From positions 150,519-214,518 of the forward strand of contig JAAYCX010000012.1 of NCBI GenBank assembly GCA_012729555.1: a stretch of 64,000 nt of DNA, given 5' to 3'. Positions within the stretch are counted from its first letter, which is position 1, and each line of letters opens with the position of its first letter. Under the pieces are notes generated by a model. That model worked only from the letters and a program-made list of their open reading frames with translations. It was not told the origin of the DNA and did not search any database. The stretch comes from Acidobacteriota bacterium (GTDB lineage Bacteria > Acidobacteriota > UBA6911). Below, piece after piece: positions 1-64,000 of the stretch. The translations under genes and the position numbers were made by a program.

Positions 1-296
1 TGGCTTCCGTCTGGGTCCCTTTCACTTCGGAGAGCAAGGAATCGGTGGCCCCCTATCCCGAAATCCTGCGCGAGCTGCGCCTGGCGCTGCAGGAATGCGG
101 GCGGAAGCTCGCCACCCACATCCGCGCCCACCGGCGGGCGGCCGAAGAGGAAAAGAAGAAGTCGTACATCGAAAAATACATCCCGCATATCGGCATCGCC
201 CTGCGGGAAATCCTGGCGCTCTCGGAGAACGAAGAGCGGGAGGTCGTCACCACCCTGGTCGACGTCCTCGAGCGGAGCCGTTCCAAGGAACGGTGA
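1..296 (+). CDS. top6B: DNA topoisomerase VI subunit B, C-terminal end (partial)
   Basis: Only the last 97 or so residues are present; the frame is open from the window edge (first full codon at 3) to TGA at 294-296. Subunit B is the GHKL ATPase half of topoisomerase VI, a type IIB enzyme that relaxes and decatenates DNA. The visible part begins with VPFTSESKESVAPYPEI and continues into a charged helix (AAEEEKKKSYIEKYIPHIG), which resembles the end of the transducer domain in known subunit B proteins. The GTG at 45 is an internal Val codon, not a start. The subunit A gene follows after 59 bases, as in archaeal top6B-top6A operons. Identity rests on this tail plus the neighbour; the ATPase domain lies outside the window. 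Confidence 0.85.
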   Translation, partial: ASVWVPFTSESKESVAPYPEILRELRLALQECGRKLATHIRAHRRAAEEEKKKSYIEKYIPHIGIALREILALSENEEREVVTTLVDVLERSRSKER

Positions 297-355
297 AGGC
301 CGGGCCTTTCCGCAACCGGAAGCCGAAAACACGAACGTTGTCTGGAGTCCACATC

Positions 356-1483
356 ATGGCGAAGAAATCCGAAACCGGGAAGAAACCGGCATCGGCGTCG
401 GGCAGGCAGGTCCTCAAGGCGATCGTAACCTCCGCGGAGGATATCCGCCGCAAGGTCCTGGCGCGCAAAAAACCGACCATGAAGCTCCCGGTCCGCTCCC
501 TTTCGAACGTCCGCTACCAGCCCGAACGCGGATTCTTCGAAATGAAGGGGCAGAAGAAGGAACGGACGCTCACGGTGAACACCGTCAAGACCTTCGCCCA
601 GACCCTGCGCATGGTGGCGCTCTCGAAGGAGCTGGTGGAAAACGACGACATCGCGACCAAGCGGGAGGCCTATTACGTCTCCAAGAACTGGGAGGAGGCG
701 CGTTTTACCGAGCAGCCGGAATCGGACACCGTCATGGACGACGTCGAAGCCTTTTTCGGCGTCAACCGCGAGCAGCTCGGCTTCATCCCCGAGGAGAAGG
801 GGGGGGACGTCGCCGGCCGCCTGGTCGTGATCGACCGCGACCGCGACACGGGGCAGACGCTGCGGATCGACTGCACCCGGTTCGGGTCGGGCGCCTACAG
901 CATCCCCATTTCCGTGGAGGACCTCGAGTTCGAGACCCAGGCCGATTTCATCCTCGCCATCGAGACCGCGGGGATGTTCCAGCGCCTGGTGAAGCACAAC
1001 TACTGGAAGCAGGCCAACTGCGTCCTGGTGAGCATGGGGGGGGTGCCCACGCGCGCCTGCCGCCGCTTCATCCGCCGCCTGGCCGACTTCAAGCGGATCC
1101 CGGTCTACGTCTTCGTCGACGGCGACCCCTACGGGATCACCAATATCTACCGCACCCTCAAGGTGGGGAGCGGCAACGCCGCGCACCTCAACGAGTTCTT
1201 CTGCGTTCCCCAGGCCACTTTCCTGGGGATCACGCCGCAGGACGTCCTCGACTACAAGCTCCCCACGCACCCGCTGAAGGACGTGGATATCAAGCGCGCC
1301 CGGGACGCCATCAAGAACGACCCCTTCATCAAACACTACCGGCCCTGGATCAAGGCGATGGAGCAGATGCTCAAGATGGGGGTGCGCGCCGAACAGCAGG
1401 CGCTGGCCAAGCACGGGCTCAACTACGTCATCGACGAGTACCTGCCCCAGAAGCTCAGCCACCCGGAACGTTTTCTGCCGTAG
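356..1483 (+). CDS. top6A: DNA topoisomerase VI subunit A (Spo11-like DNA-cleaving subunit)
   Basis: 375 residues. Subunit A cuts both DNA strands through an active-site Tyr and pairs with the ATPase subunit B encoded just upstream. The likely catalytic Tyr is Y106 or Y107 in TKREAYYVSKNW. The Toprim metal site is visible as E203 (ILAIETAGMF) and D255/D257 (YVFVDGDPYGI), followed by the typical IPVYVF strand. The ATG at 356 is preceded by GGAG at 344-347. Longer upstream frame extensions run back into top6B and lack family similarity. Topoisomerase VI is typical of archaea and plants and patchy in bacteria, so transfer at some point is plausible, but composition here looks like that of the neighbours. 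Confidence 0.95.
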   Translation: MAKKSETGKKPASASGRQVLKAIVTSAEDIRRKVLARKKPTMKLPVRSLSNVRYQPERGFFEMKGQKKERTLTVNTVKTFAQTLRMVALSKELVENDDIATKREAYYVSKNWEEARFTEQPESDTVMDDVEAFFGVNREQLGFIPEEKGGDVAGRLVVIDRDRDTGQTLRIDCTRFGSGAYSIPISVEDLEFETQADFILAIETAGMFQRLVKHNYWKQANCVLVSMGGVPTRACRRFIRRLADFKRIPVYVFVDGDPYGITNIYRTLKVGSGNAAHLNEFFCVPQATFLGITPQDVLDYKLPTHPLKDVDIKRARDAIKNDPFIKHYRPWIKAMEQMLKMGVRAEQQALAKHGLNYVIDEYLPQKLSHPERFLP

Positions 1484-1939
1484 CTATTCCTTCATCCATT
1501 CGAACAGCCGGTAGTGCCCGTCGTCCATGCCGCAGTGCCGGTAAACGGCGGCGGCAGTGCGGTTGTCGCGCTCCACGTAGAGCCGGATCCCGTGGACGTC
1601 CGCCCGCCGCCCGGCCTCCCGCTTCACCCGGCCGAACATCTCCCTGAATGCGCCCGCGCCCCGGAAACCGGGGACCACGTACACCGAGTGGACCCAGAGC
1701 ACCTCGCCGTCGCGCCAGTCGCTCCATTCGTAGAGCACCATCAGGCAGCCGACGGGACGCCCGCCCGCTTCCGCCACCAGGTAATACCCCCGTTCGGGGT
1801 GATCGAGGATATGCCCGACCCCCTTTTCCACCCGCTCCGGGTCCAGAACCTTCCTTTCGGTCTCGAGCGCCATGGCGGCCTGAAACGCCGCCAGGGTCCC
1901 GGCGTCACCGGGCCCGGCCCTGCGAACCTCGAATTCCAT
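1484..1939 (-). CDS. GNAT family N-acetyltransferase
   Basis: 151 residues with the GNAT fold: N-terminal MEFEVRRAGPGDAGTLAAF, a core strand plus acetyl-CoA loop region VHSVYVVPGFRGAGAFREMF (the R-G-A-G part matches the pyrophosphate-binding loop) and a C-terminal YVERDNRTAAAVYRHCGM segment. The substrate cannot be read from sequence. The start is fixed by GGAGG about 9 bases upstream of the ATG at 1939. It is convergent with top6A, and the two stop codons abut without a gap. It reads as a single-gene unit. Confidence 0.85.
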   Translation of the reverse strand: MEFEVRRAGPGDAGTLAAFQAAMALETERKVLDPERVEKGVGHILDHPERGYYLVAEAGGRPVGCLMVLYEWSDWRDGEVLWVHSVYVVPGFRGAGAFREMFGRVKREAGRRADVHGIRLYVERDNRTAAAVYRHCGMDDGHYRLFEWMKE

Positions 1940-2135
1940 CGATGGCCACCTCCATTGCACACCCGGTGCGGCCGGCGCCCCGGCCCGGGTCTGGACGGCT
2001 ATTATGCCCGAATCCGCGCCCGTGCGCCCCCTCCTTTTGCACGGGGTACGCAGCGCCATCTTTGGTAGAATACAGTCAACGGCAATGTCGCCCCCGGCTT
2101 CGCCCGAAGCGTGCGGTCCACACAAAGGAGGCATC

Positions 2136-3281
2136 ATGCATCGTTTCACCCCGCAGCACCTGAACCTTCTGACGGCGCGGCACGAATCCCCCTGCGTCTC
2201 CCTCTATCAGTCCACTCACCGGCATCGGCCCCTGAACCAGCAGGACCCGGTCCGGTACCGGAACCTGCTCCGGGAGATGGACGCCTCGCTGTGCCGGCTG
2301 TACCCCGCCAGGGACGTGAAACCGATCATGGAGCCGTTCGAGAAACTCTCCCGTGACGATGATTTCTGGAGCGGAAGGACCGAGGGAATAGCGCTCTTCG
2401 CCGCGCCCGGAATGTTCCAGGCGCTGGACCTGCAGCAGCCGGTCCCCGATCTTCTCATCGTGGCCGACAGCTTTCACATCAAGCCGCTGCTGCGGATCGC
2501 GCAGTCGGCCGACCGCTACCAGGTCCTGTGCCTGACGCGGCGGGAGGCCAGCCTCTACGAGGGAAACCGGGACGCGCTGGATGCGGTGGAACTGAAAAAC
2601 GTGCCCTCGACCCTTACCGAGGCGCTGGGGGAGGAGTTGACCGAACCGCACCAGACGGTCGCCTCCTACGGACAGGGAAGCGGCGGCACGCCCATGCGCC
2701 ACGGGCATGGCTCGAGGAAGGACGAGGTCGACACCGACACGGAGCGGTTCTTCCGCGTCATCGACAGGGGCATCCTGGAGCATTACTCGCAGCCTTCCGG
2801 CCTGCCGCTGATGCTGGCCGCGCTCCCCGAGTATCACACGCTGTTCCGGTCGGTCAGCCGCAACCCCCAGCTCCTGCAGGCGGGAATCACGACCAACCCG
2901 GACGCCCTGACCCCGGAACAGCTGCGGACCGAATCGTTGCGCAGGATGGAGCCACTCTACCAGAAGCGGATCGATGCCCTGATCCGCGATTACCAGGAGG
3001 CGAAGTCCCGCAGGCAGGGATCGGACGACCTGCCGGCGCTGGCAGCGGCGGCCGCCGAGGGGCGCATCGCCACGCTGCTGGTCGAGGCGCACCTCCAGGT
3101 GCCGGGCCGGATCCTCTCCGGCACCGGCGAAATCAGGGCGAGCGCGATGTCCGACCCGGATACCGACGACGTCCTGGACGACCTGGCCGAACACGTTCTC
3201 CGGACGAAGGGAGAGGTGGTCGTCATCCCCGGGGAGGAGATGCCCACCAGGACCGGCGCGGCCGCCATCTACCGGTATTGA
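2136..3281 (+). CDS. Bacterial archaeo-eukaryotic release factor family 3 (baeRF3) protein
   Basis: 381 residues. The protein resembles the baeRF3 branch of eRF1/Pelota-like proteins: an N-terminal HESPCVSLYQSTHR segment, QQDPVRYRNLLREMD, GIALFAAPGMF, a middle FHIKPLLRIAQSADRYQVLCL and a C-terminal EGRIATLLVEAH followed by the ending AAIYRY. Family members are thought to act on ribosomes or stalled translation, but no reaction is established. AAAGGAGG at 2124-2131 lies 4 bases before the ATG at 2136. The gene is preceded by about 200 bases with no gene and ends 1 base before a palindromic repeat. Its last 13 bases overlap the convergent P1 peptidase gene. Confidence 0.85.
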   Translation: MHRFTPQHLNLLTARHESPCVSLYQSTHRHRPLNQQDPVRYRNLLREMDASLCRLYPARDVKPIMEPFEKLSRDDDFWSGRTEGIALFAAPGMFQALDLQQPVPDLLIVADSFHIKPLLRIAQSADRYQVLCLTRREASLYEGNRDALDAVELKNVPSTLTEALGEELTEPHQTVASYGQGSGGTPMRHGHGSRKDEVDTDTERFFRVIDRGILEHYSQPSGLPLMLAALPEYHTLFRSVSRNPQLLQAGITTNPDALTPEQLRTESLRRMEPLYQKRIDALIRDYQEAKSRRQGSDDLPALAAAAAEGRIATLLVEAHLQVPGRILSGTGEIRASAMSDPDTDDVLDDLAEHVLRTKGEVVVIPGEEMPTRTGAAAIYRY

Positions 3282-4273
3282 AGGGGACAGTCACCACTGT
3301 CCCCAAAATCGCTCGCGCTGGGACAGCCGCCCCATGAGCTCGCGGCGCGCACGCCGCGGAGGATCGCGGTGGCCAGGGCGTCGGCGGCCAGCGCTCCGAC
3401 AGTGCCGGCATCGGCGGTGCGCCCCAGGGTCCCGGTAGCGAGGGCGAAGACGGTGTCCCCGTCCCAGGGCATGTGCGCGGGGCGGATGCAGCGCGCCAGG
3501 GCGTCCTGGGCCATCCGGGCGACGCGGGTGCAGCCCGATTTGGACAGGTCCGCGTTGGTGGCGACGACCGCCAGCAGCGTGTTCCCGGCAAAGGGGGGAG
3601 GCGGCTCCTCCCCCCGGCGCAGCGCCTCCATGCTGTCGGCCAGTCCCCTGCCGTCGGGCGTCCGGGCCCCGGCGAGGATCCGGCCCGAGCCGGGGTCGAC
3701 GACATCCCCGAAGGAATTGACGGCCGCCAGGGCGCCCGCCTTCAGCCCGTCCGGGCGCTCGATCGACCACGACCCGAGCCCCCCGCGCATGGCCCGGCCG
3801 GGGCCGAACATCTTCCCCACCGTGGCGCCGGCGCCCGCGCCCACATTCCCCTCCCCGACCGGATCAGTATCGGCTGACTGCATGGCGGCGTATCCCGCCG
3901 CGGCGTCCGGGCGGATCCCGCCGTCCCCCAGCTGGAGATCGAAGAGAATGGCGCCGCAGACGATGGGGACCCGGATCTCTCCGGCGGCGAAACCGCGCCC
4001 CCGTTCCTCGAGCCCGCGCATGATTCCGGCCGCCGCCTCGAGCCCGAACGCGCTCCCCCCCGCCAGGAAGATCGCGTCGATTTGCCCGACGCTGTTTTCG
4101 GGGCGCAGCAGCTCCAACTCACGGCTGCCGGGGGCGCCCCCCCTGACATCGACCCCGGCCGTAAACGGCCGGTCCGACAGGATGACGGTGCAGCCCGTGG
4201 GACGGCCGGCGCAGGTGTGGTGCCCCACCCTGAGGCCGTCGATGTCGGTCAGCGAACGAACCCTCTGGTTCAT
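3269..4273 (-). CDS. P1 family peptidase / DmpA-like L-aminopeptidase
   Basis: 334 residues of the self-processing Ntn-type P1 peptidase family, which cleave N-terminal residues from peptides or amides. Matches to the family are TDIDGLRVGHHT near the N-terminus, GGSAFGLEAAAGIMRGLEE, and the precursor-cleavage and catalytic region LLAVVATNADLSKSG. The ATG at 4273 begins MNQRVRSLTDIDG, where family members normally start. About 20 residues after LRGVRAAS look foreign: they translate the GGGGACAGT palindrome at 3283-3304, and the stop lies inside the end of the convergent baeRF3 gene. The natural C-terminus was probably extended by repeat insertion. Confidence 0.88.
   Translation of the reverse strand: MNQRVRSLTDIDGLRVGHHTCAGRPTGCTVILSDRPFTAGVDVRGGAPGSRELELLRPENSVGQIDAIFLAGGSAFGLEAAAGIMRGLEERGRGFAAGEIRVPIVCGAILFDLQLGDGGIRPDAAAGYAAMQSADTDPVGEGNVGAGAGATVGKMFGPGRAMRGGLGSWSIERPDGLKAGALAAVNSFGDVVDPGSGRILAGARTPDGRGLADSMEALRRGEEPPPPFAGNTLLAVVATNADLSKSGCTRVARMAQDALARCIRPAHMPWDGDTVFALATGTLGRTADAGTVGALAADALATAILRGVRAASSWGGCPSASDFGDSGDCPLQYR
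3283..3304. repeat. GGGGACAGT palindrome, copy A
   Basis: Perfect inverted repeat: 9-base arms GGGGACAGT and ACTGTCCCC around a CACC loop. It lies one base after the baeRF3 stop and is translated on the minus strand as the end of the P1 peptidase. It shares its core with the elements at 15116, 20202 and 21087. No T tract follows, so it is a dispersed repeat first and a possible transcription terminator only second. Confidence 0.85.
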
Positions 4274-4482
4274 GGATGCCTCCCGGCCGGCCGAAGGTCC
4301 GGGACCACCCCGAAAACGATATTCGGAACGGTGTGACGCCGGCCACACCCTATTATGCATAATTCCCTTAGTTTTTTAAGGTTGCACGGTGATTTGACCC
4401 GCCGTTTTTGGTAGATTACTGGGGTTCCATCACAAGTCGGCGTGCGGGACGCGGGCGGGGGACCCTTTTCCAATCATCAGGC

Positions 4483-6537
4483 ATGGACGGAATGCAGGAA
4501 ATCAGACGCATTCTTCTGACCGGCGGCGGGACCGCGGGTCATGTCAATCCGGCGCTGGCCATCGGATCGGCCCTCGATTCCGGGAACACCCGTTTCCTTT
4601 TTGTCGGGGTCAGGGGAAGGGTCGAGGAGCAGGTCGTCCCGCGCGAGGGGATGCCGATAAAGTACGTCCGGGCATCCGGTTTCCCCGGCACGCTCTCCCC
4701 CTCCCTCCTCCCCTTTCTGGCCAACCTGTCGATCGGCGTCCTGCAGTCCCTCTGGATCCTCTGCCGGTTCCGCCCCGACGTCATCGTGGGGACCGGGGGC
4801 TACGTCTCCGCCCCCATCGTCATGGCCGCCGCGGTGCTCCGAAAACTGCGCCTCGGCCGCTCCCGCGTCTTCATCCACGAGCAGAACGCTGTCCCGGGCA
4901 AACTGAACCAGCTGATGGGACGCTTCGCCGACCGCATCCTGGTCACCTTCCCCGAGACCCTCTCCTTCTTTCCCGCCAAGGCGGCGCTGGCGGGCTACCC
5001 GCTGCGGAGGCGCATCACCGCGGTCGGCCGGGAGGAGGCGCTGCAGAAGATCGATTTCGCCATTCCCGAAAACCGCAAGGTGGTCCTGGTCTTCGGGGGG
5101 AGCCAGGGGTCGCGGACCATCAACCGGGCCCTCGTCGACGCGCTCCGTCACCTCCTCCCCTACAGGGACCGCCTCTTCATCATCCACGGCACCGGGTTGA
5201 TGAAGAGCCGTCAATACGACGCCGCCGCGGACACCGAAGCGAGGCTGCGCCGCCTGTACGACGGCGAGGAACTCGGGCAGATCGAGTCCTTCTACCTTCA
5301 TCGCCCCTATTTTTACAATATCGAAAACCTGTACGCGGCGAGCGATCTCGTGATCGCCCGCGCCGGCGCCGGAAGCCTCAACGAGATCTCGGCCATGGGG
5401 CTCCCGGCCCTCATCATCCCCAAGTCCAATCTCCCCGGGAACCACCAGGTGATGAACGCGCGCAGCATGGAGAGGGCGGGGGGGGCCGAAATCCTCTACG
5501 AACAGATCGCTCCGGTCGACGGCAGGCTCGATGAATGGCTCGACGGCAGGGCCCTGGCGCAGGCGATCTCCTCGCTTGCGCTGGACGACGAGAGGCTGGA
5601 ACGGCTGCGGCACCGGAGCCGGGAGTTCCTCAACCGGGATGCGCTCGCCAGGATCGCCCGGATGATCCGCGCCGAAGACGGCGGGGCGGCCGAAGCCGCG
5701 TCCGGCGCCCCCCTTCCCGGAATCGGGCCAGCGGAGGAGCACCTTCCCGGCAATCGCGCGCTGCTGCTGATGCTGGAAAAGGCGGAGCGCTCCCGCCCCC
5801 ATCTCTACAACCCGGAAACCGTCGTCGGGCGCCCGCAGGACCTGGAATTTTACGGGAACCGGGCCAGCGCGCTGCTGATCCACCCCTCCTGGCCCGAACG
5901 CAACCTGGGGGTCAAACTCCTGGGACTGCTGCACGCGCGGGAAAAAGCGCCGGCGCTCGTGACCCTGCTCAGGGAAAGGAAGCCGGTCTCTTTCCTGAAG
6001 CGCTGCTTCGGGGGGGATTTCGAACAGGTGGGCTTCATCCGGCGCAACATCGTCACCGCCCTGATCCGCATGGACGCGCTCGACTCCGAAATCGAGGCGG
6101 CCCTGCTCGAGGCCCTGGGAGACCCCTACTTCGAGGTCCAGGCCGAAGCCGCCCGTGCCGCCGCCCACTTCGCGGGCCGCCTCTCGAGCCGCGAGCGCTT
6201 CGTGCGCGCGCTGCTGGGAAATCTCAGGAACCGGAACCTGGACGTCTGCACGGCCGCCGCGGAAGCCCTCGGCGTCATCGGCGGCGAGAGGGACGCCCTC
6301 CCCGAGCTCCTCAGGCTGTGGGACACCCGGTTCTGGAAGATGCGGGCGGCGGCGCTCCGCGGCCTCTATCTCCTGGTCGAGCGGGGGGAGGTATCCGACC
6401 CCGAGGCGCTTGAAACGGAGATCCCCAGGTTCATCCTGACCTCCACCGACTTCCGGCCCCATTTTGAGATAAAATCGACCTACCGCCGCCTCATGGAATC
6501 CCTTTCCAGGGCAAGAGAGAAGGGGCTCAGGCCATGA
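4483..6537 (+). CDS. murG: MurG glycosyltransferase fused to C-terminal HEAT-like repeats
   Basis: 684 residues, about 320 longer than ordinary MurG. Residues 1 to about 380 carry the complete MurG set: GGGTAGHVNPALAIG near 14, IHEQNAVPGKLNQLMG, LVFGGSQGSRTINRAL, ARAGAGSLNEISAMG and IIPKSNLPGNHQVMNA. MurG transfers GlcNAc from UDP-GlcNAc to lipid I on the cytoplasmic membrane face, making lipid II. After an Ala/Gly-rich linker, the region from about 430 to the end has repeated helical pairs rich in Ala and Leu (for example EAALLEALGDPYFEVQAEAARAAAHF and VCTAAAEALGVIGG), typical of HEAT or PBS-lyase repeats. A nearby ATG at 4492 is an alternative start. It heads an operon with mraY (ATGA overlap) and murJ. 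Confidence 0.9.
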   Translation: MDGMQEIRRILLTGGGTAGHVNPALAIGSALDSGNTRFLFVGVRGRVEEQVVPREGMPIKYVRASGFPGTLSPSLLPFLANLSIGVLQSLWILCRFRPDVIVGTGGYVSAPIVMAAAVLRKLRLGRSRVFIHEQNAVPGKLNQLMGRFADRILVTFPETLSFFPAKAALAGYPLRRRITAVGREEALQKIDFAIPENRKVVLVFGGSQGSRTINRALVDALRHLLPYRDRLFIIHGTGLMKSRQYDAAADTEARLRRLYDGEELGQIESFYLHRPYFYNIENLYAASDLVIARAGAGSLNEISAMGLPALIIPKSNLPGNHQVMNARSMERAGGAEILYEQIAPVDGRLDEWLDGRALAQAISSLALDDERLERLRHRSREFLNRDALARIARMIRAEDGGAAEAASGAPLPGIGPAEEHLPGNRALLLMLEKAERSRPHLYNPETVVGRPQDLEFYGNRASALLIHPSWPERNLGVKLLGLLHAREKAPALVTLLRERKPVSFLKRCFGGDFEQVGFIRRNIVTALIRMDALDSEIEAALLEALGDPYFEVQAEAARAAAHFAGRLSSRERFVRALLGNLRNRNLDVCTAAAEALGVIGGERDALPELLRLWDTRFWKMRAAALRGLYLLVERGEVSDPEALETEIPRFILTSTDFRPHFEIKSTYRRLMESLSRAREKGLRP

Positions 6538-7640
6538 TCTATCTTCTCGGAAAATACCTCCACCCCAACTTCGAACCGTTCTCCTTCCTGCGCCTGGTGG
6601 AATACATCTCGGCCAGGGCCATCGGCGCCGCCCTGACGGCCATCATCCTGACGCTCGCGCTGACGCCGCTCGTGATCCGGTACCTGCACCGCAGGGGCAT
6701 GGTGGACCAGTGGCGGAACACGGGGGTCTCCTCCGCTTTCGACAAGACGGGGACCCCGGCGATGGGGGGGGCCATCGTCGCCGGGTGCGTCCTGGTCTCC
6801 TGCCTCCTCTGGTGCAACATGTCCAACCTGTATCTCCTGGCGGTGCTTGCGGGAATGGTCTGGTTCGGCGGGATCGGGCTGGCGGACGACATCGCCAAAA
6901 CGAGGGCGCGCTCGGGCGACGGGGGGATGAGCGAAACCAGGAAACTGCTGTTGCAGGCGGGGTTCGCCGCGGGGCTGGCCCTCTTTCTCGCCAGCCCGTG
7001 GTCACCGCTGCCGGCCGGCCAGGCGGGCGCCTTTTACGTCCCGTTCCTCAAGGCCCCCTTGTTCGCTTCCCTCTGGCTGTACCTCCCCATCGTCTTCTTT
7101 TTCGTGGTCGTGGTGGGGAACGCCGTGAACATCGCCGACGGGATGGACGGCCTGGCCATCGTCCCCTCGGTCTTCGCCATCGGGGTGCTGGGCTTTTTCG
7201 GCTACCTCCTCGGCAACGCCATCTGGGCCCGGTACCTCAACTACCCCTTTTACCCGGGGACGGGGGAACTCGCGGTCTTCGCTTCCGCCTTCGCCGGGGC
7301 GGGGATAGGCTTTCTCTGGTTTAACGCCTACCCGGCCCAGATCTTCATGGGGGACACCGGGTCGATGGCCATCGGCGGCTCGATCGCGGTGCTTTCGGTG
7401 ATGCTCAAGCAGGAGGCCCTTTTCCTGATCCTCGGCGGCCTCTTCGTGGCCGAGGCCGCCACCTCGCAGATCCAGGACAAGATCGGGATCCGGTGGCTCG
7501 GCCGCCGGATATTCATGCGGGCGCCGCTGCACCACGCCATGCAGCACAACGGGCTGGCCGAAACCAAGGTGGTGATCCGGCTCTGGATCGTATCGGGGAT
7601 CCTGGCCCTGGCCGCCCTTGCCACCCTGAAACTGCGCTGA
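6534..7640 (+). CDS. mraY: Phospho-N-acetylmuramoyl-pentapeptide-transferase (MraY)
   Basis: 368 residues with about ten membrane segments. MraY attaches phospho-MurNAc-pentapeptide to undecaprenyl phosphate, giving lipid I, the substrate of the upstream MurG. Visible family motifs are GLADDIAK (the Asp pair that binds Mg2+), NAVNIADGMDGLA, MGDTGSMAIGG and the His motif APLHHAMQHNG. The start overlaps the murG stop as ATGA, so translation is probably coupled. The gene sits away from murD, murC, murF and ftsW, so it is either a relocated sole copy or a second copy; the window cannot tell which. Confidence 0.93.
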   Translation: MIYLLGKYLHPNFEPFSFLRLVEYISARAIGAALTAIILTLALTPLVIRYLHRRGMVDQWRNTGVSSAFDKTGTPAMGGAIVAGCVLVSCLLWCNMSNLYLLAVLAGMVWFGGIGLADDIAKTRARSGDGGMSETRKLLLQAGFAAGLALFLASPWSPLPAGQAGAFYVPFLKAPLFASLWLYLPIVFFFVVVVGNAVNIADGMDGLAIVPSVFAIGVLGFFGYLLGNAIWARYLNYPFYPGTGELAVFASAFAGAGIGFLWFNAYPAQIFMGDTGSMAIGGSIAVLSVMLKQEALFLILGGLFVAEAATSQIQDKIGIRWLGRRIFMRAPLHHAMQHNGLAETKVVIRLWIVSGILALAALATLKLR

Positions 7641-7643
7641 CCC

Positions 7644-9281
7644 ATGCCGACCGACAGATCCCCCTCGCAGCCCCCTTCCCCGCCGGACCTCCCCCCCCCG
7701 GGACAGGCGGGTTCGGGCCGAAACGCCCTCCTGGTGGGGTCCGGGATCCTGTCGAGCCGCGTCGTCGGCCTGGTGCGGGAGCGCATCTTCGCCCACTACT
7801 TCGGCAACTCGGCCGCCGCCGACGCGTTCAAGGCCGCGCTCAAGATCCCCAACATCCTGCAGAACCTTTTCGGGGAAGGGGCGCTCTCCTCCTCCTTCAT
7901 CCCGGTCTACGCCCGCCTGCTGGCCTCCGGGGACCGCCGCGAGGCCGCCCGCGTAGCGCGCGTCGTCGGGTCGCTCCTCGCGCTCGCCATGTCGCTGCTG
8001 GTGCTGGCAGGGATGCTGGCGACCCCGCTGCTGATCGACCTCATCGCCCCGGGGTTCTCGGGTGAAAAGCGGGAGGCCACGATCCGCATGGTGCGCATCG
8101 TTTTCCCGGGAATCGGCCTGCTCGTGCTCTCGGCCTGGTGCCTGGGAATCCTCAACAGCCACCGCCGCTTCTTCCTCCCCTACGCGGCGCCGGTGCTCTG
8201 GAACCTGGCGATGATCGGGACCCTGGTCGGATTCGGCGGGCGGGAGGCCCCCTACCGCCTGGCGGAATACCTGGCCTGGGGTTCGGTCGCCGGAAGCCTC
8301 CTGCAGTTCGGCGTGCAGCTTCCGGCGGTTTTGCGCCTCGCCGGGGAAATCCATTTCCAGTGGGACGTCGCATCGGCCCAGGTGCGCACCGTCATCCGCA
8401 ACTTCATCCCCGGCATGGCCACGCGGGGGGTCAACCAGGTGAGCGGCGCCATAGACACCGTCCTGGCCAGCTTCCTGCCGACGGGGGCCGTGGCCGCGCT
8501 GGCCTACACCCAGACCCTCTACCTCATCCCGGTCAGCCTGTTCGGCATGTCCATTTCGAGCGCCGAACTGCCCGAAATGTCCAGCCAGCTGGGCGCCCGG
8601 GATACCGTCGCGGAGGGTTTGCGCCTCCGCCTGGACCGGGCGCTCCAGCGCGTAGCCTTTTTCGTGGTCCCCTCGGCCGCGGCCTTCCTGGCGCTCGGCG
8701 ACAGCGTGATCGGGCTCCTCTACCAGACCGGGGAATTCACCCTCGAGGACACGCGCTTCGTCTGGGCCGTGCTGGCCGGGTACACCACGGGGCTGCTGGC
8801 GGCGACCCTGGGGCGCCTGTACACCTCGGCCTTCTGGGCGCTGGGGGACACCCGGACGCCGTTTCGCTACGCCGCGATCCGGATCTCGACGGCGGCGGGG
8901 GTGGGATGGCTTCTGGCCTTCCCGGTCCCCGCATGGCTCGGCCTCCCCGCCCGGGTGGGGCTCGTGGGGCTGACGGCGGCGGCGGGGCTCGCGGCCTGGG
9001 TGGAATTCTCGCTGCTGCGCCGGGCCCTCATCCGGCGTATCGGCCGGGCCAGCCTGGCTCTCCCCCATGCCGCCCGGCTGTCGGGGGCCGCGCTGGCCGC
9101 CGCCGCCGCGGCGTACGCCCTCAAATTGTGGCTCCGGGAGCTGCCGCCCTATATTTCGGGCTCCCTGGTCCTGGCCGTTTTCGGGTCCCTCTACCTGGCC
9201 GCGGCGGCCGCGCTGGGCACGCCGGACGCGGTCCGGATCGTCCGGGCGGTGCGAAAGAGGATGCCGTTCCGGGCCGGCTAA
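7644..9281 (+). CDS. murJ: Lipid II flippase MurJ
   Basis: 545 residues of the MviN/MurJ branch of MOP exporters, with about 14 hydrophobic segments. MurJ flips lipid II across the cytoplasmic membrane. Family features include the early SSRVVGLVRERIFAHYFGNS segment, DAFKAALKIPNILQNLFGEGALSSSFIP split over residues 50-80, and the middle MATRGVNQVSGAIDTVLAS. A Pro-rich stretch of about 25 residues precedes the first membrane segment. Three bases separate it from mraY, so murG-mraY-murJ make, extend and flip lipid II from one transcript. Its end overlaps the convergent isochorismatase gene by 4 bases. Confidence 0.94.
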   Translation: MPTDRSPSQPPSPPDLPPPGQAGSGRNALLVGSGILSSRVVGLVRERIFAHYFGNSAAADAFKAALKIPNILQNLFGEGALSSSFIPVYARLLASGDRREAARVARVVGSLLALAMSLLVLAGMLATPLLIDLIAPGFSGEKREATIRMVRIVFPGIGLLVLSAWCLGILNSHRRFFLPYAAPVLWNLAMIGTLVGFGGREAPYRLAEYLAWGSVAGSLLQFGVQLPAVLRLAGEIHFQWDVASAQVRTVIRNFIPGMATRGVNQVSGAIDTVLASFLPTGAVAALAYTQTLYLIPVSLFGMSISSAELPEMSSQLGARDTVAEGLRLRLDRALQRVAFFVVPSAAAFLALGDSVIGLLYQTGEFTLEDTRFVWAVLAGYTTGLLAATLGRLYTSAFWALGDTRTPFRYAAIRISTAAGVGWLLAFPVPAWLGLPARVGLVGLTAAAGLAAWVEFSLLRRALIRRIGRASLALPHAARLSGAALAAAAAAYALKLWLRELPPYISGSLVLAVFGSLYLAAAAALGTPDAVRIVRAVRKRMPFRAG

Positions 9282-9832
9282 CCCTCCTTGAGCCTGCTCC
9301 GCAGCCGCCGGAACTCCTCGGTACCGGCGCGGCGCAGCCACTCGTACACCACCGACTCGGCCGTCGTCACGGCGATGCCGGAACGGCCCAGCCTCCGCAG
9401 GCCGATTTCGAAGTCCATCGGCCTCCGGGAGGAGGTGGCGTCGGCCGCGAGAAAAACGCTCTCCCCCTGGAAATCGAGCTCCAGCGCCGTCTGGGCCACG
9501 CACACGTGGGTTTCGATCCCCGCCAGCACGATCTGGTTGCGCCCGAGCCCGTAGATATGCTCGCTGAACCCCGGGCTGGAGACGCAGCTGAAATGAGTCT
9601 TTTCCAGCGCCCGCGTCCCGGGGAGCAGGTCCCGGATCTCCCCGATGGTGGGACCGAGCCCCGCGGGGTACTGCTCGGTGAGAACGACCGGGATTTCGAA
9701 CGTGTTCGCCGCCGCGATCAGCAGATCGATCTTCCGCAGCACCCGCTCGTGGTCGAAGACGGCGGGAAAGAGCTTTTCCTGAACATCGATGACCACCAGT
9801 ACGCTGCGCCCGCGGTCCAGAAGTTCCGACAT
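9278..9832 (-). CDS. Isochorismatase-family cysteine hydrolase
   Basis: 184 residues. The catalytic set of the cysteine-hydrolase/isochorismatase superfamily is present: Asp in VVIDVQEKLF, Lys in LEKTHFSC and Cys in GIETHVCVAQTAL, the last preceded by the cis-peptide IET. Members hydrolyse isochorismate, nicotinamide or other amides. The YcaC-like features here (EQYPAGLGPT, ATSSRRP) do not define a substrate. The start is placed at the ATG at 9832, beginning MSELLDRGRSVLVVIDVQEK; a longer upstream extension has no family support. It stands alone between convergent murJ and divergent gpmA. Confidence 0.88.
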   Translation of the reverse strand: MSELLDRGRSVLVVIDVQEKLFPAVFDHERVLRKIDLLIAAANTFEIPVVLTEQYPAGLGPTIGEIRDLLPGTRALEKTHFSCVSSPGFSEHIYGLGRNQIVLAGIETHVCVAQTALELDFQGESVFLAADATSSRRPMDFEIGLRRLGRSGIAVTTAESVVYEWLRRAGTEEFRRLRSRLKEG

Positions 9833-9946
9833 CGCCTCCCCCCTTTTTTTATCGCCCCGTTTCCATCGAAAATACCACATATGCCCGGCGGCGGGTGACA
9901 AAAGGGGAGGGATCGATTAATCTGTCCCTGTACAAGGAGGATGCCC

Positions 9947-10693
9947 GTGAAAAAAATCGTACTGCTGAGGCATGGAGAGAGCGTCTGGAACCGCGAGAAC
10001 CTTTTCACCGGCTGGACGGACGTGGACCTGAGCCAGCAGGGGACCCGGGAGGCCGTCGAAGCAGGCCGCCTGCTCCGTGCCGAAGGTTACGTCTTCGACC
10101 AGGCGTTCACCTCCGTGCTGAAGCGGGCGATCCGGACGCTCTGGCTGGCGCTGGAGGAAATGGACCTCTGCTGGATCCCGGTCTTCAACAGCTGGCGGTT
10201 GAACGAGCGGCACTACGGCGCCCTGCAGGGGCTCAACAAGGTGGCCACGGCGGAGAAGTTCGGGGCGGAACAGGTCCACGTGTGGCGTCGCTCCTACGAC
10301 ATCCGTCCCCCGGCGCTCGATCCGGGGGACGAGCGCTCCCCGGCGCGCGACCCGCGCTACGCCGGGCTGGGCCCGGGGGAAATCCCCATGGCCGAGTGCC
10401 TCAAGGACACGGTCGAACGCGTCCTCCCCTTCTGGCACGAGACGATCGTTCCGGCCGTCCGCTCCGGACGGCGCGTGCTGGTGTCGGCGCACGGCAACAG
10501 CCTGCGCGCCCTGGTCAAATACCTGGACGACATACCGGAGGCCGAGATCGTGGGGCTGAACATCCCCACCGGGATCCCGATGGTATACGAGTTCACCGAC
10601 GACATGACGCCCATCCGCCGTTACTACCTGGGAGACCCGGAAGCCGCCAGGAAGGCGGCCGAGGCGGTGGCCAACCAGGCGAAGAAGAATTGA
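9947..10693 (+). CDS. gpmA: 2,3-bisphosphoglycerate-dependent phosphoglycerate mutase
   Basis: 248 residues, the usual length for GpmA, which interconverts 2- and 3-phosphoglycerate in glycolysis. The phosphohistidine motif [19 protein letters not shown] is at residues 5-23, and the second catalytic His lies in [17 protein letters not shown]. The start is taken as GTG at 9947 ([12 protein letters not shown]): AAGGAGG at 9934-9940 runs directly into the ATG at 9941, leaving no spacing for it, while the GTG sits 6 bases away. The gene stands alone, with a promoter for the next gene right after its stop. Confidence 0.95.
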
Positions 10694-10696
10694 CGA

Positions 10697-10724
10697 TTTA
10701 CCGGTGGCGAAAATTGTGTAATAT
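10697..10724 (+). promoter_or_regulatory. Candidate sigma70-type promoter for the ferredoxin gene
   Basis: TTTACC at 10697-10702 and TAATAT at 10719-10724 are separated by 16 bases. They lie about 100 bases before the ferredoxin ATG and just after the gpmA stop, in a locally AT-richer patch. No start-site data support it; it is read from sequence only. Confidence 0.4.
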
Positions 10725-10820
10725 CATTTCGCGGACAACGGAGGCCGCGGGCGGGGCCGAGACCCCCATGCCCGGCCTTGAGGTTCCAACCGGCGGCAAA
10801 ACAACAAGGAGAGAAAATTT

Positions 10821-11075
10821 ATGAGTCGTGTAATCATCGAGATCTGCGACAAACACCTGGCCTGCGTGGATGTCTGTCCGGTGGACTGCATTCATCCCCT
10901 CAAGGACGAGGGGGGGTTTGACGAGTGCACCCAGCTCTACATCAATCCCGACGAATGCATCGATTGCGGAGCCTGTGAAGCCGTCTGCCCGGTCAACGCG
11001 ATCTTCCCGGAAGAGGAAGTCCCGGAGCCTTCTCAGGCCTCCATCGCCGCCAACCGCGACCATTTCAAGAAATAG
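10821..11075 (+). CDS. 2[4Fe-4S] bacterial-type ferredoxin
   Basis: 84 residues with two Cys clusters: CVDVCPVDCIHP (with a preceding C near residue 9-15) and CIDCGACEAVCPVNAIF, binding two [4Fe-4S] centres. Such ferredoxins carry low-potential electrons to hydrogenases, radical-SAM enzymes and oxidoreductases in the cytoplasm. The eight-residue insertion before the second motif is common in ferredoxins of this subtype. AAGGAGAG lies about 7 bases before the ATG at 10821. Its own promoter and terminator frame it as a single-gene transcript. Confidence 0.95.
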   Translation: MSRVIIEICDKHLACVDVCPVDCIHPLKDEGGFDECTQLYINPDECIDCGACEAVCPVNAIFPEEEVPEPSQASIAANRDHFKK

Positions 11076-11100
11076 CCCCCGGGCTCCGGCCGGCCGTCAG

Positions 11101-11140
11101 GGGTCTTCCCTTGTCTCTCGGAAACGGGAAGATCCCTTTT
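11101..11140 (+). terminator. Rho-independent terminator after ferredoxin
   Basis: GGGTCTTCCC (11101-11110) pairs with GGGAAGATCCC (11126-11136) with one bulged base, followed by TTTT. It lies 25 bases after the ferredoxin stop. Confidence 0.65.
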
Positions 11141-11153
11141 CTGGATCCCTGAA

Positions 11154-12377
11154 ATGTTCTCCACCATCGCGCGCAGGATCCGCGGGGAATCCAACGCCCT
11201 CTACAGGGTCCGGGACGAGGTACGGGCCTCGGGCCGGCCCGTCGTGGACCTGGTGTCGGGCAACCTCAACGAATGCGGCTACGTCTTCCCCCAGAACCTG
11301 CTGGAGGAGATCCTCGTGGAGGCGTCACGCCGCTCCGCCGTCTACCGGCCCGACTCCTTCGGGCAGGCGGCGGCGCGTGAAGCGGTCTCGGAGTTCTACC
11401 AGAGGAGCGGCTGCGCCCTCCCGCCCGACTCGATCCTCGTCACCCCCGGGACCAGCCTCGCCTACTGGTACTGCTTCAAACTCCTGGCGGACGAAGGGGA
11501 CGAAATCCTCTGTCCCCGCCCCTCCTATCCGCTCTTCGACTACATCGCCCTGATGGGCGGCGTGAACCTGGTCCCTTATCGCATGCGGGAAGAGGAGGGG
11601 TGGGGCATCGACCTGGAGCACCTGGAAGCCAGCATCTCCACGAGGAGCCGGGCGGTGGTGCTGATCTCCCCCCACAATCCCACCGGCCACGTGGCATCGG
11701 CCGGGGAGATCGCGGGGCTCGCCGAAATCGCCCGCCGGCACGACCTGGCCATCATCAGCGACGAGGTGTTCAGCGAGGCCCTCCTTCCGGAAAAGCGATC
11801 ACTGGCGCCGGCGCCGCTCCCCCGCCCCGCCTCGAGCGGTGCGCCGCTGGTGATCACCCTCAACGGCTTCTCCAAGATGTTCGCCCTGCCGGGGATGAAA
11901 TTCGGGTGGATGGCCCTGTCGGGGGACCGGGAGAAGGTGCGCCAGGCGCTCCGCTCCCTGGAGCTCATCTCCGACACCTTCCTCCCCGTCAACGAAACCG
12001 TCCAGGCGGCGGCGCCCGGCATCTTCCAGCTGGGCAACGCGGTGAGATTCGAATTCGGAATGCGCATCCGGGACTGCTGGCGCCGGACGGAGGCGTTGCT
12101 TGCCGCCTGTTCCGGCCGCTGCAGCTATGTCCGGCCGCGGGGAGGGTTTTACGTCGCGCTCGGCATCGGCGACATGGACGAGGAACGGGCCGCGGAAAGG
12201 CTCCTTCGCGAAAGGGGCCTCCTGGTCCATCCGGGATGGTTTTACGATATGGACCCGCACCACCTGGTTTTCTGTTTCGTGCAGAAACCGGAAGTGCTCG
12301 AGGATTCCATCCCCGGGCTGTTCGAAGCGGACCCCCCGGCGGCCGGCGGCCCGGGACGGTCGGAGCCGGAACCATGA
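11154..12377 (+). CDS. Class I/II PLP-dependent aminotransferase
   Basis: 407 residues of fold-type I aminotransferase. Key regions are DSFGQAAAREAV, VTPGTSLAYWYCFKLL, the substrate/PLP segment LISPHNPTGH, IISDEVFSE (the PLP-pyridine Asp) and the Schiff-base Lys in LNGFSKMFALPGMKFGW. The closest relatives by pattern are alanine- or aspartate-type aminotransferases, but the amino donor cannot be fixed. Its stop overlaps the start of the FAH-family gene (ATGA at 12374), so the two products probably act together, for example a 2-oxo acid produced here being an acylpyruvate-like compound handled next door; that link is inference. Confidence 0.88.
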   Translation: MFSTIARRIRGESNALYRVRDEVRASGRPVVDLVSGNLNECGYVFPQNLLEEILVEASRRSAVYRPDSFGQAAAREAVSEFYQRSGCALPPDSILVTPGTSLAYWYCFKLLADEGDEILCPRPSYPLFDYIALMGGVNLVPYRMREEEGWGIDLEHLEASISTRSRAVVLISPHNPTGHVASAGEIAGLAEIARRHDLAIISDEVFSEALLPEKRSLAPAPLPRPASSGAPLVITLNGFSKMFALPGMKFGWMALSGDREKVRQALRSLELISDTFLPVNETVQAAAPGIFQLGNAVRFEFGMRIRDCWRRTEALLAACSGRCSYVRPRGGFYVALGIGDMDEERAAERLLRERGLLVHPGWFYDMDPHHLVFCFVQKPEVLEDSIPGLFEADPPAAGGPGRSEPEP

Positions 12378-13141
12378 ACTATCTGCGCTACCGGTACAGG
12401 GGAAAAGTCATGACCGGCGTCGAGGAGAGCGGCGCGGTCCGGGCCCTGCGCATGGGGCCGTGCGACGAATGCGTGGAGACGGACCCACCGGTCGGCCTGG
12501 ACCAGGTCGAGATCCTGTGCCCCTCCGAACCGACCAAGATCCTCGCCGTGGGGCTGAATTACGGCAGCCACCTCGACCACCATGCCCCGGGGACCTCGGC
12601 ACCCGCCAGTCCCGAGATCTTTTTCAAACCCCCTTCGGCCCTCCTCCCCCACGGCGGGGTGATCCGGATCCCCCCCGACGCCCACGACGTGCACTACGAG
12701 GGGGAACTCGTGATAGTCATCGGGGGGATGGCCCGGCAGGTCTCCCCCGGGGAGGCGGAAAATTACATCCTGGGCTACAGCTGCGGCATCGATGTCAGCG
12801 CCCGGATCTGGCAGAAAAACGACCTGCAGTGGTGGCGCGCCAAGGGGTGTGACACCTTCGCCCCCGCGGGACCGGTCGTGGCGGCCAACTTCGACTGGAG
12901 AAACGGGGGGATCGAGACCCGGGTCAACGGCGGTGTGGTGCAGTCGGGCCGGTTCAGCGAGTTCCTCTTCGACCCGCCGATGATCGTGAGCTATGCCAGC
13001 CGGTACCTGACGCTGATGCCGGGAGACCTCATCTATACCGGGACCCCCGGCGGCACCGGGGCGCTCCACCCGGGGGACCGGGTGGAGGTGGAGATCCCCG
13101 GAATCGGGACGCTGTGCAGCAGCGTCGCCGCAGGCGCCTGA
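12374..13141 (+). CDS. Fumarylacetoacetate hydrolase (FAH) family protein
   Basis: 255 residues. The FAH/acylpyruvase core is clear: KILAVGLNYGSHLDHH, PEIFFKPPSALLPHGG, the metal-binding VHYEGELVIVIG (E-x-E type ligands), GYSCGIDVSARIWQ and the C-terminal LMPGDLIYTGTPGGTGAL. Members hydrolyse acylpyruvates or decarboxylate oxaloacetate, using Mg2+ or Mn2+. The short N-terminal domain is typical of the bacterial single-domain group. It is translationally coupled to the preceding aminotransferase and convergent with the M23 peptidase gene. Confidence 0.9.
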   Translation: MNYLRYRYRGKVMTGVEESGAVRALRMGPCDECVETDPPVGLDQVEILCPSEPTKILAVGLNYGSHLDHHAPGTSAPASPEIFFKPPSALLPHGGVIRIPPDAHDVHYEGELVIVIGGMARQVSPGEAENYILGYSCGIDVSARIWQKNDLQWWRAKGCDTFAPAGPVVAANFDWRNGGIETRVNGGVVQSGRFSEFLFDPPMIVSYASRYLTLMPGDLIYTGTPGGTGALHPGDRVEVEIPGIGTLCSSVAAGA

Positions 13142-13152
13142 AAAAGCCGCGC

Positions 13153-14541
13153 CTACCGTTCGCCGGGGAGGGCGGCGCCCAGCTTGCGCGCGATCCGGTT
13201 CTCGATCCAGTGGCTGTCGCACCATTCGATCGAATCCACGGGAAGCCCCTGCAGGAGCACGCTGAAGTGGAGATGGTCGCCTCCGGCCAGCCCGGTTTCC
13301 CCCGTCCTGCCGATGACGTCTCCCCGCGACACCTCCTGCCCCTCCCCGGCATCCATGGACGAAAGGTGCGCGTAGATGCTCTGGAGACCGTACCCGTGGT
13401 CGATGACGATGGCGTTGCCGTAAATCCCCAGGTAGCCGGCGAAGAGCACCACTCCCGAGTTGGCCGCGGGAACCGGTGACCGCCTGACCGAAGCCAGGTC
13501 ATAACCCAGGTGGGTCTGGACGTCCACCTCCCGCCCCTCGTAGAGATAGGACCTCCGCTGGGCGAACGAGGCCGTCGTCTTGCTGTTGGGCATCATCACG
13601 AATTCCCCGCGCCAGAGGAAACCGGGGGTGGTCTTCCGCGCCAGGGCCAGGATCGTCTCCTGGTTCGCGTCGCGCATCTCGCGGTTTATGGCCAGGTAGC
13701 TCTCGAGCAGGGTCCCCCGCTCCCGGAACTCGGGGGTCCGGGAAACGATCGCCGGCACCACCTTGTCGAGGAAGGGGTCGGAGACCTGGATGGTGTCGGT
13801 CCGCAGCGGCCTCGGGAAGAAACGGTCGATGAAACCCGCCTCCGCCGCGTTCCCCGCGGCGTCCTCGGCCACCAGCCGGACCTCGGGCCGGTCCATGTCA
13901 TAGGGGACGGCAAAGAGCGCGAACCGGTCGTGCGCCCCCCCGCCCGGAAGCGGGAATCCCGGGAACCACCAGGAGCCGGCGCGCACGCCGTCACGCACGG
14001 CCGATTCCCCGACGCTGTAAACGACGACTTCGCACCCCCCCTGGCGGACGTAGGTCTGGGACGACCGGACCTGGAGCGACGGTGGAGTCAGGCGGACCGG
14101 CAGGGTCAGTTCCTCGACATGGGGATCCGGGTGCCGGAGCCAGGTCGGGGCCCGCTCGCTCGTCACGCGGATGGTCGCTTCCCCCCCGGTCAGGGCGGGA
14201 AGGCTCTCGCGGCCGGCGTCGACCCCGATCACATCCCGCACGGTCCCGGATCCCAGGAACGGAATCTGCGAAGCGGGGGTGTAGGCTTTTTCGAACAGCG
14301 GCGCGGAATGCTCCCCCTGCACGAGTTCGATCCGGACCCGCGACAGTCCCCTCCGCGGCTCGGCGATCTCGACCGTCACGGGCGTCCTCTTGCCGATGAC
14401 GCTCATCGCCGGTTGAATACGGACATCGGGTGTTCCCCCGACCCGGAAAATGCCCTGGGCGAGAACGGCCAGAAGGCACGCACAGACGATCAAAGCCACC
14501 GGTTTGAGGGAACGCCCTCCTCGCATTGCCGCATCCGCCAT
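13153..14541 (-). CDS. Exported M23 family metallopeptidase (LytM-type)
   Basis: 462 residues. One N-terminal membrane segment or signal anchor (LKPVALIVCACLLAVLAQGI) precedes about 300 residues of beta-rich sequence without a recognised domain, then a C-terminal M23 domain with metal ligands in THLGYDLAS (H-x-x-x-D) and GGDHLHFSVL (H-x-H), plus the lysostaphin-like HGYGLQSIYAHLSS. M23 enzymes cut peptidoglycan cross-links or act as amidase activators in the periplasm. The ATG at 14541 has GGGAGGG about 10 bases upstream. The active site is complete, so it is likely an enzyme rather than a degenerate activator. Confidence 0.9.
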   Translation of the reverse strand: MADAAMRGGRSLKPVALIVCACLLAVLAQGIFRVGGTPDVRIQPAMSVIGKRTPVTVEIAEPRRGLSRVRIELVQGEHSAPLFEKAYTPASQIPFLGSGTVRDVIGVDAGRESLPALTGGEATIRVTSERAPTWLRHPDPHVEELTLPVRLTPPSLQVRSSQTYVRQGGCEVVVYSVGESAVRDGVRAGSWWFPGFPLPGGGAHDRFALFAVPYDMDRPEVRLVAEDAAGNAAEAGFIDRFFPRPLRTDTIQVSDPFLDKVVPAIVSRTPEFRERGTLLESYLAINREMRDANQETILALARKTTPGFLWRGEFVMMPNSKTTASFAQRRSYLYEGREVDVQTHLGYDLASVRRSPVPAANSGVVLFAGYLGIYGNAIVIDHGYGLQSIYAHLSSMDAGEGQEVSRGDVIGRTGETGLAGGDHLHFSVLLQGLPVDSIEWCDSHWIENRIARKLGAALPGER

Positions 14542-14651
14542 GATTTCACAGCCCTCCCCTTGTTTTGACCGGCCCAGTGTACCACTCCTCGGCCCCCGGT
14601 TGCAGGGGCGCAGGAGCGAAAGCGCCCGCCCGAAAGCCGCCGCGGTTAAGT

Positions 14652-14684
14652 TGATTGCTCCAAGCTCTGCAATCAGTGTATGAT
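14652..14684 (+). promoter_or_regulatory. Candidate promoter with internal inverted repeat
   Basis: TTGCTC (14655-14660) and TATGAT (14679-14684) are 18 bases apart. TGATTGC at 14652-14658 pairs with GCAATCA at 14669-14675 across ten bases, so a dimeric repressor could cover the promoter. It lies about 60 bases upstream of the small lipoprotein gene. No regulator is identified. Confidence 0.35.
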
Positions 14685-14741
14685 GGGCCGACAACGCACA
14701 AGCGTGCTCTCGGATCAGGTTCTATGCAAGGAGGCAGTGCG

Positions 14742-15095
14742 ATGAAAAAGCTTTCAACGGCGGTTTTTCTCGGCCTGTGGATTTTGGTTTCGCTGGGCTG
14801 TTCTTCGACCCCTTCGGGAACGGTGGCGGTCAAGGATCTTCAGGAAAGCATCGCCGACCGGATCGGACAGGAGGTCGTGGTGGTGGGGATGGCGGACACC
14901 CGGACTCCCATGGCCTCGTTCAAGATGTTCAAGCTTTCGTCGGGGAACAACTACGTCTGGGCCTCGATCCCGGAAGACGCCGAGGAACCCCCCCAGGGGC
15001 TCAAGGTGCGGGTCACCGGGACCGTCCAGCAGAAGGAATTCCCCGCCATGGGGAACGTGTTTTTCATCGAATCGACCAGGGTGGGGATGGAATAG
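14742..15095 (+). CDS. Small lipoprotein with an OB-fold-like domain
   Basis: 117 residues. The signal peptide ends in the lipobox SLGC (Cys about residue 21), so the mature protein should be lipid-anchored in the envelope. The remainder, with VKDLQESIADRIGQEVVVVG and LKVRVTGTVQQKEF, looks like a single small beta-barrel of the nucleic-acid-binding/OB type seen in YgiW- or NirD-like envelope proteins. I do not recognise a specific family. AAGGAGG lies 7 bases before the ATG at 14742. It is followed by a palindromic repeat. Confidence 0.75.
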   Translation: MKKLSTAVFLGLWILVSLGCSSTPSGTVAVKDLQESIADRIGQEVVVVGMADTRTPMASFKMFKLSSGNNYVWASIPEDAEEPPQGLKVRVTGTVQQKEFPAMGNVFFIESTRVGME

Positions 15096-15115
15096 ACGCA
15101 GCGATCGAATACGGG

Positions 15116-15137
15116 GGGACAGTCCCGAGACTGTCCC
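15116..15137. repeat. GGGACAGTC palindrome, copy B
   Basis: Perfect inverted repeat with arms GGGACAGTC and GACTGTCCC around CCGA. It lies between the 3' ends of the lipoprotein gene (15095) and the convergent nucleosidase gene (15158). It has the same arm sequence as copies at 3283, 20202 and 21087 but a different loop. Confidence 0.8.
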
Positions 15138-15157
15138 TGCTTCCCGGACCTCAGCGG

Positions 15158-15886
15158 CTACAGATACCGATCCAGAAACCTCTCAAGGCTCGTCCCGGCC
15201 ACCGCGGCGTGCTCTCTCCACTGCCGCCAGGTGCGGCCCATTCCCGTGCGCAGGAGGGTTTTCACCCGGTCCCCCACCCCCGAGGAGGGATCGAAGGCGA
15301 ACGGTTGCAGAAACGTGTCCCGGGCCTCGTCGCTGACCGCCCGGACGCAGCCCAGGCGCACACCGGCGCATGCGGCCACCCTGGCCAGGGCGGCCGTTTC
15401 CATGTCCACGATCGAGGCGTGAAACGACCGGAACAGGATCTCCTTGTGCGCAGGGTTCCCCAGAACGTGGGGAGATGTGAGGACCGTCCCGGCCGTCGCC
15501 CCGATTCCGGCGGCCGCGGAGAGGAGCGCCTGGGCGTCGGCGAGGTCGAACGTCCCCCCGGCCCGGACCCTGCTCCAGTCCGGGTCCGCCCCGTCGAGGC
15601 TGAGTTCGATCGCCCGCGTCGCGGCCACCAGGCTCCCCAGTTTCAGGTCCGGATCGAGCGCCCCGGCGTAGCCCACCACGAGGATCCGCTCGGGACGGAC
15701 TTTTTCCAGCGCGGCCGCGAGGTTCCGGGCCGCCTTTTCCGGCCCCACGCCCGCCCGCAGGAAGCCCACCGCCCTCCCGTCCCGCGTACCGCGCCGCAGT
15801 CGACCGCCCGACGCGCTCTCCAGCCCGCGGCAGAGCCTCATCCCCGCCTTCAGTTCCTCTTCGAGTGCAGCGACCACCAGGAGCAT
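15158..15886 (-). CDS. Nucleoside phosphorylase/nucleosidase superfamily protein (MTA/SAH nucleosidase-like)
   Basis: 242 residues. N-terminal LLVVAALEEELKAGM, the phosphate/ribose loop region FLRAGVGPEKAARNLAAAL, GYAGALDPDLKLGSLVAA, and the ribose-binding and catalytic segments SIVDMETAALARVA and CVRAVSDEARD place it in the PNP/UDP phosphorylase fold. The M-E pair contacts the ribose, and the Asp in AVSDEA is the usual purine-protonating residue. It might cleave methylthioadenosine or S-adenosylhomocysteine, or be the hopanoid-type phosphorylase HpnG; the window has no hopanoid genes to favour the latter. It stands alone. Confidence 0.75.
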   Translation of the reverse strand: MLLVVAALEEELKAGMRLCRGLESASGGRLRRGTRDGRAVGFLRAGVGPEKAARNLAAALEKVRPERILVVGYAGALDPDLKLGSLVAATRAIELSLDGADPDWSRVRAGGTFDLADAQALLSAAAGIGATAGTVLTSPHVLGNPAHKEILFRSFHASIVDMETAALARVAACAGVRLGCVRAVSDEARDTFLQPFAFDPSSGVGDRVKTLLRTGMGRTWRQWREHAAVAGTSLERFLDRYL

Positions 15887-15993
15887 AGGGTTTCAGGATA
15901 GGACGGCCGGCGCCGCGAAACAAGCGCCATTCCGCCGCTCCTCCGCCCGCTCCCGCCCGGGATCCTCCGGTGAGAGGAGGGGGGAAGATATAT

Positions 15994-16023
15994 TTGAACC
16001 GGCCGCAAATATTGGGGTATAGG
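15994..16023 (+). promoter_or_regulatory. Candidate sigma70-type promoter for the TPR gene
   Basis: TTGAAC (15994-15999) and TATAGG (16018-16023) are 18 bases apart. They lie about 75 bases before the ATG at 16098, in an AT-rich patch unlike the surroundings. Confidence 0.4.
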
Positions 16024-16097
16024 TATGATGACAGGGACACGGGCGGAATTCCCCCGTCCCGCAATCCATCAAGTCAAGGGAGGAGAGGAAGGAGACG

Positions 16098-17060
16098 ATG
16101 AGGCCCCTCATGTTTTTGCTGCTGATGGCCCTCCTTCCGGGAGTGGCCGTCGCACGCGAAGGATTTGAAAAGGCGAAGGAACACTACGGGAAGGGGGAGT
16201 ACCGGCAGGCCTCGACCCTGCTCCGGGACCTGGCCCGGTCCGATCCGAAAAACGCCGAGATCCGCTTCTGGCTCTCGCGGACCCACACCCGGCTCCGCGA
16301 GTGGAAGGAGGCGGTCCGGGAACTGGAAGAGGCGGTGAAGATCGAGCCGCGCAACGCGCGCTACCATCTCTGGCTCGGACGCGCCTACGGGGACCGGGCC
16401 TCCCGGGCGTTTTTCACATCCGCCTTCTCGCTGGCCCGGAAGGTGGTGAGGGAGTTCGAAACCGCCAGGGACCTTGCGCCCGAAGACATCGACGTCCGGT
16501 TCGATCTTCTCGAATATTACCTCCAGGCCCCGGGAATCGTGGGCGGGGGGAAGGACAAGGCGGAGGCGGAGGCAAAAGCCATCGCCGGAATCGACCCCGC
16601 CAAGAAATTCATCGCCGAGGCGACCCTTCACGTAAAAAACAAGGACTGGGAGAAGGCGGAGACCTCCCTGCTCCGGGCGACCGTCGACTACCCGCACCAT
16701 ACCAGCGCCCACAGGGACCTGGCCGGGTACCGGCTGGACCGGAAGGACTACAGGGGGGCCCTGGATTCCGGCCTGAAGGCCCTCGGCCTGGATCCGAAAT
16801 CAACAAGCTCGGCGCTCCTGGTGGCATCGGCGCGGGTGAGGCTCGGCGTGCAGCTCGAGGAAGCGGAGCGGAGCCTCGCGGCTCTCGCCGCCGGCCCCCT
16901 CCACGACGGGGACCCCTCCCACGAGGAGGTGCACTACTGGATCGGCCAGTGCCTCCTCGCCCGGGGTGAGACCGCCGGGGCGCGCGCGGCGTTCGAGACC
17001 GCCCTCCGGTTCAACCCCGAATATTCCAGGGCCAGGGACGCACTGGCGGAAATCAAATAG
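16098..17060 (+). CDS. Exported tetratricopeptide-repeat protein
   Basis: 320 residues. A cleavable signal peptide (MRPLMFLLLMALLPGVAVA) is followed by TPR-type helices: EGFEKAKEHYGKGEYRQASTLL, DPKNAEIRFWLSRTHTRL, EPRNARYHLWLGRAYGD, then after a less regular middle DWEKAETSLLRATVDYPHH and a final DPSHEEVHYWIGQCLLARGE repeat. TPR arrays scaffold protein complexes, here in the periplasm. AAGGAG lies just before the ATG. The TolC-type gene begins 52 bases downstream, so the two may share a transcript and a role in export. No specific function can be named. Confidence 0.8.
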   Translation: MRPLMFLLLMALLPGVAVAREGFEKAKEHYGKGEYRQASTLLRDLARSDPKNAEIRFWLSRTHTRLREWKEAVRELEEAVKIEPRNARYHLWLGRAYGDRASRAFFTSAFSLARKVVREFETARDLAPEDIDVRFDLLEYYLQAPGIVGGGKDKAEAEAKAIAGIDPAKKFIAEATLHVKNKDWEKAETSLLRATVDYPHHTSAHRDLAGYRLDRKDYRGALDSGLKALGLDPKSTSSALLVASARVRLGVQLEEAERSLAALAAGPLHDGDPSHEEVHYWIGQCLLARGETAGARAAFETALRFNPEYSRARDALAEIK

Positions 17061-17112
17061 ACTTCCCCGATTGCGGACCTGTTTCCGGAACACACATCCG
17101 AGGCGTCAAGTC

Positions 17113-18420
17113 ATGAAGAGATTGTCGGGAACCCTTGTTGTTTTTGCCCTGTGCCTGCCGTGGGCCCACCCTTCCGAAACGCCGGCCGGGACGCGGGCGC
17201 TGACGCTGCAGCAGGCCGTCAGCCTGGCCCTGGAGCGCTCCCCGGAGGTGCTGCTCGCCCGGACGCAGGCGCTCCAGGCGGGGGAGTCGGTGCGCGAGAG
17301 CCGCTCGCTCGACCGGCCGCAGGTGACCGCGGGAACCGGGCTGGCCTACAACAACGGCTTCCCGCTCAGCATCGAAGGAAGTGCCCCCTCCATATTCAAG
17401 ATCATCGGGAGCCAGTCCCTCTTCAGCACCAAGAACTCCAACCTCGTCAAGGAGTCGAAGGAGTCCGAGCGCGCGGGCGAGTTCGCCGCCGGGCGCGTCC
17501 GGAACGAGGTGGCCGCCCGAACCGCCCTTTGCTACGGCCGGCTGCACCAGGCGCGCAGGGTCCAGGCGCTGGCCGGGCGCCGCCTGGAGGAAGCGCTCAG
17601 GCGGCAGGAGGCCACCGAATCGCTGCTCGAGGGGGGGAAGGCGCGCCCCGTCGACGCCGCCGTCGCCCGCACCGCCTCCGCCGCGGCGCGGCAGGACCTG
17701 CTGGTCGCCCGGGAGGAGGCGCGCGTGCTCCAGGCCGAGCTGCGGGCCCTGACCGGGACCGCGGACACGGTCTCCATCGAGACCCGTGACCCCCTGGTCC
17801 AAAATCCCCTCGAAGGGGAACCGGCCGAAGAGATCTATCGGCGGGCGGTCCGCTCCTCGCCCGGGATCCTCGAGGCCGAGGCCTCCGTCCGGGCCAGGGA
17901 ATTCCACACGGCCGCGGAGAAGGGGGAGCGCCACCCGCGCATGAACTTCGTCACCGAATACGCCCTGTTCAGCCGCTCCAACAACTACGAGGATTACTAC
18001 CGGCGCTTCGAGCGGCACAACTACCTCCTGGGGCTGTCGATCGAGGTCCCGCTGTTCACCGGGTCGCGCACGGCCGCCCGCGTCGCCCGGAGCCGGCTCG
18101 AGGAGGAGGGGGAACGCCACCGGCTGGAGGGGCTGAAGTCGGACCTGAAGGTGGAGATCGAACGCGCGCTCGGCGCGCTCGAAATCGCCCGCGGGGCGGC
18201 GGACCTGGCGCGCCAGGACCTCGAGACGGCCAGGGAGCTGCAGGCGCTGGACGAGGCGCTTTTCGCCGAGGGCCGGGTGAGCGACCAGGAGATGGCCGCC
18301 CGCCGGTTCGAGCTGCAGGGGAAGGAGCGCGCCCTCGTCGACGCCGACCACACCCTGGTCGAGCGCCGGATCGAACTGCTGCGCCTGACGGGGACCGCCG
18401 CTTCGGCCCTCGCCGAGTAG
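17113..18420 (+). CDS. TolC family outer-membrane efflux protein
   Basis: 435 residues. A signal peptide (KRLSGTLVVFALCLPWAHP) precedes two related halves of long alpha-helical hairpins, with ALTLQQAVSLALERSPEVLLART starting the first half and the beta-strand turn segments HNYLLGLSIEVPLFTGSRT in the second, as in TolC/OEP channels. Such trimers span the outer membrane and periplasm and expel drugs or secreted substrates with an inner-membrane partner. No RND, ABC or adaptor gene is next to it, so the partner is encoded elsewhere. The ribosome-binding site is weak (GAGG about 11 bases upstream). Confidence 0.88.
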   Translation: MKRLSGTLVVFALCLPWAHPSETPAGTRALTLQQAVSLALERSPEVLLARTQALQAGESVRESRSLDRPQVTAGTGLAYNNGFPLSIEGSAPSIFKIIGSQSLFSTKNSNLVKESKESERAGEFAAGRVRNEVAARTALCYGRLHQARRVQALAGRRLEEALRRQEATESLLEGGKARPVDAAVARTASAAARQDLLVAREEARVLQAELRALTGTADTVSIETRDPLVQNPLEGEPAEEIYRRAVRSSPGILEAEASVRAREFHTAAEKGERHPRMNFVTEYALFSRSNNYEDYYRRFERHNYLLGLSIEVPLFTGSRTAARVARSRLEEEGERHRLEGLKSDLKVEIERALGALEIARGAADLARQDLETARELQALDEALFAEGRVSDQEMAARRFELQGKERALVDADHTLVERRIELLRLTGTAASALAE

Positions 18421-18496
18421 GGCCCTGCAAATCGGTTTCTCCCCCGCGCCCCGCTTTGGGGTAAGATGGGCCGGCTTGTCCCGTAAAAGGAGGCCC

Positions 18497-20239
18497 ATGG
18501 AAACGAGACACAAGCAGATCGTCCGCATCGTCCTGGCTGCCGCCGTCGTCGCCGCCTCGCTGATCGCGTGGCTCCTCTCCACGCCCGCGCCCGGCATGAG
18601 CGTAAGCGGGACGCCGCTCGAGTTCGACGCCGCGCGCGCCCTCGGGGCCGCGCATGCGTTCGTGACGCGGAACCCGGACCGGCTCTTCGGCAGCCTCGAG
18701 TCCCGGCAGTCAAGCGGCGACCTCATCGACTCTCTCTCCTCGCTCGGCTACGAGGTCGAGTTCCTCCACTTCGACGCGAGGGTCCGAAGCCGCAACCGGG
18801 TGGGGCGCAACGTGCTGGCGCTCAAAAAAGGGGAGTCGGACGAGATCGTCGCCATCGTCGCCCATTACGACACCGCCGACACCGCCGTCGAGGGGGGGAT
18901 GAAAAACGGCGCCGCCGTCGGGGTGCTCCTGGAACTCGCCCGCGTGTTTTCGAAAGCCCCGACCCGCCGGAGCCTCCTTTTCGCCTTTACCGACGGGGGG
19001 GAATGGGGGAACGCCGGCGCCGCGGACCTGGCAGCCGGGTATCCGCTGAAGGACCGCATCGCCGCAGTCCTGTCGCTCGACCACGTGGCGGCGGGGGAGC
19101 TGGCCGCTTTCCGCCTCGAGGAGACCGGCCAGGTCTCGGGCTTCACCCCCCCGTGGCTGCGCCGCCTGGCGGCGCAGGCCGCCTCCGTGGAGGGTCTGGA
19201 CGCCAGGGGAGCCTCGCGGCTCGGGGAAACCGTCGACCGGGCGCTGCAGATTTCCAGCGCCGACCAGGGGCCGTTTTTGCGGGAGGGGATCCCGGCCGTC
19301 AACCTTGGGAGCGTATCGGCCGACCGCGCCCGGGCGCGGGAACTCTTCCACTCCCCCGGGGACGGGATCGCCAACATCCGGCCCGCGAGCGTGCGCCGCT
19401 TCGGCATGGCGGCCGAACGGATCGTGCGCTCCCTGGACGAGGCGCCGGAGATCCCCCGGGAAGCGCCCGACGCCCTTCGCAGCGCGGGAGGGAGGTTTTT
19501 GGCCATCCCCTGGGTCCGGGTCATCCAGCTGCTGTGGTTTCTGCCGCTCGGTCCCTTCCTCTGGTGGCAGCTGGCGGGCGCGCGGCCGAAGCTCGACGCC
19601 GCCCAGGTCTCGAGAGAGCTCTGGGCCGTCGCGGCCACCTTCCTCCCCTTCCTCGTCCTTTTCCTGGGCGTGCGCCTGACGGGGGCGCTCCGCCTCCTGC
19701 CGGTGTACCCTCTCTACCCGGCGACGGCGCGCGACCCCGTCCTGGTCCACCCCGACTGGCGCGTTCTCGGGGCCGTTTTCGGGGCCGCCGCACTCGTCGC
19801 CCTCGCCTCCTGGGTGGTGTGCCGGTACGCGCTGAAGGAGTGGCCCGCGCCGCGGTATGCCGCCTCGAAAGCGGTGCTGCTCGTGCTCCTCGTCATCGTC
19901 ACCGCCCTGGCTTTTGCGCGCAACTCCCACTGGGCATGGATTTTTTTACTGCTCCCCGCCTGGTTGTGGACCCTGATCGGGCGGGCGCCTTCGATGAAGG
20001 GGAGGGCCCTGGCGATCGCGGGAATCCTGGCCGGCGCGCTCCCCTCCCTGCTGGTGCTCGGCCGCCACGCGTCCGACCTGTACCTGGGGTGGAACTACGC
20101 CTGGTACCACACGCTCGCCCTGCACAACGGCCTCTTCACCCCGGCCGGATACTTCCTGGGAGCGCTCGCGGCGACCCTGGGGATACGGTTTATCGTCATA
20201 GGGGGACAGTCACCGGTGTCCACGGAGGGACACCGGTGA
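18497..20239 (+). CDS. Membrane-bound M28 family metallopeptidase
   Basis: 580 residues. One N-terminal membrane segment (IVRIVLAAAVVAASLIAWLL) leads to an M28 aminopeptidase-like domain: IVAIVAHYDTAD (His and Asp ligands), LLFAFTDGGEWGNAGA (catalytic and bridging region, with a G-G-E-W variant of the usual D-x-E-E), VLSLDHVAAG and ELFHSPGDGI (last His). About six more membrane segments follow. The usual E-E pair reads G-E, so activity should be tested. AAAGGAGG precedes the ATG at 18497. The last residues (GGQSPVSTEGHR) and the stop come from the palindrome at 20202-20247. Confidence 0.82.
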   Translation: METRHKQIVRIVLAAAVVAASLIAWLLSTPAPGMSVSGTPLEFDAARALGAAHAFVTRNPDRLFGSLESRQSSGDLIDSLSSLGYEVEFLHFDARVRSRNRVGRNVLALKKGESDEIVAIVAHYDTADTAVEGGMKNGAAVGVLLELARVFSKAPTRRSLLFAFTDGGEWGNAGAADLAAGYPLKDRIAAVLSLDHVAAGELAAFRLEETGQVSGFTPPWLRRLAAQAASVEGLDARGASRLGETVDRALQISSADQGPFLREGIPAVNLGSVSADRARARELFHSPGDGIANIRPASVRRFGMAAERIVRSLDEAPEIPREAPDALRSAGGRFLAIPWVRVIQLLWFLPLGPFLWWQLAGARPKLDAAQVSRELWAVAATFLPFLVLFLGVRLTGALRLLPVYPLYPATARDPVLVHPDWRVLGAVFGAAALVALASWVVCRYALKEWPAPRYAASKAVLLVLLVIVTALAFARNSHWAWIFLLLPAWLWTLIGRAPSMKGRALAIAGILAGALPSLLVLGRHASDLYLGWNYAWYHTLALHNGLFTPAGYFLGALAATLGIRFIVIGGQSPVSTEGHR

Positions 20240-20247
20240 CTGTCCCC
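20202..20247. repeat. GGGGACAGTCACCGGTGTCC palindrome, copy C
   Basis: A 20-base arm (20202-20221) pairs perfectly with 20228-20247 around a 6-base loop. The element is inside the end of the M28 peptidase frame and supplies its stop (TGA at 20237-20239). The CTA just past its right arm is read on the other strand as the TAG stop of the ZIP transporter. It is the longest and most perfect member of the family in the window. Confidence 0.9.
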
Positions 20248-21098
20248 TAGCCCAAGGCGACGTCGAGCGTCATCATGACGGCAAAGCCGAGCATGGCGCC
20301 CAGGGTGGCGATATCGGTGTTCTTCTCGGCCTGGGATTCGGGGATCAGCTCCTCGATGACGACGAACATCATGGCCCCGGCGGCAAACGACAGGGCGTAG
20401 GGGAGGATCGGGCGCATCACCAGCACCGCGGCGGCGCCCGCCACGCCGGCGATCGGTTCCACGATCCCCGACAGCTGCCCGTACAGGAAGCATTTGCCCC
20501 GGGAGAGTCCCTCGCGCCGGAGGGGGACGGCCACGGCCATCCCCTCGGGGAAATTCTGGATGCCGATGCCGAGCGCCAGCACCACCGCGGCGGCGATCGT
20601 GGCCGAGGAGAGGCCATAAGCCGCGGCCCCGAAGGCCACCCCCACCGCCAGGCCCTCGGGAATGTTGTGCAGGGTAATGGCCAGCACCAGCAGGACGCTC
20701 CTGCGCCACGAGGTGGGGATCCCCTCCGCCTCGTCCAGATCCATGCCCGGGTGCAGGTGCGGCAGCACCCGGTCGACCAGGCGCAGGAAGACGCCGCCGA
20801 GGAGGAACCCCACCACCGCGGGGACCCAGGAGAGCGACCCGTTGGTTTCCTCCGCCATTTCGATGGCCGGAGCCAGCAGGGACCAGAAGCTGGCCGCTAT
20901 CATCACTCCGGCGGCGAACCCCAGCATGGAGTCGAGTACCTTGCGGTTGATGGTCTTGAAAAAGAAGACCACCGAGGCGCCGAGCGCGGTCACGGCCCAT
21001 GTGAACAGCGTCGCCCACAGGGCCTGAAGCACGGGATGCAGATCCTTGAACCAGTCGATGATACAACCCTCCTGGTAGAATGGGGGGGGAACAGTCAC
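20247..21098 (-). CDS. ZIP family metal transporter
   Basis: Up to 283 residues and about eight membrane segments. The metal-binding [14 protein letters not shown] in segment 4 and [12 protein letters not shown] in segment 5 define the ZIP family, which imports Zn2+ or Fe2+. A His/Asp-rich loop ([17 protein letters not shown]) precedes segment 4. The start is doubtful. GTG at 21098 lies within the upstream palindrome. A perfect AGGAGG (21073-21068) instead points at two ATC codons (21062, 21059) just before [11 protein letters not shown], where relatives normally begin with Met. There is no ATG there. Its stop is provided by repeat copy C. Confidence 0.85.
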
Positions 21099-21132
21099 CG
21101 GTGTCGCTCCGTGGACACCGGTGACTGTTCCC
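21087..21132. repeat. GGGAACAGTCACCGGTGTC palindrome, copy D
   Basis: Arms of 19 bases (21087-21105 and 21114-21132) pair perfectly around GCTCCGTG. It differs from copy C by a compensated change (GGGA to GGAA, TCCC to TTCC), so pairing is conserved while sequence drifts. It lies between YtxH (stop at its right edge) and the ZIP gene start on the minus strand, and the TAG stop of YtxH uses its flanking CTA. Confidence 0.9.
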
Positions 21133-21470
21133 TAGCGGGCCTGGATCTTCTCGAACTGTTCCCCGATCGTCTTCCTGGCGGTCGCCAGCGCCTGCCGAAG
21201 CTCGTCCATCTTTCCGTCGGTCCACTGCACGCCGTCGGCCAGTCCCGCCTGCAGCCTCTCCTCGATGTCTTCCTTGATGTTCTCCACCGAATGCCACAGT
21301 TCCCGCTGCACGGCATGAGCCCGGCTCCCGGCGTTCTCGGCCAGGTGACGGATCCTGCGCCTGGTCTTGCGTCCGGACTGCGGAGCGAACAGGAGCGCGA
21401 TCCCCGCGCCGAGCAGGGCGCCCGCCACCAGGGCGGTGGCGACCTCTTTCCTCGTGTTGTCGTCGGCCAT
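21132..21470 (-). CDS. YtxH domain protein
   Basis: 112 residues. The N-terminal membrane segment VATALVAGALLGAGIALLFAPQSGRKTRRRI is the YtxH/GvpP-like hallmark (Gly-rich helix ending FAPxxG-K-x-R-R). A long charged helix follows, probably a coiled coil (residues 40-110). Proteins of this type are small membrane-anchored stress or envelope proteins of unknown activity. The ATG at 21470 is preceded by GGATGAGG. It is divergent from the thioredoxin-like selenoprotein gene. Confidence 0.8.
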   Translation of the reverse strand: MADDNTRKEVATALVAGALLGAGIALLFAPQSGRKTRRRIRHLAENAGSRAHAVQRELWHSVENIKEDIEERLQAGLADGVQWTDGKMDELRQALATARKTIGEQFEKIQAR

Positions 21471-21649
21471 AGCCTCATCCTTTCTCCCCTCCGCGGGCGA
21501 TCCCGACAGGCCGCCCGTCGAGGGGCTTATGATCATTATGTCCCAGGAAAGGCCGGAAACAAATGGTGCTCTTGCCTTCCGGGGCCCCATCGGGCAACCT
21601 ACAGGGGAGGGCCTCGAGGACGGGCCTGACGACAAACCAGAGGGTGGAT

Positions 21650-22183
21650 ATGCCAATGGAAGCGAAAAAGCGGTGCCCCGAATGCGGATACGGCTCGGAT
21701 GAGGCCTTTACGCAATGTCCCGCCTGCGCCGCGGATGCGAAACGGGGGCCGGGTTCCCCGAAAAACAAAATCACCCTCATCGTGGTGGTCCTCCTCGCCG
21801 TCTGGGGGGCGTGGACCTGGATCGGTCGCGACCCCGGCGCCGGAAAATCGGGGCGCGGGGAGCTCCGGATCAGCACGGGGGAGAGGGTCGACCTCGCCGG
21901 CCACCTGGCCGCGGGGCGCCACACGGTCTTTCTCTTCTATGCCGACTGGTGACCCTCCTGCCGCAAAATACTGCCTCAGTTGGAGGCGGCCGACGCGCAA
22001 TCCGATTTTTTTGAACTGCGGGAGATCGACATCACCGACTGGGACTCTTCCGTGGCCGGCCAGTACAACATCCGCAGCATCCCCCACTGCATGATTTACG
22101 GCCGTGACGGCGAGCTGAAGGAATCGGGCCCCGATGTCTGCTGGGCCGTCGTGGAGAACCCGTCGGCCCTGCTGCGGTACTGA
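21650..22183 (+). CDS. Thioredoxin-like selenoprotein with zinc-ribbon and membrane anchor (Sec101)
   Basis: 177 residues if TGA at 21950-21952 is read as selenocysteine. An N-terminal zinc ribbon (CPECG and CPAC, residues 9-26) and one membrane segment (about 41-58) precede a thioredoxin-fold domain. The active site reads FYADW-U-PSC-RKILPQLE, so Sec101 replaces the first Cys of the CxxC pair. The frame stays open to TAC-TGA at 22183, with the expected IRSIPHCMIYG (cis-Pro) further on. A stem-loop follows the TGA at the right distance, and selB is in the same window. GAGGGTGGAT precedes the ATG at 21650. It is probably a thiol-disulfide oxidoreductase facing the periplasm or acting at the membrane. 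A broken gene is unlikely because both halves are intact. Confidence 0.88.
21971..21989 (+). promoter_or_regulatory. Bacterial SECIS candidate of the thioredoxin-like gene
   Basis: CTGCCTC (21971-21977) pairs with GAGGCGG (21983-21989, one T-G pair) around the loop AGTTG. The loop starts 25 bases after the TGA and has G in its second position, as bacterial SECIS elements usually do. Confidence 0.65.
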
Positions 22184-22278
22184 CCGCATGACGGATTCCC
22201 GTTTTAAGGAGTATCCATCATGCCGGGAAACCGGTATCATTACCCCGGATGTCAAAACTTTGGTCTGGAGGAGACAGA

Positions 22279-22605
22279 GTGTTACAAGTTACCGAAAAAG
22301 CGAGTGAGATGATCAAGCTTTATCTCAAGGACAGGACGGACGCTCCGTCCATCCGCCTCATGCTGAACGAGGGGGGTTGATCGGGGCCCTCCGTGGGCAT
22401 GACTCTGGATGAGTCAACGGAAAACGACACGTCTTTTGAAGAGAACGGAATCACCTTCGTCGTCGACAAGGAATTTCTGGAAAAGATCCAGCCCGTGACG
22501 ATCGATTTCGTGTCCACCCCCATGGGAGAGGGATTTCAGATCTCCTCCAGCCTGCCGAAACCCGAAGGCGCCTGCGGCTCCTGCGCCGGGTCCTGCAACT
22601 CCTGA
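22279..22605 (+). CDS. HesB/IscA-like selenoprotein (Sec34)
   Basis: 108 residues if TGA at 22378-22380 is read as selenocysteine. The frame reads IRLMLNEGG-U-SGPSVGMTLDE, where HesB/IscA-like proteins have GGCSG; the C-terminus carries CGSCAGSC. IscA-like proteins bind iron or pass on Fe-S clusters through these Cys residues. Sec-containing HesB-like proteins are a known bacterial family. The start is GTG at 22279, with GGAGGAG just upstream. The downstream half is otherwise a full domain with no start signal of its own. It is likely in one transcript with the thioredoxin-like selenoprotein 95 bases upstream, ending at a strong terminator. Confidence 0.9.
22400..22416 (+). promoter_or_regulatory. 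Bacterial SECIS candidate of the HesB-like gene
   Basis: TGACTC (22400-22405) pairs with GAGTCA (22411-22416) around TGGAT. The loop starts 25 bases after the TGA with G in second position, the same geometry as in the neighbouring gene. A smaller GCCC/GGGC stem lies between it and the TGA. Confidence 0.65.
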
Positions 22606-22629
22606 CACGATCTGAAACCACGACACGCC

Positions 22630-22665
22630 GGCCGGCGCCCGTTACCGGGCGCCGGCCTTTTTTTT
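22630..22665 (+). terminator. Strong rho-independent terminator of the selenoprotein operon
   Basis: A perfect 12-base stem (GGCCGGCGCCCG with its complement) closes a TTAC loop and is followed by eight T. It lies 25 bases after the HesB-like stop. It would isolate the selenoprotein pair from the toxin-antitoxin pair. Confidence 0.92.
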
Positions 22666-22698
22666 CATGGCAGGGTCCCCGCCCTGCCGGGCGTTTCT

Positions 22699-22729
22699 GC
22701 ACAGTATTTGTGCTATACTATAACTGTGC
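22699..22729 (+). promoter_or_regulatory. Promoter/operator of the antitoxin-toxin pair
   Basis: GCACAGT (22699-22705) and ACTGTGC (22723-22729) form an inverted repeat around TATACT (22714-22719), a good -10 box. A further TGTGC at 22709-22713 pairs with the first arm. Toxin-antitoxin pairs commonly repress themselves through such sites; the regulator would be the antitoxin encoded 13 bases downstream. Confidence 0.55.
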
Positions 22730-22741
22730 ATGGAGGGGGCC

Positions 22742-22972
22742 ATGGGAAGGAATCTGACGTTGCGCCTGGATGAAGGCGTGCTCCGGCAGGCGAAGCACGC
22801 GGCCGTGGAACAGGACCAGTCGCTGTCCGAGTGGGTCTCGGGATTGATCGCCCACGCGCTTGCCCGAAGAAAACGATCGCAATCGGCCAAAGAAAGCGCC
22901 CTGCAGCATATGGACCGGGCCCCTGCCCTCGGCGGCTTCCCCTTGTCGAGAGAGGAATCCCATGAGCGATAA
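22742..22972 (+). CDS. Antitoxin of a VapBC-like pair (CopG/RHH-like)
   Basis: 76 residues. MGRNLTLRLDEGVLRQAKHAAVEQDQSLSEW resembles ribbon-helix-helix antitoxins: a short strand LTLRLDE, then two helices. The C-terminal half (LQHMDRAPALGGFPL) is likely the disordered toxin-binding tail. GGAGG lies just upstream of the ATG at 22742, which is preferred over the ATG at 22730. It overlaps the PIN toxin gene by 11 bases. It probably represses its own promoter, which carries inverted repeats. Confidence 0.78.
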   Translation: MGRNLTLRLDEGVLRQAKHAAVEQDQSLSEWVSGLIAHALARRKRSQSAKESALQHMDRAPALGGFPLSREESHER

Positions 22973-23378
22973 GAGCGTCTTCGTGGATACCAACATCCTC
23001 GTATACGCTCATGACCGGGACGCGGGGGACAAGTACCTGGCGGCGAAATCCGCCCTGGCATCGCTGTGGGACCGTCCCCTGCCGCCGAGCATAAGCATCC
23101 AGGTTCTGCAGGAGTTTTATGTCAACCTCCTCCGGAAGAGGGTCGAGGGGGGCACCGCCCGGGAGATTGTCCTCAATTATCTTGAATGGGACGTCGTTGA
23201 AAACGACCGTGCCCTTCTGCTGGAAGGGATGAGGCTGCGGGACACACTCCACCTGTCCTTCTGGGACGCCCTGATAGTGGCCGCCGCCAGGACGGCGGGA
23301 GCAAAGGAACTCTGGAGCGAGGATTTTAACCCCGGTCAGGATCTGGAGGGAATCGTGGTGGTCAATCCCCTGAAATGA
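22962..23378 (+). CDS. PIN-domain ribonuclease toxin (VapC-like)
   Basis: 138 residues of PIN fold. Acidic metal ligands are visible: D9 in VFVDTNILVYAHD, E in SIQVLQEFYVN, and D in LSFWDALIVAAA followed by LWSEDFN. VapC toxins are Mg2+-dependent RNases that cut tRNA or rRNA and are held inactive by the cognate antitoxin, encoded immediately upstream and overlapping. The target RNA cannot be predicted. Its end overlaps the convergent radical-SAM gene by 17 bases. Confidence 0.88.
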   Translation: MSDKSVFVDTNILVYAHDRDAGDKYLAAKSALASLWDRPLPPSISIQVLQEFYVNLLRKRVEGGTAREIVLNYLEWDVVENDRALLLEGMRLRDTLHLSFWDALIVAAARTAGAKELWSEDFNPGQDLEGIVVVNPLK

Positions 23379-24456
23379 CCCGGTCCGGAGGACCCTGGTC
23401 CGGCCAGGCGGGTCCGGGCAGGGGCGGAAGCTGTCGCGTCATGAGGGCCCGGATGGCCCGGTTGAACCCGTCCGGTTCCGATGCCTCCAGGCGGCGGACC
23501 TCCGATGCCGCCTCCTCCATGATGCGGGCGTCCTCCGCCACATCCAGGGGCACCAGCCCGGGATAGGAGCGCTGGATCAGCGCAAACGCCTTCTGCCGCT
23601 CCGGGTCGAGGGCCAGGAACCGGTCGATCTCGTCGAGCATGGCCCCCTTGTCCCGGTCCAGCCGGCCGTCCACCTGCATGAGGAGGTTGAGGCTGAAATC
23701 TCCGCAGCGGAAATGGGCCGGCATTTCGTCGAGATGCTCCAGGAGCAGCCTGATCTCGGCCACGATTTCCGCATCCGTCATCGGCTCGAAAGCGCCCTCC
23801 CGCGTCATCCGCTCGAGCGGCGACAGGGGGTGGATGGCCAGGGTACGCACGCGGACGTAATCGGGGCGGATCCGGTTGAGGATTTTCGCGGTCTCCAGGG
23901 CGTGGTCCCGGCTCAGGCGGCGCCCCCCCACTCCCGGCATGATGTACTCGGAAAGCGATATCCCGGAGGAGACCACGTGCAGCCCCCCGGCGAGGATATC
24001 GTCGGGGGTGTTCCCCTTTCGGATCAGTTCGAGCACCTCGGCGGAGCCGCTTTCCATCCCCGAATGGATCCGGGTGAGGCCCGCCTCCCTCAGCCGGCCG
24101 AGGTCCCCGATGCTCTTCCCTTTCATGGTCCTGGCCCGCGCGTAGGTGGTCACGCGCCGGACCGACGGGAAGCGCATGCGGATATGGCCGATGATGTCGA
24201 GCAGCTCGCCGGTGGGCACGACCAGGCTGTCGGCGTCCTGCAGGAAGGCCGATTCGGGGGCGCGGCCGCGGGAGGCATAAAGCTCGGCCATCCGGTCGAC
24301 GTCCTGCTTGACCTCCTCCACCGGGCGCTTGGAGAATTTGAGCCCCTTGAAGGGGGGGCAGATGTGGCAGCGGTTCCAGGGGCAGTTGCGGGTGACACGC
24401 ACCAGCAGGCTGCCGGCCTCGTTGGGGGGGCGGATGGCGCCTTGTTCGAACATCAT
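23362..24456 (-). CDS. Radical SAM protein with CX4CX2C-type motif
   Basis: 364 residues. The cluster motif TRNCPWNRCHICPPFKG has four residues between the first two Cys, one more than in the usual CX3CX2C. The remaining radical-SAM features are present: LQDADSLV, TYARARTMKG, LTRIHSGMESGSAEVLELIRKG and SEYIMPGVGG. It is an uncharacterised group related to the B12-independent HemN-like branch. The 4Fe-4S cluster cleaves S-adenosylmethionine to start radical chemistry; the substrate is unknown. It lies upstream of the SirB1-like gene's 3' side but on the same strand, with a 47-base gap. Confidence 0.82.
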   Translation of the reverse strand: MMFEQGAIRPPNEAGSLLVRVTRNCPWNRCHICPPFKGLKFSKRPVEEVKQDVDRMAELYASRGRAPESAFLQDADSLVVPTGELLDIIGHIRMRFPSVRRVTTYARARTMKGKSIGDLGRLREAGLTRIHSGMESGSAEVLELIRKGNTPDDILAGGLHVVSSGISLSEYIMPGVGGRRLSRDHALETAKILNRIRPDYVRVRTLAIHPLSPLERMTREGAFEPMTDAEIVAEIRLLLEHLDEMPAHFRCGDFSLNLLMQVDGRLDRDKGAMLDEIDRFLALDPERQKAFALIQRSYPGLVPLDVAEDARIMEEAASEVRRLEASEPDGFNRAIRALMTRQLPPLPGPAWPDQGPPDRVISGD

Positions 24457-24503
24457 TGCGGACTCCTGTCTCCTTATGGCCGGTCTCCCGTCTCCCGGCG
24501 TTC

Positions 24504-25367
24504 TCAGTTCTCGGCGCAGACGACGCCGCGCAGCACCCGGATGTTGTCCCGGACGTGGCGGCTGTCCTCGGGGGCCGCGGTCCGGGTGAGGTAGGCCTCG
24601 AGCGACGCGAGGGCCCGGGCGAAAAGGCCCGTCTGCATGTAGAGGAGGCCGCGGTCCCTGATTTCCGACGGGACCCCCGGGTTCAGCATCAGGATCTTGT
24701 CCACGGCCGAGAGGGCCTTCAGGTGCTCTTCCTTCTGGGTGTAGATCGCCTTCAGGTTGTAGAGCATCCGGGTGAGGATCGCCCTGTTTCCCATCGGCTC
24801 GAGCAGCGCCGCGTCCACCGTCAGCTCCCCGCCGTGGATCCGGTCGAGCAGTTCCTGGCAGTCGTTGAAGGTGAGGATGCGGCCGCGGTGGAAGGGGTCG
24901 ATCAGGATGTCCCGGTCCGCCGCCGTGTGCTTGACGAGGAAATGTCCCGGGAGCCCGACCCCGCCGATCGGGAACCCGATGCGGCGGGCGACCTCGATGT
25001 AGATGATCGACAGGGAAATCGGGATCCCGAGGCGGCGGTCGAGAACCTCGTTCAGGAAGCTGTTCCGGGGATCGTAATAATCCTCCCCGTTGCCGCCGAG
25101 CCCCTCCTGGACAAACAGGACTTCGTTGAGGCCGTCGATGACGGCGGCGGGTTCCCGGCTGTCCCCGATGAGGACCTCCGCACGGGCGGCCAGGATATCC
25201 AGGCGCCTCAGGTACCCGTCCGTGTCCAGCCCGGGGTACTCCTCGGCCGCGATGGCGAGGGCCGCCCGGTCCAGGGGGAGGGCGCCGTCATCCAGGGCCG
25301 CCATCGCCCCAAAGGCCTGCTGTGCTTTCAGAATGTGGATGATCACCGGGGCCTCGAAAAACTCCAT
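24504..25367 (-). CDS. SirB1-like protein: transglutaminase-like domain plus TPR
   Basis: 287 residues. The middle region ([39 protein letters not shown], then [11 protein letters not shown] and LIDPFHRG) matches the SirB1/transglutaminase-like family. The C-terminal part ([44 protein letters not shown]) is a pair of TPR motifs. Members are widespread, often near translation or heme genes, without a settled function. A catalytic Cys is not clear: the position before the helix reads as a Ser/Asn region, so it may be non-enzymatic. Confidence 0.82.
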
Positions 25368-25430
25368 CCGGACCCGGGGAGGATGCCCCCCCGGCCGGAC
25401 GGTCGCTGCGGGAGGATTCCAGCCCGCCCT

Positions 25431-26294
25431 TCAGCGGGGGAACACGAGCGGGGAGCGCAACCGGAATTCCAGAATGGTCTCCGCCGGTATCTTCAGGGTC
25501 TCCCCCCTGGTAACCACCTGCACCCCGGTGCCGACCGCGGCGCCCGAAGCCGCACCGATGGCCGCTCCCTTCCCCCCCCCCGCGATGGCGCCTATGATGG
25601 CGCCGAGCGCCGCGGTTCCTCCCACGGTCGCCGCCGTGCGGTTGCCGCGGGAAGCGCCGACTTCGGTGTAATCGGAGGTATCCAGGAGGTGCGACCGGCC
25701 GTCGACGACGAGTTCGATCAGTTCCAGGACGAGTTCGGACCGCCCGGCCAGCTTGCCCGATTCCCGGGCGAAGGCGATGCGGCCCTTCACCAGCGAGCCG
25801 CGGGGCGCCACCGTCCGGTCCCCGGAAACCAGCGGGTCCTCCAGGGTGGCCTCGAAAACATCCCCGACGCGGTTACGGTCGGTGTCGATGGCCGAGGTGG
25901 TCCGGACGGTCACCGCGGTCCCCTCGGCGAATACCGTCCCGTCCGCCGTCGCGGCCCCGGGGGAAATCGAGGGTTCCGCCGGGCGCCCGGCGGCCGTCGA
26001 AGGCGTTTCCCCGGTTTCGACCGGCGGGAGTTCCCCGGTCGCCCGCGCCGCAGCGGGGGCCTCCGCCGGGATGGGCGCAGGCTCCGGTTCACTGAACGTA
26101 ATCCGGTCGACATCGGCGACCGGGAAGACCTCGAGCCGCCCGAGGACGCGGAATTCCACCGTACGCGCATCCCCGCGCATGAATTTTCCGGAATAGGCGG
26201 TACCGTCCCTGAGCACGATCTGGTCGGCCCGGGCGACTCCCCCCAGGAGCATGACCGCCGCGAGATATGGGATAATTATGGATTTCAGCCTCAT
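25431..26294 (-). CDS. Exported glycine-zipper protein
   Basis: 287 residues. A signal peptide (ending VARA near 22) is followed by [18 protein letters not shown], a short beta domain often seen in acidobacterial envelope proteins, then a Pro/Ala/Glu-rich linker (70-110), a second domain ([23 protein letters not shown]) and a Gly/Ala zipper ([21 protein letters not shown]) that may enter a membrane. GGAGGGGG precedes the ATG at 26294. No enzyme signature is seen; a structural envelope role is likely but unproven. Confidence 0.7.
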
Positions 26295-26406
26295 ATGGAT
26301 CCCCCTCCCTGTAGAAAACCGCGGGCTCACCGCCCATACATCCATGATGAGCCACCCGGCGGCCCGGATGCAACCTGTTCCCCGAAAAAACGCGAACCGC
26401 GGGGGG

Positions 26407-26901
26407 CTAGCCGCGCGGCCTGTTTGGTGGATTCGGCTGCTCTTCCCCCTGGAAACCGTAGCGCAGTACCCTGACCTTGACCATCCTGCGGCCGAACTCG
26501 AGGCACTGTTCGTAGCTGGGGATGTAGATATCGATGATTTTGCCCTTGATCAGCGCCCCGGTATCCAGGACCTGGTAGATGCCGCCCATCAGGGGGGAAT
26601 CGACGTAAATCATGGAACCCAATGGGATAACCCTGGGATCGGCCGCCACGTGCCCGGGGGCCACGTGGATCCCGCTCTTGGTGATCCCGGTGACGCAGTA
26701 GGCGGTGGCCTGGAAGGGCTCCATGTCCCGGGAAACCGGCGGGAAATCCGTAAGGCTTTGAGGATTATAAACTTGAGCGTCCACCGTTGGGGAACATTCC
26801 CGGCGGGTGACGTGAAGCAGGCATGCGAATCCCGCGATGATGACGATGATGCGGAGGCGGCTCATCCGCCGCCAGCTTACGAAACGTTTTTCCTTCAACA
26901 T
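26407..26901 (-). CDS. 3D-domain envelope protein (lytic transglycosylase-like barrel)
   Basis: 164 residues. After an N-terminal membrane segment (LRIIVIIAGFACLLHV) comes a 3D double-psi barrel: FQATAYCVTGITKSGIHVAPGHVAADPRVIPLG, then YQVLDTGALIKGKIIDIYIPS, with the D-T-G and the I-D-I-Y Asp expected at the active site of MltA/Rpf-like enzymes. It probably binds or cuts peptidoglycan in the periplasm. An ATG a few codons in (MSRLRI) is an alternative start. Confidence 0.8.
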   Translation of the reverse strand: MLKEKRFVSWRRMSRLRIIVIIAGFACLLHVTRRECSPTVDAQVYNPQSLTDFPPVSRDMEPFQATAYCVTGITKSGIHVAPGHVAADPRVIPLGSMIYVDSPLMGGIYQVLDTGALIKGKIIDIYIPSYEQCLEFGRRMVKVRVLRYGFQGEEQPNPPNRPRG

Positions 26902-27107
26902 AGTGGTCCTCTCATGCAGGAAGGGGACTATCCCTTTCCGGCGATGGTGTCATGGATCAGCAGCAGGGACTAATGGGGAGGGAAAGAGAGACGTTTGCGC
27001 AAGTTGCACAACGGAAAATGATAGGTTTCACAAAACTGTCGCCAAACATGGAAAAAAGGCTACCAGAGGGGGGCGCCGCAAGGCAAATGTTATTTTTCGG
27101 GCTGAAC
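26902..27107. other. Gene-free stretch with one hairpin
   Basis: No convincing gene. GGAAGGGGA (26919-26927) and TCCCTTTCC (26931-26939) form a 3-base-loop hairpin with one G-T pair just upstream of the 3D-domain gene. The rest is AT-richer than the window average (for example TTATTTTTCGGGC near 27089) and may hold the promoter of the minus-strand 3D gene. Confidence 0.4.
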
Positions 27108-27144
27108 CCGGCGGCAGGCGGTGCAACAAGGCGCCTGCCGCCGG
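27108..27144 (-). terminator. Long GC hairpin downstream of the UGSC operon
   Basis: Thirteen paired bases (CCGGCGGCAGGCG with CGCCTGCCGCCGG) around an 11-base loop, 20 bases past the stop of the minus-strand gene ending at 27164. No T tract follows on that strand, so termination may be inefficient or the hairpin may only protect the 3' end. Confidence 0.5.
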
Positions 27145-27163
27145 CAAAGACATCGGGGCGGCC

Positions 27164-27733
27164 TCAGTAGAGCTTGAAGAACAGCGTCCTGCCGCGCCCG
27201 GTGGCGCCCCCCGTATCCGGATCGAACACCATGACGGGCTTCGGGTCCTTCTCCGCCACCGCGAAGGCGACCCAACCTTCGATCGACCCGCCCGGCTTCA
27301 CCACCCCGGCCAGGGGCGGCGCGGGCACCTTGACCGGCACCCGCTCGTACTCGGTCAGATCCTCCGAGAGCGCGACCCATTCGAGCGGCGACTCCCCTAG
27401 GCTGAAGGTGAGGGTGTCGCTGACGGCCCTCCCCTTCAGCTCGAACCTGACCCGCGCCAGGATATATTCCATCCCCGCCCGGGGTGCCGGGTTGTCCCGA
27501 TCGGCCGCCCGGAGGCGCTCGAGCGCCGCCGGGCCGCGCACGGTTTCGATCACGGTGACGGCGATGTCGTAGATGTTCGAATAGACCGATCCGAGTTCGA
27601 CCATGGACCGCACCCGGGAACCGACGGCAGCCGGTTTCGTCGAGGAATTCTCCTGCGCCGCCGCCGGTTTCAGACCGCCTGCGGCCGCCAGCGCCAGGAT
27701 CCCTGCCACAAACACTGCGAATCTGCTTTTCAT
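27164..27733 (-). CDS. Exported protein of unknown function, linked to the UGSC selenoprotein
   Basis: 189 residues. A signal peptide (KSRFAVFVAGILALAAAGGLKPAAA) is followed by a beta-rich domain (SMVELGSVYSNIYDIAVTVIE, GMEYILARVRFELKG, GGSIEGWVAFAVAEKDPKPVMVFD) that resembles DUF4352/immunoglobulin-like exported domains, including the G-W-V-A-F core. No catalytic residues are evident. It begins 13 bases after the UGSC selenoprotein stop on the same strand and has GGAAGAGGAG before its ATG, so the two are one operon and may work together in the periplasm. Confidence 0.72.
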   Translation of the reverse strand: MKSRFAVFVAGILALAAAGGLKPAAAQENSSTKPAAVGSRVRSMVELGSVYSNIYDIAVTVIETVRGPAALERLRAADRDNPAPRAGMEYILARVRFELKGRAVSDTLTFSLGESPLEWVALSEDLTEYERVPVKVPAPPLAGVVKPGGSIEGWVAFAVAEKDPKPVMVFDPDTGGATGRGRTLFFKLY

Positions 27734-27746
27734 AGGTCTCCTCTTC

Positions 27747-29528
27747 CTATCTCCAGTCATCCACGCTGGCGCTCCCCACATAGCCGAAATCCCCGCCGGA
27801 CCAGAAGGTGTTCGTGCCCCCTCCCGTGACGACGATTTCAATGGATGTGGAGGTCTCGTTGCTGTCCTTGGACGCCATGAATGCCGGGTTGCGCCCGGCG
27901 GCGGCGCCGCGGGTGTAGCGGGAAACGGGAACCACCGCCCCCTCGCCCTGCCGGAGCCAGCCGGCGTAGGGCTGCACCCCCTTTTTCGCCTGCTCCAGCG
28001 CCTTCTCGTTCTGGGACCAGTAGAGCCACCCCGGCGTTCCGGTGTTTTCGGCAAGGTATTTAGCGAACGATTCCTTGGTGGGGTGGCCGCTGGCCGCCAC
28101 GTCCGCCGCGACGATCGGGTCGAGGACGAGGGTGGCCTGGGTCGTGCCGAAGGAGAAGAAATGCTCGAGCCACCCCCGGATGACCTCGTGAATCGGCAGC
28201 GGCGAGTACCACGCGATGTCGCTCATGCTCCAGCCGCTGAAGACGCTGACGACGCTGTCCGATTTCTTGAATCCCTTCTGCACGTGAAGCGGCTTCCAGC
28301 CCGCCGGCAACCCCGCCTCGTTTTCGGGGAAACAGAGGTTGTTGTAGTTCAGGGGATTCCCCTGACTCCCGAGGTAGGTTTCCCCCGGTTTGCCCGAGCC
28401 GCCGAGATTCCTGGAAATCAGGGTCCAGCACCGGCCGATGGCGCTGTTGGCCCGGGATACCGGTCCCATGGCCCCGATCCCCGTGTTCATCCCGATTTCG
28501 TCCACGACCGGCCCGTTGACCACGACCATCCGGGCGAAAGACGAAGTGGAACTGAACATCGAGGTGACCCCCTTGCCCGCCAGGGCCAGGATGGTAGGGA
28601 AATATTCCGGCTTTGCGCCCGCCATCACGGCGTTCACGGCCACCATCTCGACGGTGTAATACCAGGCTTCGTGCGGGGGGGAGGGGCGCATCTGTCCCAC
28701 CCACTCGTCCGGCTGGCGGCTCGTGGCCTTCAGCATCTCGGCGACCCTTTCCTCGGTCGGCAGGATGACGGGATTGCCGTCGGTGAACCCCTGCTCGTGG
28801 AAATACTCCATGAGCCTGTCGGGGGTGTCGGGCGGCAGGAGCCGCGTCCGCTCCTCCCGCGGGAGAAAACCGGCCTTGCCGTCCTCGGCCGACAGGGGGC
28901 GGCTCAGCCCGGCGTATATCTGCCCGAGCATCGGCTGACCCGAGTTGGGATCGTTCCCGGCGATATACTGGCGGCACAGTTCCGCCGGACGGTCGGTGAT
29001 GGGATGGGGGGTATAGGTGATCCGCATGTTGGGGATCCCCTTCTTGTAGGAGATCGTGGTCACGAGCTCCTTGAAACGCGCCGTGATGATGGGGACCGCG
29101 GGAACGCCCATTCTTTCCAGGGTCACTGCGTGGCCGACGACCGCCGGCGAGCAGCTGCTTCAATGCCCCACCAGGACGATGGCCCCAGCGGCCTTCGCCT
29201 TGATCTCCTTCCAGAGGTTCGGGTCGTCGTCCATGTAACCGCCGAACTTGTCCTTCAGCACCCAGGTCGTCGCCGGATACTTCGCCTTGAGGGCCGCATG
29301 GAGCTCCTCGACAAACGGCTTCGTATTCGGATACTTGGTGTCCACGATGTAGACCGTCTTGCCGTCGAGCGAAGCGGGACGCGCCGCCATCGGAATCTTG
29401 CGAATTTCGGGCTTGATCCCCTGGGGGTTCATCACCACTATCCGGTCCGGGTCCGCCGTCCATCCGATCGACGCGGCCGCAGCCGCCACGAGGGCGAGGC
29501 CCATTATTTTGACCGCCATGTTTTTCAT
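27747..29528 (-). CDS. Exported UGSC-family selenoprotein with C-terminal domain of unknown function (Sec123)
   Basis: 593 residues if TGA at 29162-29160 is read as selenocysteine. A signal peptide (MAVKIMGLALVAAAAASIGWTA) precedes a UGSC-like domain with the typical VYIVDTKYPNTKPFVEELHAAL and ATTWVLKD segments. The motif reads IVLVGH-U-SSC-SPAVVGHAVTLERMGVPAVPIITARF, that is U-S-S-C. After about residue 185 a second domain of some 400 residues (TDGNPVILPTEERVAEML, NAVMAGAKPEYFPTILALA, GPVVDEIGMNTGIGAMGP) matches a widespread uncharacterised family. GGGAGG precedes the ATG at 29528. Without Sec the gene would split into a 122-residue stub and a headless domain. Confidence 0.85.
29133..29148 (-). 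promoter_or_regulatory. Bacterial SECIS candidate of the UGSC gene
   Basis: On the minus strand GCCGGC (29148-29143) pairs with GTCGGC (29138-29133, one G-T pair) around the tetraloop GGTC. The loop begins 17 bases after the TGA with G first. Confidence 0.6.
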
Positions 29529-29779
29529 GCCGCCTACCTCCCGCTGAATGAGTTGGAGCCGCCGCCTCGGATCTCCCCGCGTGGCCCTGGAACCTATTAA
29601 AGCACAAACCGGCCCGGTCCTCCCGTCCAAATCGGGGCACCCCGTCGGAAACGGCGCCGCCGGCGCAAAAAGGGATAGCCGATTAGGCCATCGGGCCCCG
29701 CGTATGGTATTCTTCCCTGTTTGGTGAAATATGAATTCAAGACGCAATACCTGTGCCACCCCGCCCCCGGTTTGTCATC

Positions 29780-30142
29780 ATGCATGAACTGGGCATCGCC
29801 GAGAACATCCTGGAAATTGTCCGGCAGTCGATCCCCGAAGGACTGGCCCGGGACATCCGGAAAATCAGGGTCCGGGTCGGGCGGTTCGCGGGAGTGGTCC
29901 CCGATTCGCTCGATTTCTGTTTCGGCGTGATGGCGGGGGAATCGGAAATGCCGGGGGCGGCGCTCCTCATCGAGGAGGTGCCCACGTCCTGCCGCTGCCG
30001 GGGGTGCGGACGGGAATTCGAGCTGGAAGAACTGGTGTTCCTCTGCCCCCACTGCGGCGGCTCCGACCTGGAGGTGATTTCGGGCAAGGAACTGGAGGTC
30101 GTGGACATCGAACTGGTGGATCATGGCGGTGAGGCCTTATGA
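29780..30142 (+). CDS. hypA: Hydrogenase nickel insertion protein HypA
   Basis: 120 residues. MHELGIAENIL gives the N-terminal nickel-binding Met-His, and two CxxC pairs (CRGC near residue 75 and CPHC near 93) form the zinc site. HypA delivers Ni2+ to the large subunit of [NiFe]-hydrogenases together with HypB. The start at the ATG at 29780 is fixed by the required M-H-E; upstream in-frame codons would block nickel binding. First gene of hypABFCDE, overlapping hypB by 4 bases. Confidence 0.95.
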   Translation: MHELGIAENILEIVRQSIPEGLARDIRKIRVRVGRFAGVVPDSLDFCFGVMAGESEMPGAALLIEEVPTSCRCRGCGREFELEELVFLCPHCGGSDLEVISGKELEVVDIELVDHGGEAL

Positions 30143-30795
30143 GCATAGTGACCATTGAGCGGAAAGTACTCGAAAAGAACGACCAGATCGCCGAGCGGAA
30201 CCGGCGCTTCTTCCGGGACCGGGGGATCTTCGTCCTGAATCTCGTCAGCAGCCCGGGCGCCGGCAAGACCTCCATCCTGGAAAGGACTTTCGAGCGGCTG
30301 CGGGACGGCTGCAGGATGGCCGTCATCGAGGGGGACGTCCAGACCGACCTGGACGCGCAGCGCGTAGCCGAGTACCAGGTCCCCGTGGTCCAGATCGTGA
30401 CCATGGGGGGCTGCCACCTCGAGGCGGGCCTGGTGGCCGACGCCATGGGGAAGCTGGACCTGGACTCCGTCGACCTGCTCTTCATCGAAAATGTCGGAAA
30501 CCTGGTCTGCCCTTCCGGCTACGACCTCGGGGAGGCGCTGAAGGTGGTGGTCCTGAGCACGACCGAGGGGGACGACAAACCCCTGAAATACCCGGCGATG
30601 TTCCGCAACGCGTCGGTCCTCATCATCAACAAGACCGACCTGGTCCCCTACGTGAACTGCCGGCTCGACGTCCTGCGGGGCAACGCCCTCAAAATCAACC
30701 CCGACCTCCGGGTTTTTGAAATATCCTGCCAGACGGGCGCCGGAATCGACGCCTGGTGCGAATGGCTCAGGGGGAAGGGCGCTTCCGGGCAGTGA
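30139..30795 (+). CDS. hypB: Hydrogenase nickel insertion GTPase HypB
   Basis: 218 residues. The P-loop reads NLVSSPGAGKTS, the Mg2+/switch region VIEGDVQTDLDAQR, the metal site MGGCHLEAGL and the base-specific NKTD motif at IINKTDLVPY. HypB hydrolyses GTP to drive nickel insertion with HypA. It lacks the His-rich nickel-storage N-terminus of some homologues and starts directly with ERKVLEKNDQIAERNR. Its ATG overlaps the hypA stop and its own stop lies close to hypF. Confidence 0.96.
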   Translation: MSIVTIERKVLEKNDQIAERNRRFFRDRGIFVLNLVSSPGAGKTSILERTFERLRDGCRMAVIEGDVQTDLDAQRVAEYQVPVVQIVTMGGCHLEAGLVADAMGKLDLDSVDLLFIENVGNLVCPSGYDLGEALKVVVLSTTEGDDKPLKYPAMFRNASVLIINKTDLVPYVNCRLDVLRGNALKINPDLRVFEISCQTGAGIDAWCEWLRGKGASGQ

Positions 30796-30803
30796 TTCAA
30801 AGG

Positions 30804-33137
30804 ATGCGGATCACCATCCAGGGAGCGGTCCAGGGGGTCGGTTTCCGCCCTTTTATCCACAGGCTCGCTTCCGGGATGGGTCTCACCGGATCGGTCCGGA
30901 ATTCCTCCCAGGGGGTTTTCATCGAAGTCGAAGGGGAGCAGGCGCTGCTCGACTCCTTCCTCCTCCGGATCGAGAGGGAGAAGCCGGAGCTCTCCTCCAT
31001 CCAGAGCCTGGAATATTCCATCCTCGACCCGGTCTTCTCCCGGGGGTTTGAAATCGGGCCGAGCGCGGCGGCGGGGGAGACGAACGCCCTGATCCTGCCC
31101 GACATCGCCACCTGCGACGCCTGCGCCCGCGAAATCATGGACCCCTCCAACCGCCGCTACCGCTACCCGTTCACAAACTGCACGCGCTGCGGTCCGCGCT
31201 TCACCATCATCGAATCGCTCCCCTACGACCGGCCCAATACCTCCATGAAGTCGTTCGAGATGTGCCCCCGCTGCCGGGCCGAATACGAGGACCCGGCCGA
31301 CCGCCGCTTCCACGCCCAGCCGAACGCCTGCCCCGTGTGCGGCCCGCGGCTCGAGCTCGAGGACTCCTCGGGACGGACCGTCGCCGAAGACGGCGGGGCG
31401 CTCGAGGCGGCGGCCGGGGCGGTGCTTGGGGGGAAGGTTGTCGCCGTCAAGGGCCTGGGGGGCTTCCACCTCATCGCCGACGCCACCCGGGCCGGATCGG
31501 TCGAAACCCTCCGGCAAAGAAAGCACCGGGAGGAGAAGCCCTTCGCCCTCATGTTCCCCTCGCTCGACGCCGTGCGCGCCGAGTGCCTCGTCTCCCCGCT
31601 CGAGGAGCGGGTGCTCCGGTCCCCCCAGTCCCCCATCGTCCTGCTCGCGAGAAGAACGGACCTCCCGTCGGCCCTGCCCGAAGGGGTCGCCCCGGGCAAC
31701 CCCTTCCTGGGGGTGATGCTGCCCTACACGCCGCTGCACCACCTGCTGATGCACGCGATCGGCCGCCCCGTCATCGCCACCAGCGGGAACCTCGCGGACG
31801 AACCGATCTGCATCGACGAGGCCGAAGCCCTCGGGCGCCTCGAGGGGATCGCCGATCTCTTTCTCGTGCACGACCGGCCGATCGTGCGGCACGCGGACGA
31901 TTCCATCGTCCGGATCGTCCTCGGGCGCGAGCTCGTACTGCGCCGTGCCCGCGGCTACGCCCCCCTCCCCTTGCGCCCGCACGGGATCGTTTCCAACATC
32001 CTGGCCGTCGGCGGGCACCTGAAAAACACCATCGCCGTCTCCGTCGGCGGGAATGTTTTCCTCAGCCAGCACATCGGGGACCTGGAAACGGCGCAGTCGA
32101 CCGCGGCCTTTCGCGGGGCGATCGAGAGCTTCCTGCGCCTCTACCCGATGCGGCCGAAGTGGATCGCGGCCGACAGGCATCCCGATTACGCCTCGAGCCG
32201 GTACGCCCGGGCGGCCGGCATCCCGCTGATCGAAATCCAGCACCACCACGCCCACGTCGCCGCCTGCATGGCTGAGAACGAACTGGAGGGGGATGTCCTC
32301 GGGGTTTGCTGGGACGGCACCGGGTACGGGGAGGACGGCGCCGTCTGGGGGGGGGAATTTCTGCGGACGGAAGGAACCGGGTTCGCCCGGGTGGCCGCGA
32401 TGCGCCGGTTCCGTCTGCCGGGGGGCGACCGGGCGGTCAGGGAGCCGCGGCGCTCGGCCCTCGGGGTGCTGTACGAGATCCTGGGCAACGCCGTCTTCGG
32501 GGAAACCGGTCTCGCGCCGGTCCGGGCCTTCAGCGCGGCCGAACTCCCCGTCCTCGGCACGATGCTGCTCCGGGGGATCCACTCCCCCTGGACGACAAGC
32601 GCGGGGCGGCTTTTCGACGCGGTGGCGTCCCTGGCCGGGTTGCGCCAGAGGCTCCGGTTCGAGGGCCAGGCGGCCATGGAGCTGGAGTTCGCCGCGGAGG
32701 GGACGGGGGCGGACGCCTACCCCTTCGGGATCCTGGACCCGGAGCGCCCCGGGGGGGGGCCGCTCGGCGTGGACTGGGAACCCCTCATCCGGGCCGTCAT
32801 CGCCGATGTCCGCGCCTCCGCCCCCCCGGCGAAAATCTCCGGGAGGTTTCACAACTCTCTGGCGGACATCATCGTGGCGGTGGCGCGGAGGGTGGGAGCC
32901 CCGTGCATAGCCTTGACCGGGGGGTGCTTCCAAAACAAAATACTGCTGGAGCGGGCCGTGGGGAGGCTGCGCGAGGAGGGGTTCCGCCCCTACTGGCACC
33001 AGCGGATTCCGCCCAACGACGGCGGCATCGCACTGGGGCAGATCGCGGCGGCGTCGCGCTCTCTCGGCGCGGGCGAAACCAACGATTCCATCATCGGGGG
33101 AGGGGACCATGTGTCTGGCGGTTCCGGGAAAGATTGA
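30804..33137 (+). CDS. hypF: Carbamoyltransferase HypF
   Basis: 777 residues, a usual length. Domains in order: acylphosphatase (about 1-90, GAVQGVGFRPFIHRLA), paired zinc fingers (CDACAREI...CTRCGPRF and CPRCRAEY...CPVCGPRL, about 105-180), YrdC-like (GGFHLIADATR, PLRPHGI) and Kae1-like carbamoyl-transfer domain (HHHAHVAACMAENE, GVCWDGTGYGEDGAVWGGEF). It turns carbamoyl phosphate and ATP into the thiocarboxamide on HypE that becomes cyanide. A GTG at 30792 overlapping the hypB stop is an alternative start. Confidence 0.95.
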   Translation: MRITIQGAVQGVGFRPFIHRLASGMGLTGSVRNSSQGVFIEVEGEQALLDSFLLRIEREKPELSSIQSLEYSILDPVFSRGFEIGPSAAAGETNALILPDIATCDACAREIMDPSNRRYRYPFTNCTRCGPRFTIIESLPYDRPNTSMKSFEMCPRCRAEYEDPADRRFHAQPNACPVCGPRLELEDSSGRTVAEDGGALEAAAGAVLGGKVVAVKGLGGFHLIADATRAGSVETLRQRKHREEKPFALMFPSLDAVRAECLVSPLEERVLRSPQSPIVLLARRTDLPSALPEGVAPGNPFLGVMLPYTPLHHLLMHAIGRPVIATSGNLADEPICIDEAEALGRLEGIADLFLVHDRPIVRHADDSIVRIVLGRELVLRRARGYAPLPLRPHGIVSNILAVGGHLKNTIAVSVGGNVFLSQHIGDLETAQSTAAFRGAIESFLRLYPMRPKWIAADRHPDYASSRYARAAGIPLIEIQHHHAHVAACMAENELEGDVLGVCWDGTGYGEDGAVWGGEFLRTEGTGFARVAAMRRFRLPGGDRAVREPRRSALGVLYEILGNAVFGETGLAPVRAFSAAELPVLGTMLLRGIHSPWTTSAGRLFDAVASLAGLRQRLRFEGQAAMELEFAAEGTGADAYPFGILDPERPGGGPLGVDWEPLIRAVIADVRASAPPAKISGRFHNSLADIIVAVARRVGAPCIALTGGCFQNKILLERAVGRLREEGFRPYWHQRIPPNDGGIALGQIAAASRSLGAGETNDSIIGGGDHVSGGSGKD

Positions 33138-33357
33138 GAGCATCGACAGCACCGATCCGGTGTTTCGCAGCGGAAAGGTCAATTTCGGCGGGATCCTCAA
33201 GGAGGTCAACCTCGCCTACGTGCCGGAAGCGGACGTAGGGGACTATGTCCTCGTGCACGTCGGGTTCGCCATCAGCACCATAGACGAGGCGCAGGCGGAG
33301 GAGACGCTTTCGTACCTCGAGGAGATGGACCGGCTGGCCGGGGTGGATAACCGATGA
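33109..33357 (+). CDS. hypC: Hydrogenase maturation chaperone HypC
   Basis: 82 residues starting [13 protein letters not shown], with the essential Cys2. HypC carries the Fe(CN)2CO unit with HypD and delivers it to the hydrogenase large subunit. The gene overlaps the end of hypF by 29 bases in another frame and ends overlapping hypD by 4 bases (ATGA), so expression is tightly coupled. Confidence 0.95.
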
Positions 33358-34445
33358 AGCATATCGACGAATACCGCGACGGGACCGCCGCCCGGGCCTG
33401 CGCGGAGGCGATCGGCAGGATCACCACCGGGCCCTGGACGATCATGGAAGTATGCGGCGGACAGACCCATTCCATCGTCAAGTTCGGCATCGACGAGCTG
33501 CTCCCCCCCGCCGTCACCCTGGTCCACGGCCCCGGATGCCCCGTATGCGTCACGGCGCTCGAGTATGTCGAAAAGGCGATCGAAATCGCCTCCGTCCCCG
33601 GGGTCTGCTTCTGTTCCTTCGGGGACATGCTGCGGGTCCCGGGGATTTCCCGGGACCTTCTCTCGGTCAAAGCGGCGGGAGGGGACGTGCGCATCGTCTA
33701 CTCGCCCCTCGACGCGCTCCGGCTGGCCGCGGCCCATCCCGACCGCGAGGTCGTGTTCTTTGCCGTGGGGTTCGAGACCACGGCGCCCGCCGTCGCCATG
33801 GCCGCCTATCAGGCCGTCCGGCAGGGGGTGCGTAATTTTTCCATGCTGGTGTCCCACGTGCGCGTCCCCCCGGCCATGGAAGCGGTCCTCTCTTCCCCCG
33901 GCAACCGGGTCCAGGGTTTTCTGGCGGCGGGTCATGTGTGCGCCGTGATGGGAACGTCCGAATACGGGCCGATCGCCTCCCGCTACCATATCCCCATCGT
34001 GGTCACGGGATTCGAACCGGTCGATATCCTGCAGGGGCTCTACATGTGCCTGAGGCAGCTGGAACAGGGGCGGGCGGAGGTGGAAAACCAGTACTCCCGC
34101 TCGGTGCGTCCCGAAGGGAACCCCGCCGCCCGGAAGCTGATGGGGGAGATATTCCGGGTGGTCCCGCGCAAGTGGCGCGGGATCGGGGAAATCGCCCGGA
34201 GCGGCCTGGGCCTCAGGGAGGAATACGCCTCGCTCGACGCCGAGACCCGGTTCGGCGTCGCCCACCGCACGACCGAGGAGCCGCCGGAGTGCCGGAGCGG
34301 CCTGGTCCTGCAGGGGATCCTCAAGCCCCGCGAATGCCCCGAGTTCGGCACCCGCTGCACCCCGGAACACCCCCTGGGAGCGACGATGGTGTCGTCCGAG
34401 GGGGCCTGCGCCGCCTACTATCATTACAGGAGAAGAAGAAGCTGA
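33354..34445 (+). CDS. hypD: Hydrogenase Fe-ligand assembly protein HypD
   Basis: 363 residues. Family motifs: [14 protein letters not shown], the Cys motif [41 protein letters not shown], and C-terminal Cys residues of the [4Fe-4S] cluster ([22 protein letters not shown], ending CTPEHPLGA). HypD is the scaffold on which CN and CO are attached to iron. The ATG at 33354 overlaps the hypC stop. Confidence 0.95.
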
Positions 34446-34471
34446 TTTCCACCCATCCAGAGGGAGCGATC

Positions 34472-35521
34472 GTGAAGACCGGTAACTCGTTTGTCTGTCC
34501 CATACCCATTCGACAGTATCCCCAGGTGCTGCTGGCCCACGGCGGAGGGGGCACCCTGACGCACCAGCTGATCGAAAAGATGTTTCTCCCCGCCTTCGGC
34601 AACCCCCTTCTGGGCGCCCGGCACGACGGGGCGGTCTTCGACCCGCCGGAGGGCCGGATGGCGTTCACGACCGACTCCTACGTGGTCCGCCCCCTCTTTT
34701 TCCCCGGCGGCGACATCGGCACCCTTGCGGTCAACGGCACCGTGAACGACCTGGCGATGTGCGGCGCCCGCCCGCTCTACCTGAGCGCCGGCTTCATCAT
34801 CGAGGAGGGGCTCCCGATGGACACCCTCTGGAGGGTGGTCCGGTCGATGAAACGGGCGGCCGACGACGCCGGGGTCCAGATCGTCACGGGGGACACCAAG
34901 GTCGTGGACCGCGGGAAGGGGGACGGGATCTTCATCAATACGGCGGGGGTCGGCGCCGTCCCTCCCGGCCGCGCCATCTCCCCCTCGGCGGTGCGGGAGG
35001 GGGACCGGATCCTGCTCAGCGGGGATATCGGCCGGCACGGGATCGCCATCATGGCCGTCCGCGAGGGGCTGGAGTTCGAAACCACCATCACGAGCGACTG
35101 CGCCCCGCTCGCCGGGATCGTGGAGTCGCTCTGCGAGGCCGGGATCGACATCCACTGCATGCGCGACCTCACCCGGGGCGGGCTGGCCAGCACGCTGGTG
35201 GAAATCGCCGAAGCCACCGCCCTGCAGTGCGAAATCGAGGAGGTGTCGGTGCCCATCCGGGAAGAGGTCCGCGCGGCGTGCGAGATCCTGGGGTTCGACC
35301 CCCTCTATGTGGCCAACGAGGGACGCTTTGCCGCCTTCGTCCCCGCGGAACAGGCCGAAAGGGCCGTCGACCTGATGCGGCGGCACCCCCTGGGAGCCGG
35401 CGCCGCCGTCATCGGGACGGTGAAGGCGGGGAGCCCGGGACTGGCCACACTCCGCAGCCTCATCGGGGCCACCCGCGTCATCGACATGCTCAGCGGCGAG
35501 CAGCTCCCCCGGATCTGCTGA
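34472..35521 (+). CDS. hypE: Hydrogenase maturation protein HypE
   Basis: 349 residues, PurM-like. ATP-binding features are [15 protein letters not shown], the acidic [27 protein letters not shown] and [15 protein letters not shown], and the C-terminus ends PRIC, whose last Cys accepts carbamoyl from HypF and is dehydrated to cyanide. Start GTG at 34472 (MKTGNSF) with AGAGGGAG upstream. PurM-like selenophosphate synthetase (SelD) is a relative, but the PRIC tail and neighbours show HypE. Its end overlaps convergent thiE by 32 bases. Confidence 0.96.
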
Positions 35522-36158
35522 GCCGGGGGGCGGTGCGGGAGGGCATCATCCGTCTCAATCGCTCGAATTCGGCCCGGTCCTGAAACAGGCGGATGCCCGC
35601 AATCCCCCTGGCCCCGGCATCCATGACGCTGCCGAGCCTTTCCGGCTTCATCCCCCCGAGCGCGAAGACCGGGAGCGAGGTCGCGGCACAGGCCCGGTCG
35701 AGGAAACCGAGCCCCAGGATTGGGCCCATCCCCTCCTTGGAGGGGGTCGAAAAGAGGTGCCCGGCGAGGATATAGTCGGCGCCCGCGGCAGACGCCTTCC
35801 GGACCTCGGCCAGCGAATGGACCGAAACGCCGATCAGGAAACCTTCAGGGCTCCATCCCCTCACGTCCGCGGCCCCGAGCCCCGAGGAGGGGAGGTGCAC
35901 TCCGCCGGCGCCCGCGGCCAGGGCGATGTCGGCCCTGCCGTTGACCAGGACCCGGCACCCGGTGCCGCGGGCCATGGCCACGATCTTCCGCACGAGCGCG
36001 TACAGCTCGCGGTCCGGCAGGTCCTTCTCACGGACCTGGATGAAGTCCACCCCCCAGGCGAGCGCCCGCCGGACGCAGAGGGCGAAGGAGCGCCCGTCGA
36101 GCCGGCGCCGGTCGGTGATGTAATAGAAGAGCGGGCGCTCAGCGCGAAAACAACCCAT
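35490..36158 (-). CDS. thiE: Thiamine-phosphate synthase (ThiE)
   Basis: 222 residues of TIM-barrel ThiE/TenI. Recognisable segments are [66 protein letters not shown] and the phosphate loop FALGGM. ThiE couples the pyrimidine diphosphate with the thiazole phosphate to make thiamine phosphate. The R-E-K-D and the diphosphate loop are intact, favouring an active synthase over TenI. A short membrane-protein gene overlaps its start. Confidence 0.9.
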
Positions 36159-36390
36159 GGGACGCGCTCCTCCAGTGAAGGACTTCGTGGAAGCCGATCA
36201 GGATGCTGTCGACCCCCAGCCCCAGCACCGCCCCCTTGAAGAAGGGGTTGGTGACGACGGGCTCGATCTGCGGGCAGAGGTAGAGCACGAGGTTGTTGTC
36301 CCAGATACCCAGCCAGGGGAGCAGCAGCAGGGCCACGCCGACTTCCAGCGAATAGAGGATGTAGATGACGTTGAAGATTCTGGCGGTCAT
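36139..36390 (-). CDS. Small membrane protein of unknown function
   Basis: 83 residues with two hydrophobic stretches (NVIYILYSLEVGVALLLLPWLG and FFKGAVLGLGVDSILIGFHEVL). I do not recognise a family with certainty; small proteins with W-L-G-I-W-D-N followed by a G-L-G-V-x-x-I motif occur in several phyla, often next to metabolic genes. Start taken as the ATG at 36390; a GCGAG lies upstream. Its last 20 bases overlap the start of thiE on the same strand, so translation may be coupled. Confidence 0.65.
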   Translation of the reverse strand: MTARIFNVIYILYSLEVGVALLLLPWLGIWDNNLVLYLCPQIEPVVTNPFFKGAVLGLGVDSILIGFHEVLHWRSASHGLFSR

Positions 36391-36452
36391 TCGCACTCGC
36401 GGCCTATTCCCAATCCTCGAGCGACACCCGACCCGGAGCGCGCACCCCCCCG

Positions 36453-38999
36453 CTACCGGCCGTTCGGCCCGCTCCTTAGCTCGTCGATTCGTTGCGCGAC
36501 ATCCCGGTATCCGGGATCCTGGGTGAAGATCCCGTCGAAGCATTCCATCGCCCGGTCGGCGCTCCCGGCCATGGCATGGGCGATCCCCATGTCGTAGCGG
36601 AAGGCGAGGGCTTCGTGGGACGAAGGCTCCGTGAGGTCCAGGCCGGTCTGGCACCAGCGGATCACGGAACGGGGCATGTCCTTCTTCAGGAAACAGGTGC
36701 TCAGCATCCCGCAGCACTGGATCACCTGGGGATCCCCCTTGCGCATCTCGATCCCCTTGAGGGCGGCTTCGAATTCCCTGATCGCCTCGTCCGTCAGTTC
36801 CATGTCCCGGTAGGCTATGCCGAGGCTGAAGTGCTCTTCAAAGGACGCGCGGGCGGCCTCCTGGACCTCGGGGGAACGGACCTCGTCCATCAGGTCCGCG
36901 AACATCTCGTTGAAGAAGGGATCGGTCCCTGCGGTGTCCCCGTGCCCCGCCGGATCCGAGGCGGCGTCGACATCGACGATCTCGAAGGACTCCTGCAGCC
37001 CGTCGTCCGGCGGGGTTTCGGGGTGGTCGAAAAGCGCGATCTCCCCCCCGGCAGAAGCGGCGGGGCTTTCCCCGGCATCCGGCTTCGGCCCGCCCAGCTT
37101 TTCGTAGCGGGAGGCGAGTTCGGGGTGCCCGGGGTGGGCCCGGGCGATCTCGGCGAGCTTCGAATACGCTTCGTCCTCGAACCCGAGCCTGATGTAGAAA
37201 TCGACTTCCTGAAACTGCTCCTCCAGCGACTTGCCGGATGCGGCGGCGAAAGCCCCGGATTCCGCCCCGTCCGCGGCGGCGCCCTCTCCGCCGGAGGGGA
37301 GGGGGCCCTCCGCCATGAACTCGTCGAGCAGGTCTCCCGAAAGGTCCTCTTCCGCCGGCGACTCCGCGGACCGTTCCTTGAATTGGGGTTTCACCGCCTC
37401 AGGATCGATCCCCCGGCTGCGGGCGTATTCGGCCAGGTCGATCTCGCCGCCGGCCGTGCCCGGATCCAGTTGCCCGGCTTCCGCCAGGTAATTCCGGCAC
37501 GAGGCCTCGCTCCCTTCCGCCTGGTACAGGGCGGCCAGCAGGAGGCACTGCTCGGCCGCCTCGGCCTGACGGTCCTCCGATTTATAGAAGGAGAGCAGCC
37601 GGACCCGAACCTCCTTGTCGCACGGATTGCGCCGCTGGAGGTTTTCGAGCAGGCTCAGCGCCTTGTCCTTCAACCCGTAATTGAGCAGGAGATCGACCTC
37701 CACGACATTTTCCGAGGGGCTCTCGCCGGACAGGTCGCCATATTCCTTGGCGGCCAGCGGCGCTGCGGATTCGGCGGCCGCTTCCCCGGGCCCCTCCGCG
37801 GGAGGCGCATAGGGGACATCGGGATAGGCGGCCGTAAAGGCCTCGTAGTGCAGCTGCCGGTGTTTCTCGCTGTCGGGGTCGGAGTGGAGGATCTTCTCGA
37901 TCTGCTCGAGAGCTTCGATGGGCCTGCCCTGGCTCATGAAGTGATCGGCCAGCTGGTCCTGGACGGAGAGACAGCGCGCGGAATCTCCGGTCGCGGAATA
38001 GATGGCGGCGAGGCGTACCAGGGAGGGCGCGTACTCGGGATCCTTCCCGAGGATCTGCTCGCACAGGTCCACCGCACGCCCGGTTTCCCGCCTCGTGATG
38101 AGGGTGGGGATGATGGTGTCCAGGCACTCCATCGCTTCGTCGTACGCCCCGTTTTCGATCAGGGCGGCGGCGGCCGGGAAGAAGCTCTGGTACCGGGACT
38201 CGTCCAGGGAAAACGCCACCTTGCAGGCCTTGATGGCCGATTCCGTGTCCCCCGTTTCCATGCACGCGCGCCCCAGCATTTCGCGCAGGTCCGGGTTGTC
38301 CGGGGCCGCGGCCACCGATTTTTTCAGCAGTTCCAGGGCGGAGGCGGGATCCCCCGTCCTGAGGGAGCAGTCGAAAAATCCCTTCAGGGACTCCAGGTCG
38401 AGCGGATCGAGCTCGATGGCGGCCCGGTACGACTGGAGCGCCCCGGCGGCATCCCCTGCCTTGGCCTGGGCGCGGGCGGCCCCGGCCCAGTGCAGGCGGG
38501 CCTTTTCCCCGTTCCCCTCGGCGAGGTGGAGCTGGGCCAGCTTCCGCCGGATCCCGATGTTCAGGGGATCGAGCTCCGCGATCTTTTCATGGATTTCCAG
38601 GGACTCCCGCGTCTTCCCTTCCCTCTCCAGCAGATCGATCACCCGCTGGTATTGCCGGCACGCGTCCATGCCGAGCCCCTGCTTGGCGTACAGCGACGCC
38701 ATGGTGGAGTTGACCTCGACGTTGTCGGGGTCGGAACCGAGGATCTTCTTGTAGACGGCGATCGCCTTGAGGAAGAAATTGTTGTTGACGTAGGCTTCCG
38801 CCACCCGAGAAAAAAACCGGTTGGCCTCCGCCACGTCCTTCTGTCGCAGATAGAGGTCGCCTATCGTGTTGAGGATGAGAACGTCGTCGGGATCGAGCTC
38901 GACGATCTTCCGGTACTCGGCGATCGCCAGGCGGATCTTCCCGTGGAGCACGTACCTTTCAGCGTCTTCCAGTAATTTGGCTTTGCTATCAGCGGCCAC
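36453..38999 (-). CDS. Large tetratricopeptide-repeat protein
   Basis: 848 residues, mainly TPR helices. Clear early repeats are AERYVLHGKIRLAIAEYRKIVELDPDD (split), LNTIGDLYLRQKDVAEANRFFSRV, NNFFLKAIAVYKKILGSDPDN and EIHEKIAELDPLNIGIRRKLAQL. Further repeats and low-complexity Glu/Ala/Ser linkers fill the middle, and the last quarter has more TPR (FSLGIAYRDMELTDEAIREFEAAL). No signal peptide or enzyme domain is seen, so it is likely a cytoplasmic scaffold. Such long TPR proteins are common in acidobacteria and deltaproteobacteria. It ends within 75 bases of the small membrane gene. Confidence 0.82.
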   Translation of the reverse strand: MAADSKAKLLEDAERYVLHGKIRLAIAEYRKIVELDPDDVLILNTIGDLYLRQKDVAEANRFFSRVAEAYVNNNFFLKAIAVYKKILGSDPDNVEVNSTMASLYAKQGLGMDACRQYQRVIDLLEREGKTRESLEIHEKIAELDPLNIGIRRKLAQLHLAEGNGEKARLHWAGAARAQAKAGDAAGALQSYRAAIELDPLDLESLKGFFDCSLRTGDPASALELLKKSVAAAPDNPDLREMLGRACMETGDTESAIKACKVAFSLDESRYQSFFPAAAALIENGAYDEAMECLDTIIPTLITRRETGRAVDLCEQILGKDPEYAPSLVRLAAIYSATGDSARCLSVQDQLADHFMSQGRPIEALEQIEKILHSDPDSEKHRQLHYEAFTAAYPDVPYAPPAEGPGEAAAESAAPLAAKEYGDLSGESPSENVVEVDLLLNYGLKDKALSLLENLQRRNPCDKEVRVRLLSFYKSEDRQAEAAEQCLLLAALYQAEGSEASCRNYLAEAGQLDPGTAGGEIDLAEYARSRGIDPEAVKPQFKERSAESPAEEDLSGDLLDEFMAEGPLPSGGEGAAADGAESGAFAAASGKSLEEQFQEVDFYIRLGFEDEAYSKLAEIARAHPGHPELASRYEKLGGPKPDAGESPAASAGGEIALFDHPETPPDDGLQESFEIVDVDAASDPAGHGDTAGTDPFFNEMFADLMDEVRSPEVQEAARASFEEHFSLGIAYRDMELTDEAIREFEAALKGIEMRKGDPQVIQCCGMLSTCFLKKDMPRSVIRWCQTGLDLTEPSSHEALAFRYDMGIAHAMAGSADRAMECFDGIFTQDPGYRDVAQRIDELRSGPNGR

Positions 39000-39087
39000 C
39001 GTACTTCCCCTCCAGCAAACGCTTTCTCAGACTTCTGCAAGTCGCCAATGACGGCAGGCGTGACGCCGGCTCCGCGGGCGCTCCCGG

Positions 39088-39465
39088 CTATGGGGCCGGA
39101 GACGCTTCGGGAGCCCGGGCGGTTCTCCCGGCTTCCTTCAACCGGGCGGCCTTGCCCCGGCGGCCCCGGAGAAAATAGAGGCGTGCGCGGCGCACTTTTC
39201 CGCTCTTGACCACCTCCATCTTTTCGATGATGGGGGAATGCACCGGGAAGATGCGCTCGATGCCGTATCCGGAGGAAACCTTTCGAACCGTGAAAGTCGA
39301 AGAAATGCCGTTGTTCTTGTGGGCTATGACGACACCCTCGAACACCTGGATACGGTATTTTTCCCCTTCCTTGATCTTCACGTGAACCTTTACCATATCT
39401 CCTGGACGGAAGCGGGGAAGATCGGTTCGCATTTGGGAGCTTTCCACTGCCCGAACTAAATCCAT
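39088..39465 (-). CDS. rplS: Ribosomal protein bL19
   Basis: 125 residues. Typical segments are [37 protein letters not shown] (read in pieces), [22 protein letters not shown] and the basic [21 protein letters not shown]. The last 20 or so residues ([11 protein letters not shown]) are a disordered extension. Last gene of the ffh-rpsP-khpA-rimM-trmD-rplS cluster, 12 bases after trmD. Confidence 0.97.
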
Positions 39466-39477
39466 GACTATGACTCC

Positions 39478-40176
39478 TTAATTTTGGGCCAACCGCTCGT
39501 TGATTAGCTCCGGGCGGGCCCGTTTCGTTTTCTCCAGAGCTTGTTCCTTACGCCACTCGGCTATTCTCGCATGGTCCCCCGAAAGGAGCACTTCCGGAAC
39601 CGTGTGTCCCCGGTATTCGGCGGGCCGCGTATACTGCGGATAATCAAGCAACCCGCTCGAAAAACTCTCATTTGCGGCCGATTCAGGGCACCCGAGGGCG
39701 CCCGGGATCAGCCGCACGATCGAGTCAAGGAGCACCATGGCCGGGATTTCTCCGCCGGTCAGGACGAAATCTCCGATGGAGATCTCCTGATCCACGAGAT
39801 GATCTATCACCCGCTGGTCCACTCCTTCGTATCGGCCGCAGACCAGGATCAGATGCGGAATTGTGGAAAATTCCGCGGCCAGGCCCTGGGACCAGGGTCT
39901 CCCCTGGGGGGACAACAGGACCACCCGGCTCTTCCCCTTCTCCCCCGACCCCAGGCACGCCTCTATCGCCTCGAAAAGCGGGGCCGGCATGAACACCATC
40001 CCCTCGCCTCCGCCGTAGGGGCGGTCGTCCACCGACCGGTGCCGGTCCCGGGCGAAATCCCTCAGGTTGACGAGCCGGACATCGGCCAGTCCCGACTGCC
40101 GGGCCCGGCGAATTATGCCACAATCCAGCACGCCCGTGAACAGCTCGGGAAAAACCGTTATGATATCAAACCTCAT
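39478..40176 (-). CDS. trmD: tRNA (guanine-37-N1)-methyltransferase TrmD
   Basis: 232 residues with the SPOUT knot: MRFDIITVFPELF at the start, DDRPYGGGEGMVF, VCGRYEGVDQRV, EISIGDFVLTGGEIPAM and DYPQYTRPAEY, with the trefoil knot typical of the family. It methylates G37 of tRNAs to prevent frameshifting. The start at the ATG at 40176 overlaps the rimM stop by 4 bases; a longer frame upstream is not supported. Confidence 0.97.
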   Translation of the reverse strand: MRFDIITVFPELFTGVLDCGIIRRARQSGLADVRLVNLRDFARDRHRSVDDRPYGGGEGMVFMPAPLFEAIEACLGSGEKGKSRVVLLSPQGRPWSQGLAAEFSTIPHLILVCGRYEGVDQRVIDHLVDQEISIGDFVLTGGEIPAMVLLDSIVRLIPGALGCPESAANESFSSGLLDYPQYTRPAEYRGHTVPEVLLSGDHARIAEWRKEQALEKTKRARPELINERLAQN

Positions 40177-40703
40177 TTGCCCAGGTCCATCAATCCTTCC
40201 GGGGGGTCCACCCATATCCGCTTCTCTTCAACCGATATCCTGACGCAGATGGGAGCCACGGCGGGGATCAGGAATTCCCGCTCCCCCAGCCCGACCGCCA
40301 GCTGGGTGTTTCCGGCGATGTGCAGGATCCCGCGCACGCTGCCGAGCGGGTTCCCCTCGAGGTCCTCGACCCGGCACCCGACGAGGTCGTGATCGTAATA
40401 GGTCCCTTCGGGGAGGTCCCTCACCCGGTCTCCCGGGATCAGGACCCAGCAGTCGACGTACTCTTCCGCGGCTCCGATGCTGTCCACGCCGGCGAACTTC
40501 AGTACCCTGCGCCCCCGGTAGTCCCACGAGTCCTCGAGGGTCAGCCGTTTCGGCCCGCCGTCGGCGGGCTCGACCCACACCTCGTCCAGGCCGTCAAAAC
40601 GATCGGGAAAATCGGTGTGCAGCTCCGCCAGGACCTCTCCCCGGTTCCCCCTGGTCCTGGCGATTCTGGCGATGGCGATAAAAGGAGGTGTTTCCTGTCC
40701 CAC
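40173..40703 (-). CDS. rimM: Ribosome maturation factor RimM
   Basis: 176 residues. FIAIARIARTRGNRGEVLAEL opens the first barrel, and the C-terminal PRC-like barrel holds GTYYDHDLVGCRVED, GNPLGSVRGIL and PICVRISVEEKRIWVDPPEGLMDL. It assists 30S subunit assembly by binding S19. The start is a GTG at 40703 that shares its G with the khpA stop (TAGTG), which couples the two genes. Earlier in-frame codons run into khpA and do not look like RimM. Confidence 0.93.
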   Translation of the reverse strand: MGQETPPFIAIARIARTRGNRGEVLAELHTDFPDRFDGLDEVWVEPADGGPKRLTLEDSWDYRGRRVLKFAGVDSIGAAEEYVDCWVLIPGDRVRDLPEGTYYDHDLVGCRVEDLEGNPLGSVRGILHIAGNTQLAVGLGEREFLIPAVAPICVRISVEEKRIWVDPPEGLMDLGK

Positions 40704-40933
40704 TATTCCAGGATTTCCAGGACAAACCGTTTCTTGAGTTTCATGCCTGCCGCACCCAGAAGAGTGCGGATGCATCGGGCGGTCCGACCCTGCTTGCCGA
40801 TTACCTTGCCCAGGTCGCTCGGGGCTACACGAAGCTCCAGAACCGTCGTCTGCTCCCCCTCGACCTCGGTCACCGTAACCTGTTCGGGATTATCTACAAG
40901 CGCTTTCGCGATCAATTCCACCAGCTCTTTCAT
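40703..40933 (-). CDS. khpA: KH-domain RNA-binding protein KhpA
   Basis: 76 residues with one KH domain; the GxxG loop is VIGKQGRT. KhpA pairs with KhpB (not in the window) in many bacteria and binds small and messenger RNAs. GGAGG lies 8 bases before the ATG at 40933. Sits between rpsP and rimM, its usual place. Confidence 0.95.
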
Positions 40934-41014
40934 ACGCGCCTCCTCCGAGACCACTCGAAATCATCCAGCAGAAAGCTCACCCGGGCATCGCTGCAGAAAT
41001 GGAAGAACGCGGCA

Positions 41015-41272
41015 TCAGCTGGCGGCTGCGGGAGCGGGCGGCGCGGCCTTTTTCAACAGGGAATTCACCGTATCCGAAGGTTGGGCACCGCATGCCAGCC
41101 AGTGGTGCACTCTGTCCATGTTCAATTCGACCAGCGGCGGGTTCGTCTTCGGATTGTAATGTCCGAGGATCTCCACGAAACTCCCGTCCCGGGTCTGTCT
41201 TTGCTCCATCACCACCACCCTATAAAAGGGCTTCTTCTTCGCCCCCATGCGCGTCAAACGTATTCTAAGCAA
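41015..41272 (-). CDS. rpsP: Ribosomal protein bS16
   Basis: 85 residues beginning LRIRLTRMGAKKKPFYRVVV, followed by DGSFVEILGHYNP. No ATG is available at the natural start. A TTG at 41272, 4 bases after GGAGG, gives M-L-R-I-R-L, the length expected for bS16. The tail AAPPAPAAAS is a short disordered extension. Followed by khpA after 81 bases. Confidence 0.95.
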   Translation of the reverse strand: MLRIRLTRMGAKKKPFYRVVVMEQRQTRDGSFVEILGHYNPKTNPPLVELNMDRVHHWLACGAQPSDTVNSLLKKAAPPAPAAAS

Positions 41273-41494
41273 AACGCCTCCTCGTATCCTGAGATCGTCA
41301 ACCCGCACCGTGCGTGCGGTCTAAACCATGCTAATTCTGGCACATAAAAAGACCGGATTCAACTGCCGCAAAGACGCTGCCGGAAGGCAGAACCGCGGAC
41401 CGCCGGCCGGACCAACACAACCCGAAATATTTCATGGACTTACGGCCTTCCGCCGGCTCCGCCCCTCCCGGAATGCGGCCGGGATTCCCCCGGC

Positions 41495-42829
41495 CTAGCG
41501 CGGCAGCTTCATCCCCTTCATCAGGCGGGGCATGATGCCGCGGCTCAGGCTTCGCATCATTTTCCTGGTTTCGACATACTGCTTGAGCAGCCGGTTGATC
41601 TCGGAAACGGGACGCCCGCACCCCCGGGCGATGCGCTTCTTCCTGCTGCCGTTGAGGATCTGGTGGTTGCCGCGCTCGGCATCCGTCATCGAATCGATGA
41701 TGGCCTCGATATGGATCAGTTCCTTCTCGTCCACCTTCATCTGGCCGATGCCCCGCAGCGGCCCCATGTTCGGCAGCATCCCCAGGATCTGCTCGAGGGG
41801 GCCCATTTTCCGGATCTGCTTCAGCTGGTCGCGGAAATCCTCCAGCGTGAAGGCATCCTTGCGGATCTTCTCCGCCATCGCCTCGGCCTGGTCCCGGTCG
41901 ACCGTGTCCTCGGCCTTCTCGATCAGCGACAGGACATCGCCCATCCCCAGGATGCGGCCCGCAAGTCTGTCCGGGAAAAAGGGCTCGAGCGCCTCGACCT
42001 TTTCCCCCGTCCCCACGAACTTGATCGGCTGCCCGGTCACGCTCTTGATGGACAGCGCCGCCCCGCCGCGGGCGTCCCCGTCCATCTTGGTCAGGATGAC
42101 TCCGGTCAATCCCAGTCTCTCGTGAAACTCCCGGGCGCTGCGGACCGCGTCCTGGCCCGTCATGGCGTCCGCGACCAGCAGCACCTCCACCGGGGGGGTC
42201 GCGGTGCGGATCCGGTCGAGCTCCCGCATCATCTCGTCATCGATGTGAAGCCGGCCGGCCGTGTCGATGACGAGGACGTCGTATCCCCCGTTGCGCGCGT
42301 GGCGCAGCCCCTTTTCGGCCCGGGATACCGGGTCCAGGTCCGCGGGGTCGTCGAAATACCCGAGCCGGTTGGCGGCGCACAGCACCCGCAGCTGTTCGAC
42401 CGCGGCCGGACGGTAGACATCGACCGACACCAGCAGGGGGGTATGGTTGTTCTTCACGAGCCACTGGGCGAGCTTGGCGCTGCTGGTGGTCTTCCCCGAT
42501 CCCTGCAGCCCGACCATGAGGAACACGCTCGGCGGCTGCTTGGAAAACCCGAGGCCCGCCTGCTCCCCCCCGAGCAGCTCCACGAGCTCGTCGCGCACCA
42601 CGCGGATGACCTGCTGGCCCGGGGTCAGCGACTCGAGCACCTCCTGCCCCAGGGCCCGCTGCTTGACCCGCTCCACGAATTCCTTGGCGAGCTTGAAATG
42701 GACGTCGGCGTCGAGCAGGGCGTTGCGGATCTCGCGCGCCGTCTCCTCGACGTGGCGTTCCGAGACCCGTCCCTGGCCGCTCAGGTTCCTGAGGATCTTC
42801 TGAAGCTTGTTGGATAGACCGTCCAGCAT
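41495..42829 (-). CDS. ffh: Signal recognition particle protein Ffh
   Basis: 444 residues with N, G and M domains. The P-loop is [17 protein letters not shown], then [24 protein letters not shown] (switch) and [14 protein letters not shown]; the Met-rich M domain ([30 protein letters not shown]) binds 4.5S RNA and signal peptides. Ffh targets membrane proteins co-translationally. The gap of over 220 bases to rpsP holds no gene; 4.5S RNA was not recognised. Confidence 0.97.
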
Positions 42830-42981
42830 ACCCCTTCCCGTCGAAAAAAAGCATAATCATACCTGATTTTTCGGGAAATGCCCCAAAAAGTATGCGCCCC
42901 CGGGGCGGGGGGGCGGAATCTTCCATTGGCTTCGGAAAGGTTTGTGGACTAAGATGAGGTTTTTTGCGGCGTTGGAGACCT

Positions 42982-44880
42982 ATGAAGCACGTAATCGCGG
43001 GGACGGCGGGGCACATCGACCACGGCAAGAGCGCGCTGGTCCGCGCGTTGACGGGGGTCGACCCTGACCGCCTGAAGGAGGAGCAGCAGCGGGGCATCAC
43101 GATCGACCTGGGGTTCGCCCACCTCGACCTGGGGGACGTCCAGGTCGGGTTCGTGGACGTGCCGGGGCACGAGAAATTCGTCAAGAACATGCTCGCCGGG
43201 GTGGGGGGCATCGATTTCGTGCTCCTGGTCATCGCCGCCGACGAATCGATCATGCCGCAGACGCGGGAGCATTTCGACATCTGCCGCCTCCTCGGGGTGA
43301 GCGCCGGGATCGTCGTCATCAACAAGGTCGACCTCGTGGACCCGGAGATGCTGGAACTGGTCGTCGACGAGGTGACCGAAGCGATGGCCGGGTCCTTTCT
43401 GGAAAAAGCCGAAATCATCCCCGTCAGTTCCAGGACCGGCGAGGGGATCGAACAGCTGAAGCGCTCGATCCACGACCTGGCGCTGGCCGCCCCCCCGCGG
43501 CCCGGAAACAGGCTGCTCCGGCTTCCGATCGACCGTGCCTTCAGCATCCACGGTTTCGGCACCGTGGTGACCGGCACGCTGACCTCGGGCGAGATCCAGA
43601 AGGACCAGGAGATCGAATTCGTACCGGGCGGACTGACGGCCAAGGTGCGCGGGCTGCAGGTGCACGGCCGGATGACCCCGCGGGCGGTGGCCGGCCAGCG
43701 CACGGCGGTCAATCTCCAGGGGATCGACCTCGCCCAGGTGGAACGCGGAATGGTCGTGACGGTCCCCCGCCTCTTCCGCCCCACGCAGATCCTGGATGTC
43801 CGGTTGTCGCTCCTGCCCGACGCCAAGCCGCTGCGGAACCTGGTCAAGGTCCGCTTTCACCAGGGGACGCTGGAAGTGCTCGCGCGCGTCGCCCTCCTCG
43901 GGCAGGACACCCTCGCCCCGGGGGAGACCGCCTACGCCCAGCTGAGACTGGACGCCCCCGCCTTCTGCCTCCACGACGACGCCTTCATCATCCGGCGCTT
44001 CAGCCCCACGATCACCATCGGCGGCGGCCGCGTCCTCCACCCGAACCCGTCCAAGCACAAGAGCACCGACGGGCGCACCCTCGCCGCGCTCAAGGAGCTG
44101 GACCGGGGGGGACTCGAAGCCAAGATCCCGGTGCTCATCGCCACCGACGCCAAGCGGGCGGTGACGGTGGGGGGGCTGAATTCGCTCCTGGGGCTGCCGG
44201 GGGCCGAAATCACCCGGATCTGCGCGGAACTGGCGAAAGCGGGGCGCATCGTCATGATCCCGGCGCCTTCCCCCATCCTGACCCTCCCCTCGGTGGTGGC
44301 CGACCTGCAGGAGGAGACCCTGGCGCGCGTCGCCGCGTTCCACAAGGACAACGAGCTGCAGCGGGGGATATCGAAGGAGGAGCTGCGCAAGCGTTTCTAC
44401 GACGACGTCCCCCTCGAGGTGTTCCGCCACTGTCTCGACCGGATGGTGGAAGCGCGGCAGATCGTTTTTCTCGGGGAGGCGGTCTCCCTCTACGGCAGGG
44501 AAATCCAGCTGTCGGAGGAGGAGGAGACACTCCGGGAGATGATCGAAGCCGCGGTCCTCGAGGCCGCCTACCAGCCCCCCGCCATGGCCGAACTCCAGGC
44601 ATCCATTCGGGCGGACGCCGAGGCGGTCCGCCGGATCTTCTTCTGGATGCTGAAGGAAAAGATCCTGGTGAAGCTGTCCGACGACCTCATCTATCACCGC
44701 GAAACGCTCGAGGAAATGAAGGGGCGGATCCGGGCGGCGTACGCCCCGGGGGCCCGGTTCGGGGTAGCCGACTTCAAGGACCTTTTCGGAATCACGCGCA
44801 AACACGCCATCCCCCTGCTCGAACACTTCGACCGGGAGAAATTCACGCGCCGCCTGGGCAACGACCGGGTCCTGGTGTAG
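42982..44880 (+). CDS. selB: Selenocysteine-specific elongation factor SelB
   Basis: 632 residues. The GTPase part has [18 protein letters not shown], the switch region [29 protein letters not shown] and [10 protein letters not shown]. Beta-barrel domains follow ([19 protein letters not shown]), then four winged-helix repeats at the C-terminus (about 375-632, ending [27 protein letters not shown]) that bind the SECIS stem-loop. It delivers Sec-tRNA to in-frame UGA codons, explaining the three TGA-containing genes here. ATG at 42982 with GGAG 5 bases upstream. SelA, SelD and tRNA-Sec are not in the window. Confidence 0.97.
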
Positions 44881-44898
44881 GGCCGCCCGGGGGATGCA

Positions 44899-44931
44899 TT
44901 GACATTGATACCTTACTCAAGTACGCTTGAG
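44899..44931 (+). promoter_or_regulatory. Candidate promoter and inverted repeat before tatA
   Basis: TTGACA at 44899-44904 is a consensus -35 box. The hairpin CTCAAG-TACG-CTTGAG (44916-44931) covers where the -10 should lie, at TACGCT. This arrangement suggests regulated transcription, but the -10 match is poor. Confidence 0.35.
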
Positions 44932-44956
44932 ACAGTTCGATACTGGAGGCTATAGT

Positions 44957-45136
44957 ATGTTTGGAATGGGAACGACGGAACTGCTCATAGTTCTGGCCAT
45001 TGTTGTCCTGATTTTCGGCGTCAACAAGATCCCCCAGCTGGGCAAGGGCCTCGGAGAAGGGATCCGCAACTTCAAATCGGCCATCAAGACCGCCCACGAA
45101 GACCCGGAAGAAAAACCGAAGCAGGAAAAGCAGTAA
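44957..45136 (+). CDS. tatA: Sec-independent translocase subunit TatA/TatE
   Basis: 59 residues. A single N-terminal membrane helix ([23 protein letters not shown]) is followed by the amphipathic helix [14 protein letters not shown] and a charged tail. TatA oligomers open the path for folded proteins bearing twin-arginine signals. The F-G-x-x-K-[IL]-P motif is intact. GGAGG lies 8 bases before the ATG at 44957. tatB and tatC are not nearby, so the rest of the system is elsewhere. Confidence 0.94.
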
Positions 45137-45199
45137 CCCGCCTGATTTGCGTTCACCTCCTCCGGGCGGGCAAGCGGAGCTCCGTCCGGCCGGAGGGCC

Positions 45200-46282
45200 T
45201 CAGGATTTCCGCGCCAGGAAACGGCCGGAATCCCCCCATTCCCCGTAGGCGATGGAGCCCCCGGACTCCCTGATCCGGGCCTCCAGGAGTTCCACGCTCT
45301 CCTCCGGCTCCTGGTCCAGGCAGGGCTTGTTTTCATACAGCAGGTAGTCGTGGCGGTACCTCGCCGGGGTGAGGTTCGGCATGACCACGTTCGCCCCCGC
45401 CCGGATCGCCCTTTCCCTCCCCTCCGGATCGATCGCCTGCATGGCCGTGGTGGCCGCGATATTGATGTCCGGCATCATCACGCGCAGCAGCGCGACCATC
45501 CTGAGGGAGAGCTCGAGCCGCTTCCGGGGGGGCAGGAGCTCCAGCGCGTGGGTGTACAGGGGAGTATCGGGGTGCTCGATATAGGGCCCCATGCCGATCA
45601 TGTCCACGTCCAGGTCACGGAAGAAGAGGAGGTCGTCGGCGAGATCGGCCGCCGTCTGGAAGGGCGCCCCGATCATCACGCCCGTCCCCACCTGGTACCC
45701 CGCCTCGCGCAGGGCCCCGAGGGCCTCGAGGCGGGACGCCTGGCTGTGGCGGGCGTCTTCGGGGTGGAGTTTCCGGTAGAGGTCCGGGCTCGAGGCCTCG
45801 ATGCGGAGCAGGTAGCGGTGCGCCCCGGCATCGAGCCAGCGGCGGTAGGTGTCGGGCGACTGCTCCCCCAGAGACAGGGTGACGTGCAGCGCGCCCCCCC
45901 CGAGCGCACGGATGCGCCGGAGGATGCGCTCCATCCTGGCGACGAATTGCGCGTCGTCGCGCTCCCCCGCCTGGATCACGATCGAACCGAAGCGGCGCTC
46001 CAGCGCCAGCCGCGCGGCGGCCAGCGTCTCCTCCTCCGTCATCTCGTATCTCGACGCGGCGGCGTTGCCCGAACGGATGCCGCAGTAGAGACAGTCCTTG
46101 GAACAGATGTTCGAGTATTCGATCAGGCCGCGCAGGTAGACCCGGCCCCCCACGCCCGAGCGCTTCACCACCGCGGCCCGGGCCAGCAGCGGCCCGCACT
46201 CCCCTTCGTCCGCTTCCAGCACCCGGATGAGGTCGCCCCTGTCGAGGCTCGTCTTCCCCAGGATCTCCGCGATGGGTTTCAT
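45200..46282 (-). CDS. hydE: [FeFe]-hydrogenase maturase HydE (radical SAM)
   Basis: 360 residues. YLRGLIEYSNICSKDCLYCGIR has the CX3CX2C cluster in the context typical of HydE; GERDDAQFVARMERILRRI, TLSLGEQSPDTYRRWLDAG and GMGPYIEHPDTPL fit the family. HydE helps build the dithiolate ligand of the H-cluster. Its presence implies an [FeFe]-hydrogenase in this genome, besides the [NiFe] type implied by the hyp genes; HydF and HydG are not in the window. A 13-base gap links it to cutA upstream on the same strand. Confidence 0.88.
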   Translation of the reverse strand: MKPIAEILGKTSLDRGDLIRVLEADEGECGPLLARAAVVKRSGVGGRVYLRGLIEYSNICSKDCLYCGIRSGNAAASRYEMTEEETLAAARLALERRFGSIVIQAGERDDAQFVARMERILRRIRALGGGALHVTLSLGEQSPDTYRRWLDAGAHRYLLRIEASSPDLYRKLHPEDARHSQASRLEALGALREAGYQVGTGVMIGAPFQTAADLADDLLFFRDLDVDMIGMGPYIEHPDTPLYTHALELLPPRKRLELSLRMVALLRVMMPDINIAATTAMQAIDPEGRERAIRAGANVVMPNLTPARYRHDYLLYENKPCLDQEPEESVELLEARIRESGGSIAYGEWGDSGRFLARKS

Positions 46283-46295
46283 GCTCCTTCCCTTC

Positions 46296-46652
46296 TCAGC
46301 ACGGCGGGTCGAGGGGAGCGGCCGCTTCGCCGAGCCAGGCGAGGTAATCGCCGTCGCCGGCGGTGATCGGCAGGGCGGCGATTTCGGGAACCTCGTAGGT
46401 GTGGAGGCGGCGGATCTCCCGGCGCACCGCCTCGAAATTCTCCGCGCGGGTCTTGACCAGCAGCAGGCACTCCGGTTCCCGGCAGACCTCCCCCTTCCAG
46501 CGGTAGACGCTGAGGACGCCGGGGACGATGTTGACGCAGGCGGCCAGGCGCGCCTCGACGAGAGCGCGCGCGATCCCCTCCGCGGATTCCGCGCCGGCCG
46601 CGGCGCACAAAACAACGATTTCACCCGTTTCAGGCTTCCTTGAGTGTTGCAT
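46296..46652 (-). CDS. cutA: CutA-type divalent ion tolerance protein
   Basis: 118 residues. Ferredoxin-like trimer-forming CutA1 features: AEGIARALVEARLAACVNIVPG, VYRWKGEVCREPECLLLVKTR, and ending LHTYEVPEIAALPITAGDGDYLAWL. The link to copper tolerance is old and uncertain; a signal-binding PII-like role is proposed in general. GGAGG precedes the ATG at 46652. Same strand and close to hydE. Confidence 0.92.
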   Translation of the reverse strand: MQHSRKPETGEIVVLCAAAGAESAEGIARALVEARLAACVNIVPGVLSVYRWKGEVCREPECLLLVKTRAENFEAVRREIRRLHTYEVPEIAALPITAGDGDYLAWLGEAAAPLDPPC

Positions 46653-46725
46653 CGGGCCCCGCCTCCCTTGTATTATGCCAGTGTCGAGCACAATCTCATA
46701 AACCCTGGTACGACCCTGGCGCCCG

Positions 46726-47028
46726 ATGGCCTACGCGAAGCACCGGCAGTCGCATAAAAAAGAACTCTACTACATCCTCTGCATCGTTGCGGTGACGCTC
46801 GTCCTTTCCTTCAGTCTCTTCGGCCCGGGAGGGTATCGCGACCTGCGCCGGGCGCGGCTCGAGCTCGAGTTGCAGAGGGCGCGCGTGGAGGAGCTCGAGC
46901 TCGGCAACCAGCAGCGGATGCGTTCGATCGAGGCGCTGCGCTCGGACAGGGACGCGCTCGAAAGCTACGCGCGACAGAAAGGGTACGGGAAAGAGGGGGA
47001 GATCATCCACCACTTGCCCGGGGAGTAG
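46726..47028 (+). CDS. FtsB/DivIC-like septum protein
   Basis: 100 residues. One N-terminal membrane helix (LYYILCIVAVTLVLSFSLF) after a basic start, then a coiled coil (RRARLELELQRARVEELELGNQQRMRSIEALR) and LESYARQKGYGKEGEIIHHLP, the usual DivIC/FtsB ending. Such proteins form the FtsQ-FtsB-FtsL sub-complex of the divisome. No clear ribosome-binding site before the ATG at 46726. It is divergent from cutA and convergent with pyrC, the stops 9 bases apart. Confidence 0.8.
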   Translation: MAYAKHRQSHKKELYYILCIVAVTLVLSFSLFGPGGYRDLRRARLELELQRARVEELELGNQQRMRSIEALRSDRDALESYARQKGYGKEGEIIHHLPGE

Positions 47029-47037
47029 CGGAAGCCT

Positions 47038-48315
47038 TCAGGCGCTCCACACCACCTTGCCCCTGACCACCGTCATCGCCGGTCCGCCGCGGAGGCTCCA
47101 CCCCTCGAAGGGGGTGTTGCGGCCCCGGGAAGCGAATGTTCCCGCGCGCACCTCGGTCTGCCGCTGGAGGTCCAGGACCGTGATGTCGGCCCAGGCCCCG
47201 GGGGTCAGCGTCCCCCTCTCCAGGTTGAGGATCCGCGCCGGGTTGAGGGAAAACAGCTCGGCCAGGCGCTCCAGGCCGATGACGCCCGGGCGCACGAACC
47301 GGTCGCAAACGAGACTGACGGCGGTCTCGAGCCCCACGATCCCGAAGGGGGCGCGGTCGAATTCGAGCATCTTGTCCCCCAGGGTGTGCGGCGCGTGGTC
47401 GGTGGCGATGACGTCGACGGCTCCGGAGGCGATTCCCTCGACCAGGGCGTCCACGTCGTCCCTCCCCCGCAGCGGGGGGTTCATCTTGGCGTGGGTGTCG
47501 TAGGAGGCCACCCGTTCGTCCGTCAGCAGAAGGTGATGGGGGGTGACCTCGCAGGTGAGGTGCGCCCCCCCCTCCCGCCTGGCCCGCGTCACCGTTTCGA
47601 GCGATTTCCGGGTGGAAAGGTGGGCTATGTGGATACGGGCCCCGGTCTGCCGCGCCAGGATGGCGTCGCGCGCCACCTGGACTTCCTCGGCGGCGGGGTT
47701 GATCCCCCGAAGCCCCAGCCGGGTGGACCAGTACCCCTCGTGCATGACGCCGCCGGCCGCGAGCGCCAGGTCCTCGCAGTGGTCGATGACGGGCAGGTTG
47801 AAGAGGCGCGAATACTCCAGGGCCCGGCGCATGACCTGCCCGTCCGATACCGGATGACCGTCGTCGCTGATGGCCACGATCCCCGCCCGGACCATCTCCC
47901 CGATCTCCGCCAGGGTCTCCCCCCGGCTTCCCCGGGTGATGGCGCCGATGGGGTAGACGGCGATCCTGGAGACCTCGCGCGCCCGCTTCAGGATGTAGGT
48001 GGTGACGGCCTCGGAATCGTTGACCGGCTGGGTGTTCGGCATGCAGGCGACGGCGGTGAAGCCGCCGCGCGCCGCCGCGGCGGTCCCGGTTTCGATGGTC
48101 TCGGCGTCCTCGCGCCCCGGCTCGCGCAGGTGCACGTGCATATCGATGAAGCCGGGGAGGACCGCCAGGCCCCGGGCATCGACCTCCTTGCGCCCCTTTC
48201 GGGCGATCCGGGGGGCGATCTCGACGATCCGCCCGTCATCGATGCCGACATCGGCCACCCGGTCGTACTTCCGGGAGGGGTCCACGACTCTTCCTTGACG
48301 CAGTATCAGTTGCAT
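47038..48315 (-). CDS. pyrC: Dihydroorotase
   Basis: 425 residues. Metal site GFIDMHVHLREPGREDAETI, the later His sites (DHCEDLALA, RIHIAHLSTRKS), CEVTPHHLLLTDE and the catalytic Asp in IATDHAPHTLGDK. It closes carbamoyl-aspartate to dihydroorotate, step 3 of pyrimidine synthesis. Type I (long) dihydroorotase, the form found with pyrB. Six bases separate it from pyrB. Confidence 0.96.
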   Translation of the reverse strand: MQLILRQGRVVDPSRKYDRVADVGIDDGRIVEIAPRIARKGRKEVDARGLAVLPGFIDMHVHLREPGREDAETIETGTAAAARGGFTAVACMPNTQPVNDSEAVTTYILKRAREVSRIAVYPIGAITRGSRGETLAEIGEMVRAGIVAISDDGHPVSDGQVMRRALEYSRLFNLPVIDHCEDLALAAGGVMHEGYWSTRLGLRGINPAAEEVQVARDAILARQTGARIHIAHLSTRKSLETVTRARREGGAHLTCEVTPHHLLLTDERVASYDTHAKMNPPLRGRDDVDALVEGIASGAVDVIATDHAPHTLGDKMLEFDRAPFGIVGLETAVSLVCDRFVRPGVIGLERLAELFSLNPARILNLERGTLTPGAWADITVLDLQRQTEVRAGTFASRGRNTPFEGWSLRGGPAMTVVRGKVVWSA

Positions 48316-48321
48316 AGGCCC

Positions 48322-49272
48322 TCAGCGGGACTCCCTCCCGGGCTTCAACCCGGAATTTCCGGAAAGCAGGTACAAGACGGCCATGCGGGTGGCGACCCCG
48401 TTGGCGACCTGGTCGAGGATGACCGAATACTCCGCGTCCGCCACCTCCGATTCGATTTCGACCCCGCGGTTCATCGGCCCCGGGTGCATGACGATGGCGT
48501 TTTTGCGGGCGCCCCGCATCCTCTCGCGCGAAAGCCCGTAGAGGTTGAAGTACTCCCTCGCGGAGGGGATGAAGGCCTCGTTCTGCCGCTCGTTCTGCAG
48601 CCGGAGCATCATGACGACGTCCGCCCCCTCGATCGCCTCCTCCATGAAGCCCGTAACGCGGGCGCCGAGAAGGTGAAAATCCGCCGGGATCAGGGTCGGG
48701 GGGCCGCACACCCAGACCTCGGCCCCCATCTTGTGAAACAGGAGGGTGTCGGAGCGGGCGACGCGGCTGTGGGAAATGTCCCCGATGATGGCGAGCTTCA
48801 GCCCTTCCAGCCGCCCCTTCATGGAGCGCACGGTCAGGGCGTCCAGCAGCGCCTGCGTCGGGTGTTCGTGCATCCCGTCGCCGGCGTTGACCACCGAGGA
48901 GCGGCATTCGGTCCCGAGCAGGTGCGGAGCGCCCGCGCAGGCGTGGCGGATCACGATGATGTCGGGCGCCATCGCCTCCAGGTTCCGGGCGGTGTCGAGC
49001 AGGGTCTCCCCCTTGGTCACGCTGCTCGAGGAGGCGGAGAAATTCAGGATGTCGGCGCTGAGCCTCTTCTCGGCCAGCTCGAAGGAGGACCGGGTCCGGG
49101 TGGAGGGCTCGAAAAAGAGGTTGACGACGGTCTTTCCCCGGAGCGCCGGGACCTTCTTGACCGCCCGCGCGGAGACCTCCCTGAGGGCCTCGGCCGTATC
49201 CAGCACGAGCCCGATGTCCTCCGCGGAAAGCTGTTCGATGCTGAGAAGGTCCTTCTGGCTGAGAGATGCCAT
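48322..49272 (-). CDS. pyrB: Aspartate carbamoyltransferase catalytic subunit
   Basis: 316 residues. Carbamoyl-phosphate site [27 protein letters not shown] and the aspartate loop [10 protein letters not shown]. It makes carbamoyl-aspartate. No PyrI is present, so control is likely at transcription through PyrR. The ATG at 49272 starts [15 protein letters not shown]; further in-frame upstream sequence overlaps pyrR's region and is not family-like. Middle gene of pyrRBC. Confidence 0.96.
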
Positions 49273-49330
49273 CGTGCTCGCCTTCGCGGCCCGGCCACGG
49301 CCGTTCGGCCTGCGGGCCGCAGGATAAATG

Positions 49331-49939
49331 TTACGCGCCCCCGCCCCGCCCGGGGCTTTTCGCGCCCCGCGCCCTCCGGGTGCCGGCCGCCGGCCGCGGC
49401 CTGCCCAGGAGCACGACGCGCTCCTCCCCGTCCTCCTCCTCGAGCCGGACCTCCACCGTCTCGTCCTCCTCCGTCTGGACCGTCTTCCCCACGTAATCGG
49501 CCTGGATCGGAAGCTCGCGGTGGCCGCGGTCGACGAGGACCGCAAGCTGCACCCTCCGGGGCCGGCCGAGGTCCACGAGGCCGTCGAGGGCGGAGCGGAT
49601 CGTCCGGCCCGTGTACAGGACGTCGTCCACCAGGACCAGGCTCCGGTCGTCGATGTCGAAATCGATCAGGGTCTCGCGCAACATCGGCCGGTTGCCGATC
49701 GCGGTCAGGTCGTCGCGGTAAAGGGTGATGTCCAGGATCCCGAGGGGCACCGGCCGCTTCACCGCCGCTTCGATCCGGCGGCAGAGGCGCCGGGCCAGGG
49801 GCACCCCGCGGCGGCGGATGCCGATGACGGCGAACGCCTCCTCCGGCCCCAGCTTCTCCACGATCTCGGCCGCCATCCTCGTCAGGACAAGGTCGATTTC
49901 GGCCGCCGTCATCAGGGATTTGCCTTTGATCTTTCTCAT
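49331..49939 (-). CDS. pyrR: PyrR bifunctional regulator/uracil phosphoribosyltransferase
   Basis: 202 residues, about 20 longer than usual because of a basic C-terminal tail ([21 protein letters not shown]). The PRPP loop [20 protein letters not shown] and [22 protein letters not shown] fit PyrR. It senses UMP and attenuates pyr mRNA in many bacteria. Start at the ATG at 49939. First gene of the leftward pyrRBC arm, 92 bases from divergent pyrK. Confidence 0.92.
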
Positions 49940-50031
49940 TTGAGATTCGGGCTGTACAGTATATGTTTGTAATTTCGCGGCGATAATAGCACACGGCAAA
50001 AGCGGTGTAAACGCCCGCAGACTGATTTGAC

Positions 50032-50868
50032 ATGCTCGATAAAAAGGTAAAGATCAAGGCCATCCGGGACCTCGGCGCGGGCAACCACCTGCTCGTCATC
50101 GCCTCTCCCGAACAGGCGCGCCTGGTGCGCCCCGGCCAGTTCGTCATGCTGAAATGCGTGGAAGACACGGGGGAGAACCCCCTCCTGCGCCGCCCCTTCA
50201 CCATCTTCAACATCCATCGCAACGCCCGCAGCGGGAAACCGGCGGGGCTCGAGCTGCTGGTGAAGGAGGTGGGGGTAGGGACCCGCAAGCTGGTCTCCGC
50301 GCGCCCGGGCCAGACGCTCGATTGCCTGGGCCCGCAGGGGCACGGGTTCCAGCTCCCCTCCGACCTGCCGACCCGCGTGACCACGGCCTGCCTGGTGGCC
50401 GGCGGGGTGGGGATCGCCCCCCTGCTGCTGCTGGCCGAAAGCCTCCTGACCCTTCGGGTCAAGCCCATCCTGTTCTACGGGGGGGGCACCGTGGCCGACC
50501 TGGTGCTCCGGGAGCCGTTCGAAAAGCTCGGGATTGACATCATCACCTCGACCGAGGACGGCTCGCACGGGGAGCGCGGGCTCGTCACCGAACCGCTCGC
50601 GCAGTTTCTCCGGATCCACCCCCGGAAGGACATCCGGCTTTACGCCTGCGGCCCGTGGGGGATGATGCGGGGGGTGCACGAGCTTGCGGTCGGTCACGAC
50701 CTCCAGTGCGAGGTGAGCCTGGAGGCGCGCATGGGGTGCGGCCTGGGCGCCTGCCTCGGCTGCGTGGTCGCGAGCCCCGCCGCCGAGGGGCGGCCCTACC
50801 TGCGGGTGTGCCAGGACGGCCCGGTCATGAACAGCCGCCTCGTCCGGTGGGATATCGAACCGGTATAG
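50032..50868 (+). CDS. pyrK: Dihydroorotate dehydrogenase electron-transfer subunit PyrK
   Basis: 278 residues. FAD site RRPFTIFNIHRN, GPQGHGFQL, the NAD-side GGVGIAPLLLLAESL, and four Cys for a [2Fe-2S] cluster in MGCGLGACLGCVVAS and RVCQDGPV. It passes electrons from PyrD to NAD+, giving the class 1B enzyme and freeing the pathway from quinones or oxygen. No good ribosome-binding site before the ATG at 50032. First gene of pyrKDF. Confidence 0.94.
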   Translation: MLDKKVKIKAIRDLGAGNHLLVIASPEQARLVRPGQFVMLKCVEDTGENPLLRRPFTIFNIHRNARSGKPAGLELLVKEVGVGTRKLVSARPGQTLDCLGPQGHGFQLPSDLPTRVTTACLVAGGVGIAPLLLLAESLLTLRVKPILFYGGGTVADLVLREPFEKLGIDIITSTEDGSHGERGLVTEPLAQFLRIHPRKDIRLYACGPWGMMRGVHELAVGHDLQCEVSLEARMGCGLGACLGCVVASPAAEGRPYLRVCQDGPVMNSRLVRWDIEPV

Positions 50869-50893
50869 GGCAGGGGAGCGACACGACGCGCAT

Positions 50894-51850
50894 ATGAAAC
50901 CGAATTCGAACGATCGGGCGCCGCTCAAGGGCCCCCGCCTGGGGGTGGAGATCGCGGGCGTGCACTTCAAGAACCCCGTCATGACCGCCAGCGGCACCTT
51001 CGGTTACGGGCTGGAATTCGCCAGGTACATGGACCTCAATGCCATCGGCGGCATCGTGGTCAAGGGCCTCTCGATGAAGCCGATCCCGGGCAACCCCCCT
51101 CCGCGGGTGTACGAAACCGCGTCGGGGATGCTGAACGCCATCGGCTGGCAGAACATCGGCGCCGCGGAATTCGTCGCGGAAAAGCTCCCCGGTCTCAGGG
51201 ACTACGACACCAACGTCATCGTCAACATCGTCGGTTTCGAGCTCGACGAGTACCTGGAAGTGGCCCGTTTTCTCAACGACCGCCCCGGAATCCACGCCCT
51301 GGAACTCAACATCTCCTGCCCCAATGTCGGCAAGGGGGGGTTCCATTACAACAAGGACCCCCGGGACACCCACAGGATCACGGCCGAGGTCCGCAAGGCG
51401 TCGCCCCGGCTCCCCCTCTGGGTGAAACTCTCCCCCAACGTCACCGACATCCGCGAATTCGCGCGGGCGGCGGAGGAGGCGGGGGCGGACGCGCTCTCGG
51501 TCATCAACACCCTGGTGGGCATGGCCATCGACGTGCGCTCCCGCCGGCCCCGGCTGCGCTTCCGGACCGGCGGCCTCTCCGGCCCCGCCATCAAGCCGGT
51601 GGCGCTGCGTATGGTCTGGGAAACGTGCCAGGCCGTCCGCATCCCGGTAATCGGCATGGGCGGCATCTCCACCACCGAGGACGCCCTGGAATTTCTCATA
51701 GCGGGCGCGCGCGCGGTGCAGGTGGGGACGGCCAATTTCTACGAGCCGGCCGCCTCCGAGCGCATCGCCCTGGGGCTCGCGGAATACTGCCGCTCGCACC
51801 GCATCGACGACATCCACGAAATCATCGGGAGCCTGAGAGACTATGAATGA
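50894..51850 (+). CDS. pyrD: Dihydroorotate dehydrogenase, class 1B catalytic subunit
   Basis: 318 residues. FMN barrel with FKNPVMTASGTFGYG, NISCPNVGKGG (the Cys is the catalytic base of class 1 enzymes), VKLSPNVTDI, GLSGPAIKPVALRM and GMGGISTTEDALEFLIAGA. It oxidises dihydroorotate to orotate with PyrK. The product of pyrC is its substrate. Overlaps pyrF by 8 bases. Confidence 0.96.
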   Translation: MKPNSNDRAPLKGPRLGVEIAGVHFKNPVMTASGTFGYGLEFARYMDLNAIGGIVVKGLSMKPIPGNPPPRVYETASGMLNAIGWQNIGAAEFVAEKLPGLRDYDTNVIVNIVGFELDEYLEVARFLNDRPGIHALELNISCPNVGKGGFHYNKDPRDTHRITAEVRKASPRLPLWVKLSPNVTDIREFARAAEEAGADALSVINTLVGMAIDVRSRRPRLRFRTGGLSGPAIKPVALRMVWETCQAVRIPVIGMGGISTTEDALEFLIAGARAVQVGTANFYEPAASERIALGLAEYCRSHRIDDIHEIIGSLRDYE

Positions 51851-52559
51851 TGCCCGGTCGCGCCTGATCGTAGCGCTGGACGTCCCCGACCGCGCGGCCG
51901 CGCTGGCCGCCGTCGACCGGCTTTCGGGCCGGGTCGGGGTCTTCAAGATCGGCCTGGAACTCTTCACGGCCGAGGGTCCCCGCCTGGTGGAGGAGATCCG
52001 CGGGCGCGGCGAGCGGGTGTTCCTGGACCTGAAACTGCACGACATCCCGAACACCGTGCGCGGGGCCGTCCGGTCGGCGTGCCGGCTCGGGGTGGACATG
52101 CTGACGCTGCACGCGAGCGGGGGCGCCCCCATGCTGACGGCGGCCTGTGAAGAAGCCCGGGAGTCGGACACTCCCCCGCTCCTGCTGGCCGTCACCGCCC
52201 TGACCAGCCTCTCGGCCGCCGACGTGGCCGCCCTCGGGGTCGGCGGCACGGTCGAGGCCTGGGTGGAGACCCTCGCGGAACTGGCGCATCGCTCGGGCAT
52301 CCGGGGGATCGTGGCCTCGAGCAGGGAGCTGCCGGTGCTCCGGAAGAGGTTCGGGCGGGAAATGCGGCTGGTGATCCCGGGAATCCGGCCCGCGGGGGCC
52401 GATGCGGGGGACCAGGCGCGGGCGGCGACGCCCGGGGAGGCCATCCGCGGCGGTGCCAGCTTCATCGTGGTCGGCCGGCCGATCCTCAAGTCGGGGGACC
52501 CCGCCCGGGCGGCCGACGCCATCGTGACGGAAATCGCCAGAGGGCTGGCACCCGGATAG
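51843..52559 (+). CDS. pyrF: Orotidine 5'-phosphate decarboxylase
   Basis: 238 residues. Catalytic D-x-K-x-x-D in FLDLKLHDIPNT, substrate loops LIVALDVPDRAAA and the phosphate site VIPGIRPAGADAGDQARAA. It converts OMP to UMP. Start ATG at 51843 inside the end of pyrD. pyrE and carAB are absent from the window. Confidence 0.96.
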   Translation: MNDARSRLIVALDVPDRAAALAAVDRLSGRVGVFKIGLELFTAEGPRLVEEIRGRGERVFLDLKLHDIPNTVRGAVRSACRLGVDMLTLHASGGAPMLTAACEEARESDTPPLLLAVTALTSLSAADVAALGVGGTVEAWVETLAELAHRSGIRGIVASSRELPVLRKRFGREMRLVIPGIRPAGADAGDQARAATPGEAIRGGASFIVVGRPILKSGDPARAADAIVTEIARGLAPG

Positions 52560-52588
52560 GCGACGGCCCGGAGCCGTCGGCGGAACCC

Positions 52589-53992
52589 ATGAACAACGAC
52601 CGCGACCTGACCATCGAGAAGCTGGCCCCGCTGATCGAGCGGAGGAAGATCTCCCCGGTGGAGCTCACCCGGCTGCTGCTCGACCGCATCGGGCGGATCG
52701 ACCCCGTGCTCAACACCTATATCACCGTCACCGCCGAAAGCGCCCTGGCCTCCGCGCGCCGCGCCGAGCGGGAGATCTCCCGGGGGCGATACCGGGGGGC
52801 GCTCCACGGCATCCCCGTCAGCCTCAAGGACCTCTTCTGCACCCGGGGCGTGGCCACCACCGCGGGATCCAGGATCCTGCGCGGGTTCGTACCCGATCGG
52901 AACGCCCTGGTGGTCGACCGCCTGCTCGGCGCCGGGTGCCTGCTGCTGGGCAAGACCAACATGCACGAATTCGCCTTCGGCCCGACCAGCGTGAACCCCC
53001 ATTACGGGCCGGTGCGCAATCCCTGGGACCCCGGCCGCATCGCCGGGGGCTCGAGCGGCGGCAGCGCGGCCGGCGTCGCCGCGGCGCTCGCGATCGCCTC
53101 GCTGGGGACCGACACCGGGGGCTCCATCCGCATCCCCGCCGCGGCCTGCGGCTGCGTGGGGCTCAAACCCACGCGCGGCCTCGTCCCGCTCGACGGCGTC
53201 ATCCCCCTTTCGTTCACCCTGGACCACGCCGGCCCGCTCTGCCGCTCGGTGGCCGACGCCGCGGCCCTGCTGCTGGCCCTGTCCGAACCGCGTTTCGAGT
53301 CCGGGAAATGGCGCCGGATGCTCCGGGCGATGCGGCGCGGGGTGAAGGGGCTCCGGGTCGGCGTGCCCCGGGACCATTTTTTCGACCACATCCAGCCGGC
53401 GGTCCGCCGCGCCGTGCTCGACGCCGTGGAGGTTTTCCGCCGGCTGGGGGCGGAGGTGAAGGAGGTCAGGCTCGAGGGGATGGAGCCTACGGCCCGGCTC
53501 GCCGAGGAGATTACGGGGGACGAGGCCGCGGCCTATCACGACCGGTGGCTGGCCCGGAGGGGGGCGGTTTACGGCCGCGACGTCCGGCTGAGGCTCGCCC
53601 CCGGGAGGCGGGCGACCGCCGTCGCCTATCTCCAGGCGCTCGAAGAGATGCGGGCCTACGGGGAAAGGCTCGACCGGGTCTTCGAATCGGTCGACGTGCT
53701 GGCCGCGCCGACCCTGCCGCTCGCGCCCCCGGCCCTCGACCAGACGGAATTCCGCTCGGGGAGGAGGCGCGAGGACGTCCGCGCGGCGCTGCTGCGCCTG
53801 ACGCGCCCCGGGAACCTGTCGGGACTGCCGGCGATCAGCCTCCCGTGCGGCTCGACGCCGGGCGGGCTGCCGGTGGGGCTGCAGCTCCTCGGGCGGCGGC
53901 GCGACGAGCCCACGCTCCTTCGCGCCGCCTGCGCCTACGAGACCGCCACGGAGTGGCACGAACGGTTCCCCCCCGACCCTGCCGGAGCCTGA
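52589..53992 (+). CDS. Amidase signature family amidase (GatA-like)
   Basis: 467 residues. The Ser-cisSer-Lys triad is visible: Lys in GIPVSLKDLFC, and the Gly/Ser-rich GGSSGGSAAGVAAALAIASLGTDTGGSIRIPAA. GatA of the transamidosome shares the motif, but no gatB/gatC is nearby and the sequence reads as a stand-alone amidase. It hydrolyses an amide to acid and ammonia; the substrate is unknown. It follows pyrF by 29 bases and may be co-transcribed with the pyr genes. It is followed by nadE, which it could supply with ammonia only speculatively. Confidence 0.88.
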   Translation: MNNDRDLTIEKLAPLIERRKISPVELTRLLLDRIGRIDPVLNTYITVTAESALASARRAEREISRGRYRGALHGIPVSLKDLFCTRGVATTAGSRILRGFVPDRNALVVDRLLGAGCLLLGKTNMHEFAFGPTSVNPHYGPVRNPWDPGRIAGGSSGGSAAGVAAALAIASLGTDTGGSIRIPAAACGCVGLKPTRGLVPLDGVIPLSFTLDHAGPLCRSVADAAALLLALSEPRFESGKWRRMLRAMRRGVKGLRVGVPRDHFFDHIQPAVRRAVLDAVEVFRRLGAEVKEVRLEGMEPTARLAEEITGDEAAAYHDRWLARRGAVYGRDVRLRLAPGRRATAVAYLQALEEMRAYGERLDRVFESVDVLAAPTLPLAPPALDQTEFRSGRRREDVRAALLRLTRPGNLSGLPAISLPCGSTPGGLPVGLQLLGRRRDEPTLLRAACAYETATEWHERFPPDPAGA

Positions 53993-54029
53993 TCCCCCCG
54001 GGGGGGCACCGGTGACAGACAGGTGTATG

Positions 54030-55664
54030 ATGAAAATTGCGCTGGCACAGATCAATACGACCGTCGGAGACATCGCGGGAAACCGCGACCGGGTGCTCCG
54101 GGGCCTGGAAAAGGCCGAGTCCCTCGGCGCCGACATCGCCGTCTTCCCCGAGCTCTGCCTCACGGGGTATCCCCCCAGGGACCTCCTGACGCTCGACGGC
54201 TTCGTGGAAGCCAACCTCGGGGCGCTCGGGGAGATCGCCGCGCGCTCGGGCCGCACGGCCGTCGTGGTCGGGTTCGTGGACCGCAACGCCGGGCAGGAGG
54301 GGCGCGATTTCCACAACGCCGCGGCCCTGCTTGCCGAGGGGCGGGTACAGGGGATCGTCCACAAGACGCTGCTGCCGACCTACGACGTTTTCGACGAGGA
54401 CCGCTATTTCGAACGGGCCGGCGAGGTCCCCGTGATCCCCTTCCGCGGCAGGACCCTCGGCCTCTCCATCTGCGAGGACGCCTGGAGCGCCCGGGACCTG
54501 TGGCCCAGGCCCCTGTACGCCGTCGACCCGATCCGCAACCTGGTGGAGCGGGGGGCGGACCTCCTGATCAACATCTCCGCCTCCCCCTTCGAGACGGGAA
54601 AGCCCCGCTTCCGCCACGGGCTGCTGCGCGAACAGGCGCGCAAGTACCGGGTGCCGCTGATCTACACCAACCTGGTCGGGGGGAACGACGACCTCGTCTT
54701 CGACGGCCACAGCCTGGCCCTGGGAAGGGGGGGGAACCTCATCGCCGCGGGACGGGGATTCGAGGAGGAGATCCTCGTCGTGGATCCCGATTCGGAGCGG
54801 GACGAAGGGTTTCAGGAAACCGCCGACATCGAGCTCCTGCTTGGCGCGCTCACCCTGGGAACGCGGGACTACGCCCGCAAGTGCGGCTTCCGATCGGCCG
54901 TCCTGGGGCTCAGCGGCGGGATCGATTCCGCGGTGGTCGCCTGCATCGCGGCGGAGGCGCTCGGACCGGACAACGTCCTCGGGGTCGCCATGCCGTCGAT
55001 CTACTCCGCCCCCGAGAGCGAATCCGACGCCGCGGCGCTGGCCCGCAACCTGGGGATGCGGCAGGAAACCATCCCGATCCGTTCGGTCCACGACGCCTTC
55101 CGCGGGGCCCTGGAGCACAGCTTCGCCGGGCTCGGGCCCGATGTCACCGAGGAGAACCTGCAGGCCCGGATCCGGGGCACGATCCTGATGGCGCTGTCGA
55201 ACAAGTTCGGCCACCTGGTCCTGAGCACGGGAAACAAGTCGGAACTGGGGGTCGGCTACTGCACCCTCTACGGCGACATGGCGGGGGGGCTGGCGGTGAT
55301 CTCCGACGTGCCGAAGACGATGGTGTACGCCCTAGCCCGCCACATCAACCGGCGGGGCGAACGGATCCCGCAGAACACCCTCGTGAGGCCCCCGACGGCG
55401 GAGCTGTGCCCCGGCCAGACCGACCAGGACACCCTCCCCGAGTACGACATCCTGGACGGCATCCTGAAAGCCCGGATCGAGGAGCGGATGGGGTTCGAGG
55501 AGATCGTGGCGCGGGGGTACGACCCGGGGACGGTCCGGAAGGTCCTTCGCATGATCTACGCCAACGAATACAAGCGCCGGCAGGCGGCGCCCGGGCTGAA
55601 GGTGACCAGCCGCGCCTTCGGCCCCGGCCGCCGCATGCCGATAGCGATGAAACTCGACCTGTAG
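54030..55664 (+). CDS. nadE: Glutamine-dependent NAD+ synthetase
   Basis: 544 residues. An N-terminal nitrilase-type glutaminase (ADIAVFPELCLTGYPPRDL with Glu, GIVHKTLLPTYDVFDE with Lys, LSICEDAW with Cys) joins an ATP-pyrophosphatase-type synthetase (VLGLSGGIDSAVVACIA, LSTGNKSELGVGYCTLYGD). It aminates nicotinate adenine dinucleotide using glutamine nitrogen through an internal channel. Of two adjacent ATG codons (54027, 54030) the second gives MKIALAQINTTVG. Confidence 0.96.
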   Translation: MKIALAQINTTVGDIAGNRDRVLRGLEKAESLGADIAVFPELCLTGYPPRDLLTLDGFVEANLGALGEIAARSGRTAVVVGFVDRNAGQEGRDFHNAAALLAEGRVQGIVHKTLLPTYDVFDEDRYFERAGEVPVIPFRGRTLGLSICEDAWSARDLWPRPLYAVDPIRNLVERGADLLINISASPFETGKPRFRHGLLREQARKYRVPLIYTNLVGGNDDLVFDGHSLALGRGGNLIAAGRGFEEEILVVDPDSERDEGFQETADIELLLGALTLGTRDYARKCGFRSAVLGLSGGIDSAVVACIAAEALGPDNVLGVAMPSIYSAPESESDAAALARNLGMRQETIPIRSVHDAFRGALEHSFAGLGPDVTEENLQARIRGTILMALSNKFGHLVLSTGNKSELGVGYCTLYGDMAGGLAVISDVPKTMVYALARHINRRGERIPQNTLVRPPTAELCPGQTDQDTLPEYDILDGILKARIEERMGFEEIVARGYDPGTVRKVLRMIYANEYKRRQAAPGLKVTSRAFGPGRRMPIAMKLDL

Positions 55665-55697
55665 CCGGGCGATCCCGGCGGCCGGAGAGGAGGGGGC

Positions 55698-57194
<1,497 letters not shown>

Positions 57195-57207
57195 CGCGCC
57201 CGCGCCC

Positions 57208-57975
57208 TCATTTTTCGCCCGCCGCCCTGCCCGTCATCGGAACGAACCTCACCGGGATCAGGGTGCGGCGCGAGATCCCCCCGGGCCCCTTTTCGAAAAC
57301 CACCAGGTCCTGGACCAGGTCGCCGACGGGAATGACCAGCCGCCCTCCCGTCTTGAGCTGGTCGAGAAGGGGCCGGGGCACCTCGCGCGGCGCCGCCGTC
57401 ACGATGATGCCGTCGAAGGGAGCCTCCTCGGGCCACCCCAGGTACCCGTCCCCCACCCTGCCGCGGATGTTGCGGTAGCCAAGGCGGCCGAGTACGGAAA
57501 GCGCCCGCTCCTGGAGTTCGGGCAGGATCTCGATGGTGTACACCTCGCGCACGATTTCGGCCAGCACGGCGGCCTGGTATCCCGACCCGGTGCCGATCTC
57601 CAGGATCCTCTCGTCCCCCTCGAGCCCGAGCGCCTGGGTCATGAAGGCGACGATGTAGGGCTGGGATATGGTCTGCCCCAGTGCGAGCGCAAGGGGGTGG
57701 TCGCCGTAGGCCGAACGGGGCGGCGCCTCCGGGACGAACTCGTGGCGGGGGACGCGGAGCATGGCGTCGAGTACGCGCGCGTCCCGGATGTCCCGCCCCT
57801 CGAGCTGCACCCGCACCATCTCCGCGCGCAGCCGGGAAAATTCCTGCGAACCGGCGGGGTCCTGCGGCCCCTTCTCTTCCGATGACGTACGGTTCGTAGC
57901 GCAGCCTCCGTAGAGGATCGGCAAACCGAGGTTCGCCAGGACAACGGCAAAGGCCGCCGCGATGATCAGGCGCAT
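57208..57975 (-). CDS. pcm: Protein-L-isoaspartate O-methyltransferase with N-terminal signal or anchor
   Basis: 255 residues. PCM core: RMVRVQLEGRDI-like MVRVQLEGRDIRD, LGQTISQPYIVAFMTQAL, the SAM loop ILEIGTGSGYQAAVLAEI and GDGYLGWPEEAPFDGIIVTAAPRE. It repairs isoaspartyl residues with SAM. An extra 25-residue hydrophobic leader (RLIIAAAFAVVLANLGLPILYGGC) looks like a signal peptide or lipoprotein-like anchor, though the last residues do not fit a good lipobox. Export would leave it without SAM, so an inner-membrane orientation facing the cytoplasm is more likely. Confidence 0.88.
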   Translation of the reverse strand: MRLIIAAAFAVVLANLGLPILYGGCATNRTSSEEKGPQDPAGSQEFSRLRAEMVRVQLEGRDIRDARVLDAMLRVPRHEFVPEAPPRSAYGDHPLALALGQTISQPYIVAFMTQALGLEGDERILEIGTGSGYQAAVLAEIVREVYTIEILPELQERALSVLGRLGYRNIRGRVGDGYLGWPEEAPFDGIIVTAAPREVPRPLLDQLKTGGRLVIPVGDLVQDLVVFEKGPGGISRRTLIPVRFVPMTGRAAGEK

Positions 57976-58002
57976 CAGGAGTCCCTCCAGCCGCCCCTCC
58001 CG

Positions 58003-58911
58003 TCAAAGGATCCGCTTTCCCAGCGCAGACAGGATCAGCTCGCACCCGAGCACGGCGGTGGAGTTCCGGTCGTCCAGGATCGGATTCAGCTCCACCATGT
58101 CGAGCGCGATCAGCCTCCGGGTGTCGGCCACCATCTCCATGATCAGATGGGCTTCGCGGTAGGAGAATCCGCCGCGCACCGGGGTCCCCACCCCTGGAGA
58201 AACGGACGGGTCCACCCCGTCCATATCGAACGACACATGAACTGCGGCATCCCCTTCGCAGATGCGGCCGAGCGCCTCGTCCATCACGGCCGCCAGCCCG
58301 CGCCGGTCGATGGTGTTCATGGTGTAGGCGGCGACGCCCGAATCCCGCACGATCCCCTTTTCCCGCTCGTCCAGGTTGCGCAGCCCGATGACGGCGCACC
58401 GCGCGGGATCCACCTTGGGGAAGAACCCTCCGATTCCGGACAGTTCCCCGGGGCCCTTGCCGAGGAGGCACGCCAGCGGCATCCCGTGAACGTTTCCGCT
58501 GGGGCTCGATTCTGGGGTGTTCATATCGGCGTGGGCGTCGACCCACAGAAGGGCGAGCGGACGGCCGCTCCGGCGCATGGCGGCGGCCGACCCGGCCACG
58601 GAACCCGCGGCCAGGCTGTGATCTCCCCCCAGGCTGAGAGCCAGGCGCCCGGAAGCCAGCGAACTCTGCACCTGCGCGTAGAGCGCCCCGCACACCTCCG
58701 CGATCTCCCGGACATAACGGGCGTCCCGGCTCGCCGCCCCCATCGTCTCCGGGAGCGGGACGGGGATGTTCCCCTGGTCGCGCACCTCGCAGCCCAGGGC
58801 GACCAGGCGCGCGGCGACTCCCGCGATGCGCAGCGCCGTCGGCCCCATGTCGACCCCGCGCCGCCCGGCCCCCAGGTCGATCGGCACCCCGTAAATGTCC
58901 ACGCTCGTCAT
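58003..58911 (-). CDS. rocF: Arginase
   Basis: 302 residues of the ureohydrolase family. Mn2+ ligands: SLGGDHSLAAGS, WVDAHADMNTP, SFDMDGVDPSVSPGVGTPV; the guanidinium-side S-G-N-V-H-G-M-P in SPSGNVHGMP favours arginase over agmatinase. It splits arginine into ornithine and urea. ATG at 58911. Upstream of pcm on the same strand, 27 bases apart. Confidence 0.93.
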   Translation of the reverse strand: MTSVDIYGVPIDLGAGRRGVDMGPTALRIAGVAARLVALGCEVRDQGNIPVPLPETMGAASRDARYVREIAEVCGALYAQVQSSLASGRLALSLGGDHSLAAGSVAGSAAAMRRSGRPLALLWVDAHADMNTPESSPSGNVHGMPLACLLGKGPGELSGIGGFFPKVDPARCAVIGLRNLDEREKGIVRDSGVAAYTMNTIDRRGLAAVMDEALGRICEGDAAVHVSFDMDGVDPSVSPGVGTPVRGGFSYREAHLIMEMVADTRRLIALDMVELNPILDDRNSTAVLGCELILSALGKRIL

Positions 58912-59018
58912 AAGGCCCCGTCCCCGGCACAGCTTCTTTGTTAAATGTACCCGCTTCCCGGGGTGAATACAATGCGCCCGCGGCGCGCCGGTGCTACACT
59001 GAAAGAGGGGGAAGAAAG

Positions 59019-59342
59019 ATGATCCTTGCGCTCGACACATGGCTGCTGCCGGCGATCGCGGCCGGCTCTTCCTCGTACCTGGTCAGCCTCCTCTGGGAGC
59101 GGATGCGGCCGGAGACGGCGCCCGAGCACCCGCTGTCGGCCTATCTCGCCGCGCTCAGTTTTCTGCTGGGGGCGCTTGCGGCGGGCTACCGCCAGGCGGT
59201 GTACGCCCCCGGCCCGGAGAACAACATCATCGTGATGTTCGTCGCCGGCGCCAGCGCGACCTTTTTCTGGCTCCTCCTGCGCCGCCGCCTCCCGGGTGGA
59301 AGGGACCGGGACCGGGATCGAGGGGATCGGGACAGGGGATAG
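59019..59342 (+). CDS. Small membrane protein with Arg-Asp repeat tail
   Basis: 107 residues. Two or three hydrophobic stretches (LLPAIAAGSSSYLVSLLW, YLAALSFLLGALAAGY, IIVMFVAGASATFFWLLL) are followed by basic residues and a C-terminal GGRDRDRDRGDRDRG, encoded by a short repeated GGGACC/GGGATC tract. I do not recognise a family. A purine-rich GAAAGAGGGGGAAGAAAG precedes the ATG. It may be a real minor membrane protein; the tail looks like replication slippage. Confidence 0.6.
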   Translation: MILALDTWLLPAIAAGSSSYLVSLLWERMRPETAPEHPLSAYLAALSFLLGALAAGYRQAVYAPGPENNIIVMFVAGASATFFWLLLRRRLPGGRDRDRDRGDRDRG

Positions 59343-59502
59343 TCGGAGGGGGGGGTGGCGCGCGGGGAGCGGCGGGCGGGACGGTCCCCTCACCCGTGTT
59401 AACAAGACCGAGCGCTTCTCCGCCCCGCCCGTGCTCCCCGCGCATACTGTCGGCGCTTTCCGCCGAAGCCGTTTGGTGCTGCAGCCGTCTTATCGGCCGC
59501 GG

Positions 59503-59531
59503 GCCGAAAATCCTTCACTCGAATTTTCGGC
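59503..59531. other. Perfect hairpin in the gap before nadA
   Basis: GCCGAAAAT (59503-59511) and ATTTTCGGC (59523-59531) form a 9-base stem with an 11-base loop. With the next hairpin and the terminator it makes the gap strongly structured. The rest of 59343-59706 before it shows no gene. Confidence 0.6.
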
Positions 59532-59535
59532 TCCC

Positions 59536-59562
59536 GCCATCGGGCGGCCCCCGCCCGATGGC
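59536..59562. other. Second perfect hairpin in the gap before nadA
   Basis: GCCATCGGGCGG (59536-59547) and CCGCCCGATGGC (59551-59562) form a perfect 12-base stem around CCC, five bases after the previous hairpin. No T tract follows on the plus strand. Confidence 0.6.
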
Positions 59563-59598
59563 GCGCCCGCCGGCGCACCGATTTCGTGACCCGGGCGA

Positions 59599-59627
59599 TT
59601 GACAAGCATTTTGATCGCGCCTAACAT
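59599..59627 (+). promoter_or_regulatory. Near-consensus promoter upstream of nadA
   Basis: TTGACA (59599-59604) and TAACAT (59622-59627) with exactly 17 bases between. It is the best sigma70-type match seen in the window. Transcription would begin near 59634 and meet a hairpin terminator almost at once. Confidence 0.55.
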
Positions 59628-59637
59628 GATCCATTAC

Positions 59638-59661
59638 GGCCCGAAAGCGGGCCTCTTTTTT
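59638..59661 (+). terminator. Rho-independent terminator or attenuator before nadA
   Basis: GGCCCG (59638-59643) and CGGGCC (59648-59653) around AAAG, followed by TCTTTTTT. Either it ends transcripts coming from upstream, or it attenuates the nadA transcript. Confidence 0.8.
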
Positions 59662-59671
59662 AATTGCCCTA

Positions 59672-59692
59672 TTATGCTCAATTTGAGCATAA
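59672..59692. promoter_or_regulatory. Perfect operator-like palindrome before nadA
   Basis: Arms TTATGCTCAA and TTGAGCATAA around one T, 14 bases before the nadA ATG. TATTAT at 59670-59675 overlaps its left end and could be a -10 box. Its size and symmetry fit a dimeric repressor; an NAD-responsive regulator is likely but unidentified. Confidence 0.7.
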
Positions 59693-59706
59693 GCGAGGAG
59701 AAGACG

Positions 59707-60744
59707 ATGACGAATCCGGCCCGCGGCAACGCCGTCGACGTTCCCGCCCCGGCGCCAGGTCCGGGGGTGGAACTGGAAGCCCTTTACGCGCGCCTCGGCC
59801 ACGTCATTCCCCGGGCGGAGTGGGATCGCCACCTTCCGGTGATCACGGCCATCCAGGCCCTCAAGCGGGAGCGCCGCGCCATCATCCTTTCGCACAACTA
59901 CCAGGTCCCCGAAATCTTCCACACGGTGTCGGACCTGACGGGGGATTCGCTGGCGCTCGCGCGGGAGGCGGCCGCGGTCGACGCCGACGTCATCGTGGTC
60001 TGCGGCGTGCACTTCATGGCGGAAACGGCCAAGCTGCTCAACCCGGAGAAGACCGTCCTGATTCCGGACCCGGAGGCGGGGTGTTCCCTGGCCTCCTCCA
60101 TCACCCCGGAGGATATCGCGCGCCTGCGCCGGCAATATCCCGGGGCCCCCGTGGTCACCTACGTCAACACCTCCGCCGCCGTCAAGGCGGAGTCCGACAT
60201 CTGCTGCACCTCCGCCAACGCCGTCGAGGTCGTGGAGTCGCTCGACGCGGACCGGGTCCTGTTCCTCCCCGACGAGTTCCTCGGAAAGTACGTGGCCGCG
60301 CGCACGGACAAGGAGCTGATCCTCTGGAAGGGACACTGCGAGGTCCACGAGAAATTCACCGCCGCGGACCTGCGCCGGTACCGGCGGCAATACCCGGGCG
60401 TCTATATCCTCGCCCACCCGGAATGCCCGCCGGAGGTCCTGGCGGAATCCGATTTCACCGGGTCGACCGCCGACATGATCCGCGAAGTGGCCCGCCGCAG
60501 GCCGGAACAGGTGTTCCTGGCCACGGAAATCTCCATGAGCCGCAACCTGGCGGCCGAATTCCCCGAAATCCGGTTCCTCCACCCGTGCCACGCCTGCCCG
60601 CACATGCAGCGGATCACCCTGCCCGGCATCCTCGGGTGCCTGCGCTCCATGCGCCACGCGGTGGAGGTCGACGGACTCGTCTCGGAGCGCGCGCGCCGGG
60701 CCGTCGAACGCATGCTGGAACTCGGGCCCCGGGAGAAACGCTGA
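59707..60744 (+). CDS. nadA: Quinolinate synthase NadA
   Basis: 345 residues. ILSHNYQVPEIFHTVSDLTGDSL, VVCGVHFMAETAKLLNPEKTVL (Cys ligand), the middle AYVNTSAAVKAESDICCTS (Cys ligand) and HPCHACPHMQRITL (last cluster Cys region) fit NadA, a [4Fe-4S] enzyme that condenses iminoaspartate with dihydroxyacetone phosphate to quinolinate. GAGGAG precedes the ATG at 59707. nadC follows by 1 base. No nadB is seen, so iminoaspartate comes from elsewhere. Confidence 0.96.
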   Translation: MTNPARGNAVDVPAPAPGPGVELEALYARLGHVIPRAEWDRHLPVITAIQALKRERRAIILSHNYQVPEIFHTVSDLTGDSLALAREAAAVDADVIVVCGVHFMAETAKLLNPEKTVLIPDPEAGCSLASSITPEDIARLRRQYPGAPVVTYVNTSAAVKAESDICCTSANAVEVVESLDADRVLFLPDEFLGKYVAARTDKELILWKGHCEVHEKFTAADLRRYRRQYPGVYILAHPECPPEVLAESDFTGSTADMIREVARRRPEQVFLATEISMSRNLAAEFPEIRFLHPCHACPHMQRITLPGILGCLRSMRHAVEVDGLVSERARRAVERMLELGPREKR

Positions 60745-60745
60745 T

Positions 60746-61627
60746 ATGAACCGAACGAACGAAGGGCAGGGCGGCCTTGCGCCCCTCCACCCGATCCTGT
60801 ACCAGGACGCCGTCCGGGGCGCCCTCCTCGAGGATATCGGGCGCGGGGGCGACCTGACGACCGAGGCGATCGTCGCGGCGGACGACATCGCCTCGGCCTC
60901 GATCGTCGCGCGGCAGCCGGGGAGGATCGCGGGAATCGAGGTGGCCGCCGCCGCCTTCCGCTGCCTCGATCCCGGCCTCGAGATCGACATCCGGATCGCC
61001 GACGGCGGCGACGCGGCCGCCGGGGAGACCGTGGCCTTCGTCCGCGGGGCGGCCGGGCCCATTCTCACCGCCGAGCGCACCGCCCTCAATTTTCTCGCGC
61101 GCCTTTCGGGCGTCGCCACCGTCACCCGCGACATCGTGGCCGCCATCGAGCCCCACCCCGCCCGCGTGGTCTGCACGCGGAAAACGACCCCCGGCCTCCG
61201 GGTCCTGGAAAAGTACGCGGTCCGGGCGGGGGGCGGGGCCAATCACCGCTTCGGGCTCGACGACGCGGTGCTGATCAAGGACAACCACATCGTGGTGGCC
61301 GGCGGCGTGACGGAGGCGATCCGGAGGGTGCGCCGCCGCGCGGGGCACATGGTCAAGGTAGAGGTGGAGGTCGACACCCTGGAGCAGCTGGATGCGGTGC
61401 TCGGGGAGCGGGTGGACGCGGTGCTGCTCGACAACATGCCGGTCGACACGCTGGCCGAAGCCGTCCGCCGGGTCGGCAGGCGCGTCCTCACCGAGGCCAG
61501 CGGCGGGGTCACCCCGGCGACCGCCCGCGCCATCGCGGCGACGGGGGTGGACCTGATCTCCATCGGATGGCTGACGCACAGCGCCCCGGCGCTCAATCTC
61601 TCGCTCGAGGTCGCCCTCAAAATGTAG
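60746..61627 (+). CDS. nadC: Quinolinate phosphoribosyltransferase NadC
   Basis: 293 residues. DIGRGGDLTTEAIV, ERTALNFLARLSGVAT, CTRKTTPGLRVLEKYAVRAGGGANHRFGL (split), IKDNHIVVAGGV and VDAVLLDNMPVD match the family. It turns quinolinate and PRPP into nicotinate mononucleotide, which nadD and the local nadE complete. Second gene of nadA-nadC. Confidence 0.96.
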   Translation: MNRTNEGQGGLAPLHPILYQDAVRGALLEDIGRGGDLTTEAIVAADDIASASIVARQPGRIAGIEVAAAAFRCLDPGLEIDIRIADGGDAAAGETVAFVRGAAGPILTAERTALNFLARLSGVATVTRDIVAAIEPHPARVVCTRKTTPGLRVLEKYAVRAGGGANHRFGLDDAVLIKDNHIVVAGGVTEAIRRVRRRAGHMVKVEVEVDTLEQLDAVLGERVDAVLLDNMPVDTLAEAVRRVGRRVLTEASGGVTPATARAIAATGVDLISIGWLTHSAPALNLSLEVALKM

Positions 61628-61645
61628 CCGGGGAATACCGGATCG

Positions 61646-62101
61646 CTAGCGCCGGGCGGCGAAGAAGGACCTGAGGAGGTCGCCGCACTCCCGCTCGAGC
61701 ACCCCGGGAATCACGTGGATCCTATGGTTCAGAAACTCGGACTCGGCAAGCCGGAAGCAGGAGTGCACCGCCCCCCCCTTGGGGTCCGCGGCCCCGTAGA
61801 CCAGCGTGTCCACCCGGGCTTGGATCATGGCGCCGAGGCACATCACGCAGGGCTCGATCGTCACCACCACCACCGAACCGGGAATGCGGTAGTTGGAGGC
61901 GCCGCGCGCGGCCTGGCGCAGGGCCACGATTTCCGCGTGCGCCGTGGGGTCGTTCGCGCCGATGGGGCCGTTGCGCCCCCGCCCGAGGATCTTGCCGTGG
62001 GACACCACCAACGCCCCGACGGGGACCTCCCCTTCCTCCCCCGCCCGCCGCGCCTCCGCCAGCGCTTCTCTCATCCAGAACTCGGCCGCCTCCGGATCCA
62101 T
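61646..62101 (-). CDS. tadA: tRNA-adenosine deaminase TadA
   Basis: 151 residues. Zinc and catalytic motif HAEIVALRQAA and PCVMCLGAMIQARVD, with the family GGAVHSCFRLAES end. It makes inosine-34 in tRNA-Arg(ACG). Convergent with nadC, 18 bases between stops, and divergent from the flippase-like gene. Confidence 0.94.
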   Translation of the reverse strand: MDPEAAEFWMREALAEARRAGEEGEVPVGALVVSHGKILGRGRNGPIGANDPTAHAEIVALRQAARGASNYRIPGSVVVVTIEPCVMCLGAMIQARVDTLVYGAADPKGGAVHSCFRLAESEFLNHRIHVIPGVLERECGDLLRSFFAARR

Positions 62102-62181
62102 GGGCCCTCCTCCCCTTCCCGCCCCGCGGGCCTCGGGCCCCTGCCGGGGTGCGCGCGGGCGAAATCGGGGACGACGCGCTG

Positions 62182-63144
62182 ATGCCGAAACCTCTCGTCC
62201 ATACCCTGAAGCTGCTTTTTACCATACTTCTGCTCTGGCTGGTTTTCAAATCGGTCGACGTGTCCCGGGTGGCCCGGGGCCTGGGGGCGTTTCCGGCCGG
62301 AACCCTGGCCCTGCTCCTCGCGGCCCTGTGGGGGAGCCAGCTGCTCTGTTCCGAGCGCTGGCGCATCCTCGCGGGCGCCCTCGGCATGCGCGGCCGCTAT
62401 CTCGAATTCGTCCAGATCTATTTCGCGGGGATGTTCTTCAACATCGGCCTCCCTTCCCTCGTCGGCGGCGACGCCGTCAAGGCCTGGATCATCAGCCGGA
62501 AAGCCGGGAAGCCGCTGCTGCAGGGGCTGGCCTCGGTCCTGCAGGACCGCGCGGCGGGTCTCGTCACCCTGCTTCTGTACGGGTCGATCGCCATCGGCCT
62601 GCGCCCCTTCGCATGGAACGGGCTCCCCCTCGGAACCCTCTATCTCGGCGCCTGGGCAGGGGTCGCGGCCGTCCTGGCCCTGGTCCTGAAGGGGGGAACG
62701 ATCCGCCGGAAACTGGAGGAGCGGGTGCGCGCCCCCCGGGCCCGCAAAGCGCTGGGTTACCTGGGCGATTTTCACCGGGCGCTCGCGCTCGAGGAGGTCG
62801 GGAAAGGGGCGGTCTGGCGCGTCACGGCCTACTCCTTCCTGAACTCCGCGCTGGTCCTCGGAATATTCCACCAGGTGGTCCTGGCCTCGGGCCACCGCGT
62901 CGATATGGTATCCTTTGCGGCGCTGTTCCCCCTCGTCACCCTGGCCACCATGCTCCCCGTGACGCTCAACGGGATGGGGGTGCGCGAGTGGGTTTATGTC
63001 GAGGCCCTGTTTCTGGCGGGGGTCCCGCGGGATTCCGGCCTGGTGATCTCCCTGGCCACCTCGGCGCTGATGCTCGTGTGCAACCTCGGGGGCGCCGCCT
63101 TCCTCTGGAAGGTTCCGGGCGGCCTGTCGCGAGCGCGGGAATGA
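62182..63144 (+). CDS. Lysylphosphatidylglycerol synthase TM region/UPF0104 family membrane protein
   Basis: 320 residues with about eight membrane segments. Family traits: LFTILLLWLVFKSVDVSRV, FNIGLPSLVGGDAVKAWIISR, SVLQDRAAGLVTLLLYG, and LNGMGVREWVYVEALFLAGV. The domain occurs in MprF-like lipid flippases and in stand-alone proteins that probably move lipid-linked sugars. No synthase domain is attached. ATG at 62182; no clear ribosome-binding site. Confidence 0.85.
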   Translation: MPKPLVHTLKLLFTILLLWLVFKSVDVSRVARGLGAFPAGTLALLLAALWGSQLLCSERWRILAGALGMRGRYLEFVQIYFAGMFFNIGLPSLVGGDAVKAWIISRKAGKPLLQGLASVLQDRAAGLVTLLLYGSIAIGLRPFAWNGLPLGTLYLGAWAGVAAVLALVLKGGTIRRKLEERVRAPRARKALGYLGDFHRALALEEVGKGAVWRVTAYSFLNSALVLGIFHQVVLASGHRVDMVSFAALFPLVTLATMLPVTLNGMGVREWVYVEALFLAGVPRDSGLVISLATSALMLVCNLGGAAFLWKVPGGLSRARE

Positions 63145-63237
63145 GGCGGGAGCGCCGTCCGGACCGGATCCGGACGGACCGAAACTATGCATCGAATTCT
63201 GCCGCGGAATGATGTAATCTATATGGATAGGCAAATT

Positions 63238-64000
63238 ATGAATAATGCAAACGAAGAACGACTGAAGATAGCTGTATTTATCGATTTCGACAACATCGCC
63301 ATCGGCGTGAAGCAATCGCTCGGCCGCAATTTCGACGTGGGCACGGTGCTCGAAGCCATCAAGGAAAAGGGCGAGGTCATCACCAAGATCGCCTACGGCG
63401 ACTGGAAGCGCGCGGAGGATTTCAGCCGCGCCATGACCCAGCACGCCATCCAGATGGTGCAGCGCAACCTGACCCCCGGCGGCGACAAGAACGGGGCCGA
63501 CATCGCGCTGGCGCTCGACGCGCTGGAAACGGCCTTCACCCGGGCGCACATCAACGCCTTCGTCATCGTCGGCGGCGACAGCGACTTCATCGCACTGGTG
63601 GAGAAACTCAAGCAGTACGACAAGATGGTGTTCGTGGTCGGGGGGCGCGCCTTTACCAGCGTCATCCTGCAGAAAAACTGCCACGAGTTCATCGCGTACG
63701 AAAACCTCATCGGCGTGCAGTCCGGGGCGAGAAGGTCCTCGGGGCGGACACAGGTCTCGAGTTCCACGTCGCTGCAGAGCGCGCTCCCGCTGATCCGGCG
63801 GGCCCTGAAGATCCTCTCCGACCGGGAGGTCTCCCCCCAGCTGGGGCTGCTCAAGAGCACCCTGCTGCAGCTCGACTCCACCTTTTCCGAAAGGGACTAC
63901 GGGGTCAGCAGCTTCCGTGACTTCGTCCAGAAGCTGGCCGACGCCGGGGCCATCCACCTCAAGCAGGTGGACCGGAGCCTGCTCGTGGAGTTGAAGGAGA
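63238..64000 (+). CDS. NYN (PIN-like) plus LOTUS/OST-HTH domain protein, truncated by window end
   Basis: At least 254 residues; the frame is open at the window edge. Residues 1-165 are a NYN nuclease domain (KIAVFIDFDNIAIG, GDWKRAEDF, GGDKNGADIALALDALE, FVIVGGDSDFIALVEKLK), with the acidic residues of the LabA/DUF88 RNase fold. After a Ser-rich linker, residues from about 180 (LPLIRRALKILSDREVSPQLGLLKSTLLQLD) start a LOTUS/OST-HTH RNA-binding domain. Together they suggest an RNA-processing enzyme. Start at the ATG at 63238; an in-frame ATG at 63223 adds five residues. Confidence 0.85.
   Translation, partial: MNNANEERLKIAVFIDFDNIAIGVKQSLGRNFDVGTVLEAIKEKGEVITKIAYGDWKRAEDFSRAMTQHAIQMVQRNLTPGGDKNGADIALALDALETAFTRAHINAFVIVGGDSDFIALVEKLKQYDKMVFVVGGRAFTSVILQKNCHEFIAYENLIGVQSGARRSSGRTQVSSSTSLQSALPLIRRALKILSDREVSPQLGLLKSTLLQLDSTFSERDYGVSSFRDFVQKLADAGAIHLKQVDRSLLVELKE

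Follow-up and report, generated by a model that had tools for sequence, protein, structure and literature searches.

In-frame UGA codons followed by bacterial SECIS-like hairpins in three genes of a selenoprotein-rich Acidobacteriota genome

The published model of the bacterial SECIS (bSECIS; PMC13188914) specifies a loop of 3-9 nt with G[G/U] in its first positions and a spacing of 16-37 nt from the UGA. Among protein families, the UGSC domain has been described in fusion with a domain called 'Unknown_1' (PMC2398784), and passages of PMC12013277 give 46 as the size of the largest selenogenome, with one Acidobacteriota genome tabulated at 3 selenoproteins. The present analysis concerns a 64,000-nucleotide stretch of an Acidobacteriota genome (hereafter the window), in which a thioredoxin-like gene (gene 1), an IscA/HesB-type gene (gene 2), and an exported UGSC-long gene (gene 3) each carry an in-frame TGA followed by a hairpin. 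Like the canonical elements of that model, the window hairpins lie in frame right after the UGA, with 6-7-bp stems, 4-5-nt loops showing an early G then G/U, and a spacing of 17-25 nt; no difference from canonical bSECIS was found, and nothing about them is unusual for this class of element. The 3.8-Mb genome carries at least 21 selenoprotein genes (18 UGSC-long, the thioredoxin-like, HesB, and SelD genes), which is rich for a bacterium.

Judged by sequence inference from draft assemblies, the three TGAs almost certainly encode selenocysteine (Sec) by means of canonical bSECIS elements just downstream, with SelB binding, Sec insertion, and enzyme activity all being predictions. SelB loaded with Sec-tRNA-Sec(UCA) would bind the small G-containing loop of the hairpin and deliver Sec to the UGA.

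Selenoprotein genes and decoding machinery

Gene 1 (21650..22183, + strand) matched PF00085 with 42.4 bits (cut-off 23.5) when its TGA (21950..21952, +) was read through. It resembles the thioredoxin-fold UxxC selenoproteins in this match and in placing Sec at the first Cys of CxxC (active site W-Sec-P-S-C, i.e., UPSC), but differs from them in scoring 39.6 bits against TIGR01068, below the cut-off of 96.8, and in having an extra N-terminal Cys-rich segment and a hydrophobic segment. The product would be a thioredoxin-like UxxC redox protein. The same TGA was present in the orthologs of genomes G004 and G006, the known orthologs being three in all.

Gene 2 (22279..22605, +, GTG start) scored 117 bits against NF038090 (IscA_HesB_Se; cut-off 85) and also matched PF01521, with its TGA (22378..22380, +) in the motif GG-Sec-SGP, indicating a probable IscA/HesB-like Fe-S protein in which Sec replaces a conserved Cys. 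It is thus like the IscA/HesB selenoproteins of NF038090 in exceeding the curated cut-off with Sec at GG-U-SGP, but differs in scoring 35.8 against the HesB-like model TIGR01911, below the cut-off of 66.35, and in having one ortholog within the genus (G006) with Cys. The Sec codon was TGA in four species (this genome, G004, G007, and G009) and TGC in G006.

Gene 3 (27747..29528, - strand; TGA at 29160..29162, -) has a signal-like N-terminus and a UGSC domain (PF24696, 104.5 bits; cut-off 25) with the motif GH-Sec-SSC, fused to a C-terminal domain that is likely to be the one called Unknown_1 in the 2008 GOS paper. With 73.3 bits against the UGSC_fam equivalog NF041046 (cut-off 125), it was not assigned to that equivalog because it falls below the curated cut-off. 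The product would be an exported UGSC-long protein with USSC as the likely active site. All three proteins therefore lie in or close to known selenoprotein families, with Sec at the redox position.

A profile search of the genome recovered the complete Sec-decoding trait, with SelA (563.7 bits), SelB (380.4), tRNA-Sec (72.4), and SelD (368.7) all above their cut-offs. The selB gene lies in the window (42982..44880, +; TIGR00475, about 380 bits against a cut-off of 242.25) and encodes the Sec-specific elongation factor with its C-terminal winged-helix domains (PF09106, PF09107). The tRNA-Sec has the anticodon tca (UCA), and the SelD gene itself carries an in-frame TGA.

Several TGA-interrupted frames are open in this DNA, as would be expected if TGA had been reassigned genome-wide (e.g., to Trp) or were read through non-specifically so that no SECIS was needed; however, 27 of the 48 coding-like genes of the null set end in TGA (one of these being a Sec-TGA itself), the read-through TGAs fall on redox sites where the aligned residue is Cys rather than Trp, and tRNA-Sec and SelB are present, which makes reassignment the least probable of all the readings considered. 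A scan of the window for internal TGAs returned 13 candidates, and those other than genes 1 and 3 resembled, by inspection, true gene ends or antisense frames, the scan being incomplete since the HesB TGA failed its filter.

Hairpin geometry, chance expectation and covariation

The gene 1 hairpin (21971..21989, +) consists of a 7-bp stem CTGCCTC/GAGGCGG (21971-21977 / 21983-21989) with one G-U pair and the loop AGTTG (21978-21982), the gene 2 hairpin (22400..22416, +) of a 6-bp stem TGACTC/GAGTCA (22400-22405 / 22411-22416) and the loop TGGAT (22406-22410), and the gene 3 hairpin (29133..29148, -) of a 6-bp stem GCCGGC/GTCGGC (29148-29143 / 29138-29133) with one G-U pair and the loop GGTC (29142-29139). 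Direct reading and recomputation agreed with the first-pass annotation, which had reported stems of 6-7 pairs starting 11-19 bases past the TGA (recomputed as 18, 19, and 11 nt for genes 1, 2, and 3), these three loops, and a G within the first two positions of each. Its further claim of a shared geometry held in part: the neighboring genes 1 and 2 do place the loop exactly 25 nt after the TGA, whereas the spacing in gene 3 is 17 nt. Stems of 7, 6, and 6 bp and spacings of 25, 25, and 17 nt all fall within the bSECIS ranges for the upper stem (4-16 bp) and spacing (16-37 nt). A scan of the window against Rfam at E <= 10 found no SECIS family match, only four matches at chance level.

To gauge chance, hairpins were counted under a loose definition (a stem >= 6, a loop of 3-9 with a G among its first two bases, and a spacing of 16-37). 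Such a hairpin followed 21% of in-frame codons (3483 of 16404); the corresponding counts were 50 of 204 for Cys codons, 258 of 1267 for TGAs regardless of frame, and 8 of 27 for TGAs that end a gene of the set, the last figure becoming 7/26 because one of the 27 is the UGSC Sec-TGA itself. A loose hairpin also arose in 455 of 3000 mononucleotide shuffles of the three sequences, so that in the comparison with shuffled sequence by which the earlier claim was to be judged, the hairpins alone constitute only moderate evidence. The minimum free energies (MFE) over 40 nt were -12.5, -15.7, and -17.0 kcal/mol for genes 1-3, all below the threshold of -7.5 kcal/mol, but this criterion is uninformative because 85.5% of 1500 random codons (42 nt) passed it too; among 1000 synonymous shuffles (42 nt), fractions of 0.384, 0.224, and 0.076 had an MFE at least as low. 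Hairpin energy was dropped as a test, as it did not discriminate in GC-rich sequence. Under a tight definition that was chosen after the hairpins had been seen (loop G[G/U], 3-5 nt; stem >= 6 with at most one G-U), all three window hairpins passed, whereas the pass rate was 2.5% for codons overall (403 of 16404) and 5 of 204 for those encoding Cys. The window hairpins are thus real and jointly above chance, and individually weak.

The frequency of loose hairpins after 21% of codons and the unremarkable energies are what one would expect if the TGAs were normal stop codons, errors of sequencing or frameshifts, or relics of pseudogenes, with hairpins arising by chance in GC-rich DNA. This reading is nevertheless very improbable given that the position of the TGA is conserved in 130 of the 137 distinct UGSC-long rows, four HesB genes, and three thioredoxin-like orthologs, that genes 1 and 3 keep their frame and codon bias past the TGA, that the Sec machinery is complete, and that the hairpins covary in two of the three families.

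Compensatory changes among Sec homologs were seen for genes 2 and 3 and their relatives, while the gene 1 hairpin was identical across its three known orthologs. In gene 2, an A-U pair is replaced by G-C in G007 and G009, and the hairpin has -7.9 kcal/mol compared with -2.0 in the Cys ortholog of G006; it is thus retained in the Sec forms and has decayed in the Cys form. In the UGSC-long family, compensatory pairs occurred in groups A, B, and C, with a group alignment containing compensatory changes for the gene 3 hairpin, and the strongest covariation in group B (4/6 pairs, 14 cells, 0/500 shuffles). Compared with synonymous-codon shuffles, UGSC-long hairpins reached p <= 0.05 in 13 of 37 representatives, which were picked at 70% identity and are not independent. 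Of the 505 control windows, 19 did so (Mann-Whitney, 1.6e-8). Several representatives fell short of significance individually, among them that of the gene 3 clade (p 0.163), and five of the 37, all of subfamily D, scored zero at the standard place. Moreover, synonymous identity was 0.72-0.94 at codons +4..+10 against 0.49-0.72 at +11..+60 and was higher in 10/10 clades tested, although the shuffle figures for this measure overstate significance because the null treats related sequences as independent.

Sec decoding could also be real with at least one of the noted hairpins not being the functional SECIS and another nearby fold serving instead. The MFE fold of gene 1 over 0-40 nt differs from the noted hairpin (the 0-50 fold contains it), and subfamily D shows that SECIS position and form can change; yet the hairpins fit the published model with G[G/U] loops, and those of the gene 2 and 3 families coincide with compensatory change or synonymous conservation, so this arrangement is judged unlikely, if less so than chance hairpins. 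Sec decoding itself, as the first-pass annotation had proposed on the strength of the hairpins, is right mainly on other grounds, and is near certain because of the machinery, the known families, homologs that carry Cys in place of the Sec, the compensatory changes in the hairpins, and the decayed hairpin of the Cys form of HesB.

Expansion of the UGSC-long family

Gene 3 is like the described UGSC selenoprotein (PF24696, NF041046, PMC2398784) in its Sec within UxxC and its fusion to a C-terminal domain, and differs in the USSC motif, the score below NF041046, the signal peptide, and the 10-28 paralogs per genome, among which the genus showed no Cys forms. The fused, mostly exported UGSC proteins of its family numbered 10-28 per genome across 10 species of the genus compared with 0-1 in 30 other Acidobacteriota; one copy-number scan scored no more than 16 candidates in each genome and therefore gives minimum numbers, and the PF24696 copy scan scored all candidates, its rows being among the matches listed. 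This genome had 19 matches, 18 with a codon-verified TGA, hence at least 18 Sec paralogs; such a concentration in a single exported family would amount to a new way of using selenium.

Of 148 domain matches, 139 rows cover the Sec region, and 132 of these have TGA at precisely the corresponding codon; without two duplicates (L070/L071 of L058/L059) the count is 130 of 137. Another 28 rows from 19 later loci, which partly repeat genes of the 139-row set, comprised 13 TGA, 13 other codons, two gaps, and no Cys. No inspected copy of the genus had Cys at this site, the codon being TGA or a non-Cys codon instead; Cys was found there in Neorhizobium, Halalkalicoccus, and Variovorax.

Around the Sec, the UGSC domain shows a weak profile resemblance to GrdB/GrdF/PrdB of amino-acid reductases, with a sub-threshold best E of 0.0012 to GrdF, scores short of the 602-800 bits required by the curated GrdB/GrdF models, and a P of 2.8e-4 in hhalign against a GRDB-like set, where a probability of 41% makes the relation a lead only. 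The UGSC-long proteins differ in being exported and in lacking identified GrdB-type partner proteins, and PF07355 matches in 23 of 80 Acidobacteriota genomes were partial, and most of the ORFs inspected lacked CxxC. This appears to be only a distant resemblance, and membership is not claimed. Profile searches of the PDB gave nothing under E 0.2, no relative was among 216 pattern matches in viral contigs, and an AlphaFold model of gene 3 built from 13 sequences (mean pLDDT 51.6, pTM 0.42) was left out of fold searches. Twenty neighboring proteins in 12 stretches of this genome included no single recurring partner, and comprised two AFOR, two SDR, an MFS, an outer-membrane barrel with IclR, a multihaem cytochrome, and others.

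A candidate long-spacer SECIS in subfamily D

In subfamily D (18 UGSC-long sequences outside the window), a hairpin with a stem of at least 5 bp was found at 16-37 nt in 1/18 and at 55-66 nt in 18/18. The sequences share a conserved two-helix RNA, whose CGUGUU loop starts 62 nt past the UGA with a 42-nt helix in between; collapsing this helix restores a spacing of 20 nt. The element departs from bSECIS in lying outside the 16-37 nt spacing and resembles it in the small loop, the early G then G/U, and the covarying stem, suggesting a rearranged, candidate new long-spacer type of SECIS with a putative function. On balance we lean slightly towards the combined view that, in one genus, an exported selenoprotein has exploded to 10-28 paralogs per genome, with Sec kept or lost without a Cys fallback, and has also given rise to a new SECIS class whose SelB-binding GU loop, 62 nt from the UGA, is returned to a normal working distance of 20 nt by a conserved helix. 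If functional, the element would mean that a loop lying outside 16-37 nt can still serve SelB, with the helix absorbing the slack, and genes of this type would be missed because standard searches assume the 16-37 nt limit in their model. A covariance-model search for the D-type, long-spacer element covered 60 genomes. In the helices, both-side changes occurred in 3/17 pairs and 97.7% of cells were paired, the sequences that yielded the structure being also those used to test it.

Hairpins and probable selenocysteine decoding in the window

The three in-frame TGAs and the hairpins behind them, when recomputed from the sequence, were present exactly as the first-pass annotation had described, with loops AGTTG and TGGAT each 25 nt past the TGA in gene 1 (thioredoxin-like, TGA at 21950, plus strand) and gene 2 (IscA/HesB-type, 22378, plus strand), and GGTC 17 nt past it in gene 3 (UGSC-long, i.e., a UGSC domain fused to a C-terminal domain; 29162, minus strand). 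All three loops also follow the narrower published bSECIS pattern, G[G/U], as given in the accessible text of PMC13188914, a point absent from that annotation. In the proposed control by shuffling, hairpins of the loose geometry were common (455/3000 shuffles), and they were also found after 3483/16404 in-frame codons, 50/204 Cys codons, and 258/1267 TGAs of any frame. A tight form (loop of 3-5 nt with G[G/U] at its start, stem of at least 6, at most one G-U) was rarer, following 403/16404 codons (2.5%) and 5/204 Cys codons; at that rate, chance would seldom let all three hairpins pass, but the form had been selected after the data had been seen. None of the three hairpins was extreme in MFE against synonymous-codon shuffles, and the 25-nt spacing common to the two neighbouring genes carries little weight on its own. 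The hairpins were correctly identified but over-rated as stand-alone evidence; the claim of true Sec decoding was very probably right, and the three elements themselves are ordinary.

The own genome of the window (3.83 Mb, 98 contigs, 98.9% complete) harbored SelA, tRNA-Sec (anticodon tca), and a SelB with winged-helix domains (window 42982-44880), matches to SelB above cut-off being found in 67/80 Acidobacteriota genomes searched. Its SelD has one in-frame TGA of its own; this gene (G000:C9:39575-40507) lies in a 643-aa open frame, longer than SelD alone, and may encode a SelD fusion selenoprotein.

With the TGA read through, gene 1 encodes a thioredoxin-like protein with the motif W-U-P-S-C, and gene 2 an IscA/HesB selenoprotein exceeding the curated NF038090 cut-off. 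Gene 1 is the least independently supported, because its hairpin is invariant in its three close orthologs, all of which have the TGA. Among the HesB orthologs, the codon is TGA in G000, G004, G007, and G009, and TGC in G006, an ortholog from the same genus. The stem reads TGACTC/GAGTCA in G000 and G004 and TGGCTC/GAGCTA in G007, a compensatory A-U to G-C change with amino acids differing on both sides, and the Sec forms folded at -7.9, -7.9, -7.9, and -7.2 kcal/mol, the Cys ortholog at -2.0. Judged from sequence, this pattern is as would be expected for a SECIS maintained with Sec and decaying without it. Elsewhere in the window, two near-identical, REP-like 46-nt palindromes (20202-20247 and 21087-21132; arms of 19-20 nt) flank a predicted ORF (20247-21098, minus strand).

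Expansion and possible function of the gene 3 family

The part worth following is the family behind gene 3, together with its subfamily carrying a candidate rearranged SECIS; no report of multi-copy UGSC expansion or long-spacer bSECIS was found in the accessible parts of the literature searched. Gene 3, with its TGA read through, encodes a UGSC protein above the Pfam cut-off and below the NCBIfam equivalog cut-off, and its named relatives come from Acidobacteria MAGs ('Zod' and 'AS06' for the most part) and from one MAG labelled Deltaproteobacteria. A protein search of 80 relatives revealed several UGSC-long copies in each of the genus's 10 genomes, with few elsewhere. In a search of 40 genomes, those ten had 19, 16, 11, 12, 14, 11, 10, 28, 27, and 17 PF24696 matches, and the other 30 had one match each in three and none in 27. 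Separate adjacent genes for the UGSC and C-terminal parts were found in two genomes (G017 and G045); a UGSC fusion with 'Unknown_1' is already on record in the available text of PMC2398784.

TGA occupied the codon of the window TGA in 132/139 aligned UGSC-long rows (130/137 distinct), the remainder having Leu, Ser, Gly, or Thr codons; codon by codon, none of the 139 had Cys. A second set of 28 rows, picked to include TGA-less copies, comprised 13 TGA, 13 other codons, and 2 gaps, again with no Cys. In the own genome, 18 copies (16 + 2) were codon-verified as Sec forms. TGA-less paralogs (G005:C67 and C19; G007:C330 and C100; G008:C58), often clustered, have lost Sec and usually also the following Cys, with Ser, Thr, Gly, or Asn instead, and are possibly non-redox. 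Outside the genus, Cys forms occur in Neorhizobium galegae (GHCSTC), Halalkalicoccus (GDCGSC), and Variovorax (GACGSC), and the Sporomusa homolog has lost the pair. The full-length N. galegae plasmid homolog (about 41% identity to gene 3) adjoins malonyl-CoA genes and is broken into two ORFs in record CP090555.

A signal-like N-terminus was detected in 116/148 rows by a simple hydrophobicity rule, suggesting that most UGSC-long proteins are probably exported. No activity is assigned to UGSC proteins in the literature, as far as its accessible text goes. The Sec region resembles, under every cut-off, that of GrdF/GrdB/PrdB, Cys homologs lie near transporter, amidase, and CoA-transferase genes, and the structure model of gene 3 was of too poor quality to inform function. 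The leading, still tentative, reading is that the family might comprise periplasmic reductive enzymes attacking small organic substrates with a Sec nucleophile, diversified by substrate.

Probable SECIS elements at the canonical position

The best G-loop hairpin of 37 UGSC-long representatives (70% identity) was compared with synonymous-codon shuffles, with 505 windows from the same genes as controls. Hairpins with p<=0.05 were found in 13/37 representatives versus 19/505 controls (Mann-Whitney 1.6e-8); with loops restricted to those with GU, the counts were 18/37 versus 10/505. The register varies by clade, with the loop at about 16, 17, or 21 nt, and covariation was read from ungapped alignments of three registers. 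Both-side changes occurred in 2/6 pairs (3 cells) in group A (32 sequences, including gene 3), in 4/6 pairs (14 cells; reached by 0/500 shuffles) in group B (25 sequences), and in 2/8 pairs (5 cells) in group C (17 sequences). Across ten clades, synonymous identity was 0.72-0.94 at codons +4 to +10 versus 0.49-0.72 at +11 to +60.

Two UGSC-like loci (L220, G009:C14; L234, G007:C289) have a tandem in-frame UGA (TGATGA, read as GG-U-U-G-C) kept in two species, with a hairpin of 7 perfect pairs and loop GTT behind it; their product is possibly a tandem-Sec protein.

A candidate displaced element in subfamily D

Subfamily D of UGSC-long comprises 18 sequences from 9/10 genus genomes, with the motif GDUGSCTKFL/TKYL and a conserved TGA. 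A stem of at least 5 with a G loop was present in only 1/18 within 16-37 nt versus 18/18 at 55-66 nt. Synonymous identity was 0.742 at codons +1 to +25, compared with 0.433 at +26 to +78 and 0.483 in the 80 codons that precede the TGA. The conserved block consists of helix 2 (+10 to +51) and helix 3 (+56 to +73), whose loop CGUGUU starts 62 nt after the TGA. In these helices 97.7% of cells were paired, falling to at most 50% once partners were slid by 1-3 columns. Three pairs were altered on both sides, one of them via silent substitutions at two third codon positions (L230: ACA to ACG with TTT to TTC). Moreover, codon +23 always ends in A (TTA 13, CTA 2, ATA 2, TCA 1) despite a varying amino acid, consistent with the U-A pair that closes helix 3. 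A covariance model of the element matched in 9/60 genomes, all of this genus (9 of its 10).

Collapsing helix 2 would put the loop 20 nt from the UGA, and we infer that helix 3 is the SelB-binding part. Alternatively, the same paired block could reflect helix 2 being used in an unusual way, or a structure with some other role. Some bacterial selenoprotein genes have SECIS outside the model, according to the accessible text of PMC13188914 and PMC12013277, so atypical SECIS as such have precedents; the available portions of the literature searched yielded no defined architecture of the D sort. One D-type gene of the own genome (G000:C4:11668-18906) lies between genes for an outer-membrane beta-barrel of the TonB-receptor type and an IclR regulator and also adjoins an AFOR gene, surroundings that look like a catabolic cluster.

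Follow-up and report, generated by a model that had tools for sequence, protein, structure and literature searches.

A Predicted Exported UGSC-Family Selenoprotein Fused to a Large Partner Domain and Its Paralogues in an Uncultured Acidobacterial Genus

Introduction

Selenoproteins are usually few in a genome, with mostly one copy per family, and exported ones are known, such as formate dehydrogenase-N/O and the [NiFeSe] hydrogenases. The record bacterial selenoproteomes, with 46, 57, and 63 genes, consist of distinct sets of families (PMC12013277, PMC13188914). In glycine and proline reductases, a selenocysteine (Sec) enzyme operates with a dithiol donor and cleaves a C–N bond (PMC10298544), and a GrdB-like pair has been proposed as a fluoroacetate reductase (PMC10838667). 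Closest to the locus described here is the UGSC family (PF24696/NF041046), with its U-x-x-C motif and single in-frame TGA. In 2008, Zhang and Gladyshev described a fusion of UGSC to a domain termed Unknown_1, which also occurs alone, and assumed a thioredoxin-like fold for UGSC (PMC2398784).

Results and Discussion

The window, by which we mean the whole 64,000-nucleotide stretch analysed (G000:C12:150519-214518), belongs to a 3.83-Mb assembly that is 98.9% complete with 2.7% contamination. A single minus-strand frame of 593 residues contains one in-frame TGA, at codon 123 within a USSC motif (Table 1). The residues around this codon are VGH-U-SSCSPAVVGHAVTLERMG, and the signal-like N-terminus reads MKNMAVKIMGLALVAAAAASIGWTA|DPD. 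The original prediction, which described one frame running from a signal peptide through the TGA into a large domain, is confirmed as real and far above chance: its coordinates are as described, and the UGSC profile spans the TGA. The partner gene of 189 codons begins 13 nt after the selenoprotein stop. It ends with a TGA that is an ordinary stop within the same operon, and the reading of TGA is therefore context-dependent. Divergent from this operon lie hydrogenase-maturation genes, assigned by sequence as hypA, hypB, hypF, hypC, and hypD (29753–34445, +).

Table 1. Positions of the selenoprotein operon features and of selB in the window
Feature	Position	Strand	Basis
Fused selenoprotein gene, 593 aa, Sec at residue 123 (ATG 29528–29526; TAG 27749–27747)	27747–29528	-	Sequence, PF24696 match, paralogues, synonymous constraint
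Shine-Dalgarno-like GGGAGGT, purine-rich, 7 nt 5′ of ATG	29536–29542	-	Sequence
Predicted signal peptide, residues 1–25: two Lys, then hydrophobic stretch	29454–29528	-	Hydrophobic N-terminus in orthologues complete at that end
UGSC domain, residues 32–187, predicted flavodoxin-like α/β	28968–29435	-	Profile match; model
In-frame TGA read as selenocysteine, U123 of U-S-S-C	29160–29162	-	Paralogues, constraint
Putative SECIS region, first ten codons 3′ of TGA	29130–29159	-	Synonymous-constraint peak; folds
Putative SECIS hairpin (GGUC apical loop, 29139–29142)	29133–29148	-	Folds
C-terminal domain U1, residues about 222–593; separate gene in other bacteria	27750–28865	-	Sequence
Predicted exported 189-aa partner, predicted β-sandwich like Bacillus YjhA/YcdA	27164–27733	-	Model; 9/9 orthologous loci
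selB, selenocysteine-specific elongation factor	42982–44880	+	380 bits, cut-off 242

The assignment of TGA 123 as a selenocysteine codon is well supported by several lines of evidence. The genome encodes selA, selB, selD, and a tRNA-Sec with anticodon UCA; selB lies inside the window, 13 kb from the selenoprotein gene. The selD gene (G000:C9:39575-40507; L100, L103) has its own in-frame TGA, which would make SelD itself a selenoprotein. Bacterial selenoprotein genes are recognised by a SECIS element just 3′ of the UGA together with the Sec machinery, and here we find a constraint peak, hairpins, and selA/selB/selC/selD. Across 12 orthologous genes, synonymous-codon identity in the ten-codon window from the TGA is 0.91, compared with 0.52 over the whole gene, ranking first of 531 windows. 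The near-invariant stretch that follows the TGA, GCC GGC GGU CGU CGG C, can be drawn as a stem with a GGUC loop. Folding of 18 paralogues pooled against synonymous recodings gave a modest z of about −2.5, and the constraint peak is the stronger SECIS evidence of the two. The window copy folded alone looks unstructured (z +1.6, not significant). We did not rely on single-copy values, because GC-rich shuffles themselves fold strongly, and used synonymous constraint among orthologues instead.

Comparison of the copies agrees with this assignment. PF24696 matches residues 32–187, across the TGA, at 104.5 bits (gathering score 25; E = 9e-30). Each of the 18 paralogues, the window gene included, contains a single TGA, located at the position equivalent to codon 123, and the U and the C of the motif are present in every one. 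Homologues in Gammaproteobacteria and in other Acidobacteriota that are divided between two genes are divided where the two domains meet, and their UGSC gene keeps its TGA; this check, suggested with the original prediction, came out in its favour. It is thus exceedingly improbable that the TGA is an ordinary stop ending a 122-residue protein, with a second protein starting downstream, for example at GTG 29126, as a standard-code listing of open reading frames would divide the gene: the UGSC domain extends across the codon, which the 18 paralogues and the orthologues retain, the peak of synonymous constraint falls at precisely this point, and the full Sec machinery is encoded.

Membership of the UGSC family, also proposed originally, is borne out by the profile score and the U-x-x-C motif with its in-frame TGA. 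The domain is the same as in the described family, but in other genera the known-type members that we found are short, consist of this domain alone, and have a UGSC motif, whereas the window protein is predicted to be exported, is fused, has USSC, and scores 73.3 bits on the NF041046 equivalog model, below the 125-bit cut-off. USSC had been noted as a variant; it turns out to be nothing special, one of ten U-x-x-C forms in this genome. The x-x dipeptides of the 18 copies are SS (4), DG (3), GS (3), SV (2), SQ, PG, WG, SL, HG, and DS, with U and C fixed.

The expansion of the family in this genus, which had escaped the first reading together with the nearby selB, is extensive. The 18 copies in the 3.8-Mb genome are full-length or nearly so, the other 17 being 31–77% identical to the window copy; one distant homologue in the same genome lacks a TGA. 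According to the Pfam model, each of the ten genomes of the genus has 10–21 UGSC matches. Among 139 other relatives just 9 have UGSC, with one or two matches each, and where listed these have one TGA and mostly short frames. In the tree, the copies group with their counterparts from sister genomes, and since these orthologous groups are common to the genus, the expansion is an old one, with every copy maintained. Strain mixing was ruled out as the source of the 18 copies by the 31–77% identity, the genus-wide orthologous groups, the presence of three copies on the window's own contig, and the contamination of 2.7%. No relative was found on viral contigs. An orthologue 80% identical and accompanied by the partner gene (L033) occurs in a record titled Deltaproteobacteria, which may be a mislabelled MAG or a case of transfer.

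The selenoprotein is predicted to be exported, as originally suggested. Orthologues that are not truncated at the N-terminus likewise begin with a hydrophobic stretch, and a signal-like hydrophobic N-terminus after Lys/Arg residues is present in 16 of the 18 copies (all except L042 and L045), a count for which the start of L051 was adjusted by eye. The view that exported Sec is unusual is less well supported, given the precedents above.

The predicted exported partner is conserved, in line with the original prediction: it lies immediately 3′ of the fusion at all nine of the nine orthologous loci whose sequence reaches that far, and it also stands 3′ of the closest paralogue of the fusion in the same genome. 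It is limited to these two groups and so does not belong to the system as a whole. It is probably an accessory of the window ortholog group only. Its model (pLDDT 78) is a β-sandwich resembling Bacillus YjhA and YcdA, with a suggestive E of about 1e-3, and a role in stability or anchoring would be a guess. A third partner homologue, 38% identical, lies at G000:C12:47513-48037 (L059, L102), about 2.3 kb from selA, with no UGSC gene beside it.

The large C-terminal domain, which we call U1, spans about 370 residues and belongs to no known family, as had been claimed; sequence searches of Pfam, NCBIfam, and PDB gave no relative. In four Gammaproteobacteria, U1 has a gene of its own, which lies immediately upstream of a UGSC gene containing GD-U-GSCSTC. 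The same gene pair is found in other Acidobacteriota (L104, L107, L108, L110, L111, L090) and once, as a standalone pair, within the genus (L109); U1 thus stands beside a TGA-containing UGSC gene at loci L035–L038, L090, L104, and L107–L111. The fusion therefore joins two proteins that had already worked as neighbours. As a fusion it is not new: the UGSC/Unknown_1 protein of 2008 (PMC2398784, Figure S1A) likewise combines UGSC with a large unknown domain that also occurs alone, and Unknown_1 is likely U1. Export, amplification, and motif diversity, by contrast, are features of the window family that do not figure in the accessible part of its text.

Across 23 sequences, the strictly conserved positions of U1 are D250, P253, P257, V301-M302-A303-G304, G339, P356, N361, G365-R366, E402, P471, and G481. 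U1 has no invariant Cys, its model is of low confidence, and it is without a known relative, so a pyruvoyl-type cofactor finds no support. In two Acidobacteriota, an AhpC/TSA-Redoxin domain (CPTC or CDTC) is fused to the N-terminus of U1, and the gene lies beside one for UGSC (L108:6283-7920, L111:5093-6730); in L109 a pyridine nucleotide-disulphide oxidoreductase gene of the thioredoxin-reductase type adjoins UGSC. Together, this fusion and this neighbour point to reduction by a dithiol.

Built from 20 sequences, the fusion model shows the UGSC domain with confidence but U1 poorly (mean pLDDT 64), and a fold claim for U1 was dropped because the confidence was too low. The modelled UGSC domain resembles flavodoxin, not thioredoxin, with alternating β-α units and Sec after the third strand at a helix start; its best PDB match is a flavodiiron/flavodoxin core (E = 5e-4). 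The thioredoxin fold assumed in PMC2398784 finds no support, since residues 50–190 of the model form alternating β-α units and the best PDB matches include flavodoxin domains.

In a single profile comparison by hhalign with Acidobacterial GrdB-type sequences (PF07355), the domain places Sec on Sec and Cys on Cys over 141 columns (E = 3e-5, probability 47%, few sequences). We take this as moderate evidence that the UGSC domain may be homologous to the Sec domain of GrdB/PrdB. GrdF/GrdB models match the window protein weakly (TIGR01917, E = 0.12). Both families have a Sec domain with a UxxC motif, which may be homologous, and a two-subunit logic. However, PF07355 itself matches neither the window protein nor any other protein of its genome, and the window protein differs in lacking the GrdB N-terminal region, in its predicted export, and in U1, which has no family match to GrdE or PrdA. 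Short Acidobacterial GrdB/PrdB-like proteins with an in-frame TGA and a UPMC or UPNC motif were also seen (L062, L065, L070). FarB/FarE, the proposed GrdB-like fluoroacetate reductase, offers a precedent for amplified, substrate-diversified GrdB-type selenoproteins in catabolism, but it has another partner subunit, belongs to another phylum, and sits in an operon with radical SAM and transporter genes (PMC10838667).

From these features, we propose that the proteins act outside the cytoplasm as substrate-specific, dithiol-driven, Sec-dependent reductases made of fused UGSC and U1, a proposal to which we give almost an even chance. The extracytoplasmic selenoenzyme would be a fusion of two subunits that are separate genes elsewhere. 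UGSC would supply a small Sec subunit of flavodoxin-like fold, akin to the Sec domain found in proline reductase and in protein B of glycine reductase, and U1, with its 370 residues, would make up the greater part of the substrate site. A selenolate at the start of a helix, that of residue 123, would attack the substrate, the Cys three residues later would resolve the intermediate as a selenenylsulfide, and a dithiol of the thioredoxin or periplasmic thiol-reductase type would re-reduce it. The simplest reason for the 10–21 lineages in the genus, with their differing x-x dipeptides and U1 sequences, would be that each acts on its own small organic substrate. Of all this, the Sec codon, the constraint on the SECIS, the Sec machinery, the paralogy, and the alternation of fusion and gene pair are seen in the sequences themselves, export and fold are predicted, and the reaction, electron donor, and substrates are what we infer.

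The neighbours of the UGSC copies are mostly catabolic: tungsten-type aldehyde oxidoreductases (AOR) with an Fe-S protein, Mo hydroxylases, aldo/keto reductases, CoA transferases, and CoA ligases. Four of the genome's 18 AOR genes stand within 4 kb of a UGSC copy (expected 0.9, P = 0.01, at a distance picked after the data had been seen; P is about 0.03 at 3, 6, and 10 kb), an association that involves a minority of the copies. At L029, the UGSC, partner, Fe-S protein, and AOR genes make up a single run. These catabolic neighbours and the dithiol links are consistent with substrate-specific reductases. With its 18 AFOR_N (aldehyde ferredoxin oxidoreductase) genes, the 3.8-Mb genome is unusually rich in tungsten enzymes, and some of these genes lie beside Fe-S proteins that carry an SRR-type (Tat-like) signal and look exported.

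The same genomic features bear on two other functions. The proteins may instead be general extracytoplasmic thiol-selenol oxidoreductases, in which U-x-x-C acts on protein disulfides, sulfoxides, or peroxides in repair or folding and U1 recognises protein clients that differ by copy. The resemblance of UxxC to thioredoxin-type motifs, the Redoxin domains fused to U1 in L108 and L111, the predicted export of 16 of 18 copies, and the thioredoxin-like fold assumed in the accessible text of PMC2398784 all speak for such a role. We nevertheless regard it as rather unlikely, because the predicted UGSC fold is flavodoxin-like, catabolic neighbours and the cytosolic gene pairs elsewhere fit substrate metabolism better, and eighteen paralogues are many for housekeeping redox. 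Binding or detoxification of metals or metalloids (Hg, As, Se) by exported selenol-thiol proteins is improbable: surface selenols bind soft metals, and several relatives were sampled, to judge in part by isolate names, from sulfidic springs and digesters, but no resistance genes were noticed beside the copies and the conserved 370-residue partner domain has invariant non-Cys polar residues.

Homologues that have lost Sec add a further aspect. Among the copies without TGA examined in sister genomes, no Cys-for-Sec homologue was found; the position is Leu, Ser, Asp, or another residue, or the motif is lost. Several homologues in sister genomes, all of them without the U, have mostly lost the C as well. 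As replacement of Sec by Cys was not seen, selenium chemistry is arguably needed where it is kept, and the copies that lost U suggest that U1 may have a Sec-independent role. In the window genome, a fusion homologue without signal peptide lacks both U and C (L055:4672-6384, G000:C11). Clusters of fusion homologues without TGA or Cys (L085, L086, L082) show apparent loss of Sec with U1 kept, and one member without TGA has a twin-arginine-like signal.

Implications

The genus-wide amplification, the predicted export, and the motif diversification appear to be new. On a broader reading, which we regard as somewhat less likely than not, one uncultured acidobacterial genus possesses a large set of extracytoplasmic Sec reductases with a chemistry like that of GrdB, diversified so that each cleaves or reduces an organic substrate of its own, and some of them work together with exported tungsten enzymes. 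That a 3.8-Mb genome has eighteen copies of a single family, diverged, orthologous, and in most cases predicted to be exported, means that selection has time and again retained an expensive amino acid for a single kind of reaction, with no replacement of Sec by Cys seen. The links to the gene pair, the thioredoxin fusion, and GrdB give a concrete, testable mechanism for the UGSC family, which is abundant in metagenomes and functionally undefined, and the genus appears to have a large repertoire of selenium enzymes outside the cytoplasm.
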